NCBI GenBank assembly: GCA_031289775.1
Contig: JAITOY010000044.1
Span: 1-64,000 of the forward strand
DNA length: 64,000 bases
Reading direction: 5' to 3'
From: Synergistaceae bacterium
GTDB taxonomy: Bacteria; Synergistota; Synergistia; Synergistales; Synergistaceae
Part shown: positions 1-64,000 of the stretch, piece after piece
Position numbering within the stretch: the stretch's first letter is position 1
Layout: every line of letters starts with the position of its first letter
Position numbers and translations under genes: made by a program
Notes under the pieces: model-generated
The model's database searches: none
What the model was told of the DNA's origin: nothing
The model's input: only the letters and a program-made list of their open reading frames with translations

Positions 1-69
1 TTGACGGCACTGTTCTTCGCTTTGAAAACGCTTCATGAATTCAATCATGTTCATAGGTTCTTGGTGCAT
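1..69 (-). CDS. IS1595-like transposase, N-terminal fragment (cut by window edge)
   Basis: Only the first 23 codons are inside the window. The reading starts at ATG 69, with an AAGG ribosome-binding site about 8 nt upstream, and a second in-frame ATG lies at 54. The residues MNMIEFMKRFQSEEQCRQ match what I recall of the start of IS1595/ISXO2 transposases (MN-IEF--RF-TEE-CR), which continue into a zinc ribbon and a DDE-type catalytic domain. Those parts are off the window, so it cannot be said whether the gene is intact. Its codon and base composition is more AT-rich than the neighbouring chromosome, as expected for a recent insertion. Confidence 0.6.
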   Translation of the reverse strand, partial: MHQEPMNMIEFMKRFQSEEQCRQ

Positions 70-150
70 AATCAAGCCTTCTTTGTCTTACAGAATACTG
101 ATAGTATCTCATATTTTCACTCTTGGCGCTACTTGATAGTCATATACAAA
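1..150 (-). mobile_element. Left-edge part of an IS1595-family-like insertion sequence
   Basis: The first 69 bases, read on the minus strand, encode the start of an IS1595-like transposase. The AT-richer stretch behind it (about 100-150) would be the non-coding end of the element. A possible terminal inverted repeat lies near 124-150 (ggcgctacttgatagtc and neighbours), but the other end is outside the window, so neither the pairing of the repeats nor a target duplication can be seen. The element would sit about 30 bp beyond the stop codon of the GDYXXLXY gene. The boundary is a guess. Confidence 0.4.
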
Positions 151-180
151 AATCCAATCAGCATGACCGGTATGAGAGCG

Positions 181-729
181 TCAATCCGCGATCACAAGAT
201 TTTTTATCACGGCATGCCCCATAAGAACCCTCACGTCGGCCATGACTCGGCCTTCTTGTACCGGATTCTCAAATGTGTGGCCGGTTCCTTCCGGGATGTA
301 AAAGACGCCTAGGCCGTAGTCGCAGTCGTAAGACTCTCCTCGCGAGTATCCAAGACGGCCTTTGAGGTACAGGCCATCCGTCGGGCGCGTGAACGATACG
401 GCACGCACCGATGCGACGTCCGAGGGGTTCTTGGCTAGTTCCACGTATACCTCCGCCGGCCTGTCATAATCATAATCCTCTTTGCCTCCGCTTGCGCTGT
501 ACAACAGCGCCCGGGGTATCTGTGAGATCTTGTAGTCAAGCATGACGTAGTCGCCTCGCAGAAAATCCCATGGGTCGACCGGCACGTTCTCCAGCAGCAC
601 ACGCTCTCCAAGCGCGAGGATCGTGAAGTTCAAAATCGGGCTGTACAGAAGGGCCAACAGCGGCAAGGCGACTATGGCGACGTATCTCGCGACCGTCGAC
701 TTCAAGAGCTTTTCAATCGTCGATCTCAT
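181..729 (-). CDS. GDYXXLXY domain membrane-anchored protein
   Basis: This 182-residue protein has one N-terminal membrane segment (about residues 14-36) followed by a soluble extracytoplasmic domain. The family signature GDYVMLDY lies near residue 60, after RVLLENVPVDPWDFLR. Members are typically encoded beside DUF2157 proteins, as here: the start overlaps the stop of the upstream DUF2157 gene by 17 bp, so the two are translationally coupled. The biochemical role of the pair is unknown; a membrane complex with the DUF2157 protein is an inference from the gene pairing only. Confidence 0.75.
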   Translation of the reverse strand: MRSTIEKLLKSTVARYVAIVALPLLALLYSPILNFTILALGERVLLENVPVDPWDFLRGDYVMLDYKISQIPRALLYSASGGKEDYDYDRPAEVYVELAKNPSDVASVRAVSFTRPTDGLYLKGRLGYSRGESYDCDYGLGVFYIPEGTGHTFENPVQEGRVMADVRVLMGHAVIKNLVIAD

Positions 730-1963
730 CGCCGTCCCCCCCTTCAGACGCCGACACTTCCTTTTCGCCGCTAATTTTGTTCCATCGCTTGTACGCGAAG
801 GCGATTAAAAGCAGAATAACTCCGCCGGTTACGAAAAAAAGCGACTTTGAGGTGAACGTCTCAAACATGTTGAAGTACCAGCGCGCCAAAAGAACGCAGA
901 ACAAAAACACGCTGAACCCGCCGCCACGCTGACGACGCATGATACGGTACACGAGATAGGCGCCCAGCGCTACGCTCGACAGAACCGGCGCCAGATAACC
1001 GTCGCCGGAATGATGACCATCGTGCCAATACCACGCCCAGGGGAACGTGAGCGTGAGCCCCGAGGCGCCCACGAGAAGCAGGCTCTGCCAGCCGAGGTCG
1101 GGCGCGTCGAGCTTCCACGCCATGAAACCTATGAGAGCGCCAGCGACGAGCACGCTCAACACATACGGCAAAAAGCTGGTTTGCGTGCTGTTTAGAACGC
1201 ACATCCACGTAAACCAGTTCAGGATCAGGAAATTACTCAGGAAAATTCTTCTCGTCGAGCCGCCGACAAAAAATCGTTTAATTTTTGACTCGCCCGTCTC
1301 GCCGGGCACATTCGCGACAAGGCGCGCGTCTGCCCATACTTGCCACGCGAGGCCCACGAGAAGGATCAGGAGCACAAACGGCTGCCACGGCCCGAGAATG
1401 AGGCGGAATTCATCCCAAAACCCGTATCTGTTCGCGGAATCGAAATACTCGAAATAAAGCATGTTGACGTAGACTAAAACGACAATCTCATAAAGCATAT
1501 AAATGGAAATGTTGCGCACTATCAGAAAAGTCGGAGCGTAAACAAGAAGCCAGACAGCCAGAAGCCCGGAGGCGCTCCCCTCGACGTGGAAGACCTGCGA
1601 GATAAGCGCTAGAGCGCCCAAGAGCAAAAATCCGGACAAAAACAATAAAAGACCGGACACTCCCCTGCGCCCTTTTGTTTCAGAATAGTACGCCCCGCCC
1701 ACGTCCGCCAGATAGCAACCGATAATTATGGCGATCTTCAGCCAATCCGGTATAACCTGCCAATTCGCCGCGATGAAGCTGAGGATGCCGATGCCTATCA
1801 TCAACAGGCCAAGCGTCAGGACAACGGTCGGAAGACGCCTTACGACGGCGTAGCACTCCAAAATCCCGCCGCGCTGGAACTCGGATATGAGACCCCGCTC
1901 CACCCACTCGCGCGACTCGTCCGCCAAAAATCTGCGCTTGACCTCGGACACTCTGCGCTCCAT
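713..1963 (-). CDS. DUF2157 multi-pass membrane protein
   Basis: This 416-residue protein begins with a short charged cytoplasmic segment (ERRVSEVKRRFLADESREW, then LISEFQ) typical of DUF2157, followed by about ten or more hydrophobic helices up to residue 390 and an acidic C-terminal tail (EKEVSASEGGDGDEIDD). The start at 1963 follows a clear AGGAGTG ribosome-binding site. It is the first gene of a two-gene operon with the GDYXXLXY protein. No catalytic motif is visible, and function is unknown beyond membrane location. Confidence 0.75.
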   Translation of the reverse strand: MERRVSEVKRRFLADESREWVERGLISEFQRGGILECYAVVRRLPTVVLTLGLLMIGIGILSFIAANWQVIPDWLKIAIIIGCYLADVGGAYYSETKGRRGVSGLLLFLSGFLLLGALALISQVFHVEGSASGLLAVWLLVYAPTFLIVRNISIYMLYEIVVLVYVNMLYFEYFDSANRYGFWDEFRLILGPWQPFVLLILLVGLAWQVWADARLVANVPGETGESKIKRFFVGGSTRRIFLSNFLILNWFTWMCVLNSTQTSFLPYVLSVLVAGALIGFMAWKLDAPDLGWQSLLLVGASGLTLTFPWAWYWHDGHHSGDGYLAPVLSSVALGAYLVYRIMRRQRGGGFSVFLFCVLLARWYFNMFETFTSKSLFFVTGGVILLLIAFAYKRWNKISGEKEVSASEGGDGDEIDD

Positions 1964-2137
1964 AGAACAATCACTCCTTTATCTAAAACAAAAACAGCCA
2001 ACTCCGCCACCTTGCGGCGTGGCGCCCTTTTTTGGGGAGTATGCCTGATGAATTATATCGCAAAAAAAAATTTTCAGCGTAAATAAACCGATTTGATTAT
2101 ATATAATTAAACGAGGCTCCGGCGAAGGAGGCAGATT

Positions 2138-3214
2138 ATGCCTGTTGATAGAAAGCACGCCGTCCGTGCGGCTTTTCTCGTTATGTTTTTTGTCTGTGCC
2201 GCGATAGCGGTCTGGTTCTTCCGCTCGTCCGGGGTCGGGATGAATTCGGGTTCGCGCGACGGATTGTCGATGGACACGCTAGTGAGCGTCCTCGTCCATT
2301 CTCGACAGACCCCGAATGAGATAAACCTGATGCTCGACGGCGCGTTCGAGCTGATAGACGGGTTCGACAAAAAACTTTCCATGCACGATCCGTCGTCGGA
2401 CGTGTCGAGAGTGAACGCGAGCGCGGGGCTCGCCGCAGTAAAGGTCGCGCCGGAGACATTCGAGGCGCTGTCGTCGGCGCTGCGGATAGCCGAGGTATCG
2501 GGCGGCGCGTTCGACCCGTCCGTCGGCCCGATCTCCACGCTGTGGCGCGTGGGCGACCGCGAAAATCCCCTCACTGAAATACCTAAAGCCGATGAGATCG
2601 AGGCAACACTGTCGCTCGTAGGCTATAATATGGTCTCCACTGAAGCCCCGGACAAAATTTTCCTTGAAAATAGCGGGATGAAACTCGACCTCGGCGGCGT
2701 AGCAAAGGGATACGTATCAGGAGAGGTCGGCGATTTCTTGAGGGCTAACGGCGTCGAGTCCGCGATTCTCGACCTCGGCGGAAATGTGCTCGTAGTTGGC
2801 GGCAGGCCGGACGGAGAGGCGTGGCGAATCGGCGTACAACATCCGCTCAAGCCTCGGGGCGAGCCGATCTGCTCTGTCGCAATCCGGGACTCGTCAGTGA
2901 TAACAGCGGGCGTATACGAGAGGTTCGTCGAGATAGGCGGCAAAAGGTACGCGCACATTTTCGACCCGCGTGCCGGACGACCTGTGGAGGGAAACCTGCT
3001 CTCCGCCACGGTCATCAGCGACGACCCTGCTGTTGGAGACGCGCTTTCGACCGCTTTCATGGTGATGGGGATAGGGAGCTCAAAAGAGCTGGCCGCTCGT
3101 CTGGGCGTCGAGGCTATTTTCGTGTACAGCGGCGAGGACGGCGGCGTCGAGGTGACTACAACGGACGGGCTCGAAGGCAGGGTCGTAATGATCGGTAATG
3201 AAACTAGGCGATAA
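2138..3214 (+). CDS. apbE: FAD:protein FMN transferase
   Basis: ApbE hydrolyses FAD and attaches FMN to a threonine of target proteins outside the cytoplasmic membrane. The 358-residue protein has an N-terminal membrane anchor (about residues 9-27) and recognisable ApbE blocks: DLGGVAKGYVSGE, LDLGGNVLVVGG, ITAGVYERF, HIFDPRAGRPVEG and DALSTAFMVMG. The ATG at 2138 follows AAGGAGG. It overlaps the next gene by 17 bp. Its obvious clients are RnfG and RnfD, encoded by the operon facing it, both of which carry the threonine that receives FMN. The start lies about 175 bp from the divergent DUF2157 gene, with an AT-rich TATAAT-like stretch at 2102-2107. Confidence 0.93.
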   Translation: MPVDRKHAVRAAFLVMFFVCAAIAVWFFRSSGVGMNSGSRDGLSMDTLVSVLVHSRQTPNEINLMLDGAFELIDGFDKKLSMHDPSSDVSRVNASAGLAAVKVAPETFEALSSALRIAEVSGGAFDPSVGPISTLWRVGDRENPLTEIPKADEIEATLSLVGYNMVSTEAPDKIFLENSGMKLDLGGVAKGYVSGEVGDFLRANGVESAILDLGGNVLVVGGRPDGEAWRIGVQHPLKPRGEPICSVAIRDSSVITAGVYERFVEIGGKRYAHIFDPRAGRPVEGNLLSATVISDDPAVGDALSTAFMVMGIGSSKELAARLGVEAIFVYSGEDGGVEVTTTDGLEGRVVMIGNETRR

Positions 3215-3608
3215 GATCCTCTATGCGGGGCTCTCGATAATTTTCCTCATCTCCTGCGCTGCGTCCATTTTTTTCCTGCGAGGATCTCCGAACGACGGGG
3301 ACAAAAACGGCGCGAATTTCACTCTGGAGATAGTCTCCAGAGGCGAGATAATCAAAAGTTTTGACATGCCCGACCTGAGTGAAACGGAGTCCGGATCGAC
3401 GATCGAGCTCCGCGAGGGCGGCGGGTTCAATATCCTTTCGATCGAGGACGGCGCGGTTCGGATGGTCTCGTCGGACTGCCCTGGAGGCGACTGTCTCAGG
3501 ATGCCGCCGATCTGGTCTGACGGGAGGGTAATTGTCTGCCTCCCCCACAAGCTCGTCATCAGGCTTCGAAGGGACGGAAACGGGGAAGTCGATGCCGTCT
3601 CCTACTGA
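3198..3608 (+). CDS. NusG domain II-containing secreted/membrane protein
   Basis: This 136-residue protein has an N-terminal membrane segment (about residues 9-27) and a beta-rich extracytoplasmic domain ending in SDCPGGDCLRM and VIVCLPHKLVIRL, the cysteine pattern typical of stand-alone NusG_II domains. These proteins are usually found between apbE and a Gx transporter near Rnf genes, exactly the arrangement here. It overlaps apbE by 17 bp and the next gene by 17 bp. Its role is not established; an accessory part in flavinylation or electron transfer is inferred from context. Confidence 0.85.
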   Translation: MKLGDKILYAGLSIIFLISCAASIFFLRGSPNDGDKNGANFTLEIVSRGEIIKSFDMPDLSETESGSTIELREGGGFNILSIEDGAVRMVSSDCPGGDCLRMPPIWSDGRVIVCLPHKLVIRLRRDGNGEVDAVSY

Positions 3609-4128
3609 ACCTGCAAAAAGATGTCTTGAAGTTGGGAGGACAAAAAAGACCGTAACGCTTTCGCTCTTCGTCGTCCTCGCCCTCGCGACCGGAGCAGCGG
3701 AGTCATGGTTTCCACTGCCGCTCCCCGGCGTGAGGCTCGGCCTCGCGAACGTCCTGCCTCTTTTTGCGCTTTTGCTCTTCGGAGCTAAGGAGGCGGTCGC
3801 GGTGGCCGGCGCGAGGCTTCTGCTCTCGTTTTTCCTCACTGGAAACCCGTTTGCCCTGCTGTGCAGCGCGGCCGGGCTCGCTTGCTCGCTTCCGCTCTCT
3901 ATATTACTCTATTCGAAATTCAGCGGATCGCTCAGCGTCCCTGCCATCAGCGTCGCGTCGGCTGAGGCTTTCAACGTCGGCCAGGTCGCGGTCGCGGTAA
4001 TGCTGACGTCGACGCCAGCCCTTCTCGCCTGCCTGCCGTTCATAATAGCGGCAGGCGCCGCGACGGGTTACGTCGTAGGGCGCCTGGCGGAAATCATGGA
4101 CAAAAGACTGCGTGAAAAGTATCTTTAG
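3592..4128 (+). CDS. Gx transporter family membrane protein (heptaprenyl diphosphate synthase component I-like)
   Basis: This 178-residue, five- or six-helix membrane protein carries the family core PGVRLGLANVLPLFALLLFG followed by a GARLLLSFFLTGNPFALLCS block. I chose ATG 3592, which gives the usual short basic N-terminus; an upstream in-frame start at 3532 lies inside the preceding gene. The Gx family is often named as a subunit of heptaprenyl diphosphate synthase, but resembles small-molecule uptake (ECF-like S) components. Next to apbE a role in flavin supply or maturation of the Rnf complex is plausible. It is convergent with rnfB, 21 bp away. Confidence 0.8.
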   Translation: MPSPTEPAKRCLEVGRTKKTVTLSLFVVLALATGAAESWFPLPLPGVRLGLANVLPLFALLLFGAKEAVAVAGARLLLSFFLTGNPFALLCSAAGLACSLPLSILLYSKFSGSLSVPAISVASAEAFNVGQVAVAVMLTSTPALLACLPFIIAAGAATGYVVGRLAEIMDKRLREKYL

Positions 4129-4149
4129 ACTCAAAAGGGGTGTTTTCCC

Positions 4150-4983
4150 TCAGGCGCTCTCTCTGACCTCGTGTGGGTTCGGGACGAGATAGCCGATACA
4201 CTTTGCCGGGCATTTCGCGACACACGCGCCGCAGTTCGTGCACTTCGACGCGTCTATCGTCGCTATGTTGCGGTCGACGGTTATCGCGCCGGCCTGGCAC
4301 GTCTTCGCGCACAGACCGCAGCCTATGCAGCCGGCGGAGCAGACTTTTTTAACGTCAGGCCCTTTCCAGCTGGAGTTGCAGATGACCTGGACGTTAGACG
4401 CCGCGGGCGCAAGAGCGAGGACGGATTTTGGACAGGCAGAGACGCAGGCGCCGCAGCCGACGCACTTGTCCAGATCGATCGAGGCGAGCCCGTTTATCAT
4501 GCTTATCGCCCCAAAGAGACAGACTTTTTCGCATGTGCCGAAACCTATACAGCCGAACGGGCAGGCCTTCGGCGAGCCACCGGGAAGAATAGCCGCCGAC
4601 CGGCAGTCGTTTATACCCTCGTAGACGGCGATTTTTTTCGACACATCCGGCGAGCCATTGCACTTTAGATACGCGCGCTTCGGCGCCGAAACCTCGTCAT
4701 CAACACCCATTATCTTCGCTATGCCGCTCGCGAGCGCCGCTCCGCCAGCCGCGCACAGGTTCGTTTTAGCGCCAGCGTCCACGATGCCGTCGGCGTAGCC
4801 GTCGCAGCCCGGAAACCCGCAGCCGCCGCAGTTGGCGCCGGGCAAAATGGCCCGGATCATGGACACCCTCTCGTCGGTCTCGACGAAAAACTTTATCGAG
4901 GCAAACGCGAGGAGCGCCCCAAAAACGAGGCCCAGCGTTCCGAGTATGACGACAGGAAATATCACTCCCGCGAATGAGATCAT
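4150..4983 (-). CDS. rnfB: Rnf complex subunit B, polyferredoxin
   Basis: RnfB takes electrons from ferredoxin into the membrane-bound Rnf complex, which couples ferredoxin:NAD oxidoreduction to Na+ or H+ translocation. The 277-residue protein has an N-terminal membrane helix (about residues 4-28), then the [4Fe-4S] motif CGGCGFPGCDGYA, followed by several ferredoxin motifs: CPFGCIGFGTCEKVC, CVGCGACVSACP, CIGCGLCAKTC and CTNCGACVAKCPAKC. It is the last gene of rnfCDGEAB, 15 bp after rnfA, the gene order seen in clostridial-type Rnf operons. Confidence 0.95.
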   Translation of the reverse strand: MISFAGVIFPVVILGTLGLVFGALLAFASIKFFVETDERVSMIRAILPGANCGGCGFPGCDGYADGIVDAGAKTNLCAAGGAALASGIAKIMGVDDEVSAPKRAYLKCNGSPDVSKKIAVYEGINDCRSAAILPGGSPKACPFGCIGFGTCEKVCLFGAISMINGLASIDLDKCVGCGACVSACPKSVLALAPAASNVQVICNSSWKGPDVKKVCSAGCIGCGLCAKTCQAGAITVDRNIATIDASKCTNCGACVAKCPAKCIGYLVPNPHEVRESA

Positions 4984-4998
4984 GGCTCCATCACCGCC

Positions 4999-5577
4999 TT
5001 ACTTGATTATGCCGGTGAAGCCCATAAAAGCTATCGACATGAGCCCGGCTGTGACGAGCCCTATCGGCAGCCCATGCAGGCACTCCGGGATGTTCGTGTT
5101 GCGCTCTATCCGCTCGCGAATGCCGGCCATAATGAGTATGGCGAGCAGAAACCCGGCGGACGAGCCAAACGCGTTCACTATCGACTCGAGCAGCCCGTAA
5201 TGCTCGTTCATGTTGATTACGGCAACGCCGAGGACGGCGCAGTTCGTCGTGATGAGAGGCAGGAATATTCCGAGCGACTTGTAGAGTATCGGGTTTATCT
5301 TTTTGAGAGCCAGCTCGACAAACTGAACGAGCGCCGCGATTATCAAAATGAACGACAGCGTGTACAGGTACTGCAAGCCGAGCGGGACGAGCGCTAAATT
5401 GTACGCGAGCCACGTCATCACGGCGGCCATAACCGTCACGAATATGACGGCGATCCCCATGCCCTTCGCGGTTTCGATCCTCGTCGAGACCCCGAGGAAC
5501 GGGCAGCAGCCTAGAAATCGAGATAGCAGTATGTTGTGAACGAATATGGATCCGAGGAATATCCAGAGGAGGTTCAT
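4999..5577 (-). CDS. rnfA: Rnf complex subunit A, membrane protein
   Basis: RnfA is one of two related six-helix subunits that together hold a buried iron-sulfur centre in the membrane. The 192-residue protein shows SRFLGCCPFLGVS near residues 19-31, with the conserved cysteine, and a second cysteine in TTNCAVLGV, the two half-sites facing those of RnfE. It overlaps rnfE by 4 bp and precedes rnfB by 15 bp. Length and hydrophobic pattern are normal for the family. Confidence 0.95.
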   Translation of the reverse strand: MNLLWIFLGSIFVHNILLSRFLGCCPFLGVSTRIETAKGMGIAVIFVTVMAAVMTWLAYNLALVPLGLQYLYTLSFILIIAALVQFVELALKKINPILYKSLGIFLPLITTNCAVLGVAVINMNEHYGLLESIVNAFGSSAGFLLAILIMAGIRERIERNTNIPECLHGLPIGLVTAGLMSIAFMGFTGIIK

Positions 5578-6344
5578 CTCGCGCCGCCTTCAGCCAGTCC
5601 GTCAAATTCGGGAAGTTTTGCCCCTCCTGGCCCATTCGCCTTTTCGGCGGAGTGTTTTTCAGCCTCGACAGCGACGCCGCCAACACAGAACGCGGCGGCG
5701 TCACAAGCGGCGCAGCCGCTCGCGACGTCAGGAACAGGCTCGCCCTTGCGTTCGGCCGACCAGCGCTGGTAGACGCGGAAGAGCGCCATGAAAGTCCCCA
5801 GGGCTATAAAACCTCCAGGGGCGAGTATCACGAGCAGAGCCGGCTGAAAACCGTCCGGCGTGACCTGGATGTTGAACACTGTCCCGTTGCCGAGCACCTC
5901 GCGTACGGCGCCGAACAATGTGAGCGCGAGAGTGAAACCGAGCCCCATTCCTATGCCGTCGGCGGCGGAGGCTAAGACCCCGTTTTTGAAAGCGAACGCC
6001 TCTGACCTCGCGAGGATTATGCAGTTGACGACGATGAGCGGTATAAATATCCCGAGGGACGCGTCGAGCGCTGGCGCAAAACCAGATATCAAAAGCTGCG
6101 CCACGGTGACGAAACCTGCTATGACAACGATAAAAATCGGTATCCGTATCTCGTCCGGCACAAACTTGCGAATAGCTGAGACAGCCATGTTGGAGCCAAT
6201 GAGAACCGCCGTCGCCGCTATCCCCATGCCAAAGCCGTTTATAGCGCTTGTCGAGACGGCCAGTGTGGGACAGAGGCCGATGCACTGCACCAGAGTGGGA
6301 TTTTCGTCAATTATCCCATTTTTAATGATCTTCAGGGGATTCAT
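5574..6344 (-). CDS. rnfE: Rnf complex subunit E with a cysteine-containing C-terminal tail
   Basis: RnfE pairs with RnfA around a membrane iron-sulfur centre. Conserved cysteines are visible at C25 (in CIGLCPTLAVS) and C108 (VVNCIILARSEAF). The 256-residue protein is about 45-50 residues longer than the common core of about 205: the tail after residue 205 carries C211, C214 and C220 (CAACDAAAFC) and then a charged, low-complexity end. Whether this tail binds metal is unknown. It starts 2 bp after rnfG ends and overlaps rnfA by 4 bp. Confidence 0.93.
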   Translation of the reverse strand: MNPLKIIKNGIIDENPTLVQCIGLCPTLAVSTSAINGFGMGIAATAVLIGSNMAVSAIRKFVPDEIRIPIFIVVIAGFVTVAQLLISGFAPALDASLGIFIPLIVVNCIILARSEAFAFKNGVLASAADGIGMGLGFTLALTLFGAVREVLGNGTVFNIQVTPDGFQPALLVILAPGGFIALGTFMALFRVYQRWSAERKGEPVPDVASGCAACDAAAFCVGGVAVEAEKHSAEKANGPGGAKLPEFDGLAEGGAR

Positions 6345-6346
6345 GG

Positions 6347-6955
6347 TCAGTTGCCTCCTTTGAGGTTATCTCGCCAATACGCGAGCGCTGTGTTCACGCC
6401 GAGCGTAACGGCGTTCGACGTGATTGTCGCGCCCGATATAGCCTGTATTTCATTCGCGGCTGAGGGCGGAGTCTTCACAACCACGAGGTTTTCTACATCC
6501 TTATTGTCATACTGCCCGGAAAACTTCGGAAGCGGCGCTTTCGCGCCGAGGCCCGGGGTCTCGGACTGGCTGAGGATTCGTATCCCGCGCACTCCTCCAG
6601 AGGAGGTTATCCCGACTACGACCTCGACAGGGCCGGCGTACCCGGTCGGCGCGGCGGTGACGCAGTACCCGACGACGAACCCGCCGCTTTTGCCCTCCTG
6701 TACATCCTTCACGATCGGGGCGGCATCGCTTTTCAGCTCGACAGTTTCGAACGTCTCGGCTTCTGGCAGCGCCGCAGCCAGGGCCTCGTTGCGGAGGCGC
6801 TCCTGCGTGCGCCGTATGGGCTCGATGGTTATTTCGTTGACGACGCCTAAGATCAGGCCGGTTATGGCGGCCACTGCGAACAGCACCAACCCGAGCCTGA
6901 CGATTTTTTTGGCGTTATTCCCGCTTGAAGAGACGGTATCGACGTTTTGCGCCAT
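6347..6955 (-). CDS. rnfG: Rnf complex subunit G, covalent FMN carrier
   Basis: RnfG is a membrane-anchored periplasm-facing flavoprotein. The 202-residue protein has an N-terminal membrane helix (about residues 20-40) and the flavinylation motif SGATIT at 174-179; Thr177 is the expected FMN attachment site for ApbE, which is encoded about 3 kb away at 2138. It overlaps rnfD by one base and is followed by rnfE after 2 bp. Confidence 0.95.
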   Translation of the reverse strand: MAQNVDTVSSSGNNAKKIVRLGLVLFAVAAITGLILGVVNEITIEPIRRTQERLRNEALAAALPEAETFETVELKSDAAPIVKDVQEGKSGGFVVGYCVTAAPTGYAGPVEVVVGITSSGGVRGIRILSQSETPGLGAKAPLPKFSGQYDNKDVENLVVVKTPPSAANEIQAISGATITSNAVTLGVNTALAYWRDNLKGGN

Positions 6956-7935
6956 TATCTTTTCGCCTCCCCAAGTATCTTCGGGGCAGTGGCCCTGTCA
7001 ATGAGCGGTACCACGAGGTTCATGATGAGGATGGAGTAGGATACGCCCTCGGGGTATCCGCCATACGCGCGTATGAGCGACGCGATAAGACCGCAGCCAA
7101 ACGCGAATATAACTTGGCCTTTCGGGGTCAGGGGCGACGTCACATAGTCGGTCGCCATAAAAAAAGCCCCTAGCAAAAGCCCGCCGAAGAGAACCTCGTA
7201 CACAGGGCCGGCGGCCCGTCCGAAAATAACGGACATAACGGCTGCGGTGGCGATGTAAATCACCGGAATCCGCCACGAGATCACCCCTACGCAGATGAGA
7301 AATACGCCACCGGCGAGCAGCGCGACTGCCGAAGTCTCTCCTATACAGCCCCCCATGCGCCCGATAAACGCGTCGAAGAGTGACGGAAAGTTCGCGGCCT
7401 CTCCGGCGGCCCCTGGGAGCGGAGTCGGGGAGGTGAAAACATTTATGCCGGCCGCCTGAACGCCCTTAATTATGCCGAGAGGCGTCGGAGAGCTCACTCC
7501 CTGGACGGTCCACGTCGTCATGGCTACCGGCCAGCAGATAAGCAGCATTGCCCTCCCGGCGAGCGCCGGGTTCATTATGTTCTGCCCAACGCCCCCGAAG
7601 AACTGTTTAACGAAAATTATGCAGAAAACCCCTCCGATGGCCGCCATCCAGAGAGGGATCGCCGGGGGAAGGTTATAAGCCAGCAGGAGCCCGGTCAGAG
7701 TCGCCGAGAGGTCGGAGACAGTCAGTTCCTGCTTTGTACACTTCTGCCAGATCGCCTCGGACGCGACGCAGGCGATTATGCACACAGCTATGACGAGAAG
7801 CGACCTCGTCCCGAGGAAATACGTCCCTGCGGCCCCGGCCGGGAGAAGCGACAGTATGACCAGCGCCATTATCTTTTGAGTGCTTATCTCTGCTCTAATA
7901 TGGGGCGAGCTCGCCACCACCAGAAGACGGTTCAA
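6955..7935 (-). CDS. rnfD: Rnf complex subunit D, membrane flavoprotein
   Basis: RnfD is the multi-helix membrane subunit that binds FMN covalently. The 326-residue protein has about ten hydrophobic segments, and Thr151 in SSPTPLG aligns with the (S)GATPL flavinylation site of the family, although the usual GA before the threonine is replaced by SP. This may matter for ApbE recognition. The motif NIMNPALAGRAMLL follows the family pattern. It is 13 bp downstream of rnfC and overlaps rnfG by one base. Confidence 0.94.
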   Translation of the reverse strand: MNRLLVVASSPHIRAEISTQKIMALVILSLLPAGAAGTYFLGTRSLLVIAVCIIACVASEAIWQKCTKQELTVSDLSATLTGLLLAYNLPPAIPLWMAAIGGVFCIIFVKQFFGGVGQNIMNPALAGRAMLLICWPVAMTTWTVQGVSSPTPLGIIKGVQAAGINVFTSPTPLPGAAGEAANFPSLFDAFIGRMGGCIGETSAVALLAGGVFLICVGVISWRIPVIYIATAAVMSVIFGRAAGPVYEVLFGGLLLGAFFMATDYVTSPLTPKGQVIFAFGCGLIASLIRAYGGYPEGVSYSILIMNLVVPLIDRATAPKILGEAKR

Positions 7936-7948
7936 TTCCCCTCACCCC

Positions 7949-9289
7949 TCACTTTTTCGCGCTCTGCGCTTTTCTACGCGCCGCCGTAACGGCGGCCTTT
8001 CCGTCCCTGCACGACTGCGTGATGTGTCGGCGGGACGGGCAGATGTAGGTGCAGCAGCCGCACTCGATGCAGTTAAAACCTCCGGCGCTTTCGAACTCGG
8101 AGTACTCCCTCCTGCGGACGAGCAAGTCGAGCGTCGTCGGGAGCAGCCCCATCGGACAGGACTCTATACACCTGCCGCAGCGTATGCAGTTCGACTCAGG
8201 CGGGCAGAACGTGGCGCGCGATGAGAGAGCGAGGATGCCGGACGTGCCCTTTACAGTAGGGACGTCGATGGATCTCATCGAGATGCCCATCATCGGGCCC
8301 CCGGAGAGCACTTTCGCCGGCGCCTCCGTGAAGCCGCCGGCCGCGTCTATCAGCTCGCGGATCGACGTCCCGAGCGGCGCCGATATGTTCTTCGGGTTCG
8401 CTATAACGTCGCCAGTCACCGAAAGCACCCTCTCGACGACAGGGATGCCCTCAGCGACCGCGAGCCAGATGTGGCTCACTGTGCTCACATTCAGTATTAT
8501 GCAGCCGACGTCGGCCGGAAGCGCGCCGGGCGGTATTTCCTGGCCAGTCACGGAGTAAATCAGCATCTTCTCCGCGCCCTGAGGATACTTGACCTCGTGC
8601 GGGACGACCCGGATATTGCCGTCGCGCTCCGATAGCTCGCCCTCCATTATTTTTATGCTATCCGGCTTGTTGTTCTCGATGGCTATGATGCCCTCGGCCT
8701 CCGGGAAGATGCTCATGCATATCTCAAGGCCGCCGATAATCGGCTCCGGGTGCTCCATCATGAGTCTGTTGTCGCAGTTGAGAAACGGCTCGCACTCCGC
8801 GCCGTTTACGATAAGCCATTTGATTTTTTTGTCCGGCGGCGGGGATAGTTTGACGTGAGTCGGGAAAGTCGCGCCTCCCATGCCAACGAGGCCCGCCTCG
8901 CGAATTATTCGCAGGCACTCCTTCGGGTCGAGGGATTTGTAGTCCTTGTGCGGCAAAAGCGTCGCGGCGTGTTCATACTGACCGTCGTTCTCCACAACGA
9001 CACAGGATTCCAGCGCGCCGGAGATGGTCATTCGCGTGCCTGTCTCCTTAACGGCGCCGGATACACTGGAGAGGATTGGGGCTGATAGAAAAGCGTCGGA
9101 ATCCGCGATCTTCATCCCGACCAACACCCTGTCTCCCTTTTTGACAAGGGGCGAACAAGGAACGCCAAGATGCTGAGACATGGGGTAGACCAGGTCGCCC
9201 AGAGGGTGATATACCTCTATCTCCTTGCTCTCAGTCAAAGCCTTGCCGTCAGGCGGGTGTATCCCGCCCCTAAAAGTGGGCAATTTCAT
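7949..9289 (-). CDS. rnfC: Rnf complex subunit C, NADH-binding iron-sulfur protein
   Basis: RnfC is the soluble NAD-reducing subunit, with NuoF-like FMN/NADH-binding and SLBB domains and two [4Fe-4S] clusters. The 446-residue protein starts with the family signature TFRGGIHPP, shows GMGGATFPTHVKL near residue 130 (nucleotide-binding region), and ends with CIRCGRCIESCPMGL and CIECGCCTYICPSRRH cluster motifs. It is the first gene of the operon. The ATG follows TTGGGAGGAAG, and an extended -10 promoter lies about 45 bp upstream. Confidence 0.96.
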   Translation of the reverse strand: MKLPTFRGGIHPPDGKALTESKEIEVYHPLGDLVYPMSQHLGVPCSPLVKKGDRVLVGMKIADSDAFLSAPILSSVSGAVKETGTRMTISGALESCVVVENDGQYEHAATLLPHKDYKSLDPKECLRIIREAGLVGMGGATFPTHVKLSPPPDKKIKWLIVNGAECEPFLNCDNRLMMEHPEPIIGGLEICMSIFPEAEGIIAIENNKPDSIKIMEGELSERDGNIRVVPHEVKYPQGAEKMLIYSVTGQEIPPGALPADVGCIILNVSTVSHIWLAVAEGIPVVERVLSVTGDVIANPKNISAPLGTSIRELIDAAGGFTEAPAKVLSGGPMMGISMRSIDVPTVKGTSGILALSSRATFCPPESNCIRCGRCIESCPMGLLPTTLDLLVRRREYSEFESAGGFNCIECGCCTYICPSRRHITQSCRDGKAAVTAARRKAQSAKK

Positions 9290-9333
9290 GAGCGCTTCCT
9301 CCCAAGTTGTTATTGAAAATCCTCATTCCGATG

Positions 9334-9342
9334 ATTGTATCA
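9334..9342 (-). promoter_or_regulatory. Extended -10 promoter of the rnf operon
   Basis: On the minus strand the sequence TGATACAAT (extended -10, TGn-TACAAT) lies 45 bp upstream of the rnfC start, preceded by an AT-rich stretch (CCCCAATTTTTTATTTATTC). No good -35 box is present, which fits an extended -10 promoter. Confidence 0.5.
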
Positions 9343-9374
9343 GAATAAATAAAAAATTGGGGGTCTTTGGCTTA

Positions 9375-9448
9375 GGGCGAAAAACACCCCGCCCTTATAT
9401 TTCGAAACACACAAAGCTCGTTTACCGCGCGATTTCTCAGGGGCGGGG
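9375..9448 (-). terminator. Possible intrinsic terminator after the efflux operon
   Basis: Perfect 8-nt arms CCCCGCCC/GGGCGGGG (9441-9448 and 9387-9394) flank a 46-nt loop, followed on the minus strand by TGTTTTT. It lies just after the stop of the outer-membrane efflux gene (9459). The loop is long, so this is only a candidate. Confidence 0.35.
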
Positions 9449-9458
9449 CGATTTATCC

Positions 9459-10973
9459 TCAGTTGGGTTTTACCATTGGAGGCCCAGCTGACGCCGGCTC
9501 GTCGGCGTTCCCCGCGACTATTGGCGCCCAACCGCCGCCGAGGGCCTTAAAGACGCGAACGATATTCGAGATCATCTGGCCGTCGCTGATGACGTCCTGC
9601 TCTTCGAGCGACAGCAACGAGCGCTGAGCGCCGATAACGTTGCTGAAATCCGTGAGCCCGTTGTTATATTTGTCCTCAGCTATTTCAAGTGACGCTCTCA
9701 CCGCCTCGACCCCAATTTTCAGCGACTTGTTCCGCTCGCCCTCCTGAACGATCGCGGTGAGCGCGTTGCGCACCTCCGCGGCCGCGCCGAGAACCGTCTT
9801 CTCGTAATCCGCGATGAGCTGCCGCTCCTTCTCGCTCTGAACCCTTATGTTGCTTCTTATGGCCTCGCCGTGAAATATAGGCAGGGTTATCCTCGGCCCG
9901 AAGCTGAAACCAAAGCTGTCCGACGAGAACAGGCGCCCGCCATGCAGTGATTCGAGCCCGACAGAGCCAAGCAGATAGAACCTGGGCAGCAGGTCGGCCT
10001 CCGCGGATTTACGGCGCGAGACCTGAGCCGCGACGCGGCGTTCAGCCTCGCGTATATCCGGCCTCTGGCGGAGCGAGTCGGCCGGTATTCCGCTCAGGTT
10101 CGCGGCGTCGAGCATTGGGAGCGGTTTGTTTTCGCCAAGGAGCGTCTCCAGACTGCCCGGTATCGCGCCCGCAAGTATCGCGATGGAGTTCATCGCCTCC
10201 TCTATGCCCGCCCTGACGGTTGGTATGCCGGATCTTGTCTGCTCGACGGAGGAGCGCGCCTGACTCATGGCCAGGGCGTCCGCAAGCCCCGCCTGATACT
10301 TCGACCGCTCCAGATCGAGCGTCTCAATCTGAAGCGCAAGGTTGCGCTCCGATATGACGAGCCGCTCCTGAAGCGTGCGAAGCGAGAGGTAGTTCAGCGC
10401 GACCTCGGACGAAAGAGTCACCCACGTCGAGTGAAGCGCCGCGTAATTCGCCTCTAGCGTCTCCACTCCGGCCTTTATTTCCTGATGGCGGCCCCCGAAC
10501 ACGTCGATCTCCCACGACGCGTCGACCCCGAGTCGCGATATTTCGACTCGGGCGCCGCTGTTTGCGGAGTTATCCGACGCGTCGCTGCGCGTCCATGAGT
10601 CTATGTTGTCGAGCCAGGGCAACAGCGCGGCTTTCGAGATTCCGAGCGACGCCCGCGACTCCATGACCCTGAATCGGGCGGAGGCGAGCTCCCTGTTGTT
10701 CCACAACGCCCAGGTTATGAGCTGAGTGAGCGTATCGTCCTCGAAGACGTCCCACCAGCTCGCCAGCCGATCCGGCGACGGAGCGGACGCCTCGTCCTCG
10801 CTGTACGAGTACGGGTTCGGATACTTCGCCGAAATCGCGACCCAGTTTCCAGCATCGAGGTCGGCGTCCTTCGAGACGGGGGCGTAATCCTCCAACGCGA
10901 CTGCGGCCGAGTGAAAGACCAGCACAAACGCGACCGCGACGAGGCTTTTTAGTATTGCTTTAATGTTTTTCAT
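9459..10973 (-). CDS. Outer-membrane efflux channel (TolC/OprM-type, NodT family)
   Basis: This 504-residue outer-membrane factor would form the exit duct of the tripartite RND pump. It has a signal peptide (MKNIKAILKSLVAVAFVLVF then AVALED) and two outer-membrane efflux repeats: the first around residues 70-270 with ALWNNRELASARFRVMESR, the second around 290-470 with RPDIREAERRVAA and YNNGLTDFSNVIGAQRSLLS. The start at 10973 overlaps the RND gene stop as ATGA; a longer open frame upstream of it is an out-of-frame shadow of the RND gene. It is the last gene of the operon. Confidence 0.92.
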   Translation of the reverse strand: MKNIKAILKSLVAVAFVLVFHSAAVALEDYAPVSKDADLDAGNWVAISAKYPNPYSYSEDEASAPSPDRLASWWDVFEDDTLTQLITWALWNNRELASARFRVMESRASLGISKAALLPWLDNIDSWTRSDASDNSANSGARVEISRLGVDASWEIDVFGGRHQEIKAGVETLEANYAALHSTWVTLSSEVALNYLSLRTLQERLVISERNLALQIETLDLERSKYQAGLADALAMSQARSSVEQTRSGIPTVRAGIEEAMNSIAILAGAIPGSLETLLGENKPLPMLDAANLSGIPADSLRQRPDIREAERRVAAQVSRRKSAEADLLPRFYLLGSVGLESLHGGRLFSSDSFGFSFGPRITLPIFHGEAIRSNIRVQSEKERQLIADYEKTVLGAAAEVRNALTAIVQEGERNKSLKIGVEAVRASLEIAEDKYNNGLTDFSNVIGAQRSLLSLEEQDVISDGQMISNIVRVFKALGGGWAPIVAGNADEPASAGPPMVKPN

Positions 10974-13900
10974 GGTCTGAGCTCCTGATCCCCGAAAAAT
11001 ATCCGCTTCAAAAACGCTTTTGTCCTCTCGCGGTTTTTCTGCAGGAAGGCGTAGATACCCGGAATGAGGAATATCCCGAACACCGTAGCTACGCCCATCC
11101 CGAAGAACATCGTCGTGCCGACGTGGACGCGGCTCTGAGCGCCGGCGCCAGTCGCGAAGAGCATCGGCATGACCCCAAACACGCAGGTGAACGCCGTCAT
11201 CATGACTGATCGGAATCGCTCCCTTCCAGCCTCCGCCGCAGCTTCGAGAATCGAAAGCCCGAAGCTCTCGCGCTGTTCCTGCGCGAACTCGATGATCAAT
11301 ATTCCGTTTTTTGCGACGAGCCCGACGAGAAGCAGTATGCCGAGCTGGACATATATGCTGATGGACAGGCCCATTACCTTGATCCCGACCATTGCCCCCA
11401 GGAGCGCTACCGGCATGGAGAGAATGACGCCGAGCGGCACCGTCCAGCTCTCGTACTGCGCGACGAGAAAGAGATATCCGAACGCGAGCGCTACCATTAT
11501 TATCAGCACTACCTGCCCGCTCGCCGCGAGCTCCTGGTACGTCAAAGCGGTCCACTCATACTTGTAGCCGTTCGGCAGATTTCTGGAAATCTCGCCCACG
11601 CGCCTTATGCCCTGCCCAGTCGAGAAACCCGGGTTCATGTAAGCCGTTATGCCAGCCGCCGGGTACATGTTATAGCGGGCGATCGAACGAGGCGCCAGTA
11701 TTTTTTTGACGGCCACGAATGTGTTAAGCGGCACTTGTACGCCTCCCACGCCAGTCACTCGTATGTTGTCGATGCTGTCCGGACCGCTCCTGTATGGCCA
11801 GTCCGACTGCAGTATGACCTTGTTGACCTGCGTGCCGATGTTTATGTCGTTTACATACAAGGCGCCGAAGTATGTCTGCAGGGTGCTGAAGATGCCTCTG
11901 ACCGGGATACCAAGCGTTTCAGCCTTTTCCCTGTCTATTTCGAGGTATAGGTGCGGAGTTTCGGCCGTGTAGCTGCTGAAAGCGAACTGAATCTCATCAG
12001 ACTGAATCATCCCTCCGATGAACTCCCTCAAAACCTGCTGCAGACGGGCCGGGTCGTTGTCTATGGTTGACTGGAGCCTCAGCTCCAACCCCCCAGATAC
12101 GCCCATCCCCTGAATTGCTGGCGGGGTGACGATGTTGATCGTCGCGTCTGGAATCGACGCGGCTATCGCGCGCGCCTGCTGCGCGATGCCCTCGGAGTTC
12201 ATCCCAGGCCCCTTGCGCTCTGACCAGTTGTTTAGCGCCATTACGACCATACCGACGTTTTCGCCCGAGTCGCCCGTGAAGCTGAAACCCTCGATATCCA
12301 TGACGAACTTGACGCCCGGCAGTTTCAACAGTTGTGAGGCGAAGTTCGACATCACCGCCTTCGTCCTTCCAAGCGACGCTCCCTCAGGGAGCTGGATCAA
12401 GGATATTATGGTTCCCTGATCCTCATTAGGGACAAATGTAGTGGGAATGCCGCTTATGATGGTGTATGACGCGATAACGATCAGCGCAAAAAAACCTATC
12501 GTGACGATCGACCTTCTCGCGATCCACATGGCGCCGGCGACGTATCCCCTCCTGCTCGCGTCGACGGCTTTGTTGAACCACGCGAGCGGCCCTCTGGCCT
12601 TCGGTTTGACGTCTTGAAGCATGTGGGCGCACATGGCAGGGCTCAGGGTGAGGGCAACTATGAGCGAAAAAACGACGGAGAAAGAGATAGTTACGGCGAA
12701 CTGCCTGTATATCTCGCCCGTTATCCCGCTCATGAAGGCCACTGGAACGAATATCGCCAGGAAAACGAGCGTCGTCGCCGTCATTGGGCCAGTGACGTCC
12801 TTCATGGCCTGAATCGTCGCGTCCACGGAGTTGGAGCCGTCCCTGTCCATCACGAACAGGACTCGCTCCACGACTATTATGGCGTCGTCGACGACCGTGC
12901 CTATGACGAGCACAAGACCGAAGAGCGTGAGTATGTTTATGCTGAAGCCCAGAATGGAAAAACCCGTGAACGTGGCCAGGAGCGAGATCGGTATCGCCGC
13001 CACCGGTACAAGCGTAACGCGCCAGTCCTGTAAAAAGAGGTAGCAGACGAGCACGACAAGCGCGAACGTGAGCATCAGCGTGCTTATTATCTCAGAGATA
13101 GTCTCCCTCACATACTCCGTGGAGTCGTAACCGATCTCGAACTGCATGTCGGCCGGCAGGTTCCTCGACATCTCGTCTATCGCTTTCCTCGTCGCTGTCA
13201 TGACGTCGAGGGCATTCGCGTCGGACGCCTGGGAGAGGGCCATCATAGCGGCGTGCGAGCCGTTGAGAGCTGCCTCCATGTTGTACGACTCGGCGCCGAG
13301 CTCTATCCGCGCTACGTCCCTCAGCCTCACTAAACCGCCCTGCCCGGATGTGCGGACTATCACTTCCTCGAATTCACGCACGCTGCTGAGGCGCCCCCTC
13401 GACGTCATCGAGTAGACGAGCGGGCTGTTGTCGTTGCCTGGGCTCGAACCAACCGACCCGACTGACGCCTGACTGTTCTGGCTCGCGATGGCCGACGCGA
13501 CGTCCGAGCCGCTCAGCCCCAGCGACGAGAGTTTCTCCGGGTCGAGCCAGACGCGGATGCTGTATCTCGCTCCGAATACCTGAACGTCGCCTATGCCCGG
13601 AACGCGAATGAGAGCGTTCCTTACGTTGTTGTACGCGTAATCGGCAAGCGCCATCTTGTCCCACGTGCCGTTCGGCGACGTGAGCGCTATGAAACCGAGC
13701 GTGTCGGAGAAACTGGTGTTCGTCGCAATGCCGCGCTGGGTTACCTCTGTGGGCAAAAGAGGCGTCGCCTGCTGCACCCTGTTTTGAACCTTGACGAGCG
13801 CCATGTTGGGATCGACGCCGGTTTTGAAGGATATCGTCAGGATGTACGAACCGGAGTTGCTCGACGCCGAGCTCATGTAGATCATGTCGTCGACGCCGTT

Positions 13901-14110
13901 TATAGCCTCCTCCAACGGGGCCGCGACAGTGTTGGCGAGCGTCGCGGCGTCCGCGCCGGGGAAGTTCGCGATGACGTGTATCTGAGGAGGCGCAACGTTG
14001 GGATATTGCCTGACAGGCAGGTTAAAGGCCGATATTATCCCGGCGAGCGACAGAACGCAAGCTATCACCATCGCAAACCTCGGTCTGTTTATGAAAAACT
14101 TCGAAAACAT
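10970..14110 (-). CDS. RND efflux pump inner-membrane transporter (HAE1/AcrB family)
   Basis: This is the proton-driven drug-efflux pump of the tripartite system. Its 1046 residues are full length for AcrB/MexB homologues. Visible family features are FINRPRFAMVIACVLSLAG at the N-terminus, the proton-relay aspartates in GTVVDDAIIVVERVL (helix 4, about residue 405), the conserved lysine in LLLVGLVAKNGILIIEFA (helix 10, about residue 940), and two periplasmic loops with the porter and docking domains. It is 3 bp after the membrane-fusion gene and shares ATGA with the outer-membrane factor gene. Confidence 0.96.
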   Translation of the reverse strand: MFSKFFINRPRFAMVIACVLSLAGIISAFNLPVRQYPNVAPPQIHVIANFPGADAATLANTVAAPLEEAINGVDDMIYMSSASSNSGSYILTISFKTGVDPNMALVKVQNRVQQATPLLPTEVTQRGIATNTSFSDTLGFIALTSPNGTWDKMALADYAYNNVRNALIRVPGIGDVQVFGARYSIRVWLDPEKLSSLGLSGSDVASAIASQNSQASVGSVGSSPGNDNSPLVYSMTSRGRLSSVREFEEVIVRTSGQGGLVRLRDVARIELGAESYNMEAALNGSHAAMMALSQASDANALDVMTATRKAIDEMSRNLPADMQFEIGYDSTEYVRETISEIISTLMLTFALVVLVCYLFLQDWRVTLVPVAAIPISLLATFTGFSILGFSINILTLFGLVLVIGTVVDDAIIVVERVLFVMDRDGSNSVDATIQAMKDVTGPMTATTLVFLAIFVPVAFMSGITGEIYRQFAVTISFSVVFSLIVALTLSPAMCAHMLQDVKPKARGPLAWFNKAVDASRRGYVAGAMWIARRSIVTIGFFALIVIASYTIISGIPTTFVPNEDQGTIISLIQLPEGASLGRTKAVMSNFASQLLKLPGVKFVMDIEGFSFTGDSGENVGMVVMALNNWSERKGPGMNSEGIAQQARAIAASIPDATINIVTPPAIQGMGVSGGLELRLQSTIDNDPARLQQVLREFIGGMIQSDEIQFAFSSYTAETPHLYLEIDREKAETLGIPVRGIFSTLQTYFGALYVNDINIGTQVNKVILQSDWPYRSGPDSIDNIRVTGVGGVQVPLNTFVAVKKILAPRSIARYNMYPAAGITAYMNPGFSTGQGIRRVGEISRNLPNGYKYEWTALTYQELAASGQVVLIIMVALAFGYLFLVAQYESWTVPLGVILSMPVALLGAMVGIKVMGLSISIYVQLGILLLVGLVAKNGILIIEFAQEQRESFGLSILEAAAEAGRERFRSVMMTAFTCVFGVMPMLFATGAGAQSRVHVGTTMFFGMGVATVFGIFLIPGIYAFLQKNRERTKAFLKRIFFGDQELRP

Positions 14111-14113
14111 CTG

Positions 14114-15448
14114 CTAGTTTTTCCCTTCTTCCGACGTACCGGATGTGGCCGCGCCAGAGTTCGTTTCACCCTGTTCGAGCTCGTCCGCGCTCACTGCCTC
14201 GAGGTCGTAGCTCGACTCCATGGCGCGCTCAGCCGGCGTTTTTGCCCCGTCCGCCTCGCGTATCGGCGCCGGGTTCACCGGGGCTTCCGCGCGGACCGAC
14301 TGGAGGCCGCGGACTATTATTCTCTCGCCAGCGCCGAGACCTGAAGTCACCTCGCTTGTAGCGCCTATCGCGACGCCGAGGCTTATATCGCGCCGGTGCG
14401 CGATGTTGGACTCGTCGACTACGAAGACGTAGTCGCTCGCCGCGTCGGAGATTATCGCCTCCTGCGGTATGACTGGAGCTGCATGGGGAGCGGATGGTTT
14501 CGCCTCTACCCTCACCATCGCGCCCGGAACGAGCTGCCCGTCCGCGTTGTCGAAGCGAATCCTCATTGTCATAGTGCCGGTCGCCGCGTTCATCGAGTTT
14601 TCCTCGAAGTCGCGCTCGCCCTTCATGGGGTAGACGCTGCCGTTAGCGAGGCGTATGGAAGTGTCATAGACGCTGCCGCCGGATGAGTTAAACGCCTGGA
14701 GCTGATCGAGGTAATCCCTGTCCGGCAGCGCGAATGTGACGCGTATTGGGTCGATCTGCGCTATCTCGGCCAGACTGCCGCCGGCCGGGGAAACGTAGTT
14801 GCCCTTCGTGAAGAAAACCCTGCCTACGCGGCCGGTTATCGGCGCTTTTATCTTCGTGTAGCCAAGTTCTATCTGGGCCAGCTTCAACGATGCCTTCGCC
14901 TGCGCTATGGCCGCCTTGCCCTGGAGCACGTCGTTCTCGGCGAATTCGAGATCCGAGGCCGAAACGCTGCGCGCATCGGACGATTTCAGGCGCGCGAAGT
15001 ATTTGGACGCCCTGTCATAGGTCGCTTTCGCACTGTCGACGTCCGCTTTTCTGAGGTCGACCGTCGCCTGGAGCTGCCTCGAGTCGATCGTGAACAGCAG
15101 ATCGCCCTCTTTGGTCACCGAGCCCTCTTTGAAGTGAACGCTCACGATCTCGCCCGCGACCTGCGGCTTTATGGCGACGACCTGTATCGGCTCGACCGCG
15201 CCGATATACTCGCGGCTCGCGGCGATATCGGCGTTCCGCACTACGTGCAGGATCACTGACGGCGGAGGCGTCAGGCGCGCCTGTTGGGTCGCCGCATGGC
15301 TGTCCGAGCCACCGGAAAAATAAAATTTCACAAAATATCCGATCGCGGCAAATATCAGAATCGTGACTAAGATCGTACCGATCCTCGGTCTGGGGTTCCT
15401 GACTATCTCGCTCTTTATCTCCCTGACGTTCTGCTCCTGTAAGGACAT
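14114..15448 (-). CDS. RND efflux periplasmic adaptor (membrane-fusion protein)
   Basis: This 444-residue adaptor links the RND pump to the outer-membrane channel. It has one N-terminal membrane helix (about residues 24-44), a lipoyl/barrel-sandwich half-motif (EYIGAVEPIQVVAIKPQVAGEI split around an alpha-helical hairpin), the second half TKIKAPITGRVGRVFFTKGNYV, and a beta-barrel (DPIRVTFALPDRDY). The start at 15448 has AGGTG upstream and lies 4 bp after the TetR stop; longer in-frame extension would run back into tetR. The C-terminal tail is acidic and serine/threonine rich. Confidence 0.92.
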   Translation of the reverse strand: MSLQEQNVREIKSEIVRNPRPRIGTILVTILIFAAIGYFVKFYFSGGSDSHAATQQARLTPPPSVILHVVRNADIAASREYIGAVEPIQVVAIKPQVAGEIVSVHFKEGSVTKEGDLLFTIDSRQLQATVDLRKADVDSAKATYDRASKYFARLKSSDARSVSASDLEFAENDVLQGKAAIAQAKASLKLAQIELGYTKIKAPITGRVGRVFFTKGNYVSPAGGSLAEIAQIDPIRVTFALPDRDYLDQLQAFNSSGGSVYDTSIRLANGSVYPMKGERDFEENSMNAATGTMTMRIRFDNADGQLVPGAMVRVEAKPSAPHAAPVIPQEAIISDAASDYVFVVDESNIAHRRDISLGVAIGATSEVTSGLGAGERIIVRGLQSVRAEAPVNPAPIREADGAKTPAERAMESSYDLEAVSADELEQGETNSGAATSGTSEEGKN

Positions 15449-15452
15449 TGTT

Positions 15453-16109
15453 TCAGCGCACCTGCTCTTTCTGAAAGTTATTTTTTTGATTTTTCGTCTC
15501 GAGCTCCCTCGATAACGCGTCAAAAATAAAATCGGTCTGTTTCAATAAATCGATAGAAAAAATGCCTATGACGTGAAACAGCGTCAACCCATGGAAAATG
15601 GCGGTGATAACCGCCGAAAGCTCAGCCGGCGACACGTCCCCGCGGATCGACCCTTCGCCCTGCGCTTTGACGAGAAGCCTCTCAACCATTCTCCGTTCCG
15701 CCTCGGCCCAACCCCGCACGAACGTAAAAACCCTTCTTCTCACGTCCTCTGGCCACTCCATCTTGCGCTGAAGCAGCATATTGATCCGCTTATAACGCCC
15801 GCTTTCCATGGTTTTTGCTATTTTGTCCCTAAAATAACCCCTGATCGCGCCAGTCGCCTCAAAATCGACTCCGTTCGCCTCGAAATCCATCTCTCCGTCG
15901 GCGCACAGGCTCTCGATCAGGTTGACGAGGATGTCGTTTTTATTTTTAAAATGCCAGTACGCAGCCCCCTTTGAAAGCCCTATTTTTTCGGCTATTTCGT
16001 TCATCGAGACCTTTGAAAAAGATTTTTCGCTCATTATTTCCAAAGCCGACTCGAGAAGCCTCTCGCGCGTCTCCATAGCCTCTTCCTTGGTCCTGCGAGC
16101 CACCGGCAC
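15453..16109 (-). CDS. TetR/AcrR family repressor of the efflux operon
   Basis: This 218-residue regulator has an N-terminal helix-turn-helix (residues 10-60: RERLLESALEIMSEKSFSKV followed by NEIAEKIGLSKGAAYWHFKNK) and a C-terminal ligand-binding domain with a FVRGWAEAERRM stretch, as in AcrR/TtgR-type proteins. The start is GTG 16109 with AAGGCGGGTG upstream. It is the first gene of its operon and is transcribed with the pump genes from a promoter whose spacer holds an AcrR-like inverted repeat, so autoregulated repression relieved by a pump substrate is the likely mode. Confidence 0.9.
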   Translation of the reverse strand: MPVARRTKEEAMETRERLLESALEIMSEKSFSKVSMNEIAEKIGLSKGAAYWHFKNKNDILVNLIESLCADGEMDFEANGVDFEATGAIRGYFRDKIAKTMESGRYKRINMLLQRKMEWPEDVRRRVFTFVRGWAEAERRMVERLLVKAQGEGSIRGDVSPAELSAVITAIFHGLTLFHVIGIFSIDLLKQTDFIFDALSRELETKNQKNNFQKEQVR

Positions 16110-16143
16110 ATCACCCGCCTTCGTATACGTTTAATAACACGGA

Positions 16144-16173
16144 ATTATATATACCTTCATGCATGTATGTCAA
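16144..16173 (-). promoter_or_regulatory. Consensus promoter and overlapping TetR/AcrR-like operator
   Basis: On the minus strand there is a perfect -35 TTGACA (16168-16173), an 18-bp spacer and a perfect -10 TATAAT (16144-16149), about 35 bp before the tetR start. From the -35 through the spacer runs GACATACATGCATGAAGGTATAT, given here only for position; its left half ACATACAT and right half GAAGGTAT resemble the two arms of the E. coli AcrR box (ACATACAT and GAATGTAT). A repressor bound there would block RNA polymerase. Confidence 0.75.
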
Positions 16174-16264
16174 GGGCGCGGCGTAAAAAAGAAAAGAGCG
16201 TCGGCATCAAAAATAAAAGCGTATTTATAAAATAGAGTTGAAAATATTCGCTCCGCTCCTATGT

Positions 16265-17053
16265 TTAAACAGCGCAGCAGGCGAGCGCGATAATCTCGCC
16301 CAGAACGGCGGCGGCCCCAAGCGCGTCCCCGTTGACGCCGCCGAGGTTCCAGTCGCACCACATCGCGAGTGCCGCGCCAGCGAGCCCGGATGCCGCGATG
16401 CCAGCCAAACACGCGCCGGGGTTGAGTGGAATAAAAAGACAGGAGAGAACCAGCGAACAGATGACGTGACGGCCCTCGAAGTTGTTCACAATCTCCCGGC
16501 CCATGCCGGCCTCCCAGGGATAATGACCGACGTAAGCGGCGGCCGAAAGCGCGAAGCGGCCAGCGCCTCCCGCAATAGCGAGCGAAGGCAGCCAGCGGCC
16601 CGCGTCGATGCCGGCGAGCAGTGTCGCGCGCAGGGCGAGCGCCAGAACTATCCCGGCCACGCCGAAACTGCCGACGCGGCTGTCCTTCATCACGGCCCTC
16701 ATCGCCTCGCCCCTGCGGCCCGAACCGACCCCGTCCCAGAGGTCGCCCCAGCCGTCGAGGTGCAGACTCCAGCCGAATATGACATACAGCCCACACGCCG
16801 CCCAGGCAGCAGCCGGCAGCGGGATAAAATAAGCCGCGCCCCAAGCCGGAAGCGCGGTAACAACCGCGATGACGCCGCCGACGAGAGGGAAAAGGGTTAT
16901 CGCGTCCGCTGAGGGCAGCGCCGCGTCTCCGGCCAAAAGGAGACGCGGGATCGGAATCCTCGTCGCGAGCGACCAGACCGCAACGAACATCCTCCAGAGT
17001 TTCTCCGCGGCATCCGGGGCGCGCGAGATTATGCCGCGCCGCCCTTCAGCCAC
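16265..17053 (-). CDS. cobS: Adenosylcobinamide-GDP ribazoletransferase (cobalamin synthase)
   Basis: CobS joins adenosylcobinamide-GDP to alpha-ribazole (or its phosphate) at the membrane, the last step of the nucleotide-loop pathway. The 262-residue membrane protein shows LFPLVGGVIAVVTAL, the key metal-binding signature HLDGWGDLWDGVGSG near residues 98-112, and MKDSRVGSFGVAGIVLAL. The GTG at 17053 overlaps cobU by 25 bp; an ATG at 16990 is an alternative start. It is transcribed with cobU under the cobalamin riboswitch. No cobT or other corrinoid genes are in the window, so this is a salvage/late-step pair. Confidence 0.92.
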   Translation of the reverse strand: MAEGRRGIISRAPDAAEKLWRMFVAVWSLATRIPIPRLLLAGDAALPSADAITLFPLVGGVIAVVTALPAWGAAYFIPLPAAAWAACGLYVIFGWSLHLDGWGDLWDGVGSGRRGEAMRAVMKDSRVGSFGVAGIVLALALRATLLAGIDAGRWLPSLAIAGGAGRFALSAAAYVGHYPWEAGMGREIVNNFEGRHVICSLVLSCLFIPLNPGACLAGIAASGLAGAALAMWCDWNLGGVNGDALGAAAVLGEIIALACCAV

Positions 17054-17577
17054 AGAGGCAACCCGGCGACTATCAGGGCGACTTCGTCCGAGAGCGACGC
17101 GGCGAGCTGGTTCGCTCTCCCCTGCGTGTCGCGGAACCTTCGCCCCAAAAGATATGGGGGAACGAGGCCAAAACCGACCTCGTTGCTCACGACAACAAGT
17201 CTCTTCCCGGAGTCAGCGGCGGAGGTAAAAATCCTTTCAACGATAGTGAGTATGTCACGCTCCCTTTCCATCCACGCGCCCTCGTCATCTCCCTCTGACT
17301 CGGGCGTCGAAAGGAAAAGCCTCGTAAGACACATTGTGAGGCAATCGAGGAGCAGGAGACCCTCCATCCCGGCTATGTCTTCCGGCAGGGACGCGACGTC
17401 GCCCTCCCACGTGCGCCAGGAGGCCGGACGCCGGCTTTTGTGAATTTTTATCCGCGCCTCCATCTCGAGATCCCTGGAGTCGGCCGTCGCTATATACGTG
17501 ACGGACTCGCCAAGCGCGAGACGCTCCGCGAACGAGCTCTTCCCGCTCCTGGCGCCGCCCAGAACAAGTGTGATCAA
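17029..17577 (-). CDS. cobU: Adenosylcobinamide kinase / adenosylcobinamide-phosphate guanylyltransferase
   Basis: CobU phosphorylates adenosylcobinamide and then adds GMP. The 182-residue protein begins with the P-loop LVLGGARSGKSSFAE, followed by YIATADSRDLEMEARI-HKSRRPASWRTWE, which contains the guanylylated histidine (HK-SRP), and LLLDCLTMCLTRL. I chose TTG 17577, right before the P-loop strand as usual for the family; an upstream in-frame start at 17658 would add an unlike sequence encoded by the leader palindrome region. The next gene cobS overlaps it. Confidence 0.92.
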   Translation of the reverse strand: MITLVLGGARSGKSSFAERLALGESVTYIATADSRDLEMEARIKIHKSRRPASWRTWEGDVASLPEDIAGMEGLLLLDCLTMCLTRLFLSTPESEGDDEGAWMERERDILTIVERIFTSAADSGKRLVVVSNEVGFGLVPPYLLGRRFRDTQGRANQLAASLSDEVALIVAGLPLWLKGGAA

Positions 17578-17655
17578 ATGAGCGCACCACCCGGAAAAAA
17601 AAATTTTAACCTCCGCAGGAGTATAGCACTTGCGCCCGGCCGAAGGACGCTCCCA

Positions 17656-17692
17656 CACGAAGAACCGGGTTCACTGAACCCGGTTCTTCGTG
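17656..17692. repeat. 37-nt perfect palindrome in the cobU leader
   Basis: Two 18-nt arms (CACGAAGAACCGGGTTCA and its exact complement) are separated by one base. It lies between the leader terminator and the cobU start. No T-run follows on either strand, so it is not a standard terminator; in RNA it would form a very stable stem. Role unknown. Confidence 0.7.
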
Positions 17693-17746
17693 AAGAGAAG
17701 AGTTATGGAGGCGCCTCAAACATCGTCGGTGGGCGACGTAGAAGCC

Positions 17747-17778
17747 AAAAAATAATGGGGAGCCGCACAAGGCTCCCC
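17747..17778 (-). terminator. Intrinsic terminator between the cobalamin riboswitch and cobU
   Basis: On the minus strand GGGGAGCC, loop TTGTGC, GGCTCCCC is followed by ATTATTTTTT. Its place 65-70 nt after the riboswitch B12 box and before cobU makes it the probable switch-controlled terminator that stops transcription when adenosylcobalamin is bound. Confidence 0.8.
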
Positions 17779-17844
17779 AAAATAATCCATCGATCAGGAT
17801 AAAAGGAGACGTCCATCGTGCCCGCGCACTGCCGCCAAACTTCC

Positions 17845-18009
17845 TCGGATCCGGTCTCCTGGCTCTCGTTCCTCCTACTCCCGCGCCTTCCCGTTCATTC
17901 GCGTATCGAACAGTGGCTTTTGCGGTTTCGTCCCGATTACAGTGGCGGGGCCGCTCCGGCATCTAACCGGATTCCCATTTTACCCAAGGATGCTCCCTAT
18001 TCATTTGTA
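17845..18009 (-). ncRNA. Cobalamin riboswitch
   Basis: On the minus strand the leader contains the conserved elements of the AdoCbl aptamer in order: GGGAATCCGGTTAGATGCCGG, GAGCGGCCCCGCCACTGTAA, and the B12 box GAGCCAGGAGACCGG (17852-17867). The 5' part GGGAGCATCCTTGGG fits the P2/P3 region. It starts about 7 nt after a consensus promoter and is followed by an intrinsic terminator and then cobU-cobS, the expected target genes. Bound cobalamin should favour termination. Confidence 0.92.
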
Positions 18010-18015
18010 GCAAGG

Positions 18016-18044
18016 ATATTACACTCTCGGAATCCCTTTGTCAA
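18016..18044 (-). promoter_or_regulatory. Promoter of the riboswitch-cobU-cobS transcript
   Basis: On the minus strand TTGACA (18039-18044), a 17-bp spacer and TAATAT (18016-18021). Transcription would begin near 18009, just before the aptamer. Confidence 0.75.
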
Positions 18045-18200
18045 TACCAAAATATTCCAATATAATGGTCGGGCGCGGCAATGACACCCAACTTGGAATT
18101 TTATTATAGGTGCAAAACAACTAAAATTAAATACCGCAGATGCCTGTTTACATATCTGGCAAATAATATAAAATATTCAAAAAATCTGGAGGTGCTAAGT

Positions 18201-19352
18201 TTGAAGAAATTTATTCTGTCACTCGCGCTCATATTGGTTTTGGCCGGTTGTTTCGCCGCGTCGGCCGCGACGCCCATCAAGGTCGGCTACCTGGCCGCCC
18301 TCACGGGCGACTACGCCGCTTATGGGCAGACTGAGGTCAACATGGCAAAACTCGTCGTAGATGACGTCAACGCGGCGGGTGGGGTGCTAGGCCGCCCGAT
18401 CGAGCTCGTGCTGTACGACACGAAAACGCGCAACGAGGACGCCGTGAACGCAGTCCGCCGCATGATAGAAAACGACAAGGTCGTCGCCATAATCGGGGCG
18501 AACTCGAGCGGCATAAACATCGCGACCGCCCCGATAGTCGACAGGGGCAAGACTCCGCAGATATCCACGGTCGGCACGAACCCGCTCGTCACGGTGGACG
18601 ACGCCGGCAAAGTCCGCCCATATTCGTTCCGCATCTGCTTCACGGATCCGTACCAGGGGGCGCTCGGCGCCGACCTCGCTTGGACGACGCTCGGGAAGGA
18701 CAAGGCCGCTGTGCTCTACAACGTCGGGTCCGACTACGCGCATGGGCTTCGTGAGTTTTTCGTCAAGAGCTACGTGAATCTCGGCGGAAAGATCGTTGCC
18801 GATGAGGGCTACCGTGAGACGGACGTTGACTTCCGCGCCCAGCTCACGTCGATCAGGAACAGCGGCGCGAACATACTCTTTCTCCCTGGCATGGGCAAGG
18901 ACATGGCGCTCATCATAAAGCAAGCAACCGAGCTCGGCTTCACGGACATGGCCATAATCGGCGGCGACGGCTACGGCGAGTTCATGAACGAAATAGCGGG
19001 CGAAACGATGAAAGACACGTACTGGATCAACCACACGTACCTCGAGGATCCTGGCATGGCGCCTATCTTCGCGCGCTACAAAGAGGTCTACAAGGACGAC
19101 TGCAAAGAGTTCGTCAATGGGACGATGGCCTACGACGCCGCGCATTGGCTGATCGACGCGATCAACCGCGCCGGCGTCGCCGAAGGGCCCGCCATAGCGA
19201 AGGCGCTGGAGGAGACGAAAGGCCTGAAGCTGAACCACGCCATCCTCACAATCGACCCGGCCACACACAACCCCCTCAACAAAGCCGGGATCATCCTGAA
19301 GGTTGGAGACGACTTGAAGGCGAAATTTTTCCAGAAGGTCGAGCCTAAATAA
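18201..19352 (+). CDS. livJ: Branched-chain amino-acid ABC transporter substrate-binding protein
   Basis: This 383-residue periplasmic binding protein (type I fold, LivJ/LivK family) delivers its ligand to LivHM. The start is TTG 18201 with GGAGGTG 6 nt upstream; an upstream in-frame ATG has no ribosome-binding site and encodes unrelated leader sequence. The signal peptide ends in a lipobox-like LAGC (Cys17), although a normal cleavage after ASA is also possible. The family start PIKVGYLAALTGDYAAYGQ and VLYDTKTRNEDAVNAVRR are clear. It is followed by a hairpin and then livH. Confidence 0.92.
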   Translation: MKKFILSLALILVLAGCFAASAATPIKVGYLAALTGDYAAYGQTEVNMAKLVVDDVNAAGGVLGRPIELVLYDTKTRNEDAVNAVRRMIENDKVVAIIGANSSGINIATAPIVDRGKTPQISTVGTNPLVTVDDAGKVRPYSFRICFTDPYQGALGADLAWTTLGKDKAAVLYNVGSDYAHGLREFFVKSYVNLGGKIVADEGYRETDVDFRAQLTSIRNSGANILFLPGMGKDMALIIKQATELGFTDMAIIGGDGYGEFMNEIAGETMKDTYWINHTYLEDPGMAPIFARYKEVYKDDCKEFVNGTMAYDAAHWLIDAINRAGVAEGPAIAKALEETKGLKLNHAILTIDPATHNPLNKAGIILKVGDDLKAKFFQKVEPK

Positions 19353-19374
19353 ACATAACTTAAAATTACTACGG

Positions 19375-19403
19375 ATCCGCAGGGCGTTTCAAGCCCTGCG
19401 GAT
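19375..19403 (+). terminator. livJ-livH intergenic hairpin (transcript-processing or partial terminator)
   Basis: A perfect 11-bp stem (ATCCGCAGGGC/GCCCTGCGGAT) with a 7-nt loop follows the livJ stop, with only TTGCTTG after it. Such stems between a binding protein and its permease commonly protect the upstream mRNA or reduce read-through. Confidence 0.6.
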
Positions 19404-19432
19404 TTGCTTGATTGAAGGTTGAGGTGTTCTCC

Positions 19433-20314
19433 TTGGGTACGATCATTCAGCAGATCATAAATGGCCTTTCACTCGGCTCGATCTACGCGCTCATAGCGGT
19501 CGGTTACTCCCTCGTCTACTCCATATTGCTCTTCTCGAACTTCGCGCACGGCGGTTTCCTCGTCATCGGCGGTTATATCTGCTATTACCTGCTCCGCACT
19601 CTCGAACTCAACATCTGGTTCGCCTCGCTCGGAGCTCTCATAGGCGCCGGACTCGCCGCCGTGTTGGTCGAGTATCTGGCGTACAAGCCAATCCGCGAGC
19701 GCACGCCTGTCACGCTCTACATGCTGATAGCCTCCATGGGCATGAGCATCGTCATCGAGAACATATTCGTAGTGACGATCGGCGGCCGCTTCAGGGCGCT
19801 GCCTCCGATCATCCCGGCTCAGACCCTCGACATATTCGGACTTGCGACGACGAGCGCGTTCGACCTGCTGTCACTCGCCACGGCGGTCGTTTTCCTCGTG
19901 GGGCTTCAGGTGTTCCTTTCGAAAACGAAGTGGGGGCTCGCGGTTCGCGCCGCTTCGTACAACCTGAAGACGGCGGGGCTGATGGGGGTCAACGTAAACA
20001 AACTAATATCCATAGTATTTTTCGTGGCCGGCCTGTTGGCGGCGATCGGCGGGATATTCCTCTCCGTGCGCTACACTCTGTATCCACAGCTGGGCGCGAT
20101 AACGACAAAGGCGTTCGTGGCCGCTGTCATAGGCGGACTCGGCTCCCTCCCCGGCGCGGTTGTGGGGAGCCTCATACTCGGCCTGGCCGAGATGCTCGCG
20201 GCTGGTTTCATATCGAGCCAGTTCCGCGACCTCATAGTTTTCGCTCTCCTCATAATCACCCTCATCTTTCGCCCGACCGGGCTTTTCGGCAAGTCCGTGG
20301 GCGAGAAAGTGTAG
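19433..20314 (+). CDS. livH: Branched-chain amino-acid ABC transporter permease LivH
   Basis: This 293-residue membrane permease has about eight hydrophobic helices. It starts with the family sequence GTIIQQIINGLSLGSIYALI and contains LLFSNFAHGGFLVIGGY, typical of LivH, with an EAA-like loop near AASYNLKTAGLMGVNVNKL. I chose TTG 19433, which has GAGGTG 6 nt upstream; the TTG at 19412 has none. It is followed by livM after 10 bp. Confidence 0.94.
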   Translation: MGTIIQQIINGLSLGSIYALIAVGYSLVYSILLFSNFAHGGFLVIGGYICYYLLRTLELNIWFASLGALIGAGLAAVLVEYLAYKPIRERTPVTLYMLIASMGMSIVIENIFVVTIGGRFRALPPIIPAQTLDIFGLATTSAFDLLSLATAVVFLVGLQVFLSKTKWGLAVRAASYNLKTAGLMGVNVNKLISIVFFVAGLLAAIGGIFLSVRYTLYPQLGAITTKAFVAAVIGGLGSLPGAVVGSLILGLAEMLAAGFISSQFRDLIVFALLIITLIFRPTGLFGKSVGEKV

Positions 20315-20324
20315 GCGGTACGTC

Positions 20325-21203
20325 ATGGGAGGCTATACAACCGGCATTGTCACCCTGCTCGCCATAAACTGCATCGCCGCTCTCGGGGTTTCGCTTTTCA
20401 CGGGTTTCACCGGGATATTCACGCTCGGGCACGCCGGCTACATGGCCATAGGCGCTTACACAACGACCATTCTCACAATCCAGCATAGCGTACACTGGCT
20501 CCCGGCCATCGTCGCCGGCGGGCTGTCCGCGATGGTCATAGCGTACCTGATAGGCCTTCCGACGCTGAAGCTCGTCGGCGACTATTACACCATAGCGTCA
20601 CTCGGTCTCGGCGAGGCGATAAGGCTCATCATCGAGAACTGGAACAGCGTCACGCGCGGCGCGCGCGGCTACCCCGGAATCGACAACTTCACGACCATGC
20701 CGGTAGCTCTCGGGTTTCTGGTCGTCATGGCGATCGGCATGTTTTTCCTCGTGAACAGCAACTATGGGCGGGCATTCAAGGCCTGTCGCGACGACTACGT
20801 CGCCGCGTCCCTTCTCGGCTTCCACACCGCGAGGTACAGGGTGCAGAGCCTCGCGATATCCGGCTTCTACTGCGGCGTCTCGGGGGCGCTCCTCGCCGGA
20901 TTCATGTCCTTCATCCAGCCTGTGATGTTCGACATGACAAAATCGACTGAGCTCGTCTCCGTCGTTGTTTTCGGCGGACTCGGCTCCATGAGCGGCTGCC
21001 TGCTTGGGACTACAGTCCTGACGCTCGTGACCGAGCTGTTCCGGGGAATATCGCAGTACCGAATGCTCATATACGGCCTCGTCCTGGTTCTCGTGATGGT
21101 TCTGCGTCCCGAGGGAATAATGGGGACGAGCGAGATCACCCCCAGCTTCGTGAAAGGCATTTTCGCACGTATAGCCGCCAGACGGCGGATTGGAGGCGTC
21201 TGA
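20325..21203 (+). CDS. livM: Branched-chain amino-acid ABC transporter permease LivM
   Basis: This 292-residue second permease is shorter than E. coli LivM but typical for Gram-negative anaerobes. Conserved stretches are FTGIFTLGHAGYMAIGAYT and the cytoplasmic loop NSNYGRAFKACRDDYVAASLLG, which contacts the ATPases. The end, GLVLVLVMVLRPEGIMGTSE, is characteristic. It begins 10 bp after livH and is 4 bp from livG. Confidence 0.94.
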   Translation: MGGYTTGIVTLLAINCIAALGVSLFTGFTGIFTLGHAGYMAIGAYTTTILTIQHSVHWLPAIVAGGLSAMVIAYLIGLPTLKLVGDYYTIASLGLGEAIRLIIENWNSVTRGARGYPGIDNFTTMPVALGFLVVMAIGMFFLVNSNYGRAFKACRDDYVAASLLGFHTARYRVQSLAISGFYCGVSGALLAGFMSFIQPVMFDMTKSTELVSVVVFGGLGSMSGCLLGTTVLTLVTELFRGISQYRMLIYGLVLVLVMVLRPEGIMGTSEITPSFVKGIFARIAARRRIGGV

Positions 21204-21207
21204 CGCG

Positions 21208-21975
21208 ATGGGCGTCCTGCTCGAACTTAAAAATGTCATGAAATCTTTCGGGGGCATACAGGCCGTGAGCGACATGAGCTTCGTCGTCCACGCGGGCGAG
21301 CTCGCCGGCCTCATCGGCCCTAACGGGGCCGGTAAAACGACGATATTCAACCTGATCACCGGCGTCTACGACGTATCGAGCGGCAACATCGAATACGCCG
21401 GAAAAAGCATAAACCGGCTGAAGACGTATGAGGTCGTCGCCCTCGGCGTGGCGCGCACGTTCCAGAATTTGCGCCTGTTCGCGGCGTCGTCCGTTCTCGA
21501 AAACGTCATGACGGCCGCGCAGCAGCACCACAGGTACAGCTTCATCGAGGCGATCAGCCATGTTGGCCGCTGGCGGGCCATGGAGCGCGCGACGAGGCAG
21601 GAGAGCATGGAGCTCTTGGAGCGAGTCGGGCTCGCCGACCGCGCCGGTCAGGCCGCCGGGACTCTCCCATACGGACTCCAGCGGAGGCTGGAGATAGCGA
21701 GGGCCATATCCCTCGGCCCGAAGCTTCTGCTTCTCGACGAGCCGGCCGCTGGGATGAACGCGGAAGAGGTCGGGCAGTTGAACGAGCTGATCCAGAACAT
21801 CCACAGGGACTTCAAGCTGACGATACTCCTCATAGAGCACCACATGGACGTCATAATGGCTATCTGTCCGCACATAGTCTGCATGAACTTCGGCGCGAAG
21901 ATCGCCGAGGGCTCGCCGGAGGAGATACAAAGCCATCCTGAGGTTCTGAAGGCCTACCTCGGGGAGGAGGATTGA
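21208..21975 (+). CDS. livG: Branched-chain amino-acid ABC transporter ATP-binding protein LivG
   Basis: This 255-residue ATPase has Walker A GPNGAGKTT, a signature LPYGLQRRLEIARA, Walker B LLLLDEPAAGMN and an H-loop LLIEHHMDVIM. It carries the LivG-type C-terminal end ILSHPEVL-like (EIQSHPEVLKAYLGEED). The start ATG 21208 has GGAGG upstream within the end of livM; a TTG at 21190 is less likely. Confidence 0.95.
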   Translation: MGVLLELKNVMKSFGGIQAVSDMSFVVHAGELAGLIGPNGAGKTTIFNLITGVYDVSSGNIEYAGKSINRLKTYEVVALGVARTFQNLRLFAASSVLENVMTAAQQHHRYSFIEAISHVGRWRAMERATRQESMELLERVGLADRAGQAAGTLPYGLQRRLEIARAISLGPKLLLLDEPAAGMNAEEVGQLNELIQNIHRDFKLTILLIEHHMDVIMAICPHIVCMNFGAKIAEGSPEEIQSHPEVLKAYLGEED

Positions 21976-21977
21976 AA

Positions 21978-22760
21978 ATGCCGGAAGAAACAGCGACAAC
22001 AACCGCGGATCATAAGACCGGGGGCAAACCCCTCCTCTCCGTCACGAGCCTATCCGTAAACTACGGCGCGATCAGGGCGCTGAAAGGCGCCGACCTCGAC
22101 GTCTGCCAGGGGGAGATAGTGGCGGTGATCGGGGCGAACGGCGCCGGAAAGTCGACGCTCATGAGCGCGATAATGGGCGACGTGCCGCGCGCGGGCGGCA
22201 GCATATCCCTCGAAGGCGCGCCGCTCCCGAAAAAAAGCTTTCAGGTCGTCGCGTCCGGCGTCAGCCTCTCTCCGGAGGGCAGAAAGGTGTTCGCGCCGCT
22301 CACCGTCCGAGAGAACCTCGAGATGGGCGCGTTTCCCCTGCGTCACAAAAGCGACGTCGCGGAGCAGATGGCGAAGGTCTACAGCCTTTTCCCCCGCCTC
22401 GAGGAGCGAGAGAACCAGTACGCCGGCACGCTCTCCGGCGGCGAGCAGCAGATGCTCGCCATAAGCCGCGCGCTCATGGCCCGCCCGAGGGTTCTTCTGC
22501 TCGACGAGCCGTCGCTCGGCCTCGCGCCCATCATAATCAACGAGATATTCAAAGAGCTCACAGAGATAAACCGCGTGATGGGCATGACGATGCTGATCGT
22601 CGAGCAGAACGCCCGAAAGGCGCTGCTGCTCTCCCACAGGGCTTACGTGCTCCAGACGGGCGAGATAACAATGAGCGGAGACTCCAAGGAACTGCTCCGC
22701 AACCCTGTGATCGAAGCCGCATACCTCGGCGCCGGCGGCAACAAAGTTCGCGGGGTCTGA
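21978..22760 (+). CDS. livF: Branched-chain amino-acid ABC transporter ATP-binding protein LivF
   Basis: This 260-residue ATPase pairs with LivG. It has Walker A GANGAGKST, signature LSGGEQQMLAISRAL, Walker B LLLDEPSLGLAP and switch IVEQNARKAL. The N-terminal 20 residues before SVTSLSVNYG are a variable extension. ATG 21978 follows GGGGAGGAGG with good spacing. It is the last gene of the operon; no clear terminator follows. Confidence 0.95.
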   Translation: MPEETATTTADHKTGGKPLLSVTSLSVNYGAIRALKGADLDVCQGEIVAVIGANGAGKSTLMSAIMGDVPRAGGSISLEGAPLPKKSFQVVASGVSLSPEGRKVFAPLTVRENLEMGAFPLRHKSDVAEQMAKVYSLFPRLEERENQYAGTLSGGEQQMLAISRALMARPRVLLLDEPSLGLAPIIINEIFKELTEINRVMGMTMLIVEQNARKALLLSHRAYVLQTGEITMSGDSKELLRNPVIEAAYLGAGGNKVRGV

Positions 22761-22891
22761 AGCCAGGGCGAAAAACTTGGGGCGCAGCCCGGACGCGGCC
22801 ATAAATTTGTCTCATCATACTACGCGCGCGATGCCGGGCTGCCGGCGTCGCGCGCCCAAGGCAGCCTTACGGCCATGTTTATTTTTTGTTC

Positions 22892-22920
22892 TTTTCATCG
22901 CGCCAATTTGGGGTTATTAT
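22892..22920 (+). promoter_or_regulatory. Candidate promoter of the Synergist-CTERM surface protein gene
   Basis: TTTTCA (22892-22897), a 17-bp spacer and TATTAT (22915-22920) lie about 34 bp before the ATG at 22954, with AAGGAGG in between. Confidence 0.45.
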
Positions 22921-22953
22921 GACCATTACCCTTTGAAGGAGGTATTTTATGTT

Positions 22954-24558
22954 ATGAAGAGGATTCTATCTTTGAAAAACCTGACGCGCCTGCCGCTTGC
23001 CGCGGTAATTTTCGCCCTGGTCATGACCCTTGCGGACGCGCCTGCGGCCTGTGCGTCCGTTTCATTTTCCCCGATCAACCCGACGAACGGCAACATTCGG
23101 ACGTTTACAGAGAATGTGGATCTGCCCACTGATGTCTCGTTCGACTTCGCTCTTCCTACCGATGTCGACACTCTCAAAATAATAAAAGCGGATGAAACCG
23201 ACCTGTCGGATCTAGACGCGTTTCTTGCTTATGTCAATATCGAAGGATTGCTAGTTTCAGTCACCTCTCCCGATATCAGTACGGGAGAGGTGACGTTCGC
23301 CGGAAATTACCGTGGAGATTCGGTTCCTGATTTGGTTCCTTACACGTACAAGCTGAAGCTTCTGGGTTATGATAGCCTCGACCCGAGCACCTTAAAAGCC
23401 AGCGAGGACATCACGATCACGATCCGCCGCTACAGCGCGGAGGCGGGGCCGGCCAACCTGCCCATTAACAGCGCCGGCGACGTGTCTTACGGCATAACGT
23501 TCTTCGAGAACCTTCCGAATCGCGCCTCAGATGTTACGGGCACGCTGCCTGTCATCGACATAGTTCCAATCGCTCAGGCGCCTTGGGACAGCCTGCCCTG
23601 GAACGGCCTCACGATTAGCGTTTCGGCGGCGGACAAGCGGATAAACGTCTCCGGCAGGCCGGAAAGGGAGGCGATGAGCCCCATTTACAACCTCAAAGCG
23701 ACTGTCACTGATCCGCTCTCGTTGTCATGCGAGATTTTATTCGCTTTCCAAGTGAACGTCACGTCCGCTACCGAGGCGGAGCTCGAACGCCTCTACTTCG
23801 TCCCTGATGACCCGACATTCGAGTACCCGACAGGCGTAAACCTCACGGGCAAGACTATCGACTTCACGCCGGAGCCGCGCTATTTCAACTTCGACAACTA
23901 CGCTCTCACGGTCTTGCCCTCGACGTGGCGCGGCGCCACGTTTGGCCCCGCTCGCGTGAACGCCTCCGCCGCCCTCCCGGTAATCCGCGTCGAGGTCGCC
24001 GGCACATTGTCGGCCGCGGGCGAGGAGGATTTCAAGCTCGTTGCGACAAAAAAAACTGACGGCAGTGAGGTGACGGCGGACTTTCATGTCAAGGCCTCGC
24101 CGTACAGCCTCAACGGAAACGCCTTCAAGCCATCTGATTCCATCAAGATCGAGCTCGACGGGCATGGACGGTCCAGCCTCGCGACAGGCGAGCTCAACTA
24201 CATTCACTTCCCCTTCGCCGGGTCGATATCCGATATCACAGTAATATGCCGGGATCCGTGGGGAAGCCCCGTGACGCTGACCGACTACGACGGCAGGCCT
24301 TATTCGAACGCCGACAGCGGGTTTTACGCGTTCGAGTCCAGCAGCTCGATGGAGGTCTGGTTCATTCCGGCGTCGCGCGGCGCGTACACTTTCGACATTT
24401 ACTACAAGGGCTCGGACGGGCAGTTCCACCAGGAGAGCAGGACTCTCCCCTCTGACAACGCGGGCGACGGCGCGGGCGGCGCCGGCTGCGAGACCGGCGC
24501 CGGGTTCGTCGCGATCGCTTTGGCGGCGCTGGCCGCCGCGACGCTCCGCAAGCGCTGA
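22954..24558 (+). CDS. Secreted repeat-like surface protein with Synergist-CTERM tail
   Basis: This 534-residue protein has a signal peptide (MKRILSLKNLTRLPLAAVIF then an Ala-rich cleavage region near ACAS), a long beta-rich body of about 460 residues and a C-terminal sorting tail of the type glycine-rich linker, GAGC, hydrophobic stretch AGFVAIALAALAAATL, then RKR. This matches the Synergist-CTERM pattern, thought to be processed like other CTERM signals. The body has no recognised catalytic motif; it may consist of immunoglobulin-like or cadherin-like folds (e.g. ISVSAADKRINVSGRPE near residue 225). Codon use matches the neighbours. Function unknown beyond surface exposure. Confidence 0.75.
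   Translation: MKRILSLKNLTRLPLAAVIFALVMTLADAPAACASVSFSPINPTNGNIRTFTENVDLPTDVSFDFALPTDVDTLKIIKADETDLSDLDAFLAYVNIEGLLVSVTSPDISTGEVTFAGNYRGDSVPDLVPYTYKLKLLGYDSLDPSTLKASEDITITIRRYSAEAGPANLPINSAGDVSYGITFFENLPNRASDVTGTLPVIDIVPIAQAPWDSLPWNGLTISVSAADKRINVSGRPEREAMSPIYNLKATVTDPLSLSCEILFAFQVNVTSATEAELERLYFVPDDPTFEYPTGVNLTGKTIDFTPEPRYFNFDNYALTVLPSTWRGATFGPARVNASAALPVIRVEVAGTLSAAGEEDFKLVATKKTDGSEVTADFHVKASPYSLNGNAFKPSDSIKIELDGHGRSSLATGELNYIHFPFAGSISDITVICRDPWGSPVTLTDYDGRPYSNADSGFYAFESSSSMEVWFIPASRGAYTFDIYYKGSDGQFHQESRTLPSDNAGDGAGGAGCETGAGFVAIALAALAAATLRKR
23260..23294. repeat. Perfect inverted repeat inside the Synergist-CTERM gene
   Basis: 13-nt arms GTCACCTCTCCCG/CGGGAGAGGTGAC flank a 9-nt loop within the coding sequence (codons about 103-114). 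Confidence 0.6.
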
Positions 24559-24574
24559 TAACGACTCGCGGGAC

Positions 24575-24626
24575 AAAAAAGATCGGTAGAGCTGGAGCGG
24601 GGCCTAAAGCCCCGCTCCAGCTCTAC
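24575..24626 (-). terminator. Strong hairpin after htpG, probable intrinsic terminator
   Basis: A perfect 18-bp stem (24586-24603 with 24609-24626) and a 5-nt loop. Read on the minus strand it is followed, after CGATC, by TTTTTT. It lies about 120 bp beyond the htpG stop, between two convergent genes, so it may serve both. Confidence 0.6.
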
Positions 24627-24744
24627 GTAATGAGCGCGGGCATTTTCCGGCCGCGGATTAGCCAGTCAATGCCGGTCATTCACGTAGTGAGCCCGTAAGC
24701 CAATAGCTCGGCCGCGCGAATTGAGACAATTTCATAACCATGGT

Positions 24745-26748
24745 TTATTTTTCCAGAAGCCCTACCAGCGTCTTCGTAAAATCCTTCGCGTTTTCGACAC
24801 GTTCGCCGTCGGCTATCGAGGCGAGGCCGAGCAGGAGGGTCGCCCACTTCTCCATATCGTCCTCCGAAGCCTCCGATATCTTTTCAATGAGCCTGTGCGA
24901 CGGGTTCAGCTCGAGCACCCTCTTCTCCTCAGGCGCCCCCTGGCCGATGGACTTGAAGAAATTTCTCATCTGCGGCGAGATCCGCTCGCCCTTCTGGACA
25001 AACGTCGCAGGCGAGTCGACGAGGCGGGAGGACATCCGGACGTCGTCGACGGACGCCGCAAAACCGCCGAGCTTTGAAACAGCCTCTTTAAGCCTCCCGG
25101 CTATTCCGCTCTCCTCAATTTTTTTAGTTTTTTCGGCTTTTTTGTCTTTCTCGCCAGGCTCGCCCGAGTCTTCGCTCGGCGAGCCTGGAATCTCGACGTT
25201 CTCCCCGGATATGGAGACGAAATCACTCCCCTCGAAACTCGGGGCCGTCTGCACCCATATCTCGTCCACCGGGTCGCAGAGCAGCAGCACCTCTACGCCG
25301 CGCTCGCGAAACGCCTCGAGTTTCGGAGAGGCGGACAGGGCGCCAGCCTCGCCGCCCGCGAGGTAATATACGCTCTTCTGCCCGTCCGCCATCGATGCCG
25401 CGTACTCCTGAAGCGTCGTGCGGCCGCCTTTCGAGCTCTCGAACGAACAGAGCTTCATTATGGCCTCGCGGTTTCTGGAGTCGGATACAATGCCCTCCTT
25501 GAGTACGATGCCGAAGGCGTCCCAAAATTTCTTGTAGTCGTCGGGGCGGTCCTCCTTCATGCGCCGAAGCGTATCGAGAATTTTCCTCGTGACGCCGCTT
25601 TTTATCATCACCGTCCGCCTGTCCTGCTGGAGCAGCTCGCGCGATACGTTCAGCGACAGATCCTCCGAGTCGACTACGCCCTTTACGAAACGCATGTACT
25701 CCGGTATGAGATCGCGGCAGTCGTTCATTATAAAAACCCGGCGGATATAAAGCTGCACGCCGTGTTTCCCCTCGCGATAGAACAAATCCACGGGGGGGCG
25801 AGACGGTATATAAAGAAGCGCGTGGAACTCGCTCGCGCCCTCGGCCCTGTATACGACGCGCTCCATCGGATCCTCCCAGTCGTGCGTGATATGGCGGTAG
25901 AACTCCTTGTACTCGTCGTCCGTCACATCGCCCTCCGGGCGTATCCAGATGGCCTTCATGGAGTTTGCCGGCGCCGGTTTTTCATCAGGTTTTTCATCCG
26001 GGCTTTTCGCCTTCCCGGTGTCGGCCACGTAGATCGGATAGCTCACGAAATCGGAGTACCGCTTTATTATCCCGCGCAGCGTCCACTCGGAGAGATAATC
26101 CTTCAGCGATTCGACGACGTCCGGATCCTCTTCGCCGTGAGTATCGCGCTCCTTTATGCGCAGCGAGACGTCTGTGCCGCACGAGTCCCGCTCGCCTGGC
26201 TGTATCTCGTACGAACCGTCCCCGCTCGAGCTCCATACCCACGTCTCGCCCGTCCCGGCCCTCCTCGTGCTGACAGTCACGCTGTCCGCGACGATAAAGC
26301 TCGAGTAAAAACCGATGCCGAACTGACCTATCAGGTCGGCGTTCCCAGAGGCCGCGGCCTCCCGCACCGCCCGGACGAACTCCTTCGTGCCGCTGCGCGC
26401 GATCGTGCCCAGGTACGATATGAGCTCGTCGCGCGACATCCCGACGCCGTTGTCCGATACAGCGACCCTCCGCGCGCCCCTGTCGACGAGGACGTCTATC
26501 CTGCCGTCCTTCGCAAATTCCGACAGTTTGTCGTCCGTCAGGGCCTCGATGCGCAGCTTGTCGATAGCGTCGGACGCGTTCGACACAAGCTCCCTCAAAA
26601 AAATGTCCGGGTTGGAGTACACGGAGTGTATCATCAGCTCCAACACTTGTTTCGCCTCGCTCTGGAACTCAAACTTCTCCGCTTTTTCGTTTTTCCCGCG
26701 CTCGCTGCCCGCCGCGCTTTCGCCGCAAGAGACTTCGTCCTCTGACAT
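24745..26748 (-). CDS. htpG: Molecular chaperone HtpG (Hsp90)
   Basis: This is the bacterial Hsp90 dimeric ATP-dependent chaperone. The 667-residue protein shows the N-terminal GHKL nucleotide pocket: ELVSNASDAIDKLR, DNGVGMSRDEL, IGTIARSGTKEF and GQFGIGFYSSF. The middle domain has LYIRRVFIMNDCRDLIPEYMRFVKG split over two blocks, and SLNVSRELLQQ. The N-terminus has about 25 extra charged residues (GESAAGSERGKNEKAE) before the family start. The region near residues 505-545 is a charged Lys/Glu-rich insertion. It stands alone, convergent with the Synergist-CTERM gene. Confidence 0.97.
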   Translation of the reverse strand: MSEDEVSCGESAAGSERGKNEKAEKFEFQSEAKQVLELMIHSVYSNPDIFLRELVSNASDAIDKLRIEALTDDKLSEFAKDGRIDVLVDRGARRVAVSDNGVGMSRDELISYLGTIARSGTKEFVRAVREAAASGNADLIGQFGIGFYSSFIVADSVTVSTRRAGTGETWVWSSSGDGSYEIQPGERDSCGTDVSLRIKERDTHGEEDPDVVESLKDYLSEWTLRGIIKRYSDFVSYPIYVADTGKAKSPDEKPDEKPAPANSMKAIWIRPEGDVTDDEYKEFYRHITHDWEDPMERVVYRAEGASEFHALLYIPSRPPVDLFYREGKHGVQLYIRRVFIMNDCRDLIPEYMRFVKGVVDSEDLSLNVSRELLQQDRRTVMIKSGVTRKILDTLRRMKEDRPDDYKKFWDAFGIVLKEGIVSDSRNREAIMKLCSFESSKGGRTTLQEYAASMADGQKSVYYLAGGEAGALSASPKLEAFRERGVEVLLLCDPVDEIWVQTAPSFEGSDFVSISGENVEIPGSPSEDSGEPGEKDKKAEKTKKIEESGIAGRLKEAVSKLGGFAASVDDVRMSSRLVDSPATFVQKGERISPQMRNFFKSIGQGAPEEKRVLELNPSHRLIEKISEASEDDMEKWATLLLGLASIADGERVENAKDFTKTLVGLLEK

Positions 26749-26861
26749 ACCAAAACCCCCTCATGAAAATCATGGAATTTGCCCGGGTATTATACAAAAA
26801 ATCTCGACTCAATTAAACACCGATTTCCATTTGCTCACTCTTCTCCCAGTCAAATCGAGTG

Positions 26862-26867
26862 TATAAT
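26862..26867 (+). promoter_or_regulatory. -10 element immediately before the kdnB start (possible leaderless transcript)
   Basis: A perfect TATAAT ends 6 nt before the ATG at 26874. Transcription would start at or within a base or two of that ATG. No ribosome-binding site is visible upstream. The -35 region (TCTTCT at 17-bp spacing) is poor. Confidence 0.4.
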
Positions 26868-26873
26868 CAATAT

Positions 26874-28025
26874 ATGACCGACATGATAAGCGCTCTAAAC
26901 GAGCAAGACGTACAAAAAACGCCGGAAACTACGGCCGGCTTCGCGACACTCGGGCGATGGTGGGCGACGGACGTATCGACCGACGTGGTTCCTTCGGCGG
27001 ACGGGGCGGGCGACATCCTTCGTCTGCTCTCCGCAAAAAGCGAACGCCCGTTTTTCATAATAGACGACGCCCTCGTCTCCCAGCCCGCGTTCGCCAACAT
27101 TCTAGCGCTGGAGGACAAATATCTTTTCGCCGCGTCCGCGTCCGAGCCGCGAACCGGCGACGTCGACGCGCTTGTGGCGCTCCTGCGCGACCGTGAAAAG
27201 CTCCCGGACGCGATAGTGGGCGTGGGCGGAGGCAGCGCTATGGATCTCGCAAAGGCGACTGGGCTGTGCCTCGTGAACCCCAAAAGCGTGGCCGGCTATC
27301 AGGGTTATGGGCTCGACATGAAACGCGGCCCCGACGTCTGGGTGCTGCCTACGCTCGCAGGCGCCGGCGCGGAGGTCACGCCAATTGCCGTCCTGCGCGG
27401 GCCGGAAAGAAAACTCGGCATCAACAACAACTTCGCCGCGCCGTCAATCGCCGTGGTCGACCCCGGCTTGACGAGGGGCGCGCGAAAGTTTAATCGCTTC
27501 TATTCGATGATGGACTGCTTTTTCCACCACTACGAGATCACAAAAAGCGTGACGAGCGCGCCCCTCGCTAAAAGCGACGCCCTTCGCGGGCTCGCCCTGG
27601 CGCGGCTCGTCCTGTCGAGCGACCTCGCCGAGTTCGACGAAACGAACGCCGTGAGGTCGTCAATGGCGTCGATCTTAGGCGGCAGCGCCTCTATCGGGGG
27701 ACGCGTCGGGGCGGCGCACGCGATCTCATACGGGTTGAGCAACGCTAGCCCCGTCCTGCCGCACAGCGTGGCCGTCACGATATCCATGTTCGCCTGCGCG
27801 GAACTGTACGACGACAGTTGCGGCGAAGCGGCGGACTTTCTCGAAATAAACGGCATGGCTCGTCCCCGGGCCGGCGAATATGGAATAAACTCCTCCCACG
27901 TCGGTTTGATGACGAGGACGGCCATCGGCATGGAGAAACTCTGGCAGAGCCGCTTCGGCGACAAATGGCCCGATAGCGTGAACGAAAAATTCATCGAGGG
28001 AATTTACAGAAAAATCCTCGAATAA
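26874..28025 (+). CDS. kdnB: Iron-containing alcohol dehydrogenase family, likely 3-deoxy-alpha-D-manno-octulosonate 8-oxidase
   Basis: KdnB oxidises the C8 alcohol of Kdo so that KdnA can aminate it to 8-amino-Kdo. The 383-residue protein carries the Fe-ADH features VGVGGGSAMDLAKA (NAD-binding) and metal ligands in AHAISYGLSNASPVLPHSV. The stretches TLAGAGAEVTPIAVL, GPERKLGINNNFA and MDCFFHHYE resemble KdnB rather than general Fe-ADHs. A KdnA homologue and kdsB are encoded at 59549-61531, which supports the call. The gene stands alone. The start is uncertain: ATG 26874 or 26883, or GTG 26859. A less specific Fe-ADH is the alternative. Confidence 0.75.
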   Translation: MTDMISALNEQDVQKTPETTAGFATLGRWWATDVSTDVVPSADGAGDILRLLSAKSERPFFIIDDALVSQPAFANILALEDKYLFAASASEPRTGDVDALVALLRDREKLPDAIVGVGGGSAMDLAKATGLCLVNPKSVAGYQGYGLDMKRGPDVWVLPTLAGAGAEVTPIAVLRGPERKLGINNNFAAPSIAVVDPGLTRGARKFNRFYSMMDCFFHHYEITKSVTSAPLAKSDALRGLALARLVLSSDLAEFDETNAVRSSMASILGGSASIGGRVGAAHAISYGLSNASPVLPHSVAVTISMFACAELYDDSCGEAADFLEINGMARPRAGEYGINSSHVGLMTRTAIGMEKLWQSRFGDKWPDSVNEKFIEGIYRKILE

Positions 28026-28148
28026 AATATCTCTGTTTGCCGCAAAACTTCCAGCTATATTGCCGACTACATTGCGCGTACCGTTTTTTTCTGTTAATGT
28101 AAGTCGCGTTGTTGGAACTCACTATCACTCAGTTTACGGAGGCCCGTC

Positions 28149-30185
28149 ATGATAAGAAAAATTCGCTTTTTGTCCGCTGCCCTTTTGTCTTTTGCCATTC
28201 TGTACGCTCAGGCATCCCAAGCCGCCGACATTGTCCTCGAAAAAGCTCCCATCTCGAAGGCGTTCGCCGAGTACATGGAAAACGAAGCTCCCATTGGGTA
28301 TATTCCCTCGCCGCTCGACCTCTCGCACTTATCGGGCGTCGATTACTCCGGGTATTTGGAGAACCCAGCCAGATCGGCAAACGGCCGCGCCGCGATTCTG
28401 CCAGGGAAATACGACCCCAGGGGGCTCGGCCTCGCCACGCCGGTGAAGAACCAGAAACTTTTCGGAGATTGCTGGGCTTTTGCGGCTCTCGGCTCTTTGG
28501 AGTCGACGTACCTCAAAAGGACCGGTATCTCCCTTGACCTCTCTGAAGCGCATCTCGTCTGGTTCTCGTACAAATCGACGCCGGCTCTCTCCACGCCGCC
28601 GAGCGGGTCGGGCGGCTTCGACAACACGGCGGTCTCGACGCTCGCCCGCTGGATCGGCCCGACGTCGGAGAACGCTCTCCCAAACGGGGAGACTCCGTCC
28701 GGCGGCGCCGGCAGCTACCCGACGATACTTCACCTCGAGGACGCCTATTTTCTTGGGCTCGAACATCTTGTGACCATAGACCCCGAACAGTACCTCAAGC
28801 CAAATAATGACGTCAGGAAACGACTCATAGCCGAGCATGGCGGGATATCGACCGGCATGTACGCGCTCGGAGGTTCGGAATCGGCGCGGTGGCCGTTCTA
28901 CAGCAGCCGGAACTACGCGTGGTACTACAACGGCGCCATAAGAGTGCCGGATCACTCCGTGCTTTTGGTCGGGTGGGACGACGACTTTCCCATGACGAAC
29001 TTCGTGAGCGAAAACCGGCCAACGAGAAACGGCGCCTGGCTCGCAAAAAACAGCTGGGGCACGGATTTCGGCGATGGAGGATTTTTCTGGATATCCTACG
29101 AGGACGTCTGCATCACTGACGGAGTGGCCTACCTCGCCGGCGCCTCCGACAATTTTGACCATAACTACGGCGTCGACGACCTCGGCTGGTGCGCCTCATC
29201 GAGCCTCGGCGGCGGCGAGAGCTGGATGTCGAACGTTTTCCGGACAGGCCAGTCCGGCGAGACGCTGCAGGCTGTGTCCTTCTACGCGACATCGCCGGGC
29301 GCAAAGTACGAGATCTACGTTTACTCCGATCTCCAGGACACAAGCGACCCTGACAGCGGCACTCTCGCGGCGTCGGCGAGCGGAACTCACGAGTTCGCCG
29401 GATACCACACAGTGAGGCTGCAAAAGCCAGTCTATCTCAACCCCGGCGCCTCGTTCGCCGTCGCTGTGAAACTCTCGACGCCCGGATACGCATACCCGAT
29501 CCCGCTAGAGACGCGGATTGCCGGGTACTCGGACAACGCCGTCATCGAGAGGGGCATCAGCTTTCTCTCCCTGGACGGGGCGTCGTGGCAGGACGCCGCC
29601 GACAACAGCGCCAACGTCTGCCTGAGGGCCTTCACTTCCAACGGCAGGTCAAGCGGGCCAACTGTCAGAGCTTCGGACATATTGAGAATTTCAATCGCCG
29701 AAAACGGCAGCGTCACAGTCACGCCGAGGGAAGGAACCCCCTGGACGGCGAACGCCGCGGCCGGGGAACATGTGACGATAGATTTCAGCCCGTCGGACGT
29801 GGAGAGCATCGTACAGGACTCCAAATCCATAGTCATAACGCTCGTCTCTGATGGATTGATCCCGGATGGATACAATGCCGGCATTCGCCTCGCCCCGAAC
29901 GACGGCGACGTGACGGCCGCGTTCGACGCGGCCGTCACGTCGAAGGGCGGCAGGACGATCATCACGGTGTTGGACGAAAACAGGCTTTGGAGCGGCAGTT
30001 ACTCCGTCAGCATCTTCGGCGACCCCAACAGCGCATTAGGCCTGAGCGGCACGCTGTCGACCGATGCGAGCTACGACAGCCGCGACACCCCGGGCGGCGG
30101 ATGCAGCTCTATCTACGTCACGCTCTGCCTGGTCATAGCCGCGGGTTCTCTCTCGATGTCACGCGCCAGGGCACGGCGGCGCTAG
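28149..30185 (+). CDS. Secreted C1-family cysteine peptidase with lectin-like domain and Synergist-CTERM tail
   Basis: This 678-residue secreted papain-like protease has a signal peptide (residues 1-25), the catalytic cysteine C108 in GDCWAFAALGS, histidine H269 in PDHSVLLVGWDDD and asparagine N301 in LAKNSWGTDFGDGG, so the triad is complete. Residues about 340-490 form a beta-sandwich (YGVDDLGWCASSSLGGGE through YHTVRLQKPVYLNPGASFAV) like the lectin-like domain found beside C1 peptidases. A further beta-rich domain follows, then a Synergist-CTERM tail: PGGGCSS, a hydrophobic stretch and RARARRR. ATG 28149 has GGAGG upstream. The last 53 bp overlap tsaD on the other strand. Confidence 0.9.
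   Translation: MIRKIRFLSAALLSFAILYAQASQAADIVLEKAPISKAFAEYMENEAPIGYIPSPLDLSHLSGVDYSGYLENPARSANGRAAILPGKYDPRGLGLATPVKNQKLFGDCWAFAALGSLESTYLKRTGISLDLSEAHLVWFSYKSTPALSTPPSGSGGFDNTAVSTLARWIGPTSENALPNGETPSGGAGSYPTILHLEDAYFLGLEHLVTIDPEQYLKPNNDVRKRLIAEHGGISTGMYALGGSESARWPFYSSRNYAWYYNGAIRVPDHSVLLVGWDDDFPMTNFVSENRPTRNGAWLAKNSWGTDFGDGGFFWISYEDVCITDGVAYLAGASDNFDHNYGVDDLGWCASSSLGGGESWMSNVFRTGQSGETLQAVSFYATSPGAKYEIYVYSDLQDTSDPDSGTLAASASGTHEFAGYHTVRLQKPVYLNPGASFAVAVKLSTPGYAYPIPLETRIAGYSDNAVIERGISFLSLDGASWQDAADNSANVCLRAFTSNGRSSGPTVRASDILRISIAENGSVTVTPREGTPWTANAAAGEHVTIDFSPSDVESIVQDSKSIVITLVSDGLIPDGYNAGIRLAPNDGDVTAAFDAAVTSKGGRTIITVLDENRLWSGSYSVSIFGDPNSALGLSGTLSTDASYDSRDTPGGGCSSIYVTLCLVIAAGSLSMSRARARRR
29907..29941. 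repeat. Perfect inverted repeat inside the C1 peptidase gene
   Basis: 15-nt arms GACGTGACGGCCGCG/CGCGGCCGTCACGTC flank a 5-nt loop within the coding sequence, in the last domain before the CTERM tail. Confidence 0.6.
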
Positions 30186-31218
30186 GGCTTTTATCGTCAT
30201 CTCCCCATATCGTCCACGACGGATCCGGGACGAGGGAGAGGTCGGAGCGAAGGCCGCGTCCGTATGAGGCTCGCCCTGCTGCGGCTATCATTATCGCGTT
30301 GTCGGTGCAATATTTTTTTGGCGGGAGGAAGGACTCCCATCCGAGCCTCACGCCCTCGTCCGATATGGCGGCGCGAAGGTTCTCGTTGGCCGCCACGCCG
30401 CCCGACAGAGCCACCCGTCTCACTCCAGTCTCTCGCACGGCGAGACGGATCTTCATCAGCAGGGACTCCGTCACGGCCCTCTGGAACGAGGCGCAGATGT
30501 CGGCGACCGGCAGTTCGCCGGCGCCCATGCCCGACAGCTTCTGAACCTCTGTGCGGAGGGCCGTTTTGAGCCCGCTGAAGCTGAACTCCACATCTTTCGA
30601 CGTCCGGAGCCCTACAGGGAAGGCGAAAGAGCACGGGTCTCCGTCGCGCGCGAGGCGCTCTATAACCGGCCCTCCGGGATAACCTAACCCGAGAAGCTTC
30701 GACGCTTTGTCGTAAGCCTCCCCTGCCGCGTCATCGCGGGTCGCGCCCAACAGCGCGTAATCGCCGCCGTCGCGGACAAGCACTATCTCCGTGTGTCCGC
30801 CCGATACGATCAGGCACAAAAAAAGCGGCGCAAGCCCGGGATGCGCGAGAATGTTCGCGAAGATATGCCCCTCGAGATGGTTCACCCCAATTATCGGGAC
30901 GCCCCAGACCTGTGCGAGCGCCTTTGCGGACATGACTCCGACGAGAAGCGAGCCCATCAGCCCCGGGCCAGCCGTCACGGCAATGAGGTCTATATCCCCT
31001 GGTTTAAGGCCGGTCGACGCAAAAAGCGAGCGCAGGAGGGGCAACAGCGCCTCCTGGTGTTTTCTGGAGGCGAGCTCCGGCACGACGCCGCCAAAAGGCG
31101 AGTGGTCGGCTATCTGGCTCGATATCACGTCGCCTATGACGCGATTATCCCCCAACAGGGCGAGCGCCGTGTCGTCGCAGCTCGTTTCGATCCCCAGCGT
31201 GATGAACTCAGACGTCAA
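30133..31218 (-). CDS. tsaD: tRNA N6-adenosine threonylcarbamoyltransferase
   Basis: TsaD transfers the threonylcarbamoyl group onto A37 of ANN-decoding tRNAs, working with TsaB, TsaC and TsaE. The 361-residue protein shows LGIETSCDDTALALL, SQIADHSPFGGVVPELASRKH, the metal-binding histidines in NHLEGHIFA, LIVSGGHTEIVLV, FSFSGLKTALR and VALSGGVAANENLR. It uses a TTG start that overlaps the stop of the small zinc-ribbon gene (TTGA), implying coupled translation. It ends the lptA-lptB-murJ operon, and its 3' end overlaps the C1 peptidase gene. Confidence 0.96.
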   Translation of the reverse strand: MTSEFITLGIETSCDDTALALLGDNRVIGDVISSQIADHSPFGGVVPELASRKHQEALLPLLRSLFASTGLKPGDIDLIAVTAGPGLMGSLLVGVMSAKALAQVWGVPIIGVNHLEGHIFANILAHPGLAPLFLCLIVSGGHTEIVLVRDGGDYALLGATRDDAAGEAYDKASKLLGLGYPGGPVIERLARDGDPCSFAFPVGLRTSKDVEFSFSGLKTALRTEVQKLSGMGAGELPVADICASFQRAVTESLLMKIRLAVRETGVRRVALSGGVAANENLRAAISDEGVRLGWESFLPPKKYCTDNAIMIAAAGRASYGRGLRSDLSLVPDPSWTIWGDDDKSPSAAVPWRVTSRENPRL

Positions 31219-31394
31219 TGGCTACATCCGTGCGATCCGCAGGAACAACCCGTCGGGCAGGCGCCGCCGCTTTTAGCCCTCCTCGGCTCGCCCTCGAGAT
31301 GGACGAGCACCTTGCACCTACAGAACGGGCAGCGACTCGCGAACCCCTCCGACTCGAATTTTTTTCCGCACTCCGCGCATGAATATACGTGCAT
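31215..31394 (-). CDS. Small zinc-ribbon protein with a Cys/His-rich tail
   Basis: This 59-residue protein reads MHVYSCAECGKKFESEGFA, then SRCPFCRCKVLVHLEG, and ends GACPTGCSCGSHGCSH. The first two CxxC pairs form a typical FmdB-like zinc ribbon; the tail has three or four further cysteines and two histidines that could bind a second metal. It starts 3 bp after the stop of the upstream secreted-protein gene and overlaps tsaD at TTGA, so it is placed in the middle of a coupled operon, which argues strongly that it is real. Its function is not known. Confidence 0.75.
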   Translation of the reverse strand: MHVYSCAECGKKFESEGFASRCPFCRCKVLVHLEGEPRRAKSGGACPTGCSCGSHGCSH

Positions 31395-31397
31395 GGC

Positions 31398-32048
31398 TCA
31401 TTCGTTCCTCCCCGGTATTTTCCATTTGACTACGTCGCTGCCGTAGCCTATCTCTATCTCCGTGCCGGCCTTCAGGAGCGAAGTCGGCGCGAAAAACGCC
31501 AAAACGCCTTCGTAGCCCGACGGCAGTTCGGACTGGCCTGGCGGTATCTCCTTCTGCGGGTCGGCGATCACTCCCCTGAGGATGTCGCCCTCCTCCGCGG
31601 CGCGTCCCGCAACTGTGAGCAGGCCCGTATCGAACGTCCAAGGTTTCGAGGCGCCGATGTTCGCCACAAAAAGCGTCTGTCCCTTCCTCCTGGCGTAGTT
31701 CTGCCCAAAAAACCTCAGCCACTGCGGAGGCCCTCCCTTCTTCCACGGGTCTTTTTCGTCCCTCGCGCTCCTCAGGAACTCCCCCATCTTGCGATCGACG
31801 CAGACAAACGTAAGCCTGCCGCGCGCGTTCAGAACCAGCTCGTCCAAAGCCTCGCCCTCAACCCAGCACGTCGCGGTCCTGGCGTCGAGGAGCCGCTGAA
31901 AATCGGCGGCGTCCGCGACGGTGAGAAAAGATAAAAAATAGAGAAAAAATAACATGAGCAAAATCAGAGTCATGGGCCGCAGCCCCATATACCGCAAGAG
32001 GACGATGTCCCCCTGACCACGTTTTTTCGTTTTTTTTGTTTCGATCAT
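31398..32048 (-). CDS. Secreted or membrane-anchored protein of unknown function
   Basis: This 216-residue protein begins at ATG 32048, overlapping the murJ stop as ATGA. A hydrophobic signal segment (residues about 24-44: MTLILLMLFFLYFLSFLTV) ends near ADAADF, so the mature part is extracytoplasmic. The body contains ATCWVEGEALDELVLNARG, VCVDRKMGEFLRSARDEKDP and KPWTFDTGLLTVAG, none of which I can assign to a family. A much longer open frame upstream (to 32993) is a shadow of murJ. Position between murJ and tsaD suggests envelope-related expression, nothing more. Confidence 0.75.
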   Translation of the reverse strand: MIETKKTKKRGQGDIVLLRYMGLRPMTLILLMLFFLYFLSFLTVADAADFQRLLDARTATCWVEGEALDELVLNARGRLTFVCVDRKMGEFLRSARDEKDPWKKGGPPQWLRFFGQNYARRKGQTLFVANIGASKPWTFDTGLLTVAGRAAEEGDILRGVIADPQKEIPPGQSELPSGYEGVLAFFAPTSLLKAGTEIEIGYGSDVVKWKIPGRNE

Positions 32049-33652
32049 TTGCCGCTCTCCCTTCCTCCGGAAAGCGCCTCGCGCACCCACGACCACTCCG
32101 GGCAGCGAATTGCCATCGTAACGACAGTATATATCAGAGCGCCGCCGGCGACCAGCGCCAAAAGCCAGCAAAATCTCGCGCCAAGCGGCGAGCCGTCCGG
32201 ATATGGAAACGCCCGTCCGGCAAAAAAAATCGCGCCTCCCATCGCGGAGCAGGAGACGGTCAGCCGCGTCAACCATCTCGGCGAAAAGACGCCGATCCTT
32301 CGGCCAAGACTGCGCGAGACATGCCATGCGGCCAAAAACGCGGCGCCTGTGAACGCGCAGGACGTGCCTATCGCGAGGCCCCTGTACGAGAAATGGCGCA
32401 TCAACGTCACCCCAAGGGCCATGTTCGCGCAGACCGTGAACAACGTCACGCTTACAGCGGCCTTCGGAAGCCCTCTCGCGTAGAGCGCCCTCATCAGGAC
32501 GGTGTTGCAGGCTATCCCCGGCAACCCGGCCGCGTAACAGGCGAGCGCCCCTGCCGTCGCGTCCCACGCCCAATCGCCGAAGGCGCCGCGCACGAGGAGC
32601 GCGTGGACTATCTGGCGCGAGGCCATAACGAGACCGATAGTGGCTGGCGTCACGATAAAAAGGTTGAACCTCAACGCGTCCCTTATGAACTCCGCGAAAA
32701 CGTCGCGGTCGTCGCGATCCAGCCGGGAGAGCATCGGCAGGACGGCCTGAGATATCGCTATGACAAATAAGCCAAGCGGGAGCTGGATTATCCTGTCCGC
32801 ATAGTTCAGAACGGAGATGACCCCTCCCTCGAGAAACGAACCGAGCATCCTGCTTATCAGAGGATTTATCTGGTTGAGCGACAGCCCGGCCGCGTAAGGC
32901 AAAAACAGCGAGAGAGTCTCCCTCAGATCCGGGTTCGATAAATCCGGTTTCGCGGGAATGAGGCCCATGCCCAACCTGCCGGCCCACACCCACTGAAGCG
33001 CCATGTTACACGCCCCCCCGGTCAGCGCGGACGCGACGAGAATCCAGACAGAGACGTGACTGCCAAAAACCAGTATGATTATTATAAAGGCCAGGTTGCT
33101 CACCGCGGGGGCGACAGCAGGGACAAAAAAACTGCCGAGGCTGTTCAGGACGCCCATTGCGAGCGCGCCTACCGAGACTAGAAACAAAAACGGGAAAAGA
33201 ACCCTCGTGAGCGCGGCCGCAAGGCTGGCGTGCTCCTCGTCGAAACCGGGCGCGACTAACCCAACGAGCAGCGGGGATATCAGGATACCGATGGCGACGA
33301 CGAACAGACAGGCTAAAAGAAGCATCGACAAGACCTGCCTCGCGAGACGCAGCGCAGAGTCGTGCCCGCCGCGCGCCCGCACCCTCGAAAAAACCGGGAC
33401 GAACGAGGCGGAGAGAGCCCCCTCGGCCAGAAGCTGACGCGATATGTTCGCAAGCGTGTAAGCCGCGTAAAACGCGTCGAGCGTGCGGGTCGCGCCGAAA
33501 AAACGGGCCGTCAGAACCTCGCGGAGCAGGCCGAGCACCCTGCTCGCCAACGTACCTGCCATCATGCGCAGGGCGCCGCCCACCATGCGCGACATACCTG
33601 AGCGAGGCGCGGCGCCTCGTGAATCCTCCGCGGGGCTCGTTTCACCTACCAT
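32045..33652 (-). CDS. murJ: Lipid II flippase MurJ
   Basis: MurJ flips the peptidoglycan precursor lipid II across the inner membrane. The 535-residue protein has about 14 membrane helices and family motifs GTLASRVLGLLREVLTARFFG, DAFYAAYTLANISRQLLAEGALSASFVPVF (split), a conserved N-x-I-NPLISRMLGSFLEGGVISVL region and YADRIIQLPLGLFVIAISQAVLP. It overlaps lptB by 7 bp and the next gene by ATGA. The first 20 residues are a variable cytoplasmic extension. Confidence 0.95.
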   Translation of the reverse strand: MVGETSPAEDSRGAAPRSGMSRMVGGALRMMAGTLASRVLGLLREVLTARFFGATRTLDAFYAAYTLANISRQLLAEGALSASFVPVFSRVRARGGHDSALRLARQVLSMLLLACLFVVAIGILISPLLVGLVAPGFDEEHASLAAALTRVLFPFLFLVSVGALAMGVLNSLGSFFVPAVAPAVSNLAFIIIILVFGSHVSVWILVASALTGGACNMALQWVWAGRLGMGLIPAKPDLSNPDLRETLSLFLPYAAGLSLNQINPLISRMLGSFLEGGVISVLNYADRIIQLPLGLFVIAISQAVLPMLSRLDRDDRDVFAEFIRDALRFNLFIVTPATIGLVMASRQIVHALLVRGAFGDWAWDATAGALACYAAGLPGIACNTVLMRALYARGLPKAAVSVTLFTVCANMALGVTLMRHFSYRGLAIGTSCAFTGAAFLAAWHVSRSLGRRIGVFSPRWLTRLTVSCSAMGGAIFFAGRAFPYPDGSPLGARFCWLLALVAGGALIYTVVTMAIRCPEWSWVREALSGGRESGK

Positions 33653-34404
33653 TCAAAACGATCCCCGAGGTAATATTTTTTCGCCAGAGGGTCGTTCGCT
33701 ATCTTCTCGGGCGGTCCATCCACGACAACAACGCCCTGGTGCATTATGTACGTCCTGTCCGTTATGGCGAGGGTCTCCCTGACGTTGTGGTCAGTCAGGA
33801 GTATCCCGTAGCCCTTCGCCTTGAGCCTGCGTATTATCTCCTGAAGGTCGTACACCGCGACGGGGTCTATCCCGCTGAATGGCTCGTCCAAAAGGATAAA
33901 CGCGGGGTCGGCGGCGAGACAGCGCGCGATCTCCACGCGCCGGCGCTCCCCGCCGGAGAGCGCGTAACCCGGAGCGGCCATGACGTGCCCGAGGCCAAAC
34001 TCCTCCGCAAGCCCGTCGCGCCTCTCCGCGCACTCTAGCGGGGACGCCCCGTTTGCGGCGAGCACAAGGTCGAGGTTCTCCCTCACTGTGATACGTCTGA
34101 AGATGGACGGCTCCTGCGGAAGATAACCGACGCCCCTCCTCGCCCTAATGTACATCGGAAGCGACGTGACGTCGTCGTCCTCTATGAAGACACTGCCGAA
34201 GTCCGGCAGGATCCTGCCGACCATCATGTAGAACGTCGTGCTTTTCCCGGCGCCGTTTGGGCCGAGAAGCCCCACGACCTCGCCGGGGCCGACGGATATA
34301 TCCGCGCCGCAGACGACCTCGCGCTTCTTGAAGCTTTTGCGCAGGCCCTCGCCCCTGAAAAAAGCGACTTTTTTCGATCTGTCCCTGCTGTCGGGAGTCG
34401 TCAT
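33646..34404 (-). CDS. lptB: LPS export ABC transporter ATP-binding protein
   Basis: LptB powers extraction of LPS from the inner membrane together with LptFG and passes it to LptC/LptA. The 252-residue ATPase has Walker A GPNGAGKSTTFYM, signature LSGGERRRVEIARCLA, Walker B FILLDEPFSGIDPVAV and DHNVRETL. Start ATG 34404 lies 4 bp after the lptA stop; an in-frame TTG at 34425 lies inside lptA. LptF, LptG and LptC are not in the window. Confidence 0.95.
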   Translation of the reverse strand: MTTPDSRDRSKKVAFFRGEGLRKSFKKREVVCGADISVGPGEVVGLLGPNGAGKSTTFYMMVGRILPDFGSVFIEDDDVTSLPMYIRARRGVGYLPQEPSIFRRITVRENLDLVLAANGASPLECAERRDGLAEEFGLGHVMAAPGYALSGGERRRVEIARCLAADPAFILLDEPFSGIDPVAVYDLQEIIRRLKAKGYGILLTDHNVRETLAITDRTYIMHQGVVVVDGPPEKIANDPLAKKYYLGDRFEW

Positions 34405-34408
34405 GGCG

Positions 34409-35260
34409 TCAGTTCCGAAGTTCAAATGTGATAGTGGGCCGGTCGCCCAACGCCTCCACCCGCCCGCTTACGAGGTGGTAGACGATGCTGCCGGCATTCA
34501 GGCTTCGCCCATCCTGCACGGCGGACGCTCCCCCGGAGACGACTATCGTCCCCCGATCCTGCGAGAAGACGCCGCTCGCGCCCGTTATCCGGGTTTTTGC
34601 GCCTTTTAAATCCTCAATCTCCATGACAAGCGCGCCTTCGGCGACGAGCTCGGCTATGCCGTTCCCACTGATGATGCCGCTCGCCTTCGACGCCGACATG
34701 CTCAAGCGGCGGACGCGATCCTCGTAGCGCCGTATGTTGTGGGCCCAAAACTGCTCGCCGTTGCGAGCCGCGTCGTCAGAGTCGACGAAATAGCTGCCGA
34801 AGTCGATCACGACGCCGCCCTCCGCCCTGTAGTTGTCCCTGTCCAGCTCCCACATGAGCTTTTGGGCAAAAACCTTGCCGTCTGGACGAGCGAGGCGCAC
34901 GTCGCCGGTCGCCGTTATTTTCCGTCTCCGCAGAGAGCCGCCCGCAGTCTCCATCTCCATGTATTCGCACGAGATGTCCATCGACCGCGTCGCGAAACTA
35001 CCCCGGACACCGCCGATCAGCTCGAACGTCCGCCCGTCCGTGTAGCCGACTCCCCTGTCCCCGAACAGTTCGCCATCGGGCGAGGCGTAGTGGACATTGC
35101 CCTCGGCGGTCACGCTTTTGGTCACTGGGTCGTAGTTCATGGAGTCAGCGGACAGGGTCGCGCCCGCCGCCGCGTCCGCGAAATTCGCGGACGCCAGAAT
35201 GGCTGAGACGACGGCCGACAAAAAAAACGGGAAAAGCTTCAAATCACGCCGAAAAGTCAC
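34409..35260 (-). CDS. lptA: OstA-like periplasmic LPS transport protein
   Basis: This 283-residue protein would bridge LPS across the periplasm. It has a signal peptide (residues about 7-28, LKLFPFFLSAVVSAILASANF, cleavage near ADAAAG) and an OstA beta-jellyroll (about 35-230) with SADSMNYDPVTKSVTAEGNV, a second repeat DISCEYMEMETAGG and ATGDVRLARPDGKVFA. I chose GTG 35260, which has GGGAGG about 10 nt upstream; the frame is open for another 144 codons upstream, but that part is antisense to the neighbouring yqjD-like gene. It is longer than E. coli LptA (185), which is common outside the Proteobacteria. Confidence 0.85.
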   Translation of the reverse strand: MTFRRDLKLFPFFLSAVVSAILASANFADAAAGATLSADSMNYDPVTKSVTAEGNVHYASPDGELFGDRGVGYTDGRTFELIGGVRGSFATRSMDISCEYMEMETAGGSLRRRKITATGDVRLARPDGKVFAQKLMWELDRDNYRAEGGVVIDFGSYFVDSDDAARNGEQFWAHNIRRYEDRVRRLSMSASKASGIISGNGIAELVAEGALVMEIEDLKGAKTRITGASGVFSQDRGTIVVSGGASAVQDGRSLNAGSIVYHLVSGRVEALGDRPTITFELRN

Positions 35261-35300
35261 CCATTCTCGCCTCCCGTCACGTATCGCTATTATGCCCGTG

Positions 35301-35306
35301 ATTATA
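35301..35306 (-). promoter_or_regulatory. Candidate -10 box for the lptA operon
   Basis: TATAAT on the minus strand, about 41 bp upstream of the GTG start, in the 150-bp divergent region shared with the yqjD-like gene. No convincing -35 was found. Confidence 0.4.
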
Positions 35307-35411
35307 ACCCAAAAGCGCGTAAATACCCTCACGCAAAACAACCCATTTCGTGTAATATTCGAAACTATACAAACCTTACCGGATATACCGGAGATACCGG
35401 AGGCTGGCGGC

Positions 35412-35759
35412 ATGGACAAAGACGACGGAATCAGCGACCTGCTAAAGCGAATGGAGGAACTGGAGAGAGGAATATCCTCACTCAGAGAGTCCATCTCGAA
35501 TGACGCGAGAGGAGACGCGGACGCGACATGGATAACGTCCCTGTTCGACAACGGATTAGGGAAGATCAGGAATGCGATGACCCCCGACGAGGATGGGAAA
35601 ACCAACGAGTTGATTGTTACGGCGCGCGCCTTTGCCGACGAGGTCGGGAAAAAAATCGCGGAGCGGCCGCTCGCCTCCATCTCACTGGCCATCGGCGCCG
35701 GCTACGCCATAGGACGCATCGCGAGCGCGGCCTTCCGTCCCTCTCGCCGAGACGATTAA
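35412..35759 (+). CDS. DUF883/YqjD-ElaB-like membrane-tethered protein
   Basis: This 115-residue protein has an N-terminal coiled-coil-like part (ISDLLKRMEELERGISSLRE, residues 6-26), a central helix and a C-terminal hydrophobic segment (LASISLAIGAGYAIGRIASA) ending in basic residues, the layout of YqjD/ElaB-type proteins that anchor to the inner membrane by the C-terminus. In E. coli YqjD binds ribosomes and is linked to stationary phase. Here assignment rests on layout and on the neighbouring YqjE-like gene, 16 bp downstream. GGAGG lies before ATG 35412. Confidence 0.6.
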   Translation: MDKDDGISDLLKRMEELERGISSLRESISNDARGDADATWITSLFDNGLGKIRNAMTPDEDGKTNELIVTARAFADEVGKKIAERPLASISLAIGAGYAIGRIASAAFRPSRRDD

Positions 35760-35775
35760 TTACGAGGCAGTCCGA

Positions 35776-36156
35776 ATGGGCATCCTGAATGGCGTTTCTG
35801 ACGTTTTTTTAAAGTTTTTCGAGCTCATGGAGGCCGAGGGGCGCGAACTCAGGAAAAACACGGCCGCGCTCCTTTTAGGCGGCGTCCTCTTTTTTGTCGC
35901 CGGGTGTCTGGCGACAGCCGGCGCCGCGCTTATTCTTTTCGGCACATACCGCCTCATGCTGCCGACGCTCGGCGGCGCGCTCGCTTGTCTCGCGACCGGG
36001 GCGCTCGCGCTTGCCGCCGCCGCTTCGCTCTTTGCGTTCGCTTACAAGCGCGCCGCGGAAAATTTCCCCGCCCGGCAAAACGAGGTGGCTAACGAGCCGG
36101 ACAAAAATGCCGAAACGGACGCCTCGCCGGACAAAGACGTCCGGGAGAACGGCTGA
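35776..36156 (+). CDS. YqjE/phage holin III-like inner-membrane protein
   Basis: This 126-residue protein has an N-terminal amphipathic segment, then two membrane helices (about residues 30-55 and 62-88) and a charged, acidic C-terminal tail. It matches the YqjE/actinophage holin III-like layout (LFELMEAEGRELRKNTAALLLGGVLFF-type start). No other phage genes are nearby, so it is more likely a chromosomal YqjE-type stress protein than a holin. It sits between a YqjD-like gene and a small YqjK-like gene, 10 bp before the latter. Confidence 0.65.
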   Translation: MGILNGVSDVFLKFFELMEAEGRELRKNTAALLLGGVLFFVAGCLATAGAALILFGTYRLMLPTLGGALACLATGALALAAAASLFAFAYKRAAENFPARQNEVANEPDKNAETDASPDKDVRENG

Positions 36157-36166
36157 TAACAGAAAA

Positions 36167-36385
36167 ATGCCCAAACCTACGCTCGCCGAGGCAAAGGCCA
36201 ACTTCGCAAAGTCCATCGAGAACGCAAACCCAGTTCTCGCGATAAAGGCGCGCCCGCTTCGCTCGATGGCCATAGCGGCCGCGAGCGGCGCGATACTCGG
36301 GGCCTCCGCCGGTTCGCGAAAAAAAACGGCCATCTTAGCCGACATCGCCATCTCGTACATTTTCAAAAAAATATCCTCCTCGTGA
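36167..36385 (+). CDS. Small membrane-associated protein (third gene of the YqjD/E-like cassette)
   Basis: This 72-residue protein starts MPKPTLAEAKANFAKSIENA, has a short hydrophobic segment (SMAIAAASGAILGASAG) and a second one near the end (ILADIAISYIF). It lies 10 bp after the YqjE-like gene and completes what looks like a three-gene operon similar in order to E. coli yqjD-yqjE-yqjK, though sequence likeness to YqjK is not clear to me. Confidence 0.6.
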   Translation: MPKPTLAEAKANFAKSIENANPVLAIKARPLRSMAIAAASGAILGASAGSRKKTAILADIAISYIFKKISSS

Positions 36386-36388
36386 ATA

Positions 36389-36408
36389 CAGGGCGGAGGG
36401 CCGCCCTG
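36389..36408. terminator. Hairpin after the YqjD/E-like operon
   Basis: A perfect 8-bp stem CAGGGCGG/CCGCCCTG with a 4-nt loop begins 3 bp after the last stop codon. No T-run follows, so it may be an mRNA-stabilising stem or a weak terminator. Confidence 0.45.
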
Positions 36409-36473
36409 ACTTACGACGAATCTTCACACTTCAATCCACTTGAGGACAAATCATAAATATTCCGTGATTATCT

Positions 36474-36501
36474 TTGATGTATCATTTATACTATATATAT
36501 A
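36474..36501 (+). promoter_or_regulatory. Candidate promoter of the HD-GYP signalling operon
   Basis: TTGATG (36474-36479), a 16-bp spacer and a TATATA stretch (36496-36501) in a strongly AT-rich region about 75 bp upstream of the ATC start at 36578. Confidence 0.45.
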
Positions 36502-36577
36502 TTTTATATGATCCCTCATTTGGAAGACGCAAAAGCAGAAAAGGTCGTTTTTTGTAAAACCGCAGGAGGCGTGCGAC

Positions 36578-37627
36578 ATCAAACAGGTTCTCGTAGTTGA
36601 CGATAATATAGCGAGTCTCACTCAGATCGGGAAACATCTGGAGGGCATTTACGATGTCATCCTCGTCAAGTCCGGCGCGCAGGCGCTGCGATTTTGCGCA
36701 AGAGAGAGGCCCGACATCATTCTGGTCGACGTCGAGATGCCGGAGATGGACGGGTTCGAAACGGTCGAGAGGATGAAACTGATCCCGGATATCGCGTCTG
36801 TCCCTGTCATCTTCATCACAGGCAACATCGACGAAGGAACCGAGATCAGGGCGCTCGAATCCGGCGCGATAGACTTCATCACAAAACCCGTCGCGGGAAG
36901 CATACTGCACCACAGGATGGAGCTTCATCTTCAGTTGTACAGTTACCAGACGAACCTCGAAAACATGTCGAGCGAGCTCGAGAACAACGTCGTCGAGTGC
37001 TTCGCCGACCTCATCGAGTGCAAGGACGAGAACACTGGCGGGCACGTTATGCGCACGAGCAGGTACGTCGATATCATAGGCCGTGAGCTTTTGAGGATGG
37101 GCGTCTTCGGCAAGTATCTGACGGCGCCGGAGCTCGAGCTTATGGTGCGGGCCGCGCCGTTCCACGACATCGGGAAAATAGGGGTCAGCGACGTGATACT
37201 TCTCAAACCAAGCGGCCTCACGGACGAAGAGTACGCCCAGGCGAAGGCGCATACGCTGATCGGGGGGCGAATCCTTCTCAACATATATAAACGCACGCCG
37301 TCCCAGCGTTACCTCAAATACGCGGCGCGGATGGCCGAGGGACACCACGAGAGATACGACGGCGCCGGATATCCTAGAGGACTCGCCGGCGAAGACATTC
37401 CGGTCTGCTGTCGGATAATGTCCGTGGCGAACGTGTATGACGCTTGCATAACGGATCGAATATATCGCAAGGCGCGTACGCACGACGAGGCGAGGGAGAT
37501 CATCACAAGCGGTTCCGGAACTGAGTTCGACCCCCGCGTGGTCGACGCCTTCATGATGGTCAGGGATGCGTTTTCCTCGCTGAAAGTCCAGTCATATCAA
37601 TTATTTGGCGACGCGGGGCGAATTTGA
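36578..37627 (+). CDS. Response regulator with REC and HD-GYP domains; apparent ATC start
   Basis: This 349-residue protein has an N-terminal receiver (QVLVVDDN, phospho-acceptor D51 in LVDVEMPEMDG, lysine in TKPVAG) and an HD-GYP cyclic-di-GMP phosphodiesterase domain (ENTGGHVMRTSRY, HDIGKIG, HHERYDGAGYPRGL). The paralogue next door starts MKEILVVDDN; the matching codon here is ATC at 36578, 8 nt after a perfect AGGAGG. No ATG, GTG or TTG exists in frame between the stop at 36509 and ATG 36737, which lies after D51. So either ATC is the start or an ATG has been lost. The paralogue follows after 5 bp. Confidence 0.8.
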   Translation: MKQVLVVDDNIASLTQIGKHLEGIYDVILVKSGAQALRFCARERPDIILVDVEMPEMDGFETVERMKLIPDIASVPVIFITGNIDEGTEIRALESGAIDFITKPVAGSILHHRMELHLQLYSYQTNLENMSSELENNVVECFADLIECKDENTGGHVMRTSRYVDIIGRELLRMGVFGKYLTAPELELMVRAAPFHDIGKIGVSDVILLKPSGLTDEEYAQAKAHTLIGGRILLNIYKRTPSQRYLKYAARMAEGHHERYDGAGYPRGLAGEDIPVCCRIMSVANVYDACITDRIYRKARTHDEAREIITSGSGTEFDPRVVDAFMMVRDAFSSLKVQSYQLFGDAGRI

Positions 37628-37632
37628 CAGCC

Positions 37633-38697
37633 ATGAAAGAGATCCTGGTAGTCGACGACAATATGACAAACCTGGCACAGATAGAGGCGCAGATCTCGAA
37701 CCGCTACAGCGTAACCCTTGCGAAATCCGGGGCTCAGGCGCTTCGAATATGCGAACGCGAGCTGCCGGATCTCATTCTGCTCGACGTGGAGATGCCCGTT
37801 ATGGACGGCTTCGAAACGCTGGAGCGGCTGCGGGAAAAACCTGTGATGAGCCGCGTCCCGGTCATTTTTCTCACAGCGAGCAGAGACAGCGAAACTGAGG
37901 TCAAAGCCCTGAAATCCGGGGCGAGGGACTTCATCACGAAGCCGGTTGGGAAAAATATTCTGCTGCACAGGATAGAGCTCCATCTCAGAGTTTCCCTGTA
38001 CCAGACTCGCCTCGCCGACCGGGTCGCGGAGATGACGGACAGCATAGCGACCTCTTTTGCGGAGATGATAGAGTGCAGGGACGAGAACACCGGAGGGCAC
38101 GTCATTCGGACTAGCAAATATGTCGAGATGCTCGGCGTCGAAATGCTCGCGAGGAAACTTTTCGTGAGCGAATTGTCCGGAGGGGTGCTCGGTATGATGG
38201 TTCGCGCCGCGCCGCTTCATGACATAGGCAAAATCGCGATAAGCGACCGCATACTGCTCAAGCCCGGCAAGCTGGACAACGAGGAGTTCGCGGCCATCAA
38301 AAAACACGCGCCCATCGGCGCCGATATTTTAAAAAACATGTACTGCAGAATGCCCACTCAGGCATACCTCCAGTTCGCCATAATGATAGCCGGAACCCAC
38401 CACGAAAGGTACGACGGGAAGGGCTATCCCGCTGGGCTGTCCGGCGAGGAGATACCGCTGTGCGGCCGGATAATGGCTGTTGCCGACGTGTACGACGCCC
38501 TCGTGGACGACCGCGTTTACCGCAAGGGGATGAGCCATAAGGACGCCCTTGGCATAATAACGAGCGGCGCCGGCGCCCAATTCGACCCGCAAGTCGTGGA
38601 GATTTTCGACGACCGCAACCTCGCGTTCGCAAAGATGGCGGAGGAGGTCAATCTTCAGCATACGAGGGAGTGGCAGAGCAAGGGTTCCGATGAATAA
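37633..38697 (+). CDS. Response regulator with REC and HD-GYP domains
   Basis: This 354-residue protein is a close paralogue of the upstream gene. It has REC (MKEILVVDDN, D51 in LLDVEMPVMDG, K in ITKPVGKN) and HD-GYP (ENTGGHVIRTSKY, HDIGKIAISD, HHERYDGKGYPAGLSGEEIP) and would hydrolyse c-di-GMP when phosphorylated. The ATG at 37633 is preferred; a TTG at 37624 overlaps the upstream stop. A tandem duplication is likely. The hybrid kinase downstream is a natural phosphodonor. Confidence 0.9.
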   Translation: MKEILVVDDNMTNLAQIEAQISNRYSVTLAKSGAQALRICERELPDLILLDVEMPVMDGFETLERLREKPVMSRVPVIFLTASRDSETEVKALKSGARDFITKPVGKNILLHRIELHLRVSLYQTRLADRVAEMTDSIATSFAEMIECRDENTGGHVIRTSKYVEMLGVEMLARKLFVSELSGGVLGMMVRAAPLHDIGKIAISDRILLKPGKLDNEEFAAIKKHAPIGADILKNMYCRMPTQAYLQFAIMIAGTHHERYDGKGYPAGLSGEEIPLCGRIMAVADVYDALVDDRVYRKGMSHKDALGIITSGAGAQFDPQVVEIFDDRNLAFAKMAEEVNLQHTREWQSKGSDE

Positions 38698-38738
38698 GCC
38701 AAACGCGGGCGCGCTTTTCCGGGAAGAGGGGAACCGTC

Positions 38739-41012
38739 ACGGATGACCCTGTAGCCGAGATCCTCTTCGAATATCTCCGCAGCGTGATGTACGGGCACGA
38801 GAAGGCAAAGCTCGATTTGAAGGAGCTTCCTTCCGGCTGCCAAAATCTTGGCAAGGGGCTGAAGTATTTCTCGGAATGCATCCACGAGATGAGGTCGTTC
38901 GCGAGCTCCCTGGCGAAAGGCGATCTCAGTTTAAAACTGCCCTCGCCAGGCAACGAGATGGCGGCCCCCCTGAAGGCCCTGCACGCTTCGCTCAAGCATT
39001 TGACGTGGCAGACTCAGCAGGTAGCGAAGGGCGACTACCAGCAGCGAGTCAAGTTCATGGGGGATTTCGCGGAGTCGTTCAACACAATGATAAAACAGCT
39101 CGAAAACCGCCTCACGGAGCTGAGCGAGGCAAAGACGCTCGCGGAGGCCGCGTCCGAGTCGAAAAGCGCATTCCTCGCGACGATGAGCCACGAGATACGC
39201 ACGCCCCTTAACGCGATCATAGGCCTTTCGGAGGTGGAGCTTCAGGGCAACCTGCCTGAGAATTCGCGCGACAGCCTCGAAAAAATATACAACTCCGGCT
39301 CGATTCTGCTCGGCATCGTAAACGACATACTCGACATCTCGAAGATCGAGGCGGGAAGCCTTGAACTGATCCCGGTGAATTACGAAGTGTCGGGGCTGAT
39401 AAACGACTCGGTGCAGCTTAACGTAGTGCGAGTCGGGACGAAAAATATCAGGTTCAGCCTCCAGGTGGACGAGACGATCCCGAGGGAGCTGTGCGGCGAC
39501 GAACTGCGGGTGAAGCAGCTCCTGAACAACATACTCTCGAACGCGTTCAAGTACACGGAGAAGGGCGCCGTCGAGCTCAAGGTGGACTGGCAAAGGATTG
39601 ACGACGAGGCTGAGCTCACATTCACAGTCAGCGACACGGGAAAGGGCATTAAAGCCGGGGACGTAGACAAGCTCTTCTCAAAATACAGCCAGCTCGATTC
39701 GCACGCCAACCGCCATATAGAAGGAACCGGTCTCGGGCTGTCAATAGCCAAACGACTCTCCGAGCTCATGGGCGGCACTATCTCCATCGATAGCGAATAC
39801 GGGGCGGGCAGCAGCTTCAAGTTCACAATCCGCCAGAAAATAGCGAACTCGACGCCCTTAGGCTGTGAAAACGCGAAGAAACTGAAGAGCCTCAGGTTCA
39901 TGGAGGGCCGCCGCAGACACGGCTATAATCTCGTGCGCTCATATATGCCATACGGCAGAATCCTAGTGGTGGACGACGTTCCGACGAACCTCGACGTTGT
40001 CAAGGGGCTGATGATGCCCTACGGACTCGCGGTGGATTACGCGGCGAGCGGGGCCGAGGCGATAGAGAAGATCCAGTCCGCTGGGGCGCCGCAGCAGGGA
40101 AGATACGACATCGTGTTCATGGATCACATGATGCCGGAGATGGACGGCGTGGAAGCGACCCGTATCATTCGCGAAATGGGAACGGACTACGCGCGCGACG
40201 TGCCGATAGTCGCGCTCACCGCTAACGCTATAGTCGGGAACGAAGAGATGTTCCTCGCGAACGGCTTCGACGGGTTCATATCGAAGCCAATCGACATAAT
40301 GCGGCTCGACATGACGCTGAATAAATGGGTGAGGGACAAGCAGAGCATGGATACGCTCCGCATGGCCGCCTCCGCGGCCGAGGAGATGGCGGTGTCCGAC
40401 GAATCTCCTGAGGGTGCGCTCGGCGAATTTTACGTCGAGGGCATAGACCTCGCGGCCGGCGTGTTGCGCTATGGGAAGACGACGTCATTCCTGAGCGTCC
40501 TGAAATCATTCGTCACGCACACTCCGCTCCTGCTCGACACGCTGCGCGACCCCTCAGTGTCGCTGCGGAACTACGCAATAGCGGTGCACGGCCTGAAGGG
40601 AAGCAGTTACGGAATATGCGCCGACGAGGTCGGCAGATGCGCCGAGGAGCTCGAAGCGGCGGCGAAGGCCGGCGACGGCAAAACCGTGCGGGCTAACAAC
40701 GCGAGGCTGATCGAACTGACCGAGTCTACCCTCTCGCGGCTCGCCTCGCTGCTCCGAAGCGTGGAAAAGAAAATCACCCCGAAGGAACATGCCGCCGCGC
40801 CGGACGAGAATTTGCTCGAAAAGATGAAGGACGCGGCAAGCCGATTCAAGACCTCTATCATCAAGGAGGCGCTCGATGAACTGGAGCGATTCGAGTACGA
40901 TTCGGGCGGAGAGTTGGTCGAGTGGCTTCGCGGCCAGATCGACGACCTCGAATACGACGCCATACTCGAACGCCTGAGCGCCCGTGGGATCAACCAGGCA
41001 ACAGGCTTGTAA
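38739..41012 (+). CDS. Hybrid sensor histidine kinase (HisKA-HATPase-REC-HPt); start probably non-ATG
   Basis: The protein is about 757 residues and has no membrane helix. It has an N-terminal segment with a HAMP-like region (LAKGDLSLKL and VAKGDYQQRV), HisKA with the phosphorylated histidine H151 in ATMSHEIRTPLN, an HATPase (N box LLNNILSNAFKYTE, G boxes DTGKGI and GTGLGLSI), a receiver (RILVVDDVPTN, acceptor D in VFMDHMMPEMDG) and an HPt domain (AVHGLKGSSYG). The frame is open and family-like back to DDPVAEILFEYLRSV, which precedes the first standard start (GTG 38784, ATG 38787). An ACG at 38739, 7 nt after AGAGGGG, gives a start beginning MDDPVAEI, matching relatives as I recall them; GTC 38736 is the alternative. 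Confidence 0.85.
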   Translation, partial: TDDPVAEILFEYLRSVMYGHEKAKLDLKELPSGCQNLGKGLKYFSECIHEMRSFASSLAKGDLSLKLPSPGNEMAAPLKALHASLKHLTWQTQQVAKGDYQQRVKFMGDFAESFNTMIKQLENRLTELSEAKTLAEAASESKSAFLATMSHEIRTPLNAIIGLSEVELQGNLPENSRDSLEKIYNSGSILLGIVNDILDISKIEAGSLELIPVNYEVSGLINDSVQLNVVRVGTKNIRFSLQVDETIPRELCGDELRVKQLLNNILSNAFKYTEKGAVELKVDWQRIDDEAELTFTVSDTGKGIKAGDVDKLFSKYSQLDSHANRHIEGTGLGLSIAKRLSELMGGTISIDSEYGAGSSFKFTIRQKIANSTPLGCENAKKLKSLRFMEGRRRHGYNLVRSYMPYGRILVVDDVPTNLDVVKGLMMPYGLAVDYAASGAEAIEKIQSAGAPQQGRYDIVFMDHMMPEMDGVEATRIIREMGTDYARDVPIVALTANAIVGNEEMFLANGFDGFISKPIDIMRLDMTLNKWVRDKQSMDTLRMAASAAEEMAVSDESPEGALGEFYVEGIDLAAGVLRYGKTTSFLSVLKSFVTHTPLLLDTLRDPSVSLRNYAIAVHGLKGSSYGICADEVGRCAEELEAAAKAGDGKTVRANNARLIELTESTLSRLASLLRSVEKKITPKEHAAAPDENLLEKMKDAASRFKTSIIKEALDELERFEYDSGGELVEWLRGQIDDLEYDAILERLSARGINQATGL

Positions 41013-41117
41013 ATCCGCTGTAATCCTGTATACTTCTTCTTGGAAATTTTCTTATGCTTTAAGACGGAGGGGGGACAACCCGGATCACTACTTCGAAATA
41101 GCCGCATAGCTGGACAC

Positions 41118-41159
41118 AAGCGGGCCTCGTGAGGGGTAAGCAAAAAAGGCCCGTTTTTT
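41118..41159 (+). terminator. Intrinsic terminator after the hybrid kinase
   Basis: CGGGCCT (41121-41127) pairs with AGGCCCG (41147-41153) across a 19-nt loop, followed directly by TTTTTT. Confidence 0.6.
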
Positions 41160-41169
41160 GTTTTATTTT

Positions 41170-42066
41170 CTATTTCTTCTCCTCGTACAGCCTGTACAGC
41201 CCCTGCGTGCCGTTCTCCCCGCCGCCCTGCTCCGCCAGCTTCCTGTAGCTCGCCAGCGCCGTCGCGAGGCCGGAGAGGTCGAGCCCGAACGCCAGGGACG
41301 ACTCCTTCGCTAAGTTCATGTCTTTTATGAAGTGTTTGACGAAAAAACCAGGGGAGAAGTCGCCGTCCAGGATGCGTGGGCCGTAGTTCGACAGGCTCCA
41401 GCTTCCGGCCGCGCCGTTTTCGATACATTCGACGAGTTTTTTGGGGTCAATCCCAGCTCTCTCCGCGTAAGCCAGCCCCTCGCATAACCCAAGCATCGTC
41501 CCGGCTATAATGACCTGATTGGCGAGCTTCGCGTACTGCCCGCTGCCGGCCGGACCAAAATGAACGATGTTTTTCCCCAGCACCCTGAAAAGCGGCAGCG
41601 CGCGGTTGAAGTCGCCCTCGTCGCCGCCGACCAATATGGCGAGTTTCGCCTCGCGCGCGCCCTTGTCTCCGCCCGTCACAGGCGCGTCGCACGCCCCGGC
41701 GCCCCTCGCCTTTGCCGCGTCGTATATGCGCCTCGCTAGGCTCGGGCTCGACGTAGTCATGTCGATTAAAAGCGCCCCGGGCCTCGCTCGCTCCACCACC
41801 CCGCCCGGCGCGAGGTAAACGTCCTCCACGTCCTCCGGGAAGCCTATGATAGAGAAAACAACGTCGCTCGCCGAAGCGACCTCGCCGGGCCCGTCCATGA
41901 GCTTCGCCCCTTTGCTTACGAGCGGCGCGCACTTCCCGGGCGTTCGATTGTATACGTTGAGGTCGTACCCCGCGTCGATGAGGCGCCCAGCCATCGGGCG
42001 CCCCATTACCCCTGTTCCTATAAAACCAATTATTGGTTTCGCCCCATTGCCAGTCTGCTGTGCCAC
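41170..42066 (-). CDS. NAD(P)-dependent beta-hydroxyacid dehydrogenase (2-hydroxy-3-oxopropionate reductase / 3-hydroxyisobutyrate dehydrogenase family)
   Basis: This 298-residue enzyme reduces or oxidises a short beta-hydroxyacid such as tartronate semialdehyde. It has an N-terminal Rossmann motif GFIGTGVMGRPMAGRL, the substrate-binding block DAPVTGGDKGA and the catalytic lysine in GSGQYAKLANQVI (about residue 172). The exact substrate cannot be told from sequence. The GTG start lies 3 bp after the stop of the Aas-like gene, so the two probably form one transcript. Confidence 0.88.
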   Translation of the reverse strand: MAQQTGNGAKPIIGFIGTGVMGRPMAGRLIDAGYDLNVYNRTPGKCAPLVSKGAKLMDGPGEVASASDVVFSIIGFPEDVEDVYLAPGGVVERARPGALLIDMTTSSPSLARRIYDAAKARGAGACDAPVTGGDKGAREAKLAILVGGDEGDFNRALPLFRVLGKNIVHFGPAGSGQYAKLANQVIIAGTMLGLCEGLAYAERAGIDPKKLVECIENGAAGSWSLSNYGPRILDGDFSPGFFVKHFIKDMNLAKESSLAFGLDLSGLATALASYRKLAEQGGGENGTQGLYRLYEEKK

Positions 42067-42069
42067 GCT

Positions 42070-44235
42070 TTACTCCTCCTCCCGCGCGAGTTTAGCCGCG
42101 CTCTGATAGTCAATTTTGCCAACTCCGAACCTCGGGACGGAGTCGGTTTTGATTATTTTTTTGGGGATAGCGATCTCAGGCAGGCCCAGTCGGGCGAGCC
42201 CGGCGCGAAGCTCCTCCTTGTCGGCCGAGGCGCGCTCCGTAAGCAGGACTATTATCTCGCCGCGGCCTTCGTCCGGCACACTGACTACGGCCTGGGCCTC
42301 GTCCGGCCATATCTCCTGAATCGCGTTCTCTATCTGCGCCAGGGAGATCATCTCGCCCCCTATCTTCGCGAAGCGGCGAGCCCTGCCCTCTATGGTCACG
42401 AAACCGTCGTCGTCAATGGAGACTATGTCGCCGGTGTCATATCCATCGCCCGGCGGCAGGATGGCGCCGTCGGGCTGGATGTAGCCCTTCATTATGTTCG
42501 GGCCGCTTATGAGGAGCCGCCCGGCGCCAGCGACGCCCTCCACCGGCGCCGTGCGGGCCCGTACGCAGGGGAGCGGCTTGCCGATGGAGCCGAATTTATA
42601 ACGTCCCGGCCTGTTCACCCCAACGACTGGCGAGGCCTCCGTCACGCCATAGCCCTCGATCACCCTTATGCCGAACTTCTCGGACCACAGTTTCGCCGTG
42701 GACTCCTTGAGTTTGTCTCCGCCGCAGACGACGTAGCGCATCTCGAAAAAATCGAACTCGTCCGCGTTTTTCGCGTAACCGGCCAAAAACGCGTTTGTTC
42801 CGAGGATAACTGTGCTTTTTGTCTCATAGGCGTACTGGGGGATTTTTTTGTAGTGCAGCGGCGTAGGATAAAACGCGATTGGCATACCGGCGGACAGCGG
42901 CATAAACGTCCCGGTACAGAGGCCGAAGGAGTGGAACATCGGCATGACGTCGAGCAGGACGTCAGTCGAGTAGAAGTCGAGCGTCGTCCGAACCTGCGCC
43001 GTGTTCGCCTGTATGTTGAGGTGAGAGAGAGCCACGGGTTTCGGTATACCCTCCGAGCCTGACGTGAAGAGGACAAGCGCCGTCTCCCTGGCGACGTCCC
43101 CGGCGTCGGGCGTCGGCCGCGCGCAAAGAGCCGAGAGCAGGCAGCCAAGCTTCTTCAGCGGAGTGATGGCGGCAACTGCGTCCTCTATGTACGTCGCTCT
43201 GATACCGGCGCCTTCGAGCGACTCGACTAACGGCGCGAACTTGCCCTCCTCGACAAAGCGCCTCGACGTCAGCATCCGGCGAACCCCGGCGACGCCGCAG
43301 GCCGCGATCAACGAGCGCGCGCCCATGGAGTAGTTTATCATTGCCGGCGCCCTGCCGGCGTGCTGGGCCGCGATTATCGCGGCCAATGTGATCGTCGAGT
43401 TCGGCAGCATGATCCCCACCCGCTCGCCAGCCTTCGAGATATTCCTGATAAGACCCTCCATCATGAAAATCCTCGTGATAAACCCGTCCCAGTTTATTTT
43501 CGATCCGTCCGGCTCCATCGCCATGACGCGACGACGTCCCCAAAAAGCCCGCTGCTCCAGAAGCGTGTCGAAGATCGGTTTTTTGTCCCATATCGACTCC
43601 GCCATGACGTCCCGGATCATACCCTCGATCTGGAACATGGCCTCCCGCCTGCGCTCCTTCGAGCCGGATCTCCCGCTTGATATTTTCACAGCGTCTCCGC
43701 AGAAGAGCGTGACGTTCGGAATTTTAGGCCGCGCCCCGGAATAGGGCGCGGCGCTCAGACGCCCATCCATGCGAGTATAGGGCGTGAACTGCGTGTTTGT
43801 CGCTCTCGCCGGTATCACCCATGCCCCGCTTTTTTCCACAGCGGCGACGGCGGACTCCGAGAGCTTCATCATCAGGCCGTTTGTCGTCGGCGCCGGCTCC
43901 GGAAAAAGCACGACGAACGAACTTCGCCTCCAGAGGTCGTCAATCGCCTTGAGGGCAACGGCGTCGCTCAAGTCAATTATCACGTGGTCAAAACAGCCCT
44001 TTACCCTCACAAACCACGTCAAACGGGCGAGCGAGGGAGGGATCACAACGAGCGGCCTGCCGGGCGAAAAGAGGCCAAATAGAACCGGGTCGAGGAACGA
44101 GGCGAAGTGCGGCGTCAAAAGAACGCGCTCTCCCGTCGAAAGCGCCTTTGCCACGCTCTCCATCCTGAGGTCGATCCGGCAGGACAGCCTGAAAAAAAGT
44201 TTTACGAAAAACTTCCACAAATCGATCGCCTCCAC
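42070..44235 (-). CDS. Aas-like fusion: degenerate acyltransferase domain plus acyl-ACP/acyl-CoA synthetase
   Basis: This 721-residue protein has the layout of Aas (2-acylglycerophosphoethanolamine acyltransferase / acyl-ACP synthetase). The C-terminal AMP-binding part (about 230-720) is intact: LVLFTSGSEGIPKPVALSH (P-loop), GYGVTEASPVVGVN and GYDTGDIVSIDDDGFV. The N-terminal acyltransferase (residues 20-200) aligns with Aas, but the catalytic NHxSFxD is PHFASFLD (histidine position now Phe) and FPEGRIT is FPEPAPT, so it is probably inactive. GTG start 44235. A free-fatty-acid activating ligase is the safest call. Confidence 0.8.
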   Translation of the reverse strand: MEAIDLWKFFVKLFFRLSCRIDLRMESVAKALSTGERVLLTPHFASFLDPVLFGLFSPGRPLVVIPPSLARLTWFVRVKGCFDHVIIDLSDAVALKAIDDLWRRSSFVVLFPEPAPTTNGLMMKLSESAVAAVEKSGAWVIPARATNTQFTPYTRMDGRLSAAPYSGARPKIPNVTLFCGDAVKISSGRSGSKERRREAMFQIEGMIRDVMAESIWDKKPIFDTLLEQRAFWGRRRVMAMEPDGSKINWDGFITRIFMMEGLIRNISKAGERVGIMLPNSTITLAAIIAAQHAGRAPAMINYSMGARSLIAACGVAGVRRMLTSRRFVEEGKFAPLVESLEGAGIRATYIEDAVAAITPLKKLGCLLSALCARPTPDAGDVARETALVLFTSGSEGIPKPVALSHLNIQANTAQVRTTLDFYSTDVLLDVMPMFHSFGLCTGTFMPLSAGMPIAFYPTPLHYKKIPQYAYETKSTVILGTNAFLAGYAKNADEFDFFEMRYVVCGGDKLKESTAKLWSEKFGIRVIEGYGVTEASPVVGVNRPGRYKFGSIGKPLPCVRARTAPVEGVAGAGRLLISGPNIMKGYIQPDGAILPPGDGYDTGDIVSIDDDGFVTIEGRARRFAKIGGEMISLAQIENAIQEIWPDEAQAVVSVPDEGRGEIIVLLTERASADKEELRAGLARLGLPEIAIPKKIIKTDSVPRFGVGKIDYQSAAKLAREEE

Positions 44236-44501
44236 GCGGGGCCGCGATTCCGCCGGATAACGGCGTTTTTATGCGACCGCGCCGCTTTTATTATCGCACA
44301 ATAAAGCTTATAAAAACCGGGAAGTCTTCGCGTTCTATGACGATGAAATTTATCGAGTGATTTAGCCAAAGTTTTACTGCTGAGGACGTGATATTTCAGG
44401 CCGCGTCGGAAATCGGCAAATTGCGCAGGTCAAAATGAACCATTATGCGATAATAGTTTATAATCATCGCGGCTCGACAAACATATCAGGGGGTGCTGTG
44501 C

Positions 44502-45458
44502 ATGGGATGCGCAAAAGTCGTTATCGCTCTGGGCGGAAACGCCCTTCAGGAGGCCCAAACCTCTCCTACTGCCGAGGCTCAGCTCGATGTCGTCCGAAGA
44601 ACGTGCGAACATCTTGCGGACATTAACGTCAAGGGTTATGAGATGGCAATAGTTCACGGCAACGGCCCTCAGGTCGGCCGTATCGCCCTTTCGCAGGAGA
44701 CGGCGGCAAAGGTCGACCCGAAACTGCCGCAGATGCCCTTCGACGTCTGCGGGGCAATGAGTCAGGGGTACATAGGCTACCAGATACAGCAGTGCCTTCG
44801 CGACGCGCTCAGGAACAGAAACCGCAACGTCCCGGTCGTAACGCTCCTGACGCAGGTGATCGTCTACGAAAATGACGAGGCGTTCAGCAAACCTACGAAA
44901 CCGATCGGCCCGTTCTACTCCGAGGAGGAGGCGAAGCTCATTTCAACCGAAAAGGGCTACGTCATGAAGGAGGACGCCGGTCGGGGCTGGCGTCGCGTTG
45001 TGCCATCGCCAACGCCAAAGAGGATAGCCGAGATCGACTCCGTCAAGCGCCTGTGGGACACGACCATAGTCGTCGCTGCCGGCGGAGGCGGCGTCCCGGT
45101 CATCGAAAACATGGACGGCTCGCTCACTGGAATCGACGCCGTCATAGACAAGGATCTAGCGGCCGAGCGCCTCGCCGAGGACATGGAGACCGATTTTCTG
45201 CTCATACTCACCGAGGTGGACAGAGTGTCGATCAACTACAAAAAGCCGAACCAGACCGACCTGTCGCACGTCACGGTCGCACAGGCCATAAAATATATCG
45301 AGGAGGGGCACTTCTCACCGGGCAGTATGCTGCCGAAGGTGATGGCGTCGATCAAGTTCGCCCGGCGCTTCCCCGGGAAAAAGGCCATAATAACCTCGCT
45401 CGACAAAGCCGTCGACGCGCTGGAGGGCAGGGCTGGCACAGTTTTCACAATGGCGTGA
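44502..45458 (+). CDS. arcC: Carbamate kinase
   Basis: ArcC makes ATP from carbamoyl phosphate in arginine or related fermentation. The 318-residue protein shows the family motifs VVIALGGNALQ, IVHGNGPQVGRIALSQE, KPIGPFY, GWRRVVPSP, VAAGGGGVPVIE, GIDAVIDKDLAAERLA and GSMLPKVMASIKF. ATG 44502 follows AGGGGG; a GTG at 44493 is less likely. It stands alone, with TATAAT at 44459-44464 upstream. No arcA or arcB is nearby, so the carbamoyl-phosphate source is elsewhere. Confidence 0.95.
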   Translation: MGCAKVVIALGGNALQEAQTSPTAEAQLDVVRRTCEHLADINVKGYEMAIVHGNGPQVGRIALSQETAAKVDPKLPQMPFDVCGAMSQGYIGYQIQQCLRDALRNRNRNVPVVTLLTQVIVYENDEAFSKPTKPIGPFYSEEEAKLISTEKGYVMKEDAGRGWRRVVPSPTPKRIAEIDSVKRLWDTTIVVAAGGGGVPVIENMDGSLTGIDAVIDKDLAAERLAEDMETDFLLILTEVDRVSINYKKPNQTDLSHVTVAQAIKYIEEGHFSPGSMLPKVMASIKFARRFPGKKAIITSLDKAVDALEGRAGTVFTMA

Positions 45459-45567
45459 CCTCCAGCGCGAAAAAACCGGCCCTGGCAAGCGGCGAGTCGA
45501 AGCTGGGGCTGTCATGTCTTTATCTTCAATACCATCCTCCAAAATTTCCCGCACTCCGCAAAAAAAA

Positions 45568-45595
45568 TTAATCATCCGCTATGTATAGCTATAAT
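45568..45595 (+). promoter_or_regulatory. Candidate promoter of the glycogen cluster
   Basis: TTAATC (45568-45573), a 16-bp spacer and a perfect TATAAT (45590-45595), about 45 bp before the GH57 start. A second TATAAT-like sequence lies near 45609. Confidence 0.45.
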
Positions 45596-45642
45596 ATCCA
45601 TACTTAAGATATAATATTCCCAATTCGACGGAGGTGAATTAT

Positions 45643-48042
45643 TTGCAGCTTAAACATGGGATTTGCATTCACGCTCATTTTTACCAGCCTCCGAGGGAGG
45701 ATCCATGGCTTGATTACGTCATGAAGGATCCGACGGCCTCTCCTTACCACGACTGGAACGACTGCATCTACGACCAGTGCTACAAACCGAACAGGGCGGC
45801 CCGCCTTCTTAACTCGAGGGGCGAGATATCCTACATTACGAACAACTACAGACACCTGAGCTTTAACGTAGGCCCTACCCTGCACGCTTGGATCGAAAAA
45901 CGCCACCCGACGCTCGCCACCTACATAGCCGACGCGGACAGGGAGGCGACCGCCTCCCTCGGAGAGGGGGGCGCAATAGCCCAAGCGTACAACCACATAA
46001 TACTCCCGCTGTCGGAGGAGAGGGACATCCGCACACAGATCGTCTGGGGCGCAAGGGACTTTGCCCACAGGTTCGGCAGATCCCCGAAAGGTATGTGGCT
46101 CCCGGAGACCGCGGTAAACACGCCTACTCTCGAGGCGCTCGCGGCTTGCGACATCGATTTCACCATCCTGGCGCCGCACCAGTGCGCCGCGATTCGCACA
46201 ACAGAGGGCACGTGGAGCCAGACGCCAGGCGGAAACGGGCTGGACGTCACAAAACCGTACTTCATGACACTGCCGTCCGGGCGAAGGATCACTCTCGTCT
46301 TTTATTACGGGAGCATAGCGCACGACATTGCGTTCGGCGGTCTGCTCGACAACGGCGACTACTTCGCTGACGCTCTTCTCAGCAAGTTGCCGAGGGATGA
46401 CGAGCCGCGCCTTCTGACGATAGCGACCGACGGCGAGACTTACGGACACCATCACCGCTACGGAGAGATGGCCCTCGCGCGGGCGACGCAGAGGCTCTGC
46501 GACTCCCCGGACGCCGTGCTGACGAACGTGGCCGCGTTTCTCGCCCACTACCCCGCGAAGATCGAGTGCAGGATAGCCGAAAATACGTCTTGGTCCTGCG
46601 CACACGGCGTAGAGAGGTGGAGAAGCGACTGCGGGTGCCACACCGGCGGCGAGCCCGGCTGGAACCAGAGATGGCGCGCTCCATTGAGAAGCGCCCTGGA
46701 CAGGCTCCGAGACAGAATAGACGAGGTTTACGAGAATGAGATGGGGCGTTACTGCGACTCCCCATGGGAGTTGAGGAACGACGCGATAGAGCTCTACCTC
46801 ATGGACTTCGCCGACGAGACGCCCATTGAGGACATCCGCGAGAGAAAAACGGAGTTCTTGAAGAAGAGGTGCGGTTCTCTGGCCGAGGAGGACACCCGGA
46901 AGGTACTCGCCCTCATAGAGGCGCAGAGGATGCGCATGTTCATGTATACATCCTGCGGCTGGTTCTTCAACGACATAGCCGGGATAGAGACTCGCCAGCT
47001 GATGGCCTACGCGCTGAGGGCATCCGAGTACATCAGGGAAATATCTGGAACGTCTTTTGAGGATGATTTCCTGAGAGACCTTAAAAAAGCTCCTGGGAAC
47101 ACGCCGGACGCGCCGACGGGCTACGACGTTTTAATGAAGTACGTCATGCCCCTGAAGCGCTCCGTTGTGGGCGTGGCGGCGTCCGCCGCTCTCATGGCGA
47201 CCTCCGCGGGGTCTTCGTATTACTCGTTCAAGGTGAAGTCGGGAGGGCGCGCTTACCCGTCGGGGGACATGGGCCTCTCTGTCACAAAGATGAACGTCTC
47301 CGACGTAAGGACGCTCGAGAGCTGGAACGGAGCGTCCGTCGTTTTCTCGACAGGCGGGCTCGACGACATCTGCCGGCTCACTGAAAAGGCCGCTCCGTCT
47401 CAGAAGGACACGTGGAGCGCTTTTTACACCGGCGACATCATATCTATAACGCAGTACCTCGAAAAGTCCTTCGAGCTTGGCCCGTGGCGTTTCAAGGATC
47501 TTCCGCAGGACGACAGGGATATAGTGGCGGCCGAGCGCACGAAGGACGCCGAGCGCGAACACATGGAGTACGCCGAGGAGCTGCTCGCGAGCAATCAGCG
47601 CCTTCTCGTCCAGTTGAACATGATCGGTGTGGAGTCATCGCCGTTCCTGCACGCCGCGGCGAGTTTCGTATACGAACAGAGAATGGCTGATCTCGCGACC
47701 GACGCAAAAAACATCCTCGACCTGCTTGAGCCGGAGTCGCGCCTCGAGGTTCTTCTCGATGAGGCTCACAGAATAGGCATTTATCCGGAGCTGTCGGCCC
47801 TCGTGCCCGCAATGGAGGCCGCGTTCCGCGAAAAACTGATATCCGCTATGGACAGAAACGACGACGATTCTTACGCGGAAGCGCTTTCCCTCTGGGAAAG
47901 GGCCATGGAACTCAGGATAGAGATAGGCAGATGGTCGATCCAGAACAGAATGTGGGCTATACTGGGGAGGAGGGAGACGACGCTCTCGAGCGTCGTACTG
48001 GAGCTCGCGAGCGCGATGGGCTTTGCGACGCCCGAAAAATGA
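45643..48042 (+). CDS. Glycoside hydrolase family 57 protein (DUF3536-type, alpha-amylase/glucanotransferase-like)
   Basis: This 799-residue protein starts with the GH57 signature LKHGICIHAHFYQPPREDPW and has IVWGARDFAHRFGRSPKGMWLPETAV, the region that holds the catalytic glutamate (WLPE), then TIATDGETYGHHHRYGE, which should hold the catalytic aspartate. The C-terminal half (residues 300-790) is the DUF3536-like helical part. It probably acts on alpha-1,4 or alpha-1,6 glucan links of glycogen. I chose TTG 45643, 6 nt after GGAGGTG; the upstream GTG is inside that site. It heads a glycogen gene cluster. Confidence 0.88.
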   Translation: MQLKHGICIHAHFYQPPREDPWLDYVMKDPTASPYHDWNDCIYDQCYKPNRAARLLNSRGEISYITNNYRHLSFNVGPTLHAWIEKRHPTLATYIADADREATASLGEGGAIAQAYNHIILPLSEERDIRTQIVWGARDFAHRFGRSPKGMWLPETAVNTPTLEALAACDIDFTILAPHQCAAIRTTEGTWSQTPGGNGLDVTKPYFMTLPSGRRITLVFYYGSIAHDIAFGGLLDNGDYFADALLSKLPRDDEPRLLTIATDGETYGHHHRYGEMALARATQRLCDSPDAVLTNVAAFLAHYPAKIECRIAENTSWSCAHGVERWRSDCGCHTGGEPGWNQRWRAPLRSALDRLRDRIDEVYENEMGRYCDSPWELRNDAIELYLMDFADETPIEDIRERKTEFLKKRCGSLAEEDTRKVLALIEAQRMRMFMYTSCGWFFNDIAGIETRQLMAYALRASEYIREISGTSFEDDFLRDLKKAPGNTPDAPTGYDVLMKYVMPLKRSVVGVAASAALMATSAGSSYYSFKVKSGGRAYPSGDMGLSVTKMNVSDVRTLESWNGASVVFSTGGLDDICRLTEKAAPSQKDTWSAFYTGDIISITQYLEKSFELGPWRFKDLPQDDRDIVAAERTKDAEREHMEYAEELLASNQRLLVQLNMIGVESSPFLHAAASFVYEQRMADLATDAKNILDLLEPESRLEVLLDEAHRIGIYPELSALVPAMEAAFREKLISAMDRNDDDSYAEALSLWERAMELRIEIGRWSIQNRMWAILGRRETTLSSVVLELASAMGFATPEK

Positions 48043-48067
48043 CAATATAGCGATGTAACGCTACAAT
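48039..48067 (+). promoter_or_regulatory. Candidate internal promoter before glgP
   Basis: ATGACA (48039-48044), a 17-bp spacer and TACAAT (48062-48067), each one base off consensus, about 25 bp upstream of the glgP start. Confidence 0.5.
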
Positions 48068-48092
48068 CAAAAAAAACAGGGGGCTTTAGAAC

Positions 48093-49829
48093 ATGTCAAC
48101 GGTGATCTACAGAGAAAATATCAGTGAATCCATGCTCAGCACCTTCGAGCGCAATCCTATCTTCAGGAACATCGCATACTTCTCGATGGAGATAGGAATA
48201 TCTCAGGATCTTCCCACCTATTCCGGCGGGCTCGGAATACTCGCCGGGGATATTTTAAAAAGCGCGGCGGATCTAGGTGTGCCAGTAGTGGGCGTCACTC
48301 TGCTCTACCGGAAGGGCTACTTCAGGCAGGAGCTGACGTCCGAAGGGGTTCAGGTCGAGCGTCCTGTCGACTGGGAGCCGGAGAAGCTGCTTTCGAGGCT
48401 CGACAACAGGGTCTCCGTCATACTGGAGGGACGCACCGTCCAGGTTCGAGCCTGGAGTTATATATACATGGGGCACTCCGGCTACCCTCTGCCGATATAC
48501 TTCCTCGACACAGACATTGAAGCCAACACCCCGAGCGACCGCAGCCTGACGTGGGAGCTCTACGGCGGCGACGTGAGATACAGGCTCTGCCAGGAGATGA
48601 TCCTGGGCGTCGGCGGTCTTCGTATACTACGCGACCTTGGGTACAACAACATCAAGACGTTCCACCTCAATGAAGGACATGCGGGTTTCATCTCTCTGGA
48701 GCTCACTAGGGAACTCGGTTACGAGGACTTCGACAAGGTTCGCGACGAGGTCATCTTCACGACGCACACGCCTGTCGCGGCCGGACATGACTACTTCCCA
48801 TACGACCTCATAAGCTCGGTCGTCGAGGAGAACAACAGCAACAGGCTTCGCAGGATGCTCGGGGGAAGCGGCGTCTCCATGACGGATCTCGGGCTGAACT
48901 TCAGCCGGTATGTCAACGCGGTCTCGAAGAAACACGCCGAGGTCAGCCGTAAAATGTTCAACACTGACAAGGTCGACTACGTGACAAACGGAGTTCACTC
49001 GACCACGTGGACGTGCCCGGGCTTCGCGAGGCTGTACGACAAATATATCCCGTCGTGGAGAAACGACCCAAGCCGCCTGATACAGGCGCTCCAGCTCCCG
49101 GACGAGGACATCTGGAAAGCGCATCAGGCCGCGAAGATGCGCCTGTTTGCGAGGGTGCTCGAGGAGACCGGCGCGGAGTTCGACGCGGATGTCCTTACGA
49201 TAGGTTTCGCGAGAAGGGCCGCCACGTATAAGCGGGCCGACCTGCTCTTCAGCGACGTGAAGAGGCTCCTCGACGTGGGCGCCGGACAGGTGCAGTTTAT
49301 ATTCGCCGGCAAGGCGCATCCGCACGATGAACCGGCGAAGGGCATCATCAAGCATATTTTCGACCTCTCCAAGGAGATAGGCACGGCGCTGCCAATCGTT
49401 TTCCTCGAGAACTACAACATGGAGCTGGCGCAGGTTCTGACGGCCGGCGTCGACATTTGGCTCAACACACCGATCCGCCCCAGAGAGGCATCTGGCACGA
49501 GCGGCATGAAGTGCGTCCACAACGGAGTAATGAACTTCTCCGTGCTCGACGGCTGGTGGATAGAGGGCTGGGTCGAGGATATCACGGGCTGGTCCATAGG
49601 GCCGGTTCCGCTTGAAGCCGACCTCGTGGAGTACGATGAGATGCAGGATGCGCTCGACCTCTACAACAAACTGGAGGAGAAGGTAATCCCGACGTACTAC
49701 AACGACAGGCATAAGTGGATCTACATGATGAAAAACACCATAGCGCTGAACGCGAGCTATTTCAACACGCACAGGGTTGTAAAGGAGTACTGCGAGAAGG
49801 CTTACGGCACCGTTTTCCGCGGTCACTAG
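48093..49829 (+). CDS. glgP: Alpha-glucan (glycogen) phosphorylase, short type
   Basis: GlgP cleaves glycogen with phosphate to glucose-1-phosphate. At 578 residues this is the shorter type found in Thermotoga and archaea rather than the 800-residue MalP/GlgP. Motifs: RNIAYFSMEIGISQDLPTYSGGLGILAGD, FHLNEGHAGF, TTHTPVAAGHD, GFARRAATYKRADLLF and the PLP lysine in EASGTSGMKCVHNG. It follows the GH57 gene by 50 bp and precedes glgA by 11 bp. Confidence 0.95.
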   Translation: MSTVIYRENISESMLSTFERNPIFRNIAYFSMEIGISQDLPTYSGGLGILAGDILKSAADLGVPVVGVTLLYRKGYFRQELTSEGVQVERPVDWEPEKLLSRLDNRVSVILEGRTVQVRAWSYIYMGHSGYPLPIYFLDTDIEANTPSDRSLTWELYGGDVRYRLCQEMILGVGGLRILRDLGYNNIKTFHLNEGHAGFISLELTRELGYEDFDKVRDEVIFTTHTPVAAGHDYFPYDLISSVVEENNSNRLRRMLGGSGVSMTDLGLNFSRYVNAVSKKHAEVSRKMFNTDKVDYVTNGVHSTTWTCPGFARLYDKYIPSWRNDPSRLIQALQLPDEDIWKAHQAAKMRLFARVLEETGAEFDADVLTIGFARRAATYKRADLLFSDVKRLLDVGAGQVQFIFAGKAHPHDEPAKGIIKHIFDLSKEIGTALPIVFLENYNMELAQVLTAGVDIWLNTPIRPREASGTSGMKCVHNGVMNFSVLDGWWIEGWVEDITGWSIGPVPLEADLVEYDEMQDALDLYNKLEEKVIPTYYNDRHKWIYMMKNTIALNASYFNTHRVVKEYCEKAYGTVFRGH

Positions 49830-49840
49830 GCGCGGGCGAC

Positions 49841-51316
49841 ATGAGCGAGATTAAAAGCCGCAAAGTCTTGCACGTAGCGTCGGAGATGGCCCCCCTCGCA
49901 AAGGAGGGGGGGCTGGGCGATGTCGTAGGTTCGCTGCCAAAAGCCATGGTGAGAAAAGGCGTCGACGCCAGGGTTATTCTGCCATCGTTCCCTGGGGTTA
50001 TGGAGACCGTTGAAAAACGCGGTTATCCTCATTCTTGCCTGACTGAAAAGGTAAACGTGGCGCTCGACTGGAGGGTCTTCTCCTCCAATGTCATACAGGT
50101 CGACGTGGACGGCGTGATCGTCTACGTGCTCGACCAGCCGGATCTGTTTTCGAACCCGAGGATATACCCCATGTCGCTGAATCTGGAGTCGGTGATGCCG
50201 TTCGCGTTTTTGTCCTACGCGGCGCTGGAACTGCCCGGCTGTACCGGATGGAAACCGGACATCATCCACGTGCACGACTGGTCGAGCGCGGTATTGCCCA
50301 TAGCGCTCAGGTGGCATCGACATTACAAGGCCATGAGGTCAGACTATGACGTCGTCCTCACGATCCATAATCTGGCGTATCAGGGTATAATCGACCCATC
50401 CGTCCTCGCGGCCTGGGGGTTGACAAACGAGGCGTTTTCGCTCGACTCCATGGAGTTTTACGGGCAGGCTAACATACTGAAAGGCAGCATCGTGGCATCC
50501 GACGCCGTCACGACAGTGAGCCCCCACTATTCGTGGGATATACAGACTCAGGACGGCGGTTTCGGGCTGCATGGTCTCTTTGGGACTCTGCGCTCCAAGC
50601 TCACGGGAATACTGAATGGAATCGACTACGATGTCTGGCGCCCCGGCATAGACGTCAACATTCCGGCGAAATACGGGCCCGACGACCTCTCAGGCAAGGT
50701 GAAATGCCGCGAGAAGCTTTTCGAGACCTGCGGCTGGGCCGACGACGGAAGGCCCGTCACGCTTTTTGTCGGGCGCCTCGTTCAGCAGAAGGGCGTCGAT
50801 ATCCTGTTCACCGCTCTGGAGAAGATGCTCGGCGACAGTTGCCGGGCGATCGTTATCGGCTCCGGCTTACCCCAGTACGAAGAGTGGGCCCGCGAATTGA
50901 AGCGAGCTTATTCGGATCGTTTCTGGTGTTTCATCGGTTTCGGAGATGATATTGCGCATATCGCTTACGCCGGGTCGGATATTTTACTGATGCCGTCGCT
51001 GTTCGAACCCTGCGGCCTCTCGCAGATGATCGCCATGGCATATGGGACTATACCTGTGGTCAGGAACACCGGCGGGCTGGCCGACTCAGTCATAGACTTC
51101 GACGGTTCGCCGGACGGCACCGGGTTCATTTTCAGCGACTACTCCGCGGAAGAGCTCGCGCAGGCCACGTATCGAGCGATAGAGGCGTTCGGCGACAAGC
51201 CGCGATGGAACGCCGTCGTCGATAACGCCATGCGATCCAACTTCTCCTGGGCTACCTCTACAGAGGCGTATATCAGCCTTTACGACAACCTCAGAAGCGG
51301 GAATTTACTAACATAA
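49841..51316 (+). CDS. glgA: Glycogen synthase (ADP-glucose type, GT5)
   Basis: GlgA adds glucose from ADP-glucose to the growing alpha-1,4 glucan. The 491-residue protein has the GT5 start KVLHVASEMAPLAKEGGLGDVVGSLPKA, with the substrate-binding K-x-GG, DIIHVHDWSSAVLPI, TVSPHYSWDIQT, GILNGIDYDVWRP, VGRLVQQKGVDIL and the nucleotide-binding MPSLFEPCGLSQMIAMAYGT. ATG 49841 is chosen; the frame extends upstream into glgP. Confidence 0.95.
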   Translation: MSEIKSRKVLHVASEMAPLAKEGGLGDVVGSLPKAMVRKGVDARVILPSFPGVMETVEKRGYPHSCLTEKVNVALDWRVFSSNVIQVDVDGVIVYVLDQPDLFSNPRIYPMSLNLESVMPFAFLSYAALELPGCTGWKPDIIHVHDWSSAVLPIALRWHRHYKAMRSDYDVVLTIHNLAYQGIIDPSVLAAWGLTNEAFSLDSMEFYGQANILKGSIVASDAVTTVSPHYSWDIQTQDGGFGLHGLFGTLRSKLTGILNGIDYDVWRPGIDVNIPAKYGPDDLSGKVKCREKLFETCGWADDGRPVTLFVGRLVQQKGVDILFTALEKMLGDSCRAIVIGSGLPQYEEWARELKRAYSDRFWCFIGFGDDIAHIAYAGSDILLMPSLFEPCGLSQMIAMAYGTIPVVRNTGGLADSVIDFDGSPDGTGFIFSDYSAEELAQATYRAIEAFGDKPRWNAVVDNAMRSNFSWATSTEAYISLYDNLRSGNLLT

Positions 51317-51386
51317 AATCATATAAAGCCCTGTTAAAATGAGAGGTGTAAGGTTAAGTGAAAACTTGTAGAGGGGTGGGTTTTCC

Positions 51387-52685
51387 ATGATTCACGGAAG
51401 GTACGGAAGAGTATTGGCTATAGTTCTGGCGGGAGGCAAAGGCGAGCGCCTCATGCCGCTCACGAGATACCGAGCTAAGCCCGCCGTCCCCTTTGCGGCC
51501 AAGTACAGAATAGTCGACTTTGCACTTTCGAACCTCGTCAACAGCGGTATTTACTCCATCTACTGCCTGACTCAATTTAAAAGCCAGTCGCTGCAGGAGC
51601 ACATCACGCAGGGGTGGCAGTTCGGCCCGGCGCTCAGGGGAAGGAACTATTTCGTCAACGTAGCCCCGGCGCAGATGTGGACGGACGAACGTTGGTACGA
51701 AGGAACGGCTGACGCGATTTACCAGAACCTGCACCTCCTCACTATGTTCAACGCCGATTACGTCTGTATATTTGCCGCCGACCACATCTACAAGATGGAC
51801 ATCGAGCAGATGCTGGAGTATCACGTCGAAAACGGAGCGGACATCACCATCGCGGCGAACAAGGTGCCAACATCGGAGGCGACGCAGTTCGGCTGCATCT
51901 CAACCGACGAGCGCGGCGTCATCAACGGATTCGTCGAAAAGCCGAAAAACCCGCCGGAGATAAAGTCGAGCCCTGGGTACAGCTACGTCTCCATGGGCAA
52001 CTACATCTTTTCGCGGGAGACTCTCGAGGAGGCCATCCTCACAGACAGCAAGCGCGAGGACAGCAGTCACGATTTCGGCAAGGACATACTCCCGAAAATT
52101 TACACACAATGCAAGGTGATGGCCTACGACTTCTCAACCAACGTCCTCCCCGGCAACGATAAACCATACTGGAAGGACGTCGGCACTTTGAAGGCGTACT
52201 GGGAGGCTCACATGGATCTGCTCCAGCAGCACTCCGCGCTGACGCTCTACAACTCGCAGTGGCCGGTCAGGACCGTCTCCTTCTCTGATCCGCCAGGCTT
52301 CACATATCCGGCCAAGGGCATGAGCTCTTCGGTCGAGGGCTGCCTGAGAGCGGAGGCGAGTCAGGTTTTGGGCGCGGTCGTCCACAGGTGCGTACTCTCT
52401 CGCCACTGCATAATAAACGCCGGCACCGTCATGGAGGAATCCATCATCGGTCAAGGCGTCGTCATAGGCGAGAACTGCAAGCTGCGGCGGGTGATAGTCG
52501 ACTCGCACAACATCATCCCGCCCAACACTGTTATCGGCTACAACACGGACAACGACTCCGAAAGATACTTCCTCGACAAGGATTCCGGCCTTGTCGTGGT
52601 GCCGATGCCGAAGATTCAGCTAAGAAAAAATCTACAGATGCTTGACAACTCGAGATTCGATGACGAGGGCTTTGCGGCGTTTTAA
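51387..52685 (+). CDS. glgC: Glucose-1-phosphate adenylyltransferase (ADP-glucose pyrophosphorylase)
   Basis: GlgC makes ADP-glucose, the committed step of glycogen synthesis. The 432-residue protein has LAGGKGERLMPLTRYRAKPA and GKYRIVDF-like AAKYRIVDFALSNLVNSGI, FAADHIYKMD (metal/sugar site), a GFVEKPKNPP loop, SMGNYIFS and a C-terminal left-handed beta-helix (NAGTVMEESIIGQGVVIGEN). The N-terminal region contains the basic residues expected at the allosteric site. It follows glgA after 70 bp. No glgB branching enzyme is in the window. Confidence 0.96.
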   Translation: MIHGRYGRVLAIVLAGGKGERLMPLTRYRAKPAVPFAAKYRIVDFALSNLVNSGIYSIYCLTQFKSQSLQEHITQGWQFGPALRGRNYFVNVAPAQMWTDERWYEGTADAIYQNLHLLTMFNADYVCIFAADHIYKMDIEQMLEYHVENGADITIAANKVPTSEATQFGCISTDERGVINGFVEKPKNPPEIKSSPGYSYVSMGNYIFSRETLEEAILTDSKREDSSHDFGKDILPKIYTQCKVMAYDFSTNVLPGNDKPYWKDVGTLKAYWEAHMDLLQQHSALTLYNSQWPVRTVSFSDPPGFTYPAKGMSSSVEGCLRAEASQVLGAVVHRCVLSRHCIINAGTVMEESIIGQGVVIGENCKLRRVIVDSHNIIPPNTVIGYNTDNDSERYFLDKDSGLVVVPMPKIQLRKNLQMLDNSRFDDEGFAAF

Positions 52686-52734
52686 AGACATTGGTTTATT
52701 TTGCGCGCGGGCCGAGGGGCATCGCTCCCCGGCC

Positions 52735-53724
52735 TTGGTTTCGGAGTCGCTGACTGTTCGCGCGCTCGTCTGTCGTTTGTTCCTGCTCGCCTGCATCCTT
52801 GCGCCGCTCCTCCTCGCCCGCCAGGCCGCGGCTGCCGGCGAGTCCATCGATTTCACGTTCGAGCCTGCTTCAATCGACCTCGGCCTCTCCTCGCCACTCG
52901 AGATCGAGTACAAAAAACTCGAAGGGGAGGAGTTCAAGCCGCTCGGCAACCCATATCTCGTCTGGACAGCGGGCAGCAGCCTGCGCGGAGGTCTCGGGCT
53001 CATGCTCACATGCGCTGGGGTACCGACAGCCGAGTCGTCCGGCAGACCCAAAAAGCTGAAAAACATTCAACTGCTGCTCGTTCGCATGGAGGGCAATCTG
53101 ATAAAACCGGTGCAGCGCTTCAAACTCGGCGACGGCGCGGCGCCGCGTTTCGCCGGATCCATATTCAGCCCGCGCCGGCAGGAGAGAGATGCCGAGCCGA
53201 TCTCGCCCGAAGCCGGGAGCAGCTTCATGATCACGATCATTCGCGACGGAAACAACACGGAAGCATTCGTCTTCACTCTTCTGGAGGGGACGAATGGAGA
53301 ATCGGGCTTGAGAATCTCTGAGCCTCTCAGGATAAACCGCTCATTTCCCTCAAAGATGAACATCGATCTGAGCGGGACATTGGAGCAGGACTGTTTCATA
53401 GATATCCGCTCCGTAAACCCTGACAAAAGCGAGCGCCTCGACCTGCGCGAAGCCGCGGGCGCGCTCATAGAGGACAATCTGTACCAGCTGAACGCGCGCC
53501 CGATCCCCTCCATGCGCAGCCTCGCCTGCGTCCGCAATGGGTGGGAGGGCGAGGATTTATCATTCAAAGACGGACGATTCGAACTAAATATCGGCCTGAC
53601 CCTGATAACCCCGTCGCGCAAGCAGCTCGTGGACGTAACGGCCGTTCTCCACAAGGACGAAAATGGCAAATGGGCCATAACCGACTACGCGTTCGAGCCA
53701 TTCCTCCCCTACAGATCCCAGTAA
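52735..53724 (+). CDS. Secreted protein of unknown function
   Basis: This protein of about 329 residues has a signal peptide (SLTVRALVCRLFLLACILAP then LLLARQAAAAGES). The body shows FTFEPASIDLGLSSPLEIEYK, LLVRMEGNLIKPVQRFK and FELNIGLTLITPSRKQLVDVT, which I cannot assign. The start is uncertain: TTG 52735 places the signal peptide normally, while the frame is open back to ATG 52642, inside glgC, which would give an unlikely 60-residue leader. It may be co-transcribed with glgC. Confidence 0.65.
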   Translation: MVSESLTVRALVCRLFLLACILAPLLLARQAAAAGESIDFTFEPASIDLGLSSPLEIEYKKLEGEEFKPLGNPYLVWTAGSSLRGGLGLMLTCAGVPTAESSGRPKKLKNIQLLLVRMEGNLIKPVQRFKLGDGAAPRFAGSIFSPRRQERDAEPISPEAGSSFMITIIRDGNNTEAFVFTLLEGTNGESGLRISEPLRINRSFPSKMNIDLSGTLEQDCFIDIRSVNPDKSERLDLREAAGALIEDNLYQLNARPIPSMRSLACVRNGWEGEDLSFKDGRFELNIGLTLITPSRKQLVDVTAVLHKDENGKWAITDYAFEPFLPYRSQ

Positions 53725-53823
53725 TTTCCGCTACTCTTTGTCTGAGTGTTCTCCCTTTAAAAAATTCATCTTTGCTCCGATAATGACTAGGAGAATTGTA
53801 TTTTTTATGTCAAGATTTTAAGA

Positions 53824-53842
53824 AGGCTGTTTAAATCAGCCT
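53824..53842. repeat. Short inverted repeat before the DUF4145 gene
   Basis: AGGCTG/CAGCCT flanking TTTAAAT, about 10 bp upstream of the CGGAGGGG ribosome-binding site. Could be an operator or a small leader stem. Confidence 0.35.
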
Positions 53843-53861
53843 ATCATTGACGGAGGGGAAA

Positions 53862-54584
53862 ATGAAAATAGACCAGAGGCGCCGATGCCCATACTGTGGT
53901 TACACGTACCGCACCGAAGTGGGCCGCAACGTATTCGCTCACCTTCTGGGCGATCCGGGCTCAAACGTGGCGGTACACTCGGTCATCTTTGTGTGCCCTC
54001 ACATCGAGTGCGCAAAAGCCGAGGTCTTTGTAGACGCCGGCACGTTTCCGGCCGCACTGCGAGGCCGGCCGGAGGAGGATCGCCAGACTTTCGGCTACGA
54101 CCTCCCGGGAGAGTACTTCAAAAGCAGGCTTCTCCCCGCCTTCGGCGGCAAGCCAGAGCTACAGACAGCGACAGTGCCGGACACAATTTACAGGGACTAT
54201 GACGAGGCGTGCAAGCTGCTCCCTGTCAGTGCGTCCGCGTCAGTGACGATGGCGCGAAGATGCGCCCAGAAAATGATCCGCGCCAAATTCAGGCTAAAGC
54301 CCGGGAAACTGCTGAACGAGATCAAAACTCTCGGGACGTTCTCGCCGCCCATCCAACAGGAGATAATCGACGCGCTCGACTCCATCAGGAGGACTGGCAA
54401 ATTCCGCGCTCTCCCGGAGGACGACGTCAAGGTCGTAAGCGACGTAACTCCGGAGGCGGCGCGCCACGTGATCGACATCATCGAGATCCTGCTCTACGAC
54501 TGGTTCGTCGCGCCGGAGCTGCATAACGAACGTATCACTGCGCTGCAGCTCATATTGAACAGAAAATATTCCGAAGAACGTTAG
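53862..54584 (+). CDS. DUF4145-domain protein with N-terminal zinc-binding motif
   Basis: This 240-residue soluble protein has an N-terminal CPYCGYTY motif (residues 8-15) and a later CPHIEC pair (about 49-54) that could bind one zinc, followed by the DUF4145 helical domain (LPVSASASVTMARRCAQKMI through HVIDIIEILLYDWFVAPE). DUF4145 appears alone or fused in restriction and toxin-like proteins, but its activity is not known. ATG 53862 has a strong CGGAGGGG site. It stands alone between a secreted unknown and the small ORF. Confidence 0.75.
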   Translation: MKIDQRRRCPYCGYTYRTEVGRNVFAHLLGDPGSNVAVHSVIFVCPHIECAKAEVFVDAGTFPAALRGRPEEDRQTFGYDLPGEYFKSRLLPAFGGKPELQTATVPDTIYRDYDEACKLLPVSASASVTMARRCAQKMIRAKFRLKPGKLLNEIKTLGTFSPPIQQEIIDALDSIRRTGKFRALPEDDVKVVSDVTPEAARHVIDIIEILLYDWFVAPELHNERITALQLILNRKYSEER

Positions 54585-54976
54585 CCAAATCATCCCGCTT
54601 CTCCCTTCCGAACCCTTCCGGAAATTCGAGCTTATTTTGCGCGATTACTATTGCGTTGATCCCCCAAAACAAGTAAACTTGCACAGTCCAGTAAGCTGAA
54701 AAAAAAAGGGGAGGTGAGAGTGAATTGAAAAAACCCCGGGTTGGCGTTCATTGCCGGGTAAATAACGAGCATCCGAAATATCACAGCAAATCACTTCGCG
54801 GAACGACAGGCCGGAATATGACGTTTACCGGTCTCAGCTTTTTATCCCGCGTGAAAATCCGGATTATGATGAAAATCACGTTCATGGCATCCATACCATC
54901 CATTGCCCTCAGACGCTGACTTTTCGACGCGTCGTTCACGGGTCGTTCAGCCATTTTTTCTGAGGAGGTATGGACT
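54585..54976. other. Gene-poor stretch of about 390 bp
   Basis: Between the DUF4145 gene and the amino-acid ABC operon. It is AT-richer than the surroundings. It holds one weakly supported small ORF (54725-54919) with a strong ribosome-binding site, and the AGGAGG site of the ABC ATPase gene at its end. I see no tRNA, no clear terminator and no good promoter pair in it. Confidence 0.5.
54725..54919 (+). CDS. Possible small basic protein, or remnant
   Basis: This 64-residue frame begins at TTG 54725, about 10 nt after GGGGAGGTGA. The product is strongly basic (KKPRVGVHCRVNNEHPKYHS at the start) and ends RVKIRIMMKITFMASIPSIA-LRR, which faintly recalls the first membrane-proximal residues of chemoreceptors. 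It could be a genuine small protein, a leader peptide for the ABC operon 57 bp downstream, or the decayed start of a larger gene. Only the ribosome-binding site argues for translation. Confidence 0.3.
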   Translation: MKKPRVGVHCRVNNEHPKYHSKSLRGTTGRNMTFTGLSFLSRVKIRIMMKITFMASIPSIALRR

Positions 54977-55774
54977 ATGGTCAATTTGCCGGAGGAGTCT
55001 CTCATCGTTGTCGAAAATCTCTACAAGAGCTTCGAGGACGGAGAGGTTCTCAGGAATATTAGTATTAACATAAAGGAGGGGGATCTCGTCTCCCTCATAG
55101 GCCCCTCTGGGTGCGGCAAGTCAACGTTCCTGCGCTGCCTGAATTGCCTCGAGCTGCTCGACTCTGGCTATATCAGAGTCGGCAGGACGGAGCTTCGCAG
55201 AGGCGCAAAACAGAGGCCGGATGAAAAAATGATCGACACGGCACACAAGATACGCCGCGAGGTCGGAATGGTCTTCCAGAGCTACAACCTTTTCCCGCAC
55301 AAGACGGTGCTCCAGAACGTCATGTTGGCGCCGGTCGTCGTTAAAAAGATGCGCCAGGACGAGGCGAGGGAGATAGCCCTGACCCAGCTGGAAAAGGTCG
55401 GGCTCGAGGGCTTCGCGAACAGATACCCGTCGACGCTCTCAGGCGGGCAGAGCCAGCGCGCCGCGATAGCGAGGGCTCTCGCCATGAACCCCATGGTCAT
55501 GCTGTACGACGAACCTACGTCGGCCCTCGACCCGGAACTCGTCGGCGAAGTCCTTCAGGTCATGAAGGCGCTCGACTCGGAGGGAATGACCCAGATAATA
55601 GTCACCCACGAGATGCAGTTCGCCCGCGACGCGTCGGACTACATCGTCTTCATCGACCGCGGCGAGATCGTGGAGTTCGACGACGGCGACATACTCTTCA
55701 CGAACCCGAAAAACGACAGAACGCGGGAGTTCCTGCGCCACTTCAACGGTATGGGAATGGCGGTGAACTGCTGA
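54977..55774 (+). CDS. Polar amino-acid ABC transporter ATP-binding protein
   Basis: This 265-residue ATPase of the GlnQ/HisP type has Walker A GPSGCGKST, Q-loop VFQSYNLFPHKTVLQN, signature LSGGQSQRAAIARALA, Walker B VMLYDEPTSALDPE and H-loop IVTHEMQFARD. About 20 residues between strands (RRGAKQRPDEKMIDTAHKIR) form the usual HisP-type insertion. Start ATG 54977 has GAGGAGG upstream. Its stop overlaps the next gene by one base. Confidence 0.94.
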   Translation: MVNLPEESLIVVENLYKSFEDGEVLRNISINIKEGDLVSLIGPSGCGKSTFLRCLNCLELLDSGYIRVGRTELRRGAKQRPDEKMIDTAHKIRREVGMVFQSYNLFPHKTVLQNVMLAPVVVKKMRQDEAREIALTQLEKVGLEGFANRYPSTLSGGQSQRAAIARALAMNPMVMLYDEPTSALDPELVGEVLQVMKALDSEGMTQIIVTHEMQFARDASDYIVFIDRGEIVEFDDGDILFTNPKNDRTREFLRHFNGMGMAVNC

Positions 55775-57339
55775 TGAAGAGGATTTTCGCTCTGCCTCTC
55801 ATGCTCGCCGCATTGCTGTTTTTCTCGTGCCCAGCCGGCGCCGCCGACACCATGGAGGAGGGGATACTCAGCTGGGGAGGGGACTCCGAGGGAGGGTTCC
55901 CCTATATGTTCCCAAACCCCGCGAACCCGGACGAGCTCATCGGTTTCGAGGTGGACATCGTCGACGAGATAGCGGCATATCTCGGCAAAAAACCCGCGTA
56001 CATCAACAACGCGTGGGACAACTTGATACCGGGCCTGTCGCGCAGCCTGTACGACATCGCGATCAACGGCCTGGAGGTGACGCCAGAGCATGAGGAGGCC
56101 GTCAACTTCTCCATCCCTTACTACAAGACGTTCCTCCAGCTCGCCGCCCGCAGAGACAGCCAGGATATCAACGAGTTGGAGGACTGCCGGGGCAAGGTCG
56201 TAGGAACGCTGAAGGAGAGCTACGCCGAGATGGTGCTCGACGAGCTGGGAGACGTCGAGATTCGCACGTACATCGTCGAGGCGAACACTTACGAGGATCT
56301 CCAGAACGGAAGGCTCGACGCCGCGCTCTTCGACTCCCCTATAGCCATATATTCGGCCGGGTTCAACCCGAGCATAAAGTTCGTCGGCCGGCCCATAGGC
56401 GAGATCACCTACGCCATCGCGCTGCCGAAGGAGAACAGGGAGCTGCTGCGGGAGATTAACGAGGCCATAGTCTACCTGCGGGACTCCGGCAAACTGCGGG
56501 AGATATATGACCGCTGGAACCTCTGGAGCCCCGTCATGGCCGCCGAGTTCAACGACTACAGCCCAAGGAAGGTCGAGATGACACGCTACGACGACTGGGC
56601 CGAGTCGCACCGCCCCACGCTTTCCCTCGGCGACAGGCTCAAGCGCTACGTCGGATTCCTGCCCGCGTTTGGCAGGGCCGCCATTATCACGATGGAGGTC
56701 TCGATAACGGCGATGTTCATTGCGATATCACTCGGGCTCGCTCTCGCGATAACGCGCGTCTTCGCGCCGAGCTGGCTCGCTGGGCTCGCTTCGTGCTTCG
56801 TCGAGTTCATGCGCGGGACGCCAGTGCTGATACAGCTCTTTTTCATATTCTACGGGCTGCCGAATATCGGCATAAAGCTCTCTCCGTTCTGGGCCGGCGC
56901 GGTTGGACTGGGGTTAAACTACGCGGCGTACGAGGCCGAGATATACAGATCCGGGCTGTTCGCCATACCGCGAACGCAGTGGGAGGCCGCACTGGCTCTG
57001 GGCATGACGAGGTGGCAGGCCATGCGCGAGGTGACGCTCCCCCAGGCCGTGAGGGTCGTCATCCCGCCTATCACAAACGACTTCATATCCTTGCTGAAGG
57101 ATTCGTCTCTCGTGTCCATCATCACGATGGTCGACCTCACCAAGGCGTACGGCCAGCTCGCCGCCGCTTACTACGACTACTTCGGACCCGGAATCATGGT
57201 CGCCCTGATCTATCTTCTTATCGGCCTGCCGTTCGCAAAGTTCTCGCGCTACGTGGAGGGACGCCTAGCGGAGCAGGACACCGGCGGTTATAAAAACCGC
57301 GCGAACAACGTCTACAGATCTAGCACAAGGTGGGTATGA
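55774..57339 (+). CDS. Fused substrate-binding protein and permease of a polar amino-acid ABC transporter
   Basis: This 521-residue protein joins a periplasmic binding domain (type II fold, residues about 25-255, with signal peptide LPLMLAALLFFSCPAGAA) to a HisM/GlnP-type permease (about 290-510). The permease shows EFMRGTPVLIQLFFIFYGLP and the EAA loop EAALALGMTRWQAMREVTLPQA, which docks the ATPase. The fusion tethers the binding protein to the membrane, a GlnPH-type design. Binding-domain residues such as GFEVDIVDEIAAYLGK and GLEVTPEHEEAVNFS suggest a polar amino acid such as glutamine; the ligand is not certain. Confidence 0.92.
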   Translation: MKRIFALPLMLAALLFFSCPAGAADTMEEGILSWGGDSEGGFPYMFPNPANPDELIGFEVDIVDEIAAYLGKKPAYINNAWDNLIPGLSRSLYDIAINGLEVTPEHEEAVNFSIPYYKTFLQLAARRDSQDINELEDCRGKVVGTLKESYAEMVLDELGDVEIRTYIVEANTYEDLQNGRLDAALFDSPIAIYSAGFNPSIKFVGRPIGEITYAIALPKENRELLREINEAIVYLRDSGKLREIYDRWNLWSPVMAAEFNDYSPRKVEMTRYDDWAESHRPTLSLGDRLKRYVGFLPAFGRAAIITMEVSITAMFIAISLGLALAITRVFAPSWLAGLASCFVEFMRGTPVLIQLFFIFYGLPNIGIKLSPFWAGAVGLGLNYAAYEAEIYRSGLFAIPRTQWEAALALGMTRWQAMREVTLPQAVRVVIPPITNDFISLLKDSSLVSIITMVDLTKAYGQLAAAYYDYFGPGIMVALIYLLIGLPFAKFSRYVEGRLAEQDTGGYKNRANNVYRSSTRWV

Positions 57340-57371
57340 CAACCCCTTAAGTATATAAAAATACCACCTAT

Positions 57372-57415
57372 AAAGAGGAGCGTTTTTCCGCTCCTCTTTA
57401 TTCGCTTCTTTTTCT
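57372..57415 (+). terminator. Intrinsic terminator after the amino-acid ABC operon
   Basis: An 11-bp stem AAAGAGGAGCG/CGCTCCTCTTT with a 6-nt loop (57372-57399) is followed by ATTCGCTTCTTTTT, about 30 bp after the stop. Confidence 0.75.
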
Positions 57416-57459
57416 CTTTTTTTCTCTTTTTTTCAAAAATTTACTATATTGTCTATTTA

Positions 57460-57488
57460 TTGACCTCGACATTGAATAATGCTAGTAT
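57460..57488 (+). promoter_or_regulatory. Promoter of the chemoreceptor gene
   Basis: TTGACC (57460-57465), a 17-bp spacer and TAGTAT (57483-57488), about 105 bp upstream of the ATG. A long AT-rich leader follows. Confidence 0.5.
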
Positions 57489-57592
57489 TATGGCCATAAA
57501 ATGTTCAGAACGTTTCTATAAAGACATGTTTTCAACGAAAAATGTTCCAGATGCCACATCACATAAAAAACTTCGCCCAGGAGGAATCTATA

Positions 57593-59380
57593 ATGCAATG
57601 GTTCAGAAATCTTCTCACCACGTTCAAAATCCTGTCTCTAGTACTGGTAATGCTTCTTATCATGTTGCTCATATCCTTTGTCGGATATCGAACCAGCAGC
57701 ACAATCTCGAGTGATATGAACTCGCTGTATGATAATTACGCTATGCCCGCCATTACGATGGCTCAGGCGCAGGGCTTGGCAATACAGAACAGGCGTATGC
57801 TCATCAGCATGTCCATGTCCACCGACGCAACCGTCGACAGGCAATACGAGAGTCGCATATTGGAGAATCGCAAACGCATTGGGAATCTGATAGCGGAATA
57901 CGAAAAAACCAATCTCACGCAGGAAGAGCGCGTGCTATTGACCCAACTCACGAACGCCAGGAGCAATTTGAACAAGCTGCAAGACGAGGTTTTGGCCGTG
58001 CTGAAAGTGAGCACGACAAGCGATGAGATTGACGCGCGTATGGCGCACGGAGGCGACGTAGCTGTTGCCAGCGATACATACAACGAATTATTCGACAAGA
58101 TCGTTACGCTTCTGGTGAACATTTGCAGCGACGTAAACAAAAGCGCGGCTATAATGGCGCAAAACGGCACTATGTCGATAGCGATATCGGCGATAGCGGC
58201 GATATTGGCCGGGATCGGAATAGGTATCCTGGTCTCCAGGCTAATCACCGCGCCCATACAGCGCATACAGGAGAGCATAAAACTTTTCTCGGACGGAGAC
58301 CTGGCGAGTGATTTTCCGGCAATCGGCAAGGACGAACTTGCCCAGATGGGCAGGAGTCTGCAGGATATGGCGAACAACCTCAAGAACATAATCGGCGCCG
58401 TCAAGGATGCGAGCGACAACATCAACGAGACCGCGCAGGAGTTCTCAGCCCTTGCGGAGGAGACGAACGCGTCCGTCGAGGAATTCCGCTCGAACGTTGA
58501 TGAAATGGGAACGAACCTCAACTCCCTCGCCTCGACCGGCGAGGAGGTCAACGCCTCTGTCGAGGAAGTTGCCGCCGGAGCGCAGGCCACGGCAGAGAAG
58601 GGCACGGACATCGCGCGCCATGTCGACGAGGCCATGAGCGCCGGCGAAAACGGCATGAACTCGGTACGACGCGCTGTGAGCGGCATTGACGGCGTGGCGA
58701 AAAACGCGGCCGACGCGGCCCGCAGCGTACAGGAGCTTGGCGCGAGGACGAGACAGATACAGAGCTTCGTCTCTCAGATCGGCGGCATTGCCGACCAGAC
58801 AAACCTCCTCGCGCTGAACGCCGCCATAGAGGCCGCGCGCGCGGGCGAAGCGGGACGCGGCTTTGCGGTAGTGGCCGAAGAGGTTCGCAAACTCGCCGAG
58901 GACAGCAACTCCGCCGCGAAGAACATCGCTGAGCTGGCCGAGACCATAACAGGCGACCTCGACAACGTAGTCAACATATCGCTGGGCAACGCCAAGGCGT
59001 CGCAGGAAGCCAAGGATCTATCCCGCGAAACCGAGGAGATCATAGGGAGCATGATCAACTACCTCAGGGGCATCTCCGGAGCGACGCAGGACTTGGCGGC
59101 CGTTTCCGAGGAGCAGGCCGCTTCGAGCGAGGAGATCGCCGAGGCCGTGCAGAACATAGCCACGAGGGTCGCCAGCACTGCCGAGGCCAGCGAAAACATC
59201 CGCTCCGGCGTCGGAGAGATCTCCGTCGCCGCTGAAAGGATGGCACAGGGCGCCGAAGGGCTCTCAGGACTTTCCGGCGGGCTGCTTGAGCAGCTCGCGT
59301 TCTTCAAGTTGGACGAGTCGTCCCAAAAAACCAAAGACAGGGACAACCGCCTGAAGGTACTCTCCGCCCCCAGAAGATAA
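57593..59380 (+). CDS. Methyl-accepting chemotaxis protein
   Basis: This 595-residue membrane chemoreceptor has two membrane helices (about residues 11-31 and 200-222) around a four-helix-bundle periplasmic sensor, then HAMP ([23 protein letters not shown]) and a signalling domain with the tip [19 protein letters not shown]. Methylation-type Glu/Gln pairs occur on both sides ([21 protein letters not shown]). The start ATG 57593 follows CCAGGAGGAA. The last residues ([17 protein letters not shown]) have no CheR-tethering pentapeptide. No other chemotaxis genes are in the window. Confidence 0.94.
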
Positions 59381-59390
59381 GGGCATATAA

Positions 59391-59540
59391 AACGAAATCC
59401 GGCAGGATCTCGAAGGGCCGCAAATCATGAGGGCTCTAGGCAAAAACATGGCCTGGACGCTGAAGCTTATCGAAAACGGCGCCGACGCCGTGGCGCCGCT
59501 GCGTGAACCCAAAAGGCGCCGGACGAACTTTATCCGGTAA
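59391..59540 (+). pseudogene. Remnant: C-terminal end of a flavodoxin-family NAD(P)H oxidoreductase
   Basis: After the chemoreceptor stop, one frame reads NEIRQDLEGPQIMRALGKN, then MAWTLKLIENGADAV, and ends RRRTNFIR before TAA. From memory, flavodoxin-family (iron-sulfur flavoprotein-like) oxidoreductases end with EI--D-EGM-I-R-LGKNMAW--K-IEAG and TNFIR. The flavin-binding body is absent: an in-frame stop at 59388 and the chemoreceptor gene precede it. Read from ATG 59427, the last 37 residues would form a small ORF, but a gene remnant is more likely. It is convergent with kdnA. Confidence 0.5.
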
Positions 59541-59548
59541 GCGAGCTT

Positions 59549-60742
59549 TTACAATGCGGATCGCAGCGCCTCGGCCGTTTTTCCCGCGAGCTCCCCGGCC
59601 TCGTGTTTCGTCCAGCCAAGCTTCATCGCTATAGAGACGCAACGGGAGACTACGGCGTCCGACGCCGAGTAGTCGGACGCCAAGTAGTCGGGGAGCGCGT
59701 TTGTTATATCGCTCGACAGTGCGTGCGCGAAGCGGCGGTTTTTCAGGTGGCCCCAGTTTCTGACGTAGTGCCAGTTGTTGTCGTACCAGTAGAAGACGCC
59801 CTCGACCCCCGAGGCCGTCGCGGCTTTGGCCGAGGCGCGCGCGGAGGCCTCCGTCGGCGCGAAAAACGTCAAAAACGACGCGCTGTCGCCCTCCGGGTCC
59901 GGCAGTTCTCGAAACTCTACGCCAGGAACCCCTGAAAGCGCGTCTTTGAATGTTTTTTTGTTCTCGCGCTGTATCGCTAAAAACCTGTCTGCCTTCGCGA
60001 GCTGCGCGTTGCCTATGGCCGCGTGCAGCTCCGATATTCGGTAGTTGTACCCTGTAAAGAGATGCCCGTCGAGACCCCTGTCCTCGCCCTCGTGGTCGTG
60101 CCCGTGATCGTGGTACATCTCGGCGCGCTTGTACGTCTCGTCGCTGTTCGTGAGGATCGCGCCGCCCTCTCCGCACGTAACGGTCTTGTTGAAGTCGAAC
60201 GAGTAACAGCCGGCGTCGCCTATCGTGCCGAGGGCTCGCCCGCGGTAAGTTCCTCCGAACGCCTGACAGGCGTCCTCCAGGAGGAGCAGTCCGTTTTTTT
60301 TCGCCAAATTGGACAGTTCGTCTATTTTCGCGGCAGCGCCGCACATGTGTACGGGCAAAATGGCCTTTGTCCTCGGGGTTATGGCCTCTCGCGCGGCGTC
60401 GGGCGAGAGCGAGAGGCTTTCGTCCACGTCGGCTAAGATCGGCGTCGCTCCGGCTGCCAAAACGGACTCGAAGCTCGCGACAAACGTGAATGTCGGAATC
60501 ACAACCTCGTCCCCCGCGCCGACGCCGAGAGCCACAAGCGCCGTCGTGAGCGCCGCGGTGCCGTCCGCCGTCATCAGGACGTGCTTCGCCCCTGTGCGCG
60601 CGGCGATCGCGGACTCGAGCTCGCGAACCTTCCACCTGCCCCGGCGTCGCTCCGCGTAACCGTAGCGCGTGAGGATGCCGGTCTCCATCACCTCGTCTAT
60701 CTGTCTCTTCTCGGCTTCGTCAAAAAGTTCATAGCCGGGCAT
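59549..60742 (-). CDS. kdnA: PLP-dependent 8-amino-3,8-dideoxy-alpha-D-manno-octulosonate transaminase
   Basis: KdnA aminates the C8 aldehyde made by KdnB, giving 8-amino-Kdo (Kdo8N). The 397-residue protein is of the DegT/DnrJ/EryC1 aminotransferase family: TADGTAALTTALVALGVG, VVIPTFTFVASFESVLAAG, LLLEDACQAFGGTYRG and the PLP lysine in CYSFDFNKTVTCGEGGA. The start MPGYELFDEAEKRQIDEVME and RYGYAERRRGRWKVRELE fit KdnA proteins as I know them better than other sugar aminotransferases. It is 6 bp downstream of kdsB, consistent with a shared job; a KdnB homologue lies at 26874. Confidence 0.85.
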   Translation of the reverse strand: MPGYELFDEAEKRQIDEVMETGILTRYGYAERRRGRWKVRELESAIAARTGAKHVLMTADGTAALTTALVALGVGAGDEVVIPTFTFVASFESVLAAGATPILADVDESLSLSPDAAREAITPRTKAILPVHMCGAAAKIDELSNLAKKNGLLLLEDACQAFGGTYRGRALGTIGDAGCYSFDFNKTVTCGEGGAILTNSDETYKRAEMYHDHGHDHEGEDRGLDGHLFTGYNYRISELHAAIGNAQLAKADRFLAIQRENKKTFKDALSGVPGVEFRELPDPEGDSASFLTFFAPTEASARASAKAATASGVEGVFYWYDNNWHYVRNWGHLKNRRFAHALSSDITNALPDYLASDYSASDAVVSRCVSIAMKLGWTKHEAGELAGKTAEALRSAL

Positions 60743-60748
60743 GTAAGA

Positions 60749-61531
60749 TCACCCTTTCTTTAAATACTCCTCGAATGCACGGACATCGTCCGGCGTGTCT
60801 ATCTCGATGCCATCTATGTCGGTCTCGAGGCACTTTATTGACCGCCCCTTCTCCAGGAGCCGGAGCATCTCGAGGCTCTCGGCCGATTCAAGCCGCGTCC
60901 GCGGCCATGAGGCGAACTCGAGAAGCGACTCGCGCCTCCAGGCGTAAGGGCCGATATGCTTGTAGCAATCAGTCCCAGCCCTCCGAGGAAACGGTATCGG
61001 CGAACGGCTGAAATAAAGGGCTAAGAAATTTTCGTCGAAGACGGCTTTTATTATCGATTCGCGCACGGCCTCGGACGGATCCTCTATTTTTTTGACGAGC
61101 AGGGCCAGGTTGACCCCTGGATCGGCTTCGAGCGCGTTTATCATAGAGTCTATAACGCGGCCGCGGATCATTGGGTCGTCGACCTGCACGTTTATCACAA
61201 ATTCCGACGGTATCTCCCTTGCGACGTACGCGGCGCGGTCGTTGCCGGACGGCAGATCGGGCGTCATCATAACCTCGCCGCCTGAGGCCTCGACGAGGGC
61301 CGCCACGCGTTCGTCATCAGCCGCCACTATCACTCTGCCCGCCCTCTCGCTCTCCCTGGCGCCGTCGAGCACGCGAAGGACAAGTTCGCGCCCGCCGAGC
61401 TTGTACAGCGGCTTCTCCGGCAGCCGCGCGCTGCGCAGCCGAGCCGGTATCACGACGAGCGGCCCTGGAAACGGCGTCGAGTCCGTCGACTCAGTCAAAG
61501 GCTCAGTAAATGATCTCGTCGCGTCGCTCAT
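60749..61531 (-). CDS. kdsB: 3-deoxy-manno-octulosonate (8-amino-Kdo) cytidylyltransferase
   Basis: KdsB activates Kdo (or Kdo8N) as CMP-sugar for transfer to lipid A. The 260-residue protein has VVIPARLRSARLPEKPLYKL (nucleotide binding) after a 24-residue variable N-terminus, DLPSGNDRAAYVAREIPSEFVINVQVDDPMI (split) and HIGPYAWRRESLLEF. In the usual KdsB the phrase is SGTDR and QGDEP; here SGNDR and VQVDDP are seen. In Kdo8N-making organisms KdsB prefers the amino sugar. It overlaps the DUF2284 gene by 29 bp and is followed by kdnA. Confidence 0.9.
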   Translation of the reverse strand: MSDATRSFTEPLTESTDSTPFPGPLVVIPARLRSARLPEKPLYKLGGRELVLRVLDGARESERAGRVIVAADDERVAALVEASGGEVMMTPDLPSGNDRAAYVAREIPSEFVINVQVDDPMIRGRVIDSMINALEADPGVNLALLVKKIEDPSEAVRESIIKAVFDENFLALYFSRSPIPFPRRAGTDCYKHIGPYAWRRESLLEFASWPRTRLESAESLEMLRLLEKGRSIKCLETDIDGIEIDTPDDVRAFEEYLKKG

Positions 61532-62075
61532 TCGTAAAAAGGGCGTTGACCAGAACCTGATACGGCGGCAGCGCGTCCTTGAACCAGAGGATTTTCAGCC
61601 CCAGCAGTTCGTCGGAGATCATCGACACGTTGAAGCCGAGCGACTCGATCGAGTTGCGCATCTTGTCCGGAAAGCGGCAAGGCATACTGTCGACTCGGGC
61701 GCAAACGCCGCAAATTCGACAGCTCCCCCCGGACGCGCCCCTGCTGCCCGGATATTTGCGCTCGAGGTCGTGGAGTATGGCGAGCATCTTCAGGTTGACG
61801 CCCTCCATGAGCCGGAAGGCGTAGTCCTCGGACTTCTCCTTTGTGTCCATCGCGGCCCTCGTCGTCTCGTCGTGAGTCATCTTTATCCCGAAGAGGTAAA
61901 CGTGGTTGAAGCGGCCCAGAAACTCGTCGACGTCGAATTCGAACGGGGGGCACGACCAATTTTTCGCGAAGATCGGACAAGCGGCACATAACTCAAATAT
62001 ATCGCCGGCAAAGCGATATCGGCCGATCAGCTCAGACATGCCGATAACGGCGGTTTTGAGTGTGGTTTCGCTCAT
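61503..62075 (-). CDS. DUF2284 metal-binding protein
   Basis: This 190-residue protein has a cysteine-rich N-terminal motif (C30, C33 and C42 in CAACPIFAKNWSCPPF) and a second in the middle (CRICGVCARVDSMPC), which together would hold iron-sulfur clusters. DUF2284 proteins are common in anaerobes with unknown function. ATG 62075 follows GAGGTG. Its 3' end overlaps kdsB by 29 bp, so it is co-translated with Kdo genes, though no functional link is established. Confidence 0.8.
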   Translation of the reverse strand: MSETTLKTAVIGMSELIGRYRFAGDIFELCAACPIFAKNWSCPPFEFDVDEFLGRFNHVYLFGIKMTHDETTRAAMDTKEKSEDYAFRLMEGVNLKMLAILHDLERKYPGSRGASGGSCRICGVCARVDSMPCRFPDKMRNSIESLGFNVSMISDELLGLKILWFKDALPPYQVLVNALFTNERRDEIIY

Positions 62076-62113
62076 AAGGGATCACCTCGGCATTAGAATA
62101 CCACCTGGCGCAC

Positions 62114-62143
62114 CAAAAAAACAGGACTCCGATGGGAGCCCTG
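62114..62143 (-). terminator. Intrinsic terminator after the superoxide reductase gene
   Basis: On the minus strand CAGG-CTCC and GGAG-CCTG arms form an imperfect hairpin (62122-62143) followed by TTTTTTT, about 34 bp beyond the stop at 62177. Confidence 0.65.
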
Positions 62144-62176
62144 CCTATATTTTATTTTTCCGAAAAGCGCTCTTAA

Positions 62177-62569
62177 CTAGCCTATTTTGATGGGCTGCGA
62201 GTTCTCCCAAAGGCCGTGTAAGTTGCAGTACGACTGCGCGAGCAGGGTTCCGCTCGCGGAGAGCTTCACCTTGACGGCGCTGAACGGCTCGGCAAAAGCG
62301 GGGCCAGGCTTCGCGGCGTCGGCGCTGTCTCCGTGCGCGTCAAACGAGACGCTCGCCAGCTCGACAGCGAACTTGCCGCCGTCTGGGACAAAAAAGAGCT
62401 TGATCCACTTGATGTAGTGCGTCGCCGTGTTCGGATGCGCGATCTCCTTGCCAACGCCAAACTTGACCTTGATGAGCTCACCGGCCGCCGCGTGATCCGG
62501 CGCATCGATGACTGGAACGTGCTTCTCGCCCTTCCAGTCGCCGCTCTGTACTAAATCTCCCAGTTTCAT
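62177..62569 (-). CDS. Class II superoxide reductase (desulfoferrodoxin ferrous-iron-binding type, neelaredoxin)
   Basis: This enzyme reduces superoxide to hydrogen peroxide without making oxygen, a typical defence of anaerobes. The 130-residue protein has the one-domain class II form: the four histidine and one cysteine iron ligands are H17 (EKHVP), H45 (AHPN), H51 (THYIKW), C115 and H118 (CNLHGLW), and the catalytic lysine is K16. I chose ATG 62569, which gives the family start MKLGDLVQSGDWKGEKHVPV; earlier in-frame starts add unrelated residues. Confidence 0.93.
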   Translation of the reverse strand: MKLGDLVQSGDWKGEKHVPVIDAPDHAAAGELIKVKFGVGKEIAHPNTATHYIKWIKLFFVPDGGKFAVELASVSFDAHGDSADAAKPGPAFAEPFSAVKVKLSASGTLLAQSYCNLHGLWENSQPIKIG

Positions 62570-62784
62570 TCCTTGCTCACTCCTCATGCAAAATTTTTCG
62601 CCCATATAAATCCGCGATACAAGGGCTCATTAAATAAAGACTATAATATATTGTTGGAAAAAAGTCAGGTGAATTTCACGTATATCGTACAATATTTATA
62701 TACTTGTCTGGGATATAATGATGGACGCTTCTCAACTGGCAACGGGCGCACAGAGGGACTCGATTATGGAAAGAGGCGTAGATT

Positions 62785-63174
62785 ATGATTGGTTATTTTG
62801 ACGGCGCGTCAAGGGGAAATCCGGGAGAGGCCGGGGCTGGGGCTTGTATCGTAGACGACGGGAACGTCGTGTGGGAGTGCGCCGAGTATCTAGGCGTCAG
62901 GACGAACAACGAGGCGGAGTACACGGCGCTCCTGAGGCTGCTCGCCGAGGCCCGCGCGCGCGGGCTCGACTCGCTCGAGATACGCGGCGACAGCAAGCTC
63001 GTCGTCTCACAGGTGAAGCGCGAGTGGAAGATAAACCTGCCGCACCTGAGAGCGCTCGCCTCCGAGGCGTGGCGCCTGATGGACGGAATGAACGTTAAAC
63101 TGATCTGGACGCCCAGGGAGAAGAACAAACTCGCCGACGCCCTATCGAACAGGGCCATCGACGAGAAGCCATAA
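62785..63174 (+). CDS. Ribonuclease HI family protein
   Basis: This 129-residue RNase H fold protein would cut RNA in RNA-DNA hybrids. The four acidic catalytic residues are present: D6 (YFDGASRGNPG), E43 (TNNEAEYTALL), D69 (IRGDSKLVVSQV) and D118 (KLADALSNRA). It resembles the short archaeal/Gram-positive-type RnhA without the basic protrusion. ATG 62785 follows a GAGG-type site. It is convergent with the LPS-kinase-like gene, 20 bp away. Confidence 0.93.
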   Translation: MIGYFDGASRGNPGEAGAGACIVDDGNVVWECAEYLGVRTNNEAEYTALLRLLAEARARGLDSLEIRGDSKLVVSQVKREWKINLPHLRALASEAWRLMDGMNVKLIWTPREKNKLADALSNRAIDEKP

Positions 63175-63194
63175 GAGCGCGGCCCGCTGAGATA

Positions 63195-63971
63195 TCATCC
63201 ATCGAGGCGCGCCATCTCCGCTTTTTCGATAAGCGCGAGCGACGCCCTCACGTCGCTCATCCTTATACGCGAAAATATCCTCCATTTCAGGAATTTCAAA
63301 AACCTGTATCTCAGGATGGCGCGCACGAGTTCCGCGAGCACCTCCCTCCACGACATTTCGTCGTAAGCCCTGCACACCCACTCGAGACCGCGCGGCGCGC
63401 CGGCCTTTTCGAGCGACATCAGGAATATGATAAGATCCCTTATCTTGAAGCTTTGAATATACTCCTCCGGGATGACCTCCTCGAAGTCTATGATATAGAC
63501 CTCGTCGTCCAAAAATGTGAAATTTCTTATCTGCGCACCGCCGTGGACGAAATTTTTCCCGTGCATGGTTTTCATTTCACTCAATGCGCGTCTGATATAT
63601 TCGTTCTGCCTCTCAATATCCGGCGTATCCCTCAAAATTTCGCCGAGATTTTCGCCCCCGTACTCCATGATAAAATAATTTTCGGTCTCGTGCAGCACTT
63701 TCGGGACACGTATCCCGTTTTCAGCGAGAAGACGAAGCTTTTGAGCCTCACTGGGCTTCTCGCCCGGCGTCGCGTCGGTTCGCAGCATAAGAGGATCTTT
63801 GAGAAGTCTCGTCAGCATGTTTTGAAAAACATGCACAAAAATCATATCCGGCTTGACGCGCTGTTTTACGACGACTGTCTCTCCGTCTATCGTGCGCGTG
63901 AACACTCGCGGCTTCGAACGGAGCTCTTCCTCGGGAATATCAATGAACGCCGGTCTCTCCTCCTCCCTCAC
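63195..63971 (-). CDS. LPS/Kdo kinase-like small protein kinase
   Basis: This 258-residue protein has a compact protein-kinase fold: the ATP-binding lysine in ETVVVKQRVKP (about residue 36), the catalytic loop in FVHGGAQIRNFTF (HG-A-x-RN, about residue 144) and DFE in place of DFG (IIDFEEVIPEEYI). This is the style of Kdo kinase KdkA, WaaP and Bud32-like proteins. With LPS genes in this window, modifying lipid A or Kdo is a reasonable inference, but a small-molecule or protein substrate cannot be ruled out. GTG start 63971, close to the window end, so the promoter is not visible. Confidence 0.7.
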   Translation of the reverse strand: MREEERPAFIDIPEEELRSKPRVFTRTIDGETVVVKQRVKPDMIFVHVFQNMLTRLLKDPLMLRTDATPGEKPSEAQKLRLLAENGIRVPKVLHETENYFIMEYGGENLGEILRDTPDIERQNEYIRRALSEMKTMHGKNFVHGGAQIRNFTFLDDEVYIIDFEEVIPEEYIQSFKIRDLIIFLMSLEKAGAPRGLEWVCRAYDEMSWREVLAELVRAILRYRFLKFLKWRIFSRIRMSDVRASLALIEKAEMARLDG

Positions 63972-64000
63972 CGATCAAACGTCACGGCCACTGCCGAATA

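Follow-up and report, generated by a model that had tools for sequence, protein, structure and literature searches.

An intact receiver and HD-GYP response regulator gene in a Synergistaceae draft genome is probably translated from an AUC codon

Organization of the locus and the start region of gene A

The window (the whole 64,000-nt stretch of DNA that was analysed) is contig C12 of the Synergistaceae draft genome G000, which comprises 2.37 Mb in 75 contigs and is 82.6% complete. At the locus, two HD-GYP response regulator genes, referred to as gene A and gene B, lie in tandem and are followed by a hybrid histidine kinase-like gene that is probably part of the same signalling unit (Table 1). 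Direct reading of the sequence revealed an AGGAGG, an 8-nt gap and an ATC, which together read CAGGAGGCGTGCGAC-ATC-AAACAGGTTCTCGTAGTTGACGAT, and this ATC was in frame with the entire 349-residue protein. The frame is closed upstream by an in-frame TGA at 36509-36511, and no ATG, GTG or TTG was found in it between this stop and the ATG at 36737, which encodes Met54, three residues beyond the receiver Asp D51. A preliminary description of this DNA had claimed the AGGAGG at this distance from ATC, a frame free of canonical starts as far as 36737, a first ATG lying past the phospho-acceptor and the alignment of ATC with the ATG of the tandem paralogue; we confirmed each of these points, and in the last case IKQVLVVDDN of gene A was aligned with MKEILVVDDN of gene B, the ATG of which lies at 37633. 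Its expectation that a standard gene caller would remove the key part of the receiver agrees with the position of the first canonical start, past D51.

Table 1. Features of the gene A locus and conserved genes elsewhere that lack a canonical start. Numbers without a locus name are window positions.
Feature	Position	Strand	Basis
Promoter-like stretch, two overlapping 9-of-12 matches	36474..36512	+	Consensus scan only; weak
Shine-Dalgarno AGGAGG, 8 nt 5' of ATC	36564..36569	+	Sequence; duplex energy
ATC, proposed start codon	36578..36580	+	Aligns with ATG/TTG/GTG of homologues; upstream frame without canonical start
Gene A, predicted receiver and HD-GYP response regulator, 349 aa, stop TGA 37625-37627	36578..37627	+	Pfam PF00072, PF13487
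Phospho-acceptor D51 codon	36728..36730	+	Homologue alignment
First in-frame canonical start (Met54), choice of a standard caller	36737..36739	+	Frame reading
Asn285 codon, position of PmGH metal-ligand Asp305	37430..37432	+	Homologue and 4mcw alignment
Gene B, tandem paralogue with weak Shine-Dalgarno; its ATG lies 5 nt 3' of the gene A stop	37633..38697	+	Sequence, Pfam, Shine-Dalgarno energy
Hybrid histidine kinase-like gene, downstream	38784..41012	+	Kinase motifs in translation; receiver match 39960-40295
G000 infC, apparent ATT start	L136:1752-1750, contig C43	-	
Other conserved genes without canonical start	L240:8128-9471, L258:8251-9381, L200:11679-13373, L140:4823-5584	-	Phosphomannomutase-like and M24 peptidase (G000), dnaG and CbiC (G002)

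From the AGGAGG frequency in this window, we computed that an exact AGGAGG would precede a given codon at any of five suitable spacings in approximately 0.2% of cases, and therefore the AGGAGG before ATC is not a chance likeness to a start site. Its duplex energy of about -10.3 kcal/mol was among the strongest of the family, as would be expected if a strong Shine-Dalgarno sequence offset a weak codon. The RNA structure around the start was not unusual (z 0.22), and the promoter consensus scan gave 3 matches in the region against 1.0 expected. A frameshift from GTG 36571 was considered and rejected; this codon lies 1 nt from the Shine-Dalgarno sequence, and its own frame closes after 9 codons.

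Initiation at another codon in the frame of gene A, either ATG 36737 with the loss of most of the receiver or ATT 36518, appears very improbable. The former is the first canonical start, and the HD-GYP domain (residues 141-321) would stay whole; however, residues 2-53 match the homologues and the receiver residues are kept, neither 36737 nor 36518 is preceded by an SD-like sequence at a suitable distance, and the homologues begin at the aligned codon rather than 20 codons earlier.

Domain composition and metal ligands of the gene A protein

Pfam matches and alignment revealed that gene A encodes an N-terminal receiver and a C-terminal HD-GYP domain with the HD, HHE and GYP motifs. Only one of 76 near-invariant columns departed from the family (L50V), and the branch of gene A in the tree was not flagged as long. 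Gene A showed no sign of decay.

The same combination of a receiver or sensor with an HD-GYP domain carrying these three motifs is present in PmGH (PDB 4mcw, PMC4159591) and PA4781 (PDB 4r8z). For the comparison of metal ligands, PmGH Asp305 was placed by alignment to PDB 4mcw, with the residue offset set on the HHE motif. Unlike PmGH, gene A, a predicted enzyme known from its sequence, has Asn at the Glu185 and Asp305 positions. The other six of the eight metal ligands are kept, so that the full ligand set of a trinuclear PmGH-type HD-GYP phosphodiesterase is incomplete. In PmGH, Asp305 is a metal ligand, and Ala mutants at E185 or D305 have lowered but not abolished activity (PMC4159591). 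The Asp305 position was occupied by Asn in 15 of 15 clade-A proteins and by Asp in 18 of 18 clade-B proteins (VANVYDA vs VADVYDA, clades described below); because it occurs in all 15 clade-A proteins, Asn at this position is, by the alignment, a clade trait and not damage.

The Asn at the Asp305 position suggests that gene A encodes a weaker or altered phosphodiesterase and that gene B is the more canonical one. The earlier proposal that the AUC keeps a c-di-GMP enzyme low thus needs qualifying, since gene A, with Asn in place of Asp305, may itself be a weak phosphodiesterase, the canonical enzyme being gene B.

Conservation of the tandem pair

In the tree, the close homologues were split into two clades, with clade A containing the first gene of the tandem pair and clade B containing the second. 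Several genomes of the same family carry the pair, as do Treponema and Spirochaetaceae drafts and one draft labelled Deltaproteobacteria, which is Myxococcota in the taxonomy of the tree. Judged only from their naming, the isolates resemble gut-metagenome bins. As a separate observation, a variant (Asn) first protein and a canonical (Asp) second protein within a conserved HD-GYP pair point to a possible division of labour.

The two genes overlapped in 9 of 12 homologous pairs. Translational coupling of gene A and gene B is likely because of these overlaps, the 5-nt gap between the two genes in the window and the weak Shine-Dalgarno sequence of gene B, and the AUC of gene A may limit the output of both proteins.

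Comparison with the starts of homologues

The homologues obtained by the contig scan showed identities of 61% or less, and the top ones came from drafts of Treponema, Spirochaetaceae and Deltaproteobacteria. When 33 close homologues were aligned, a start at ATG, GTG or TTG was found either in register with the ATC or up to nine codons further upstream, with only two exceptions, the window gene (ATC) and L126 (ACG). Apart from L126, all close orthologues whose start could be read have a canonical one, so the ATC of gene A is, on this alignment, a derived state, which would equally result from one mutation or from the miscalling of a base. L126 (G073:C137:1239-3299), which comes from a draft genome, contains both HD-GYP genes in one 702-aa open frame and looks fused; this frame has no canonical start, and the ACG lies at the aligned position.

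The canonical starts of nearly all orthologues would fit a recent natural mutation of ATG to ATC, by which the gene would be newly silenced or crippled and would go on to decay, and a strong Shine-Dalgarno sequence would still persist shortly after such an event. We nevertheless consider this history unlikely; gene A has no stop, frameshift or loss of a conserved residue, and non-canonical starts recur in the genome and the family, as described in the next two sections.

Assembly quality and non-canonical starts elsewhere in G000 and G002

A comparison of 494 conserved genes with the single-contig relative G002 revealed no truly broken gene in G000. The one candidate, in the window (O0_152/153), turned out to be transporter genes that overlap, together with a shadow frame. 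As far as frameshifts are concerned the assembly is clean, which proves no single base.

Stop-to-stop frames of 0.95 Mb of G000 were surveyed against all of G002 to detect conservation that extends upstream beyond the first canonical start, and a strict list was checked by eye. The survey gives a lower bound, since genes with a canonical codon just upstream are missed; an automated list made at a low threshold was dropped because it was too noisy, with GC-rich shadow frames. After removal of shadow frames by eye, three further genes without a canonical start were found among approximately 558 in G000. The infC gene reads AGGAGGTGGTTG-ATC-ATT-AGC, with an apparent ATT start preceded by ATC and located behind AGGAGGT; the TTG of this region is unlikely to be the start because it is too close to the Shine-Dalgarno sequence. 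The phosphomannomutase-like gene has AGGAGG, 8 nt and CTG, and the M24 peptidase gene reads GGGGGCGTT-ATC-ATT. In G002, dnaG reads GGAGGTGTGAACC-CTG, the CbiC gene has CTG at its start, and an apparent ATA start of infC was found by eye within L174 (G002:C1:757567-758374). The apparent infC starts in the two genomes, ATT and ATA, suggest that the family Synergistaceae has retained IF3 autocontrol by means of a weak start codon. As a matched control, other genes with an N-terminal receiver in G000 and G002 were inspected, and the window gene was the only one without a canonical start in this small set of 34.

These results also bear on a sequencing or assembly error, in which the true codon would be ATG and base 36580 would have been miscalled as C. 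G000 is an incomplete draft of the metagenome type and ATC is one base from ATG, but an error is distinctly unlikely, given that none of the 494 conserved genes was truly broken and that, of about 558 conserved genes, three or more besides gene A lack a canonical start, a rate far above that of plausible base errors.

Recurrence among HD-GYP regulators

Of 46 HD-GYP regulator genes taken from the same order, four had no canonical start: the window gene, L126, L026 and L027. The ACG of L126 is in a draft genome, while L026 and L027 are in single-contig genomes. In L026, an in-frame TAA lies between the last GTG and the ATA, and L027 reads AAGGGGGGACAGG-ATC-ATT. In congeners of L026, the same GGGGGTG is followed at the corresponding place by ATA (L023) or ATC (L024), and an upstream in-frame canonical codon is possible there. 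With the window gene left out, 3 of 45 HD-GYP regulators compared with about 6 of 1200 conserved genes gave a Fisher P of 0.003, and P was 0.03 when L126 was also dropped, in a test that was made after the cases were seen and included few genes.

By these sequences, a weak start is not unique to gene A. A stronger proposal is that AUC, AUA, AUU or ACG starts behind strong Shine-Dalgarno sequences have repeatedly and selectively arisen in HD-GYP regulators of Synergistaceae, whereby the level of IF3 or the growth state would set the capacity for c-di-GMP degradation and, in this genus, the start of gene A would meter gene B by coupling. We regard this proposal as doubtful and put it forward tentatively. 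Non-AUG starts behind strong Shine-Dalgarno sites are already known as a means of holding protein output down, and their recurrence in HD-GYP regulators, although unproven, is the more interesting lead.

Proposed mechanism and comparison with known systems

The preliminary description had considered either weak initiation at AUC or mutation of the start codon. The undecayed gene, the ATT start of infC and other such starts in the same genome, and the independent non-AUG starts in HD-GYP regulators from other members of the family favour the first option, which is not proven by them. We consider it likely, from the sequence comparisons, that gene A is intact and translated from a real but inefficient start at 36578, AUC being a very rare start codon. 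In the proposed mechanism, the 30S subunit would be held by AGGAGG, the initiator tRNA would pair poorly with AUC owing to the third-base mismatch, and IF3 would reject most initiation attempts, leaving synthesis of the protein far below the rate expected from AUG. The AUC would probably also limit gene B through translational coupling, given the 5-nt gap between the two genes and the weak Shine-Dalgarno sequence of gene B. The outcome would be a low, IF3-sensitive supply of an HD-GYP pair under two-component control.

In vitro, IF3 helps to reject codon-anticodon pairs with weak third-base pairing (PMC10158994). Non-AUG starts with strong Shine-Dalgarno sequences in S. aureus work at approximately 10-30% of the AUG rate (PMC13009471), and AUC and its kind reach 0.1-0.3% in E. 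coli and 5-20% in clostridia in one context (PMC9680021). As cited in two reports (PMC13009471, PMC9845219), E. coli infC (IF3) and pcnB resemble gene A in having a weak AUH start, in their case AUU, behind a Shine-Dalgarno sequence, with low and IF3-sensitive synthesis; the infC of the window genome, with its apparent ATT start, corresponds to E. coli infC. Gene A differs from the two E. coli genes in that it has AUC and not AUU, and its signalling product gives no reason to expect IF3 autoregulation. S. aureus ccpN (AUA) and cvfC1 (AUU) are likewise regulators with non-canonical starts and strong Shine-Dalgarno sequences; their conserved starts were proven by ribosome profiling and reporters (PMC13009471), whereas gene A is known from sequence alone.

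A gene caller restricted to ATG, GTG and TTG starts would remove most of the receiver from gene A and similar regulators, and such truncation would hide that these regulators are two-component outputs. If the recurrence among HD-GYP regulators is real, it would provide a testable case, from a phylum that has received little study, of start-codon choice used to keep a second-messenger enzyme at a low level.

Other features of the window

Upstream of gene A, positions 35776-36156 of the forward strand encode a small membrane protein flanked by two further small frames; its match to Pfam PF07332 is sub-threshold. This region may represent an operon of the ElaB/YqjD-YqjE type that is distinct from the HD-GYP genes. 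Positions 22777-24558 of the forward strand encode a large secreted protein with the C-terminal end GAGCETGAGFVAIALAALAAATLRKR, which we take to resemble a Synergistaceae C-terminal sorting signal.
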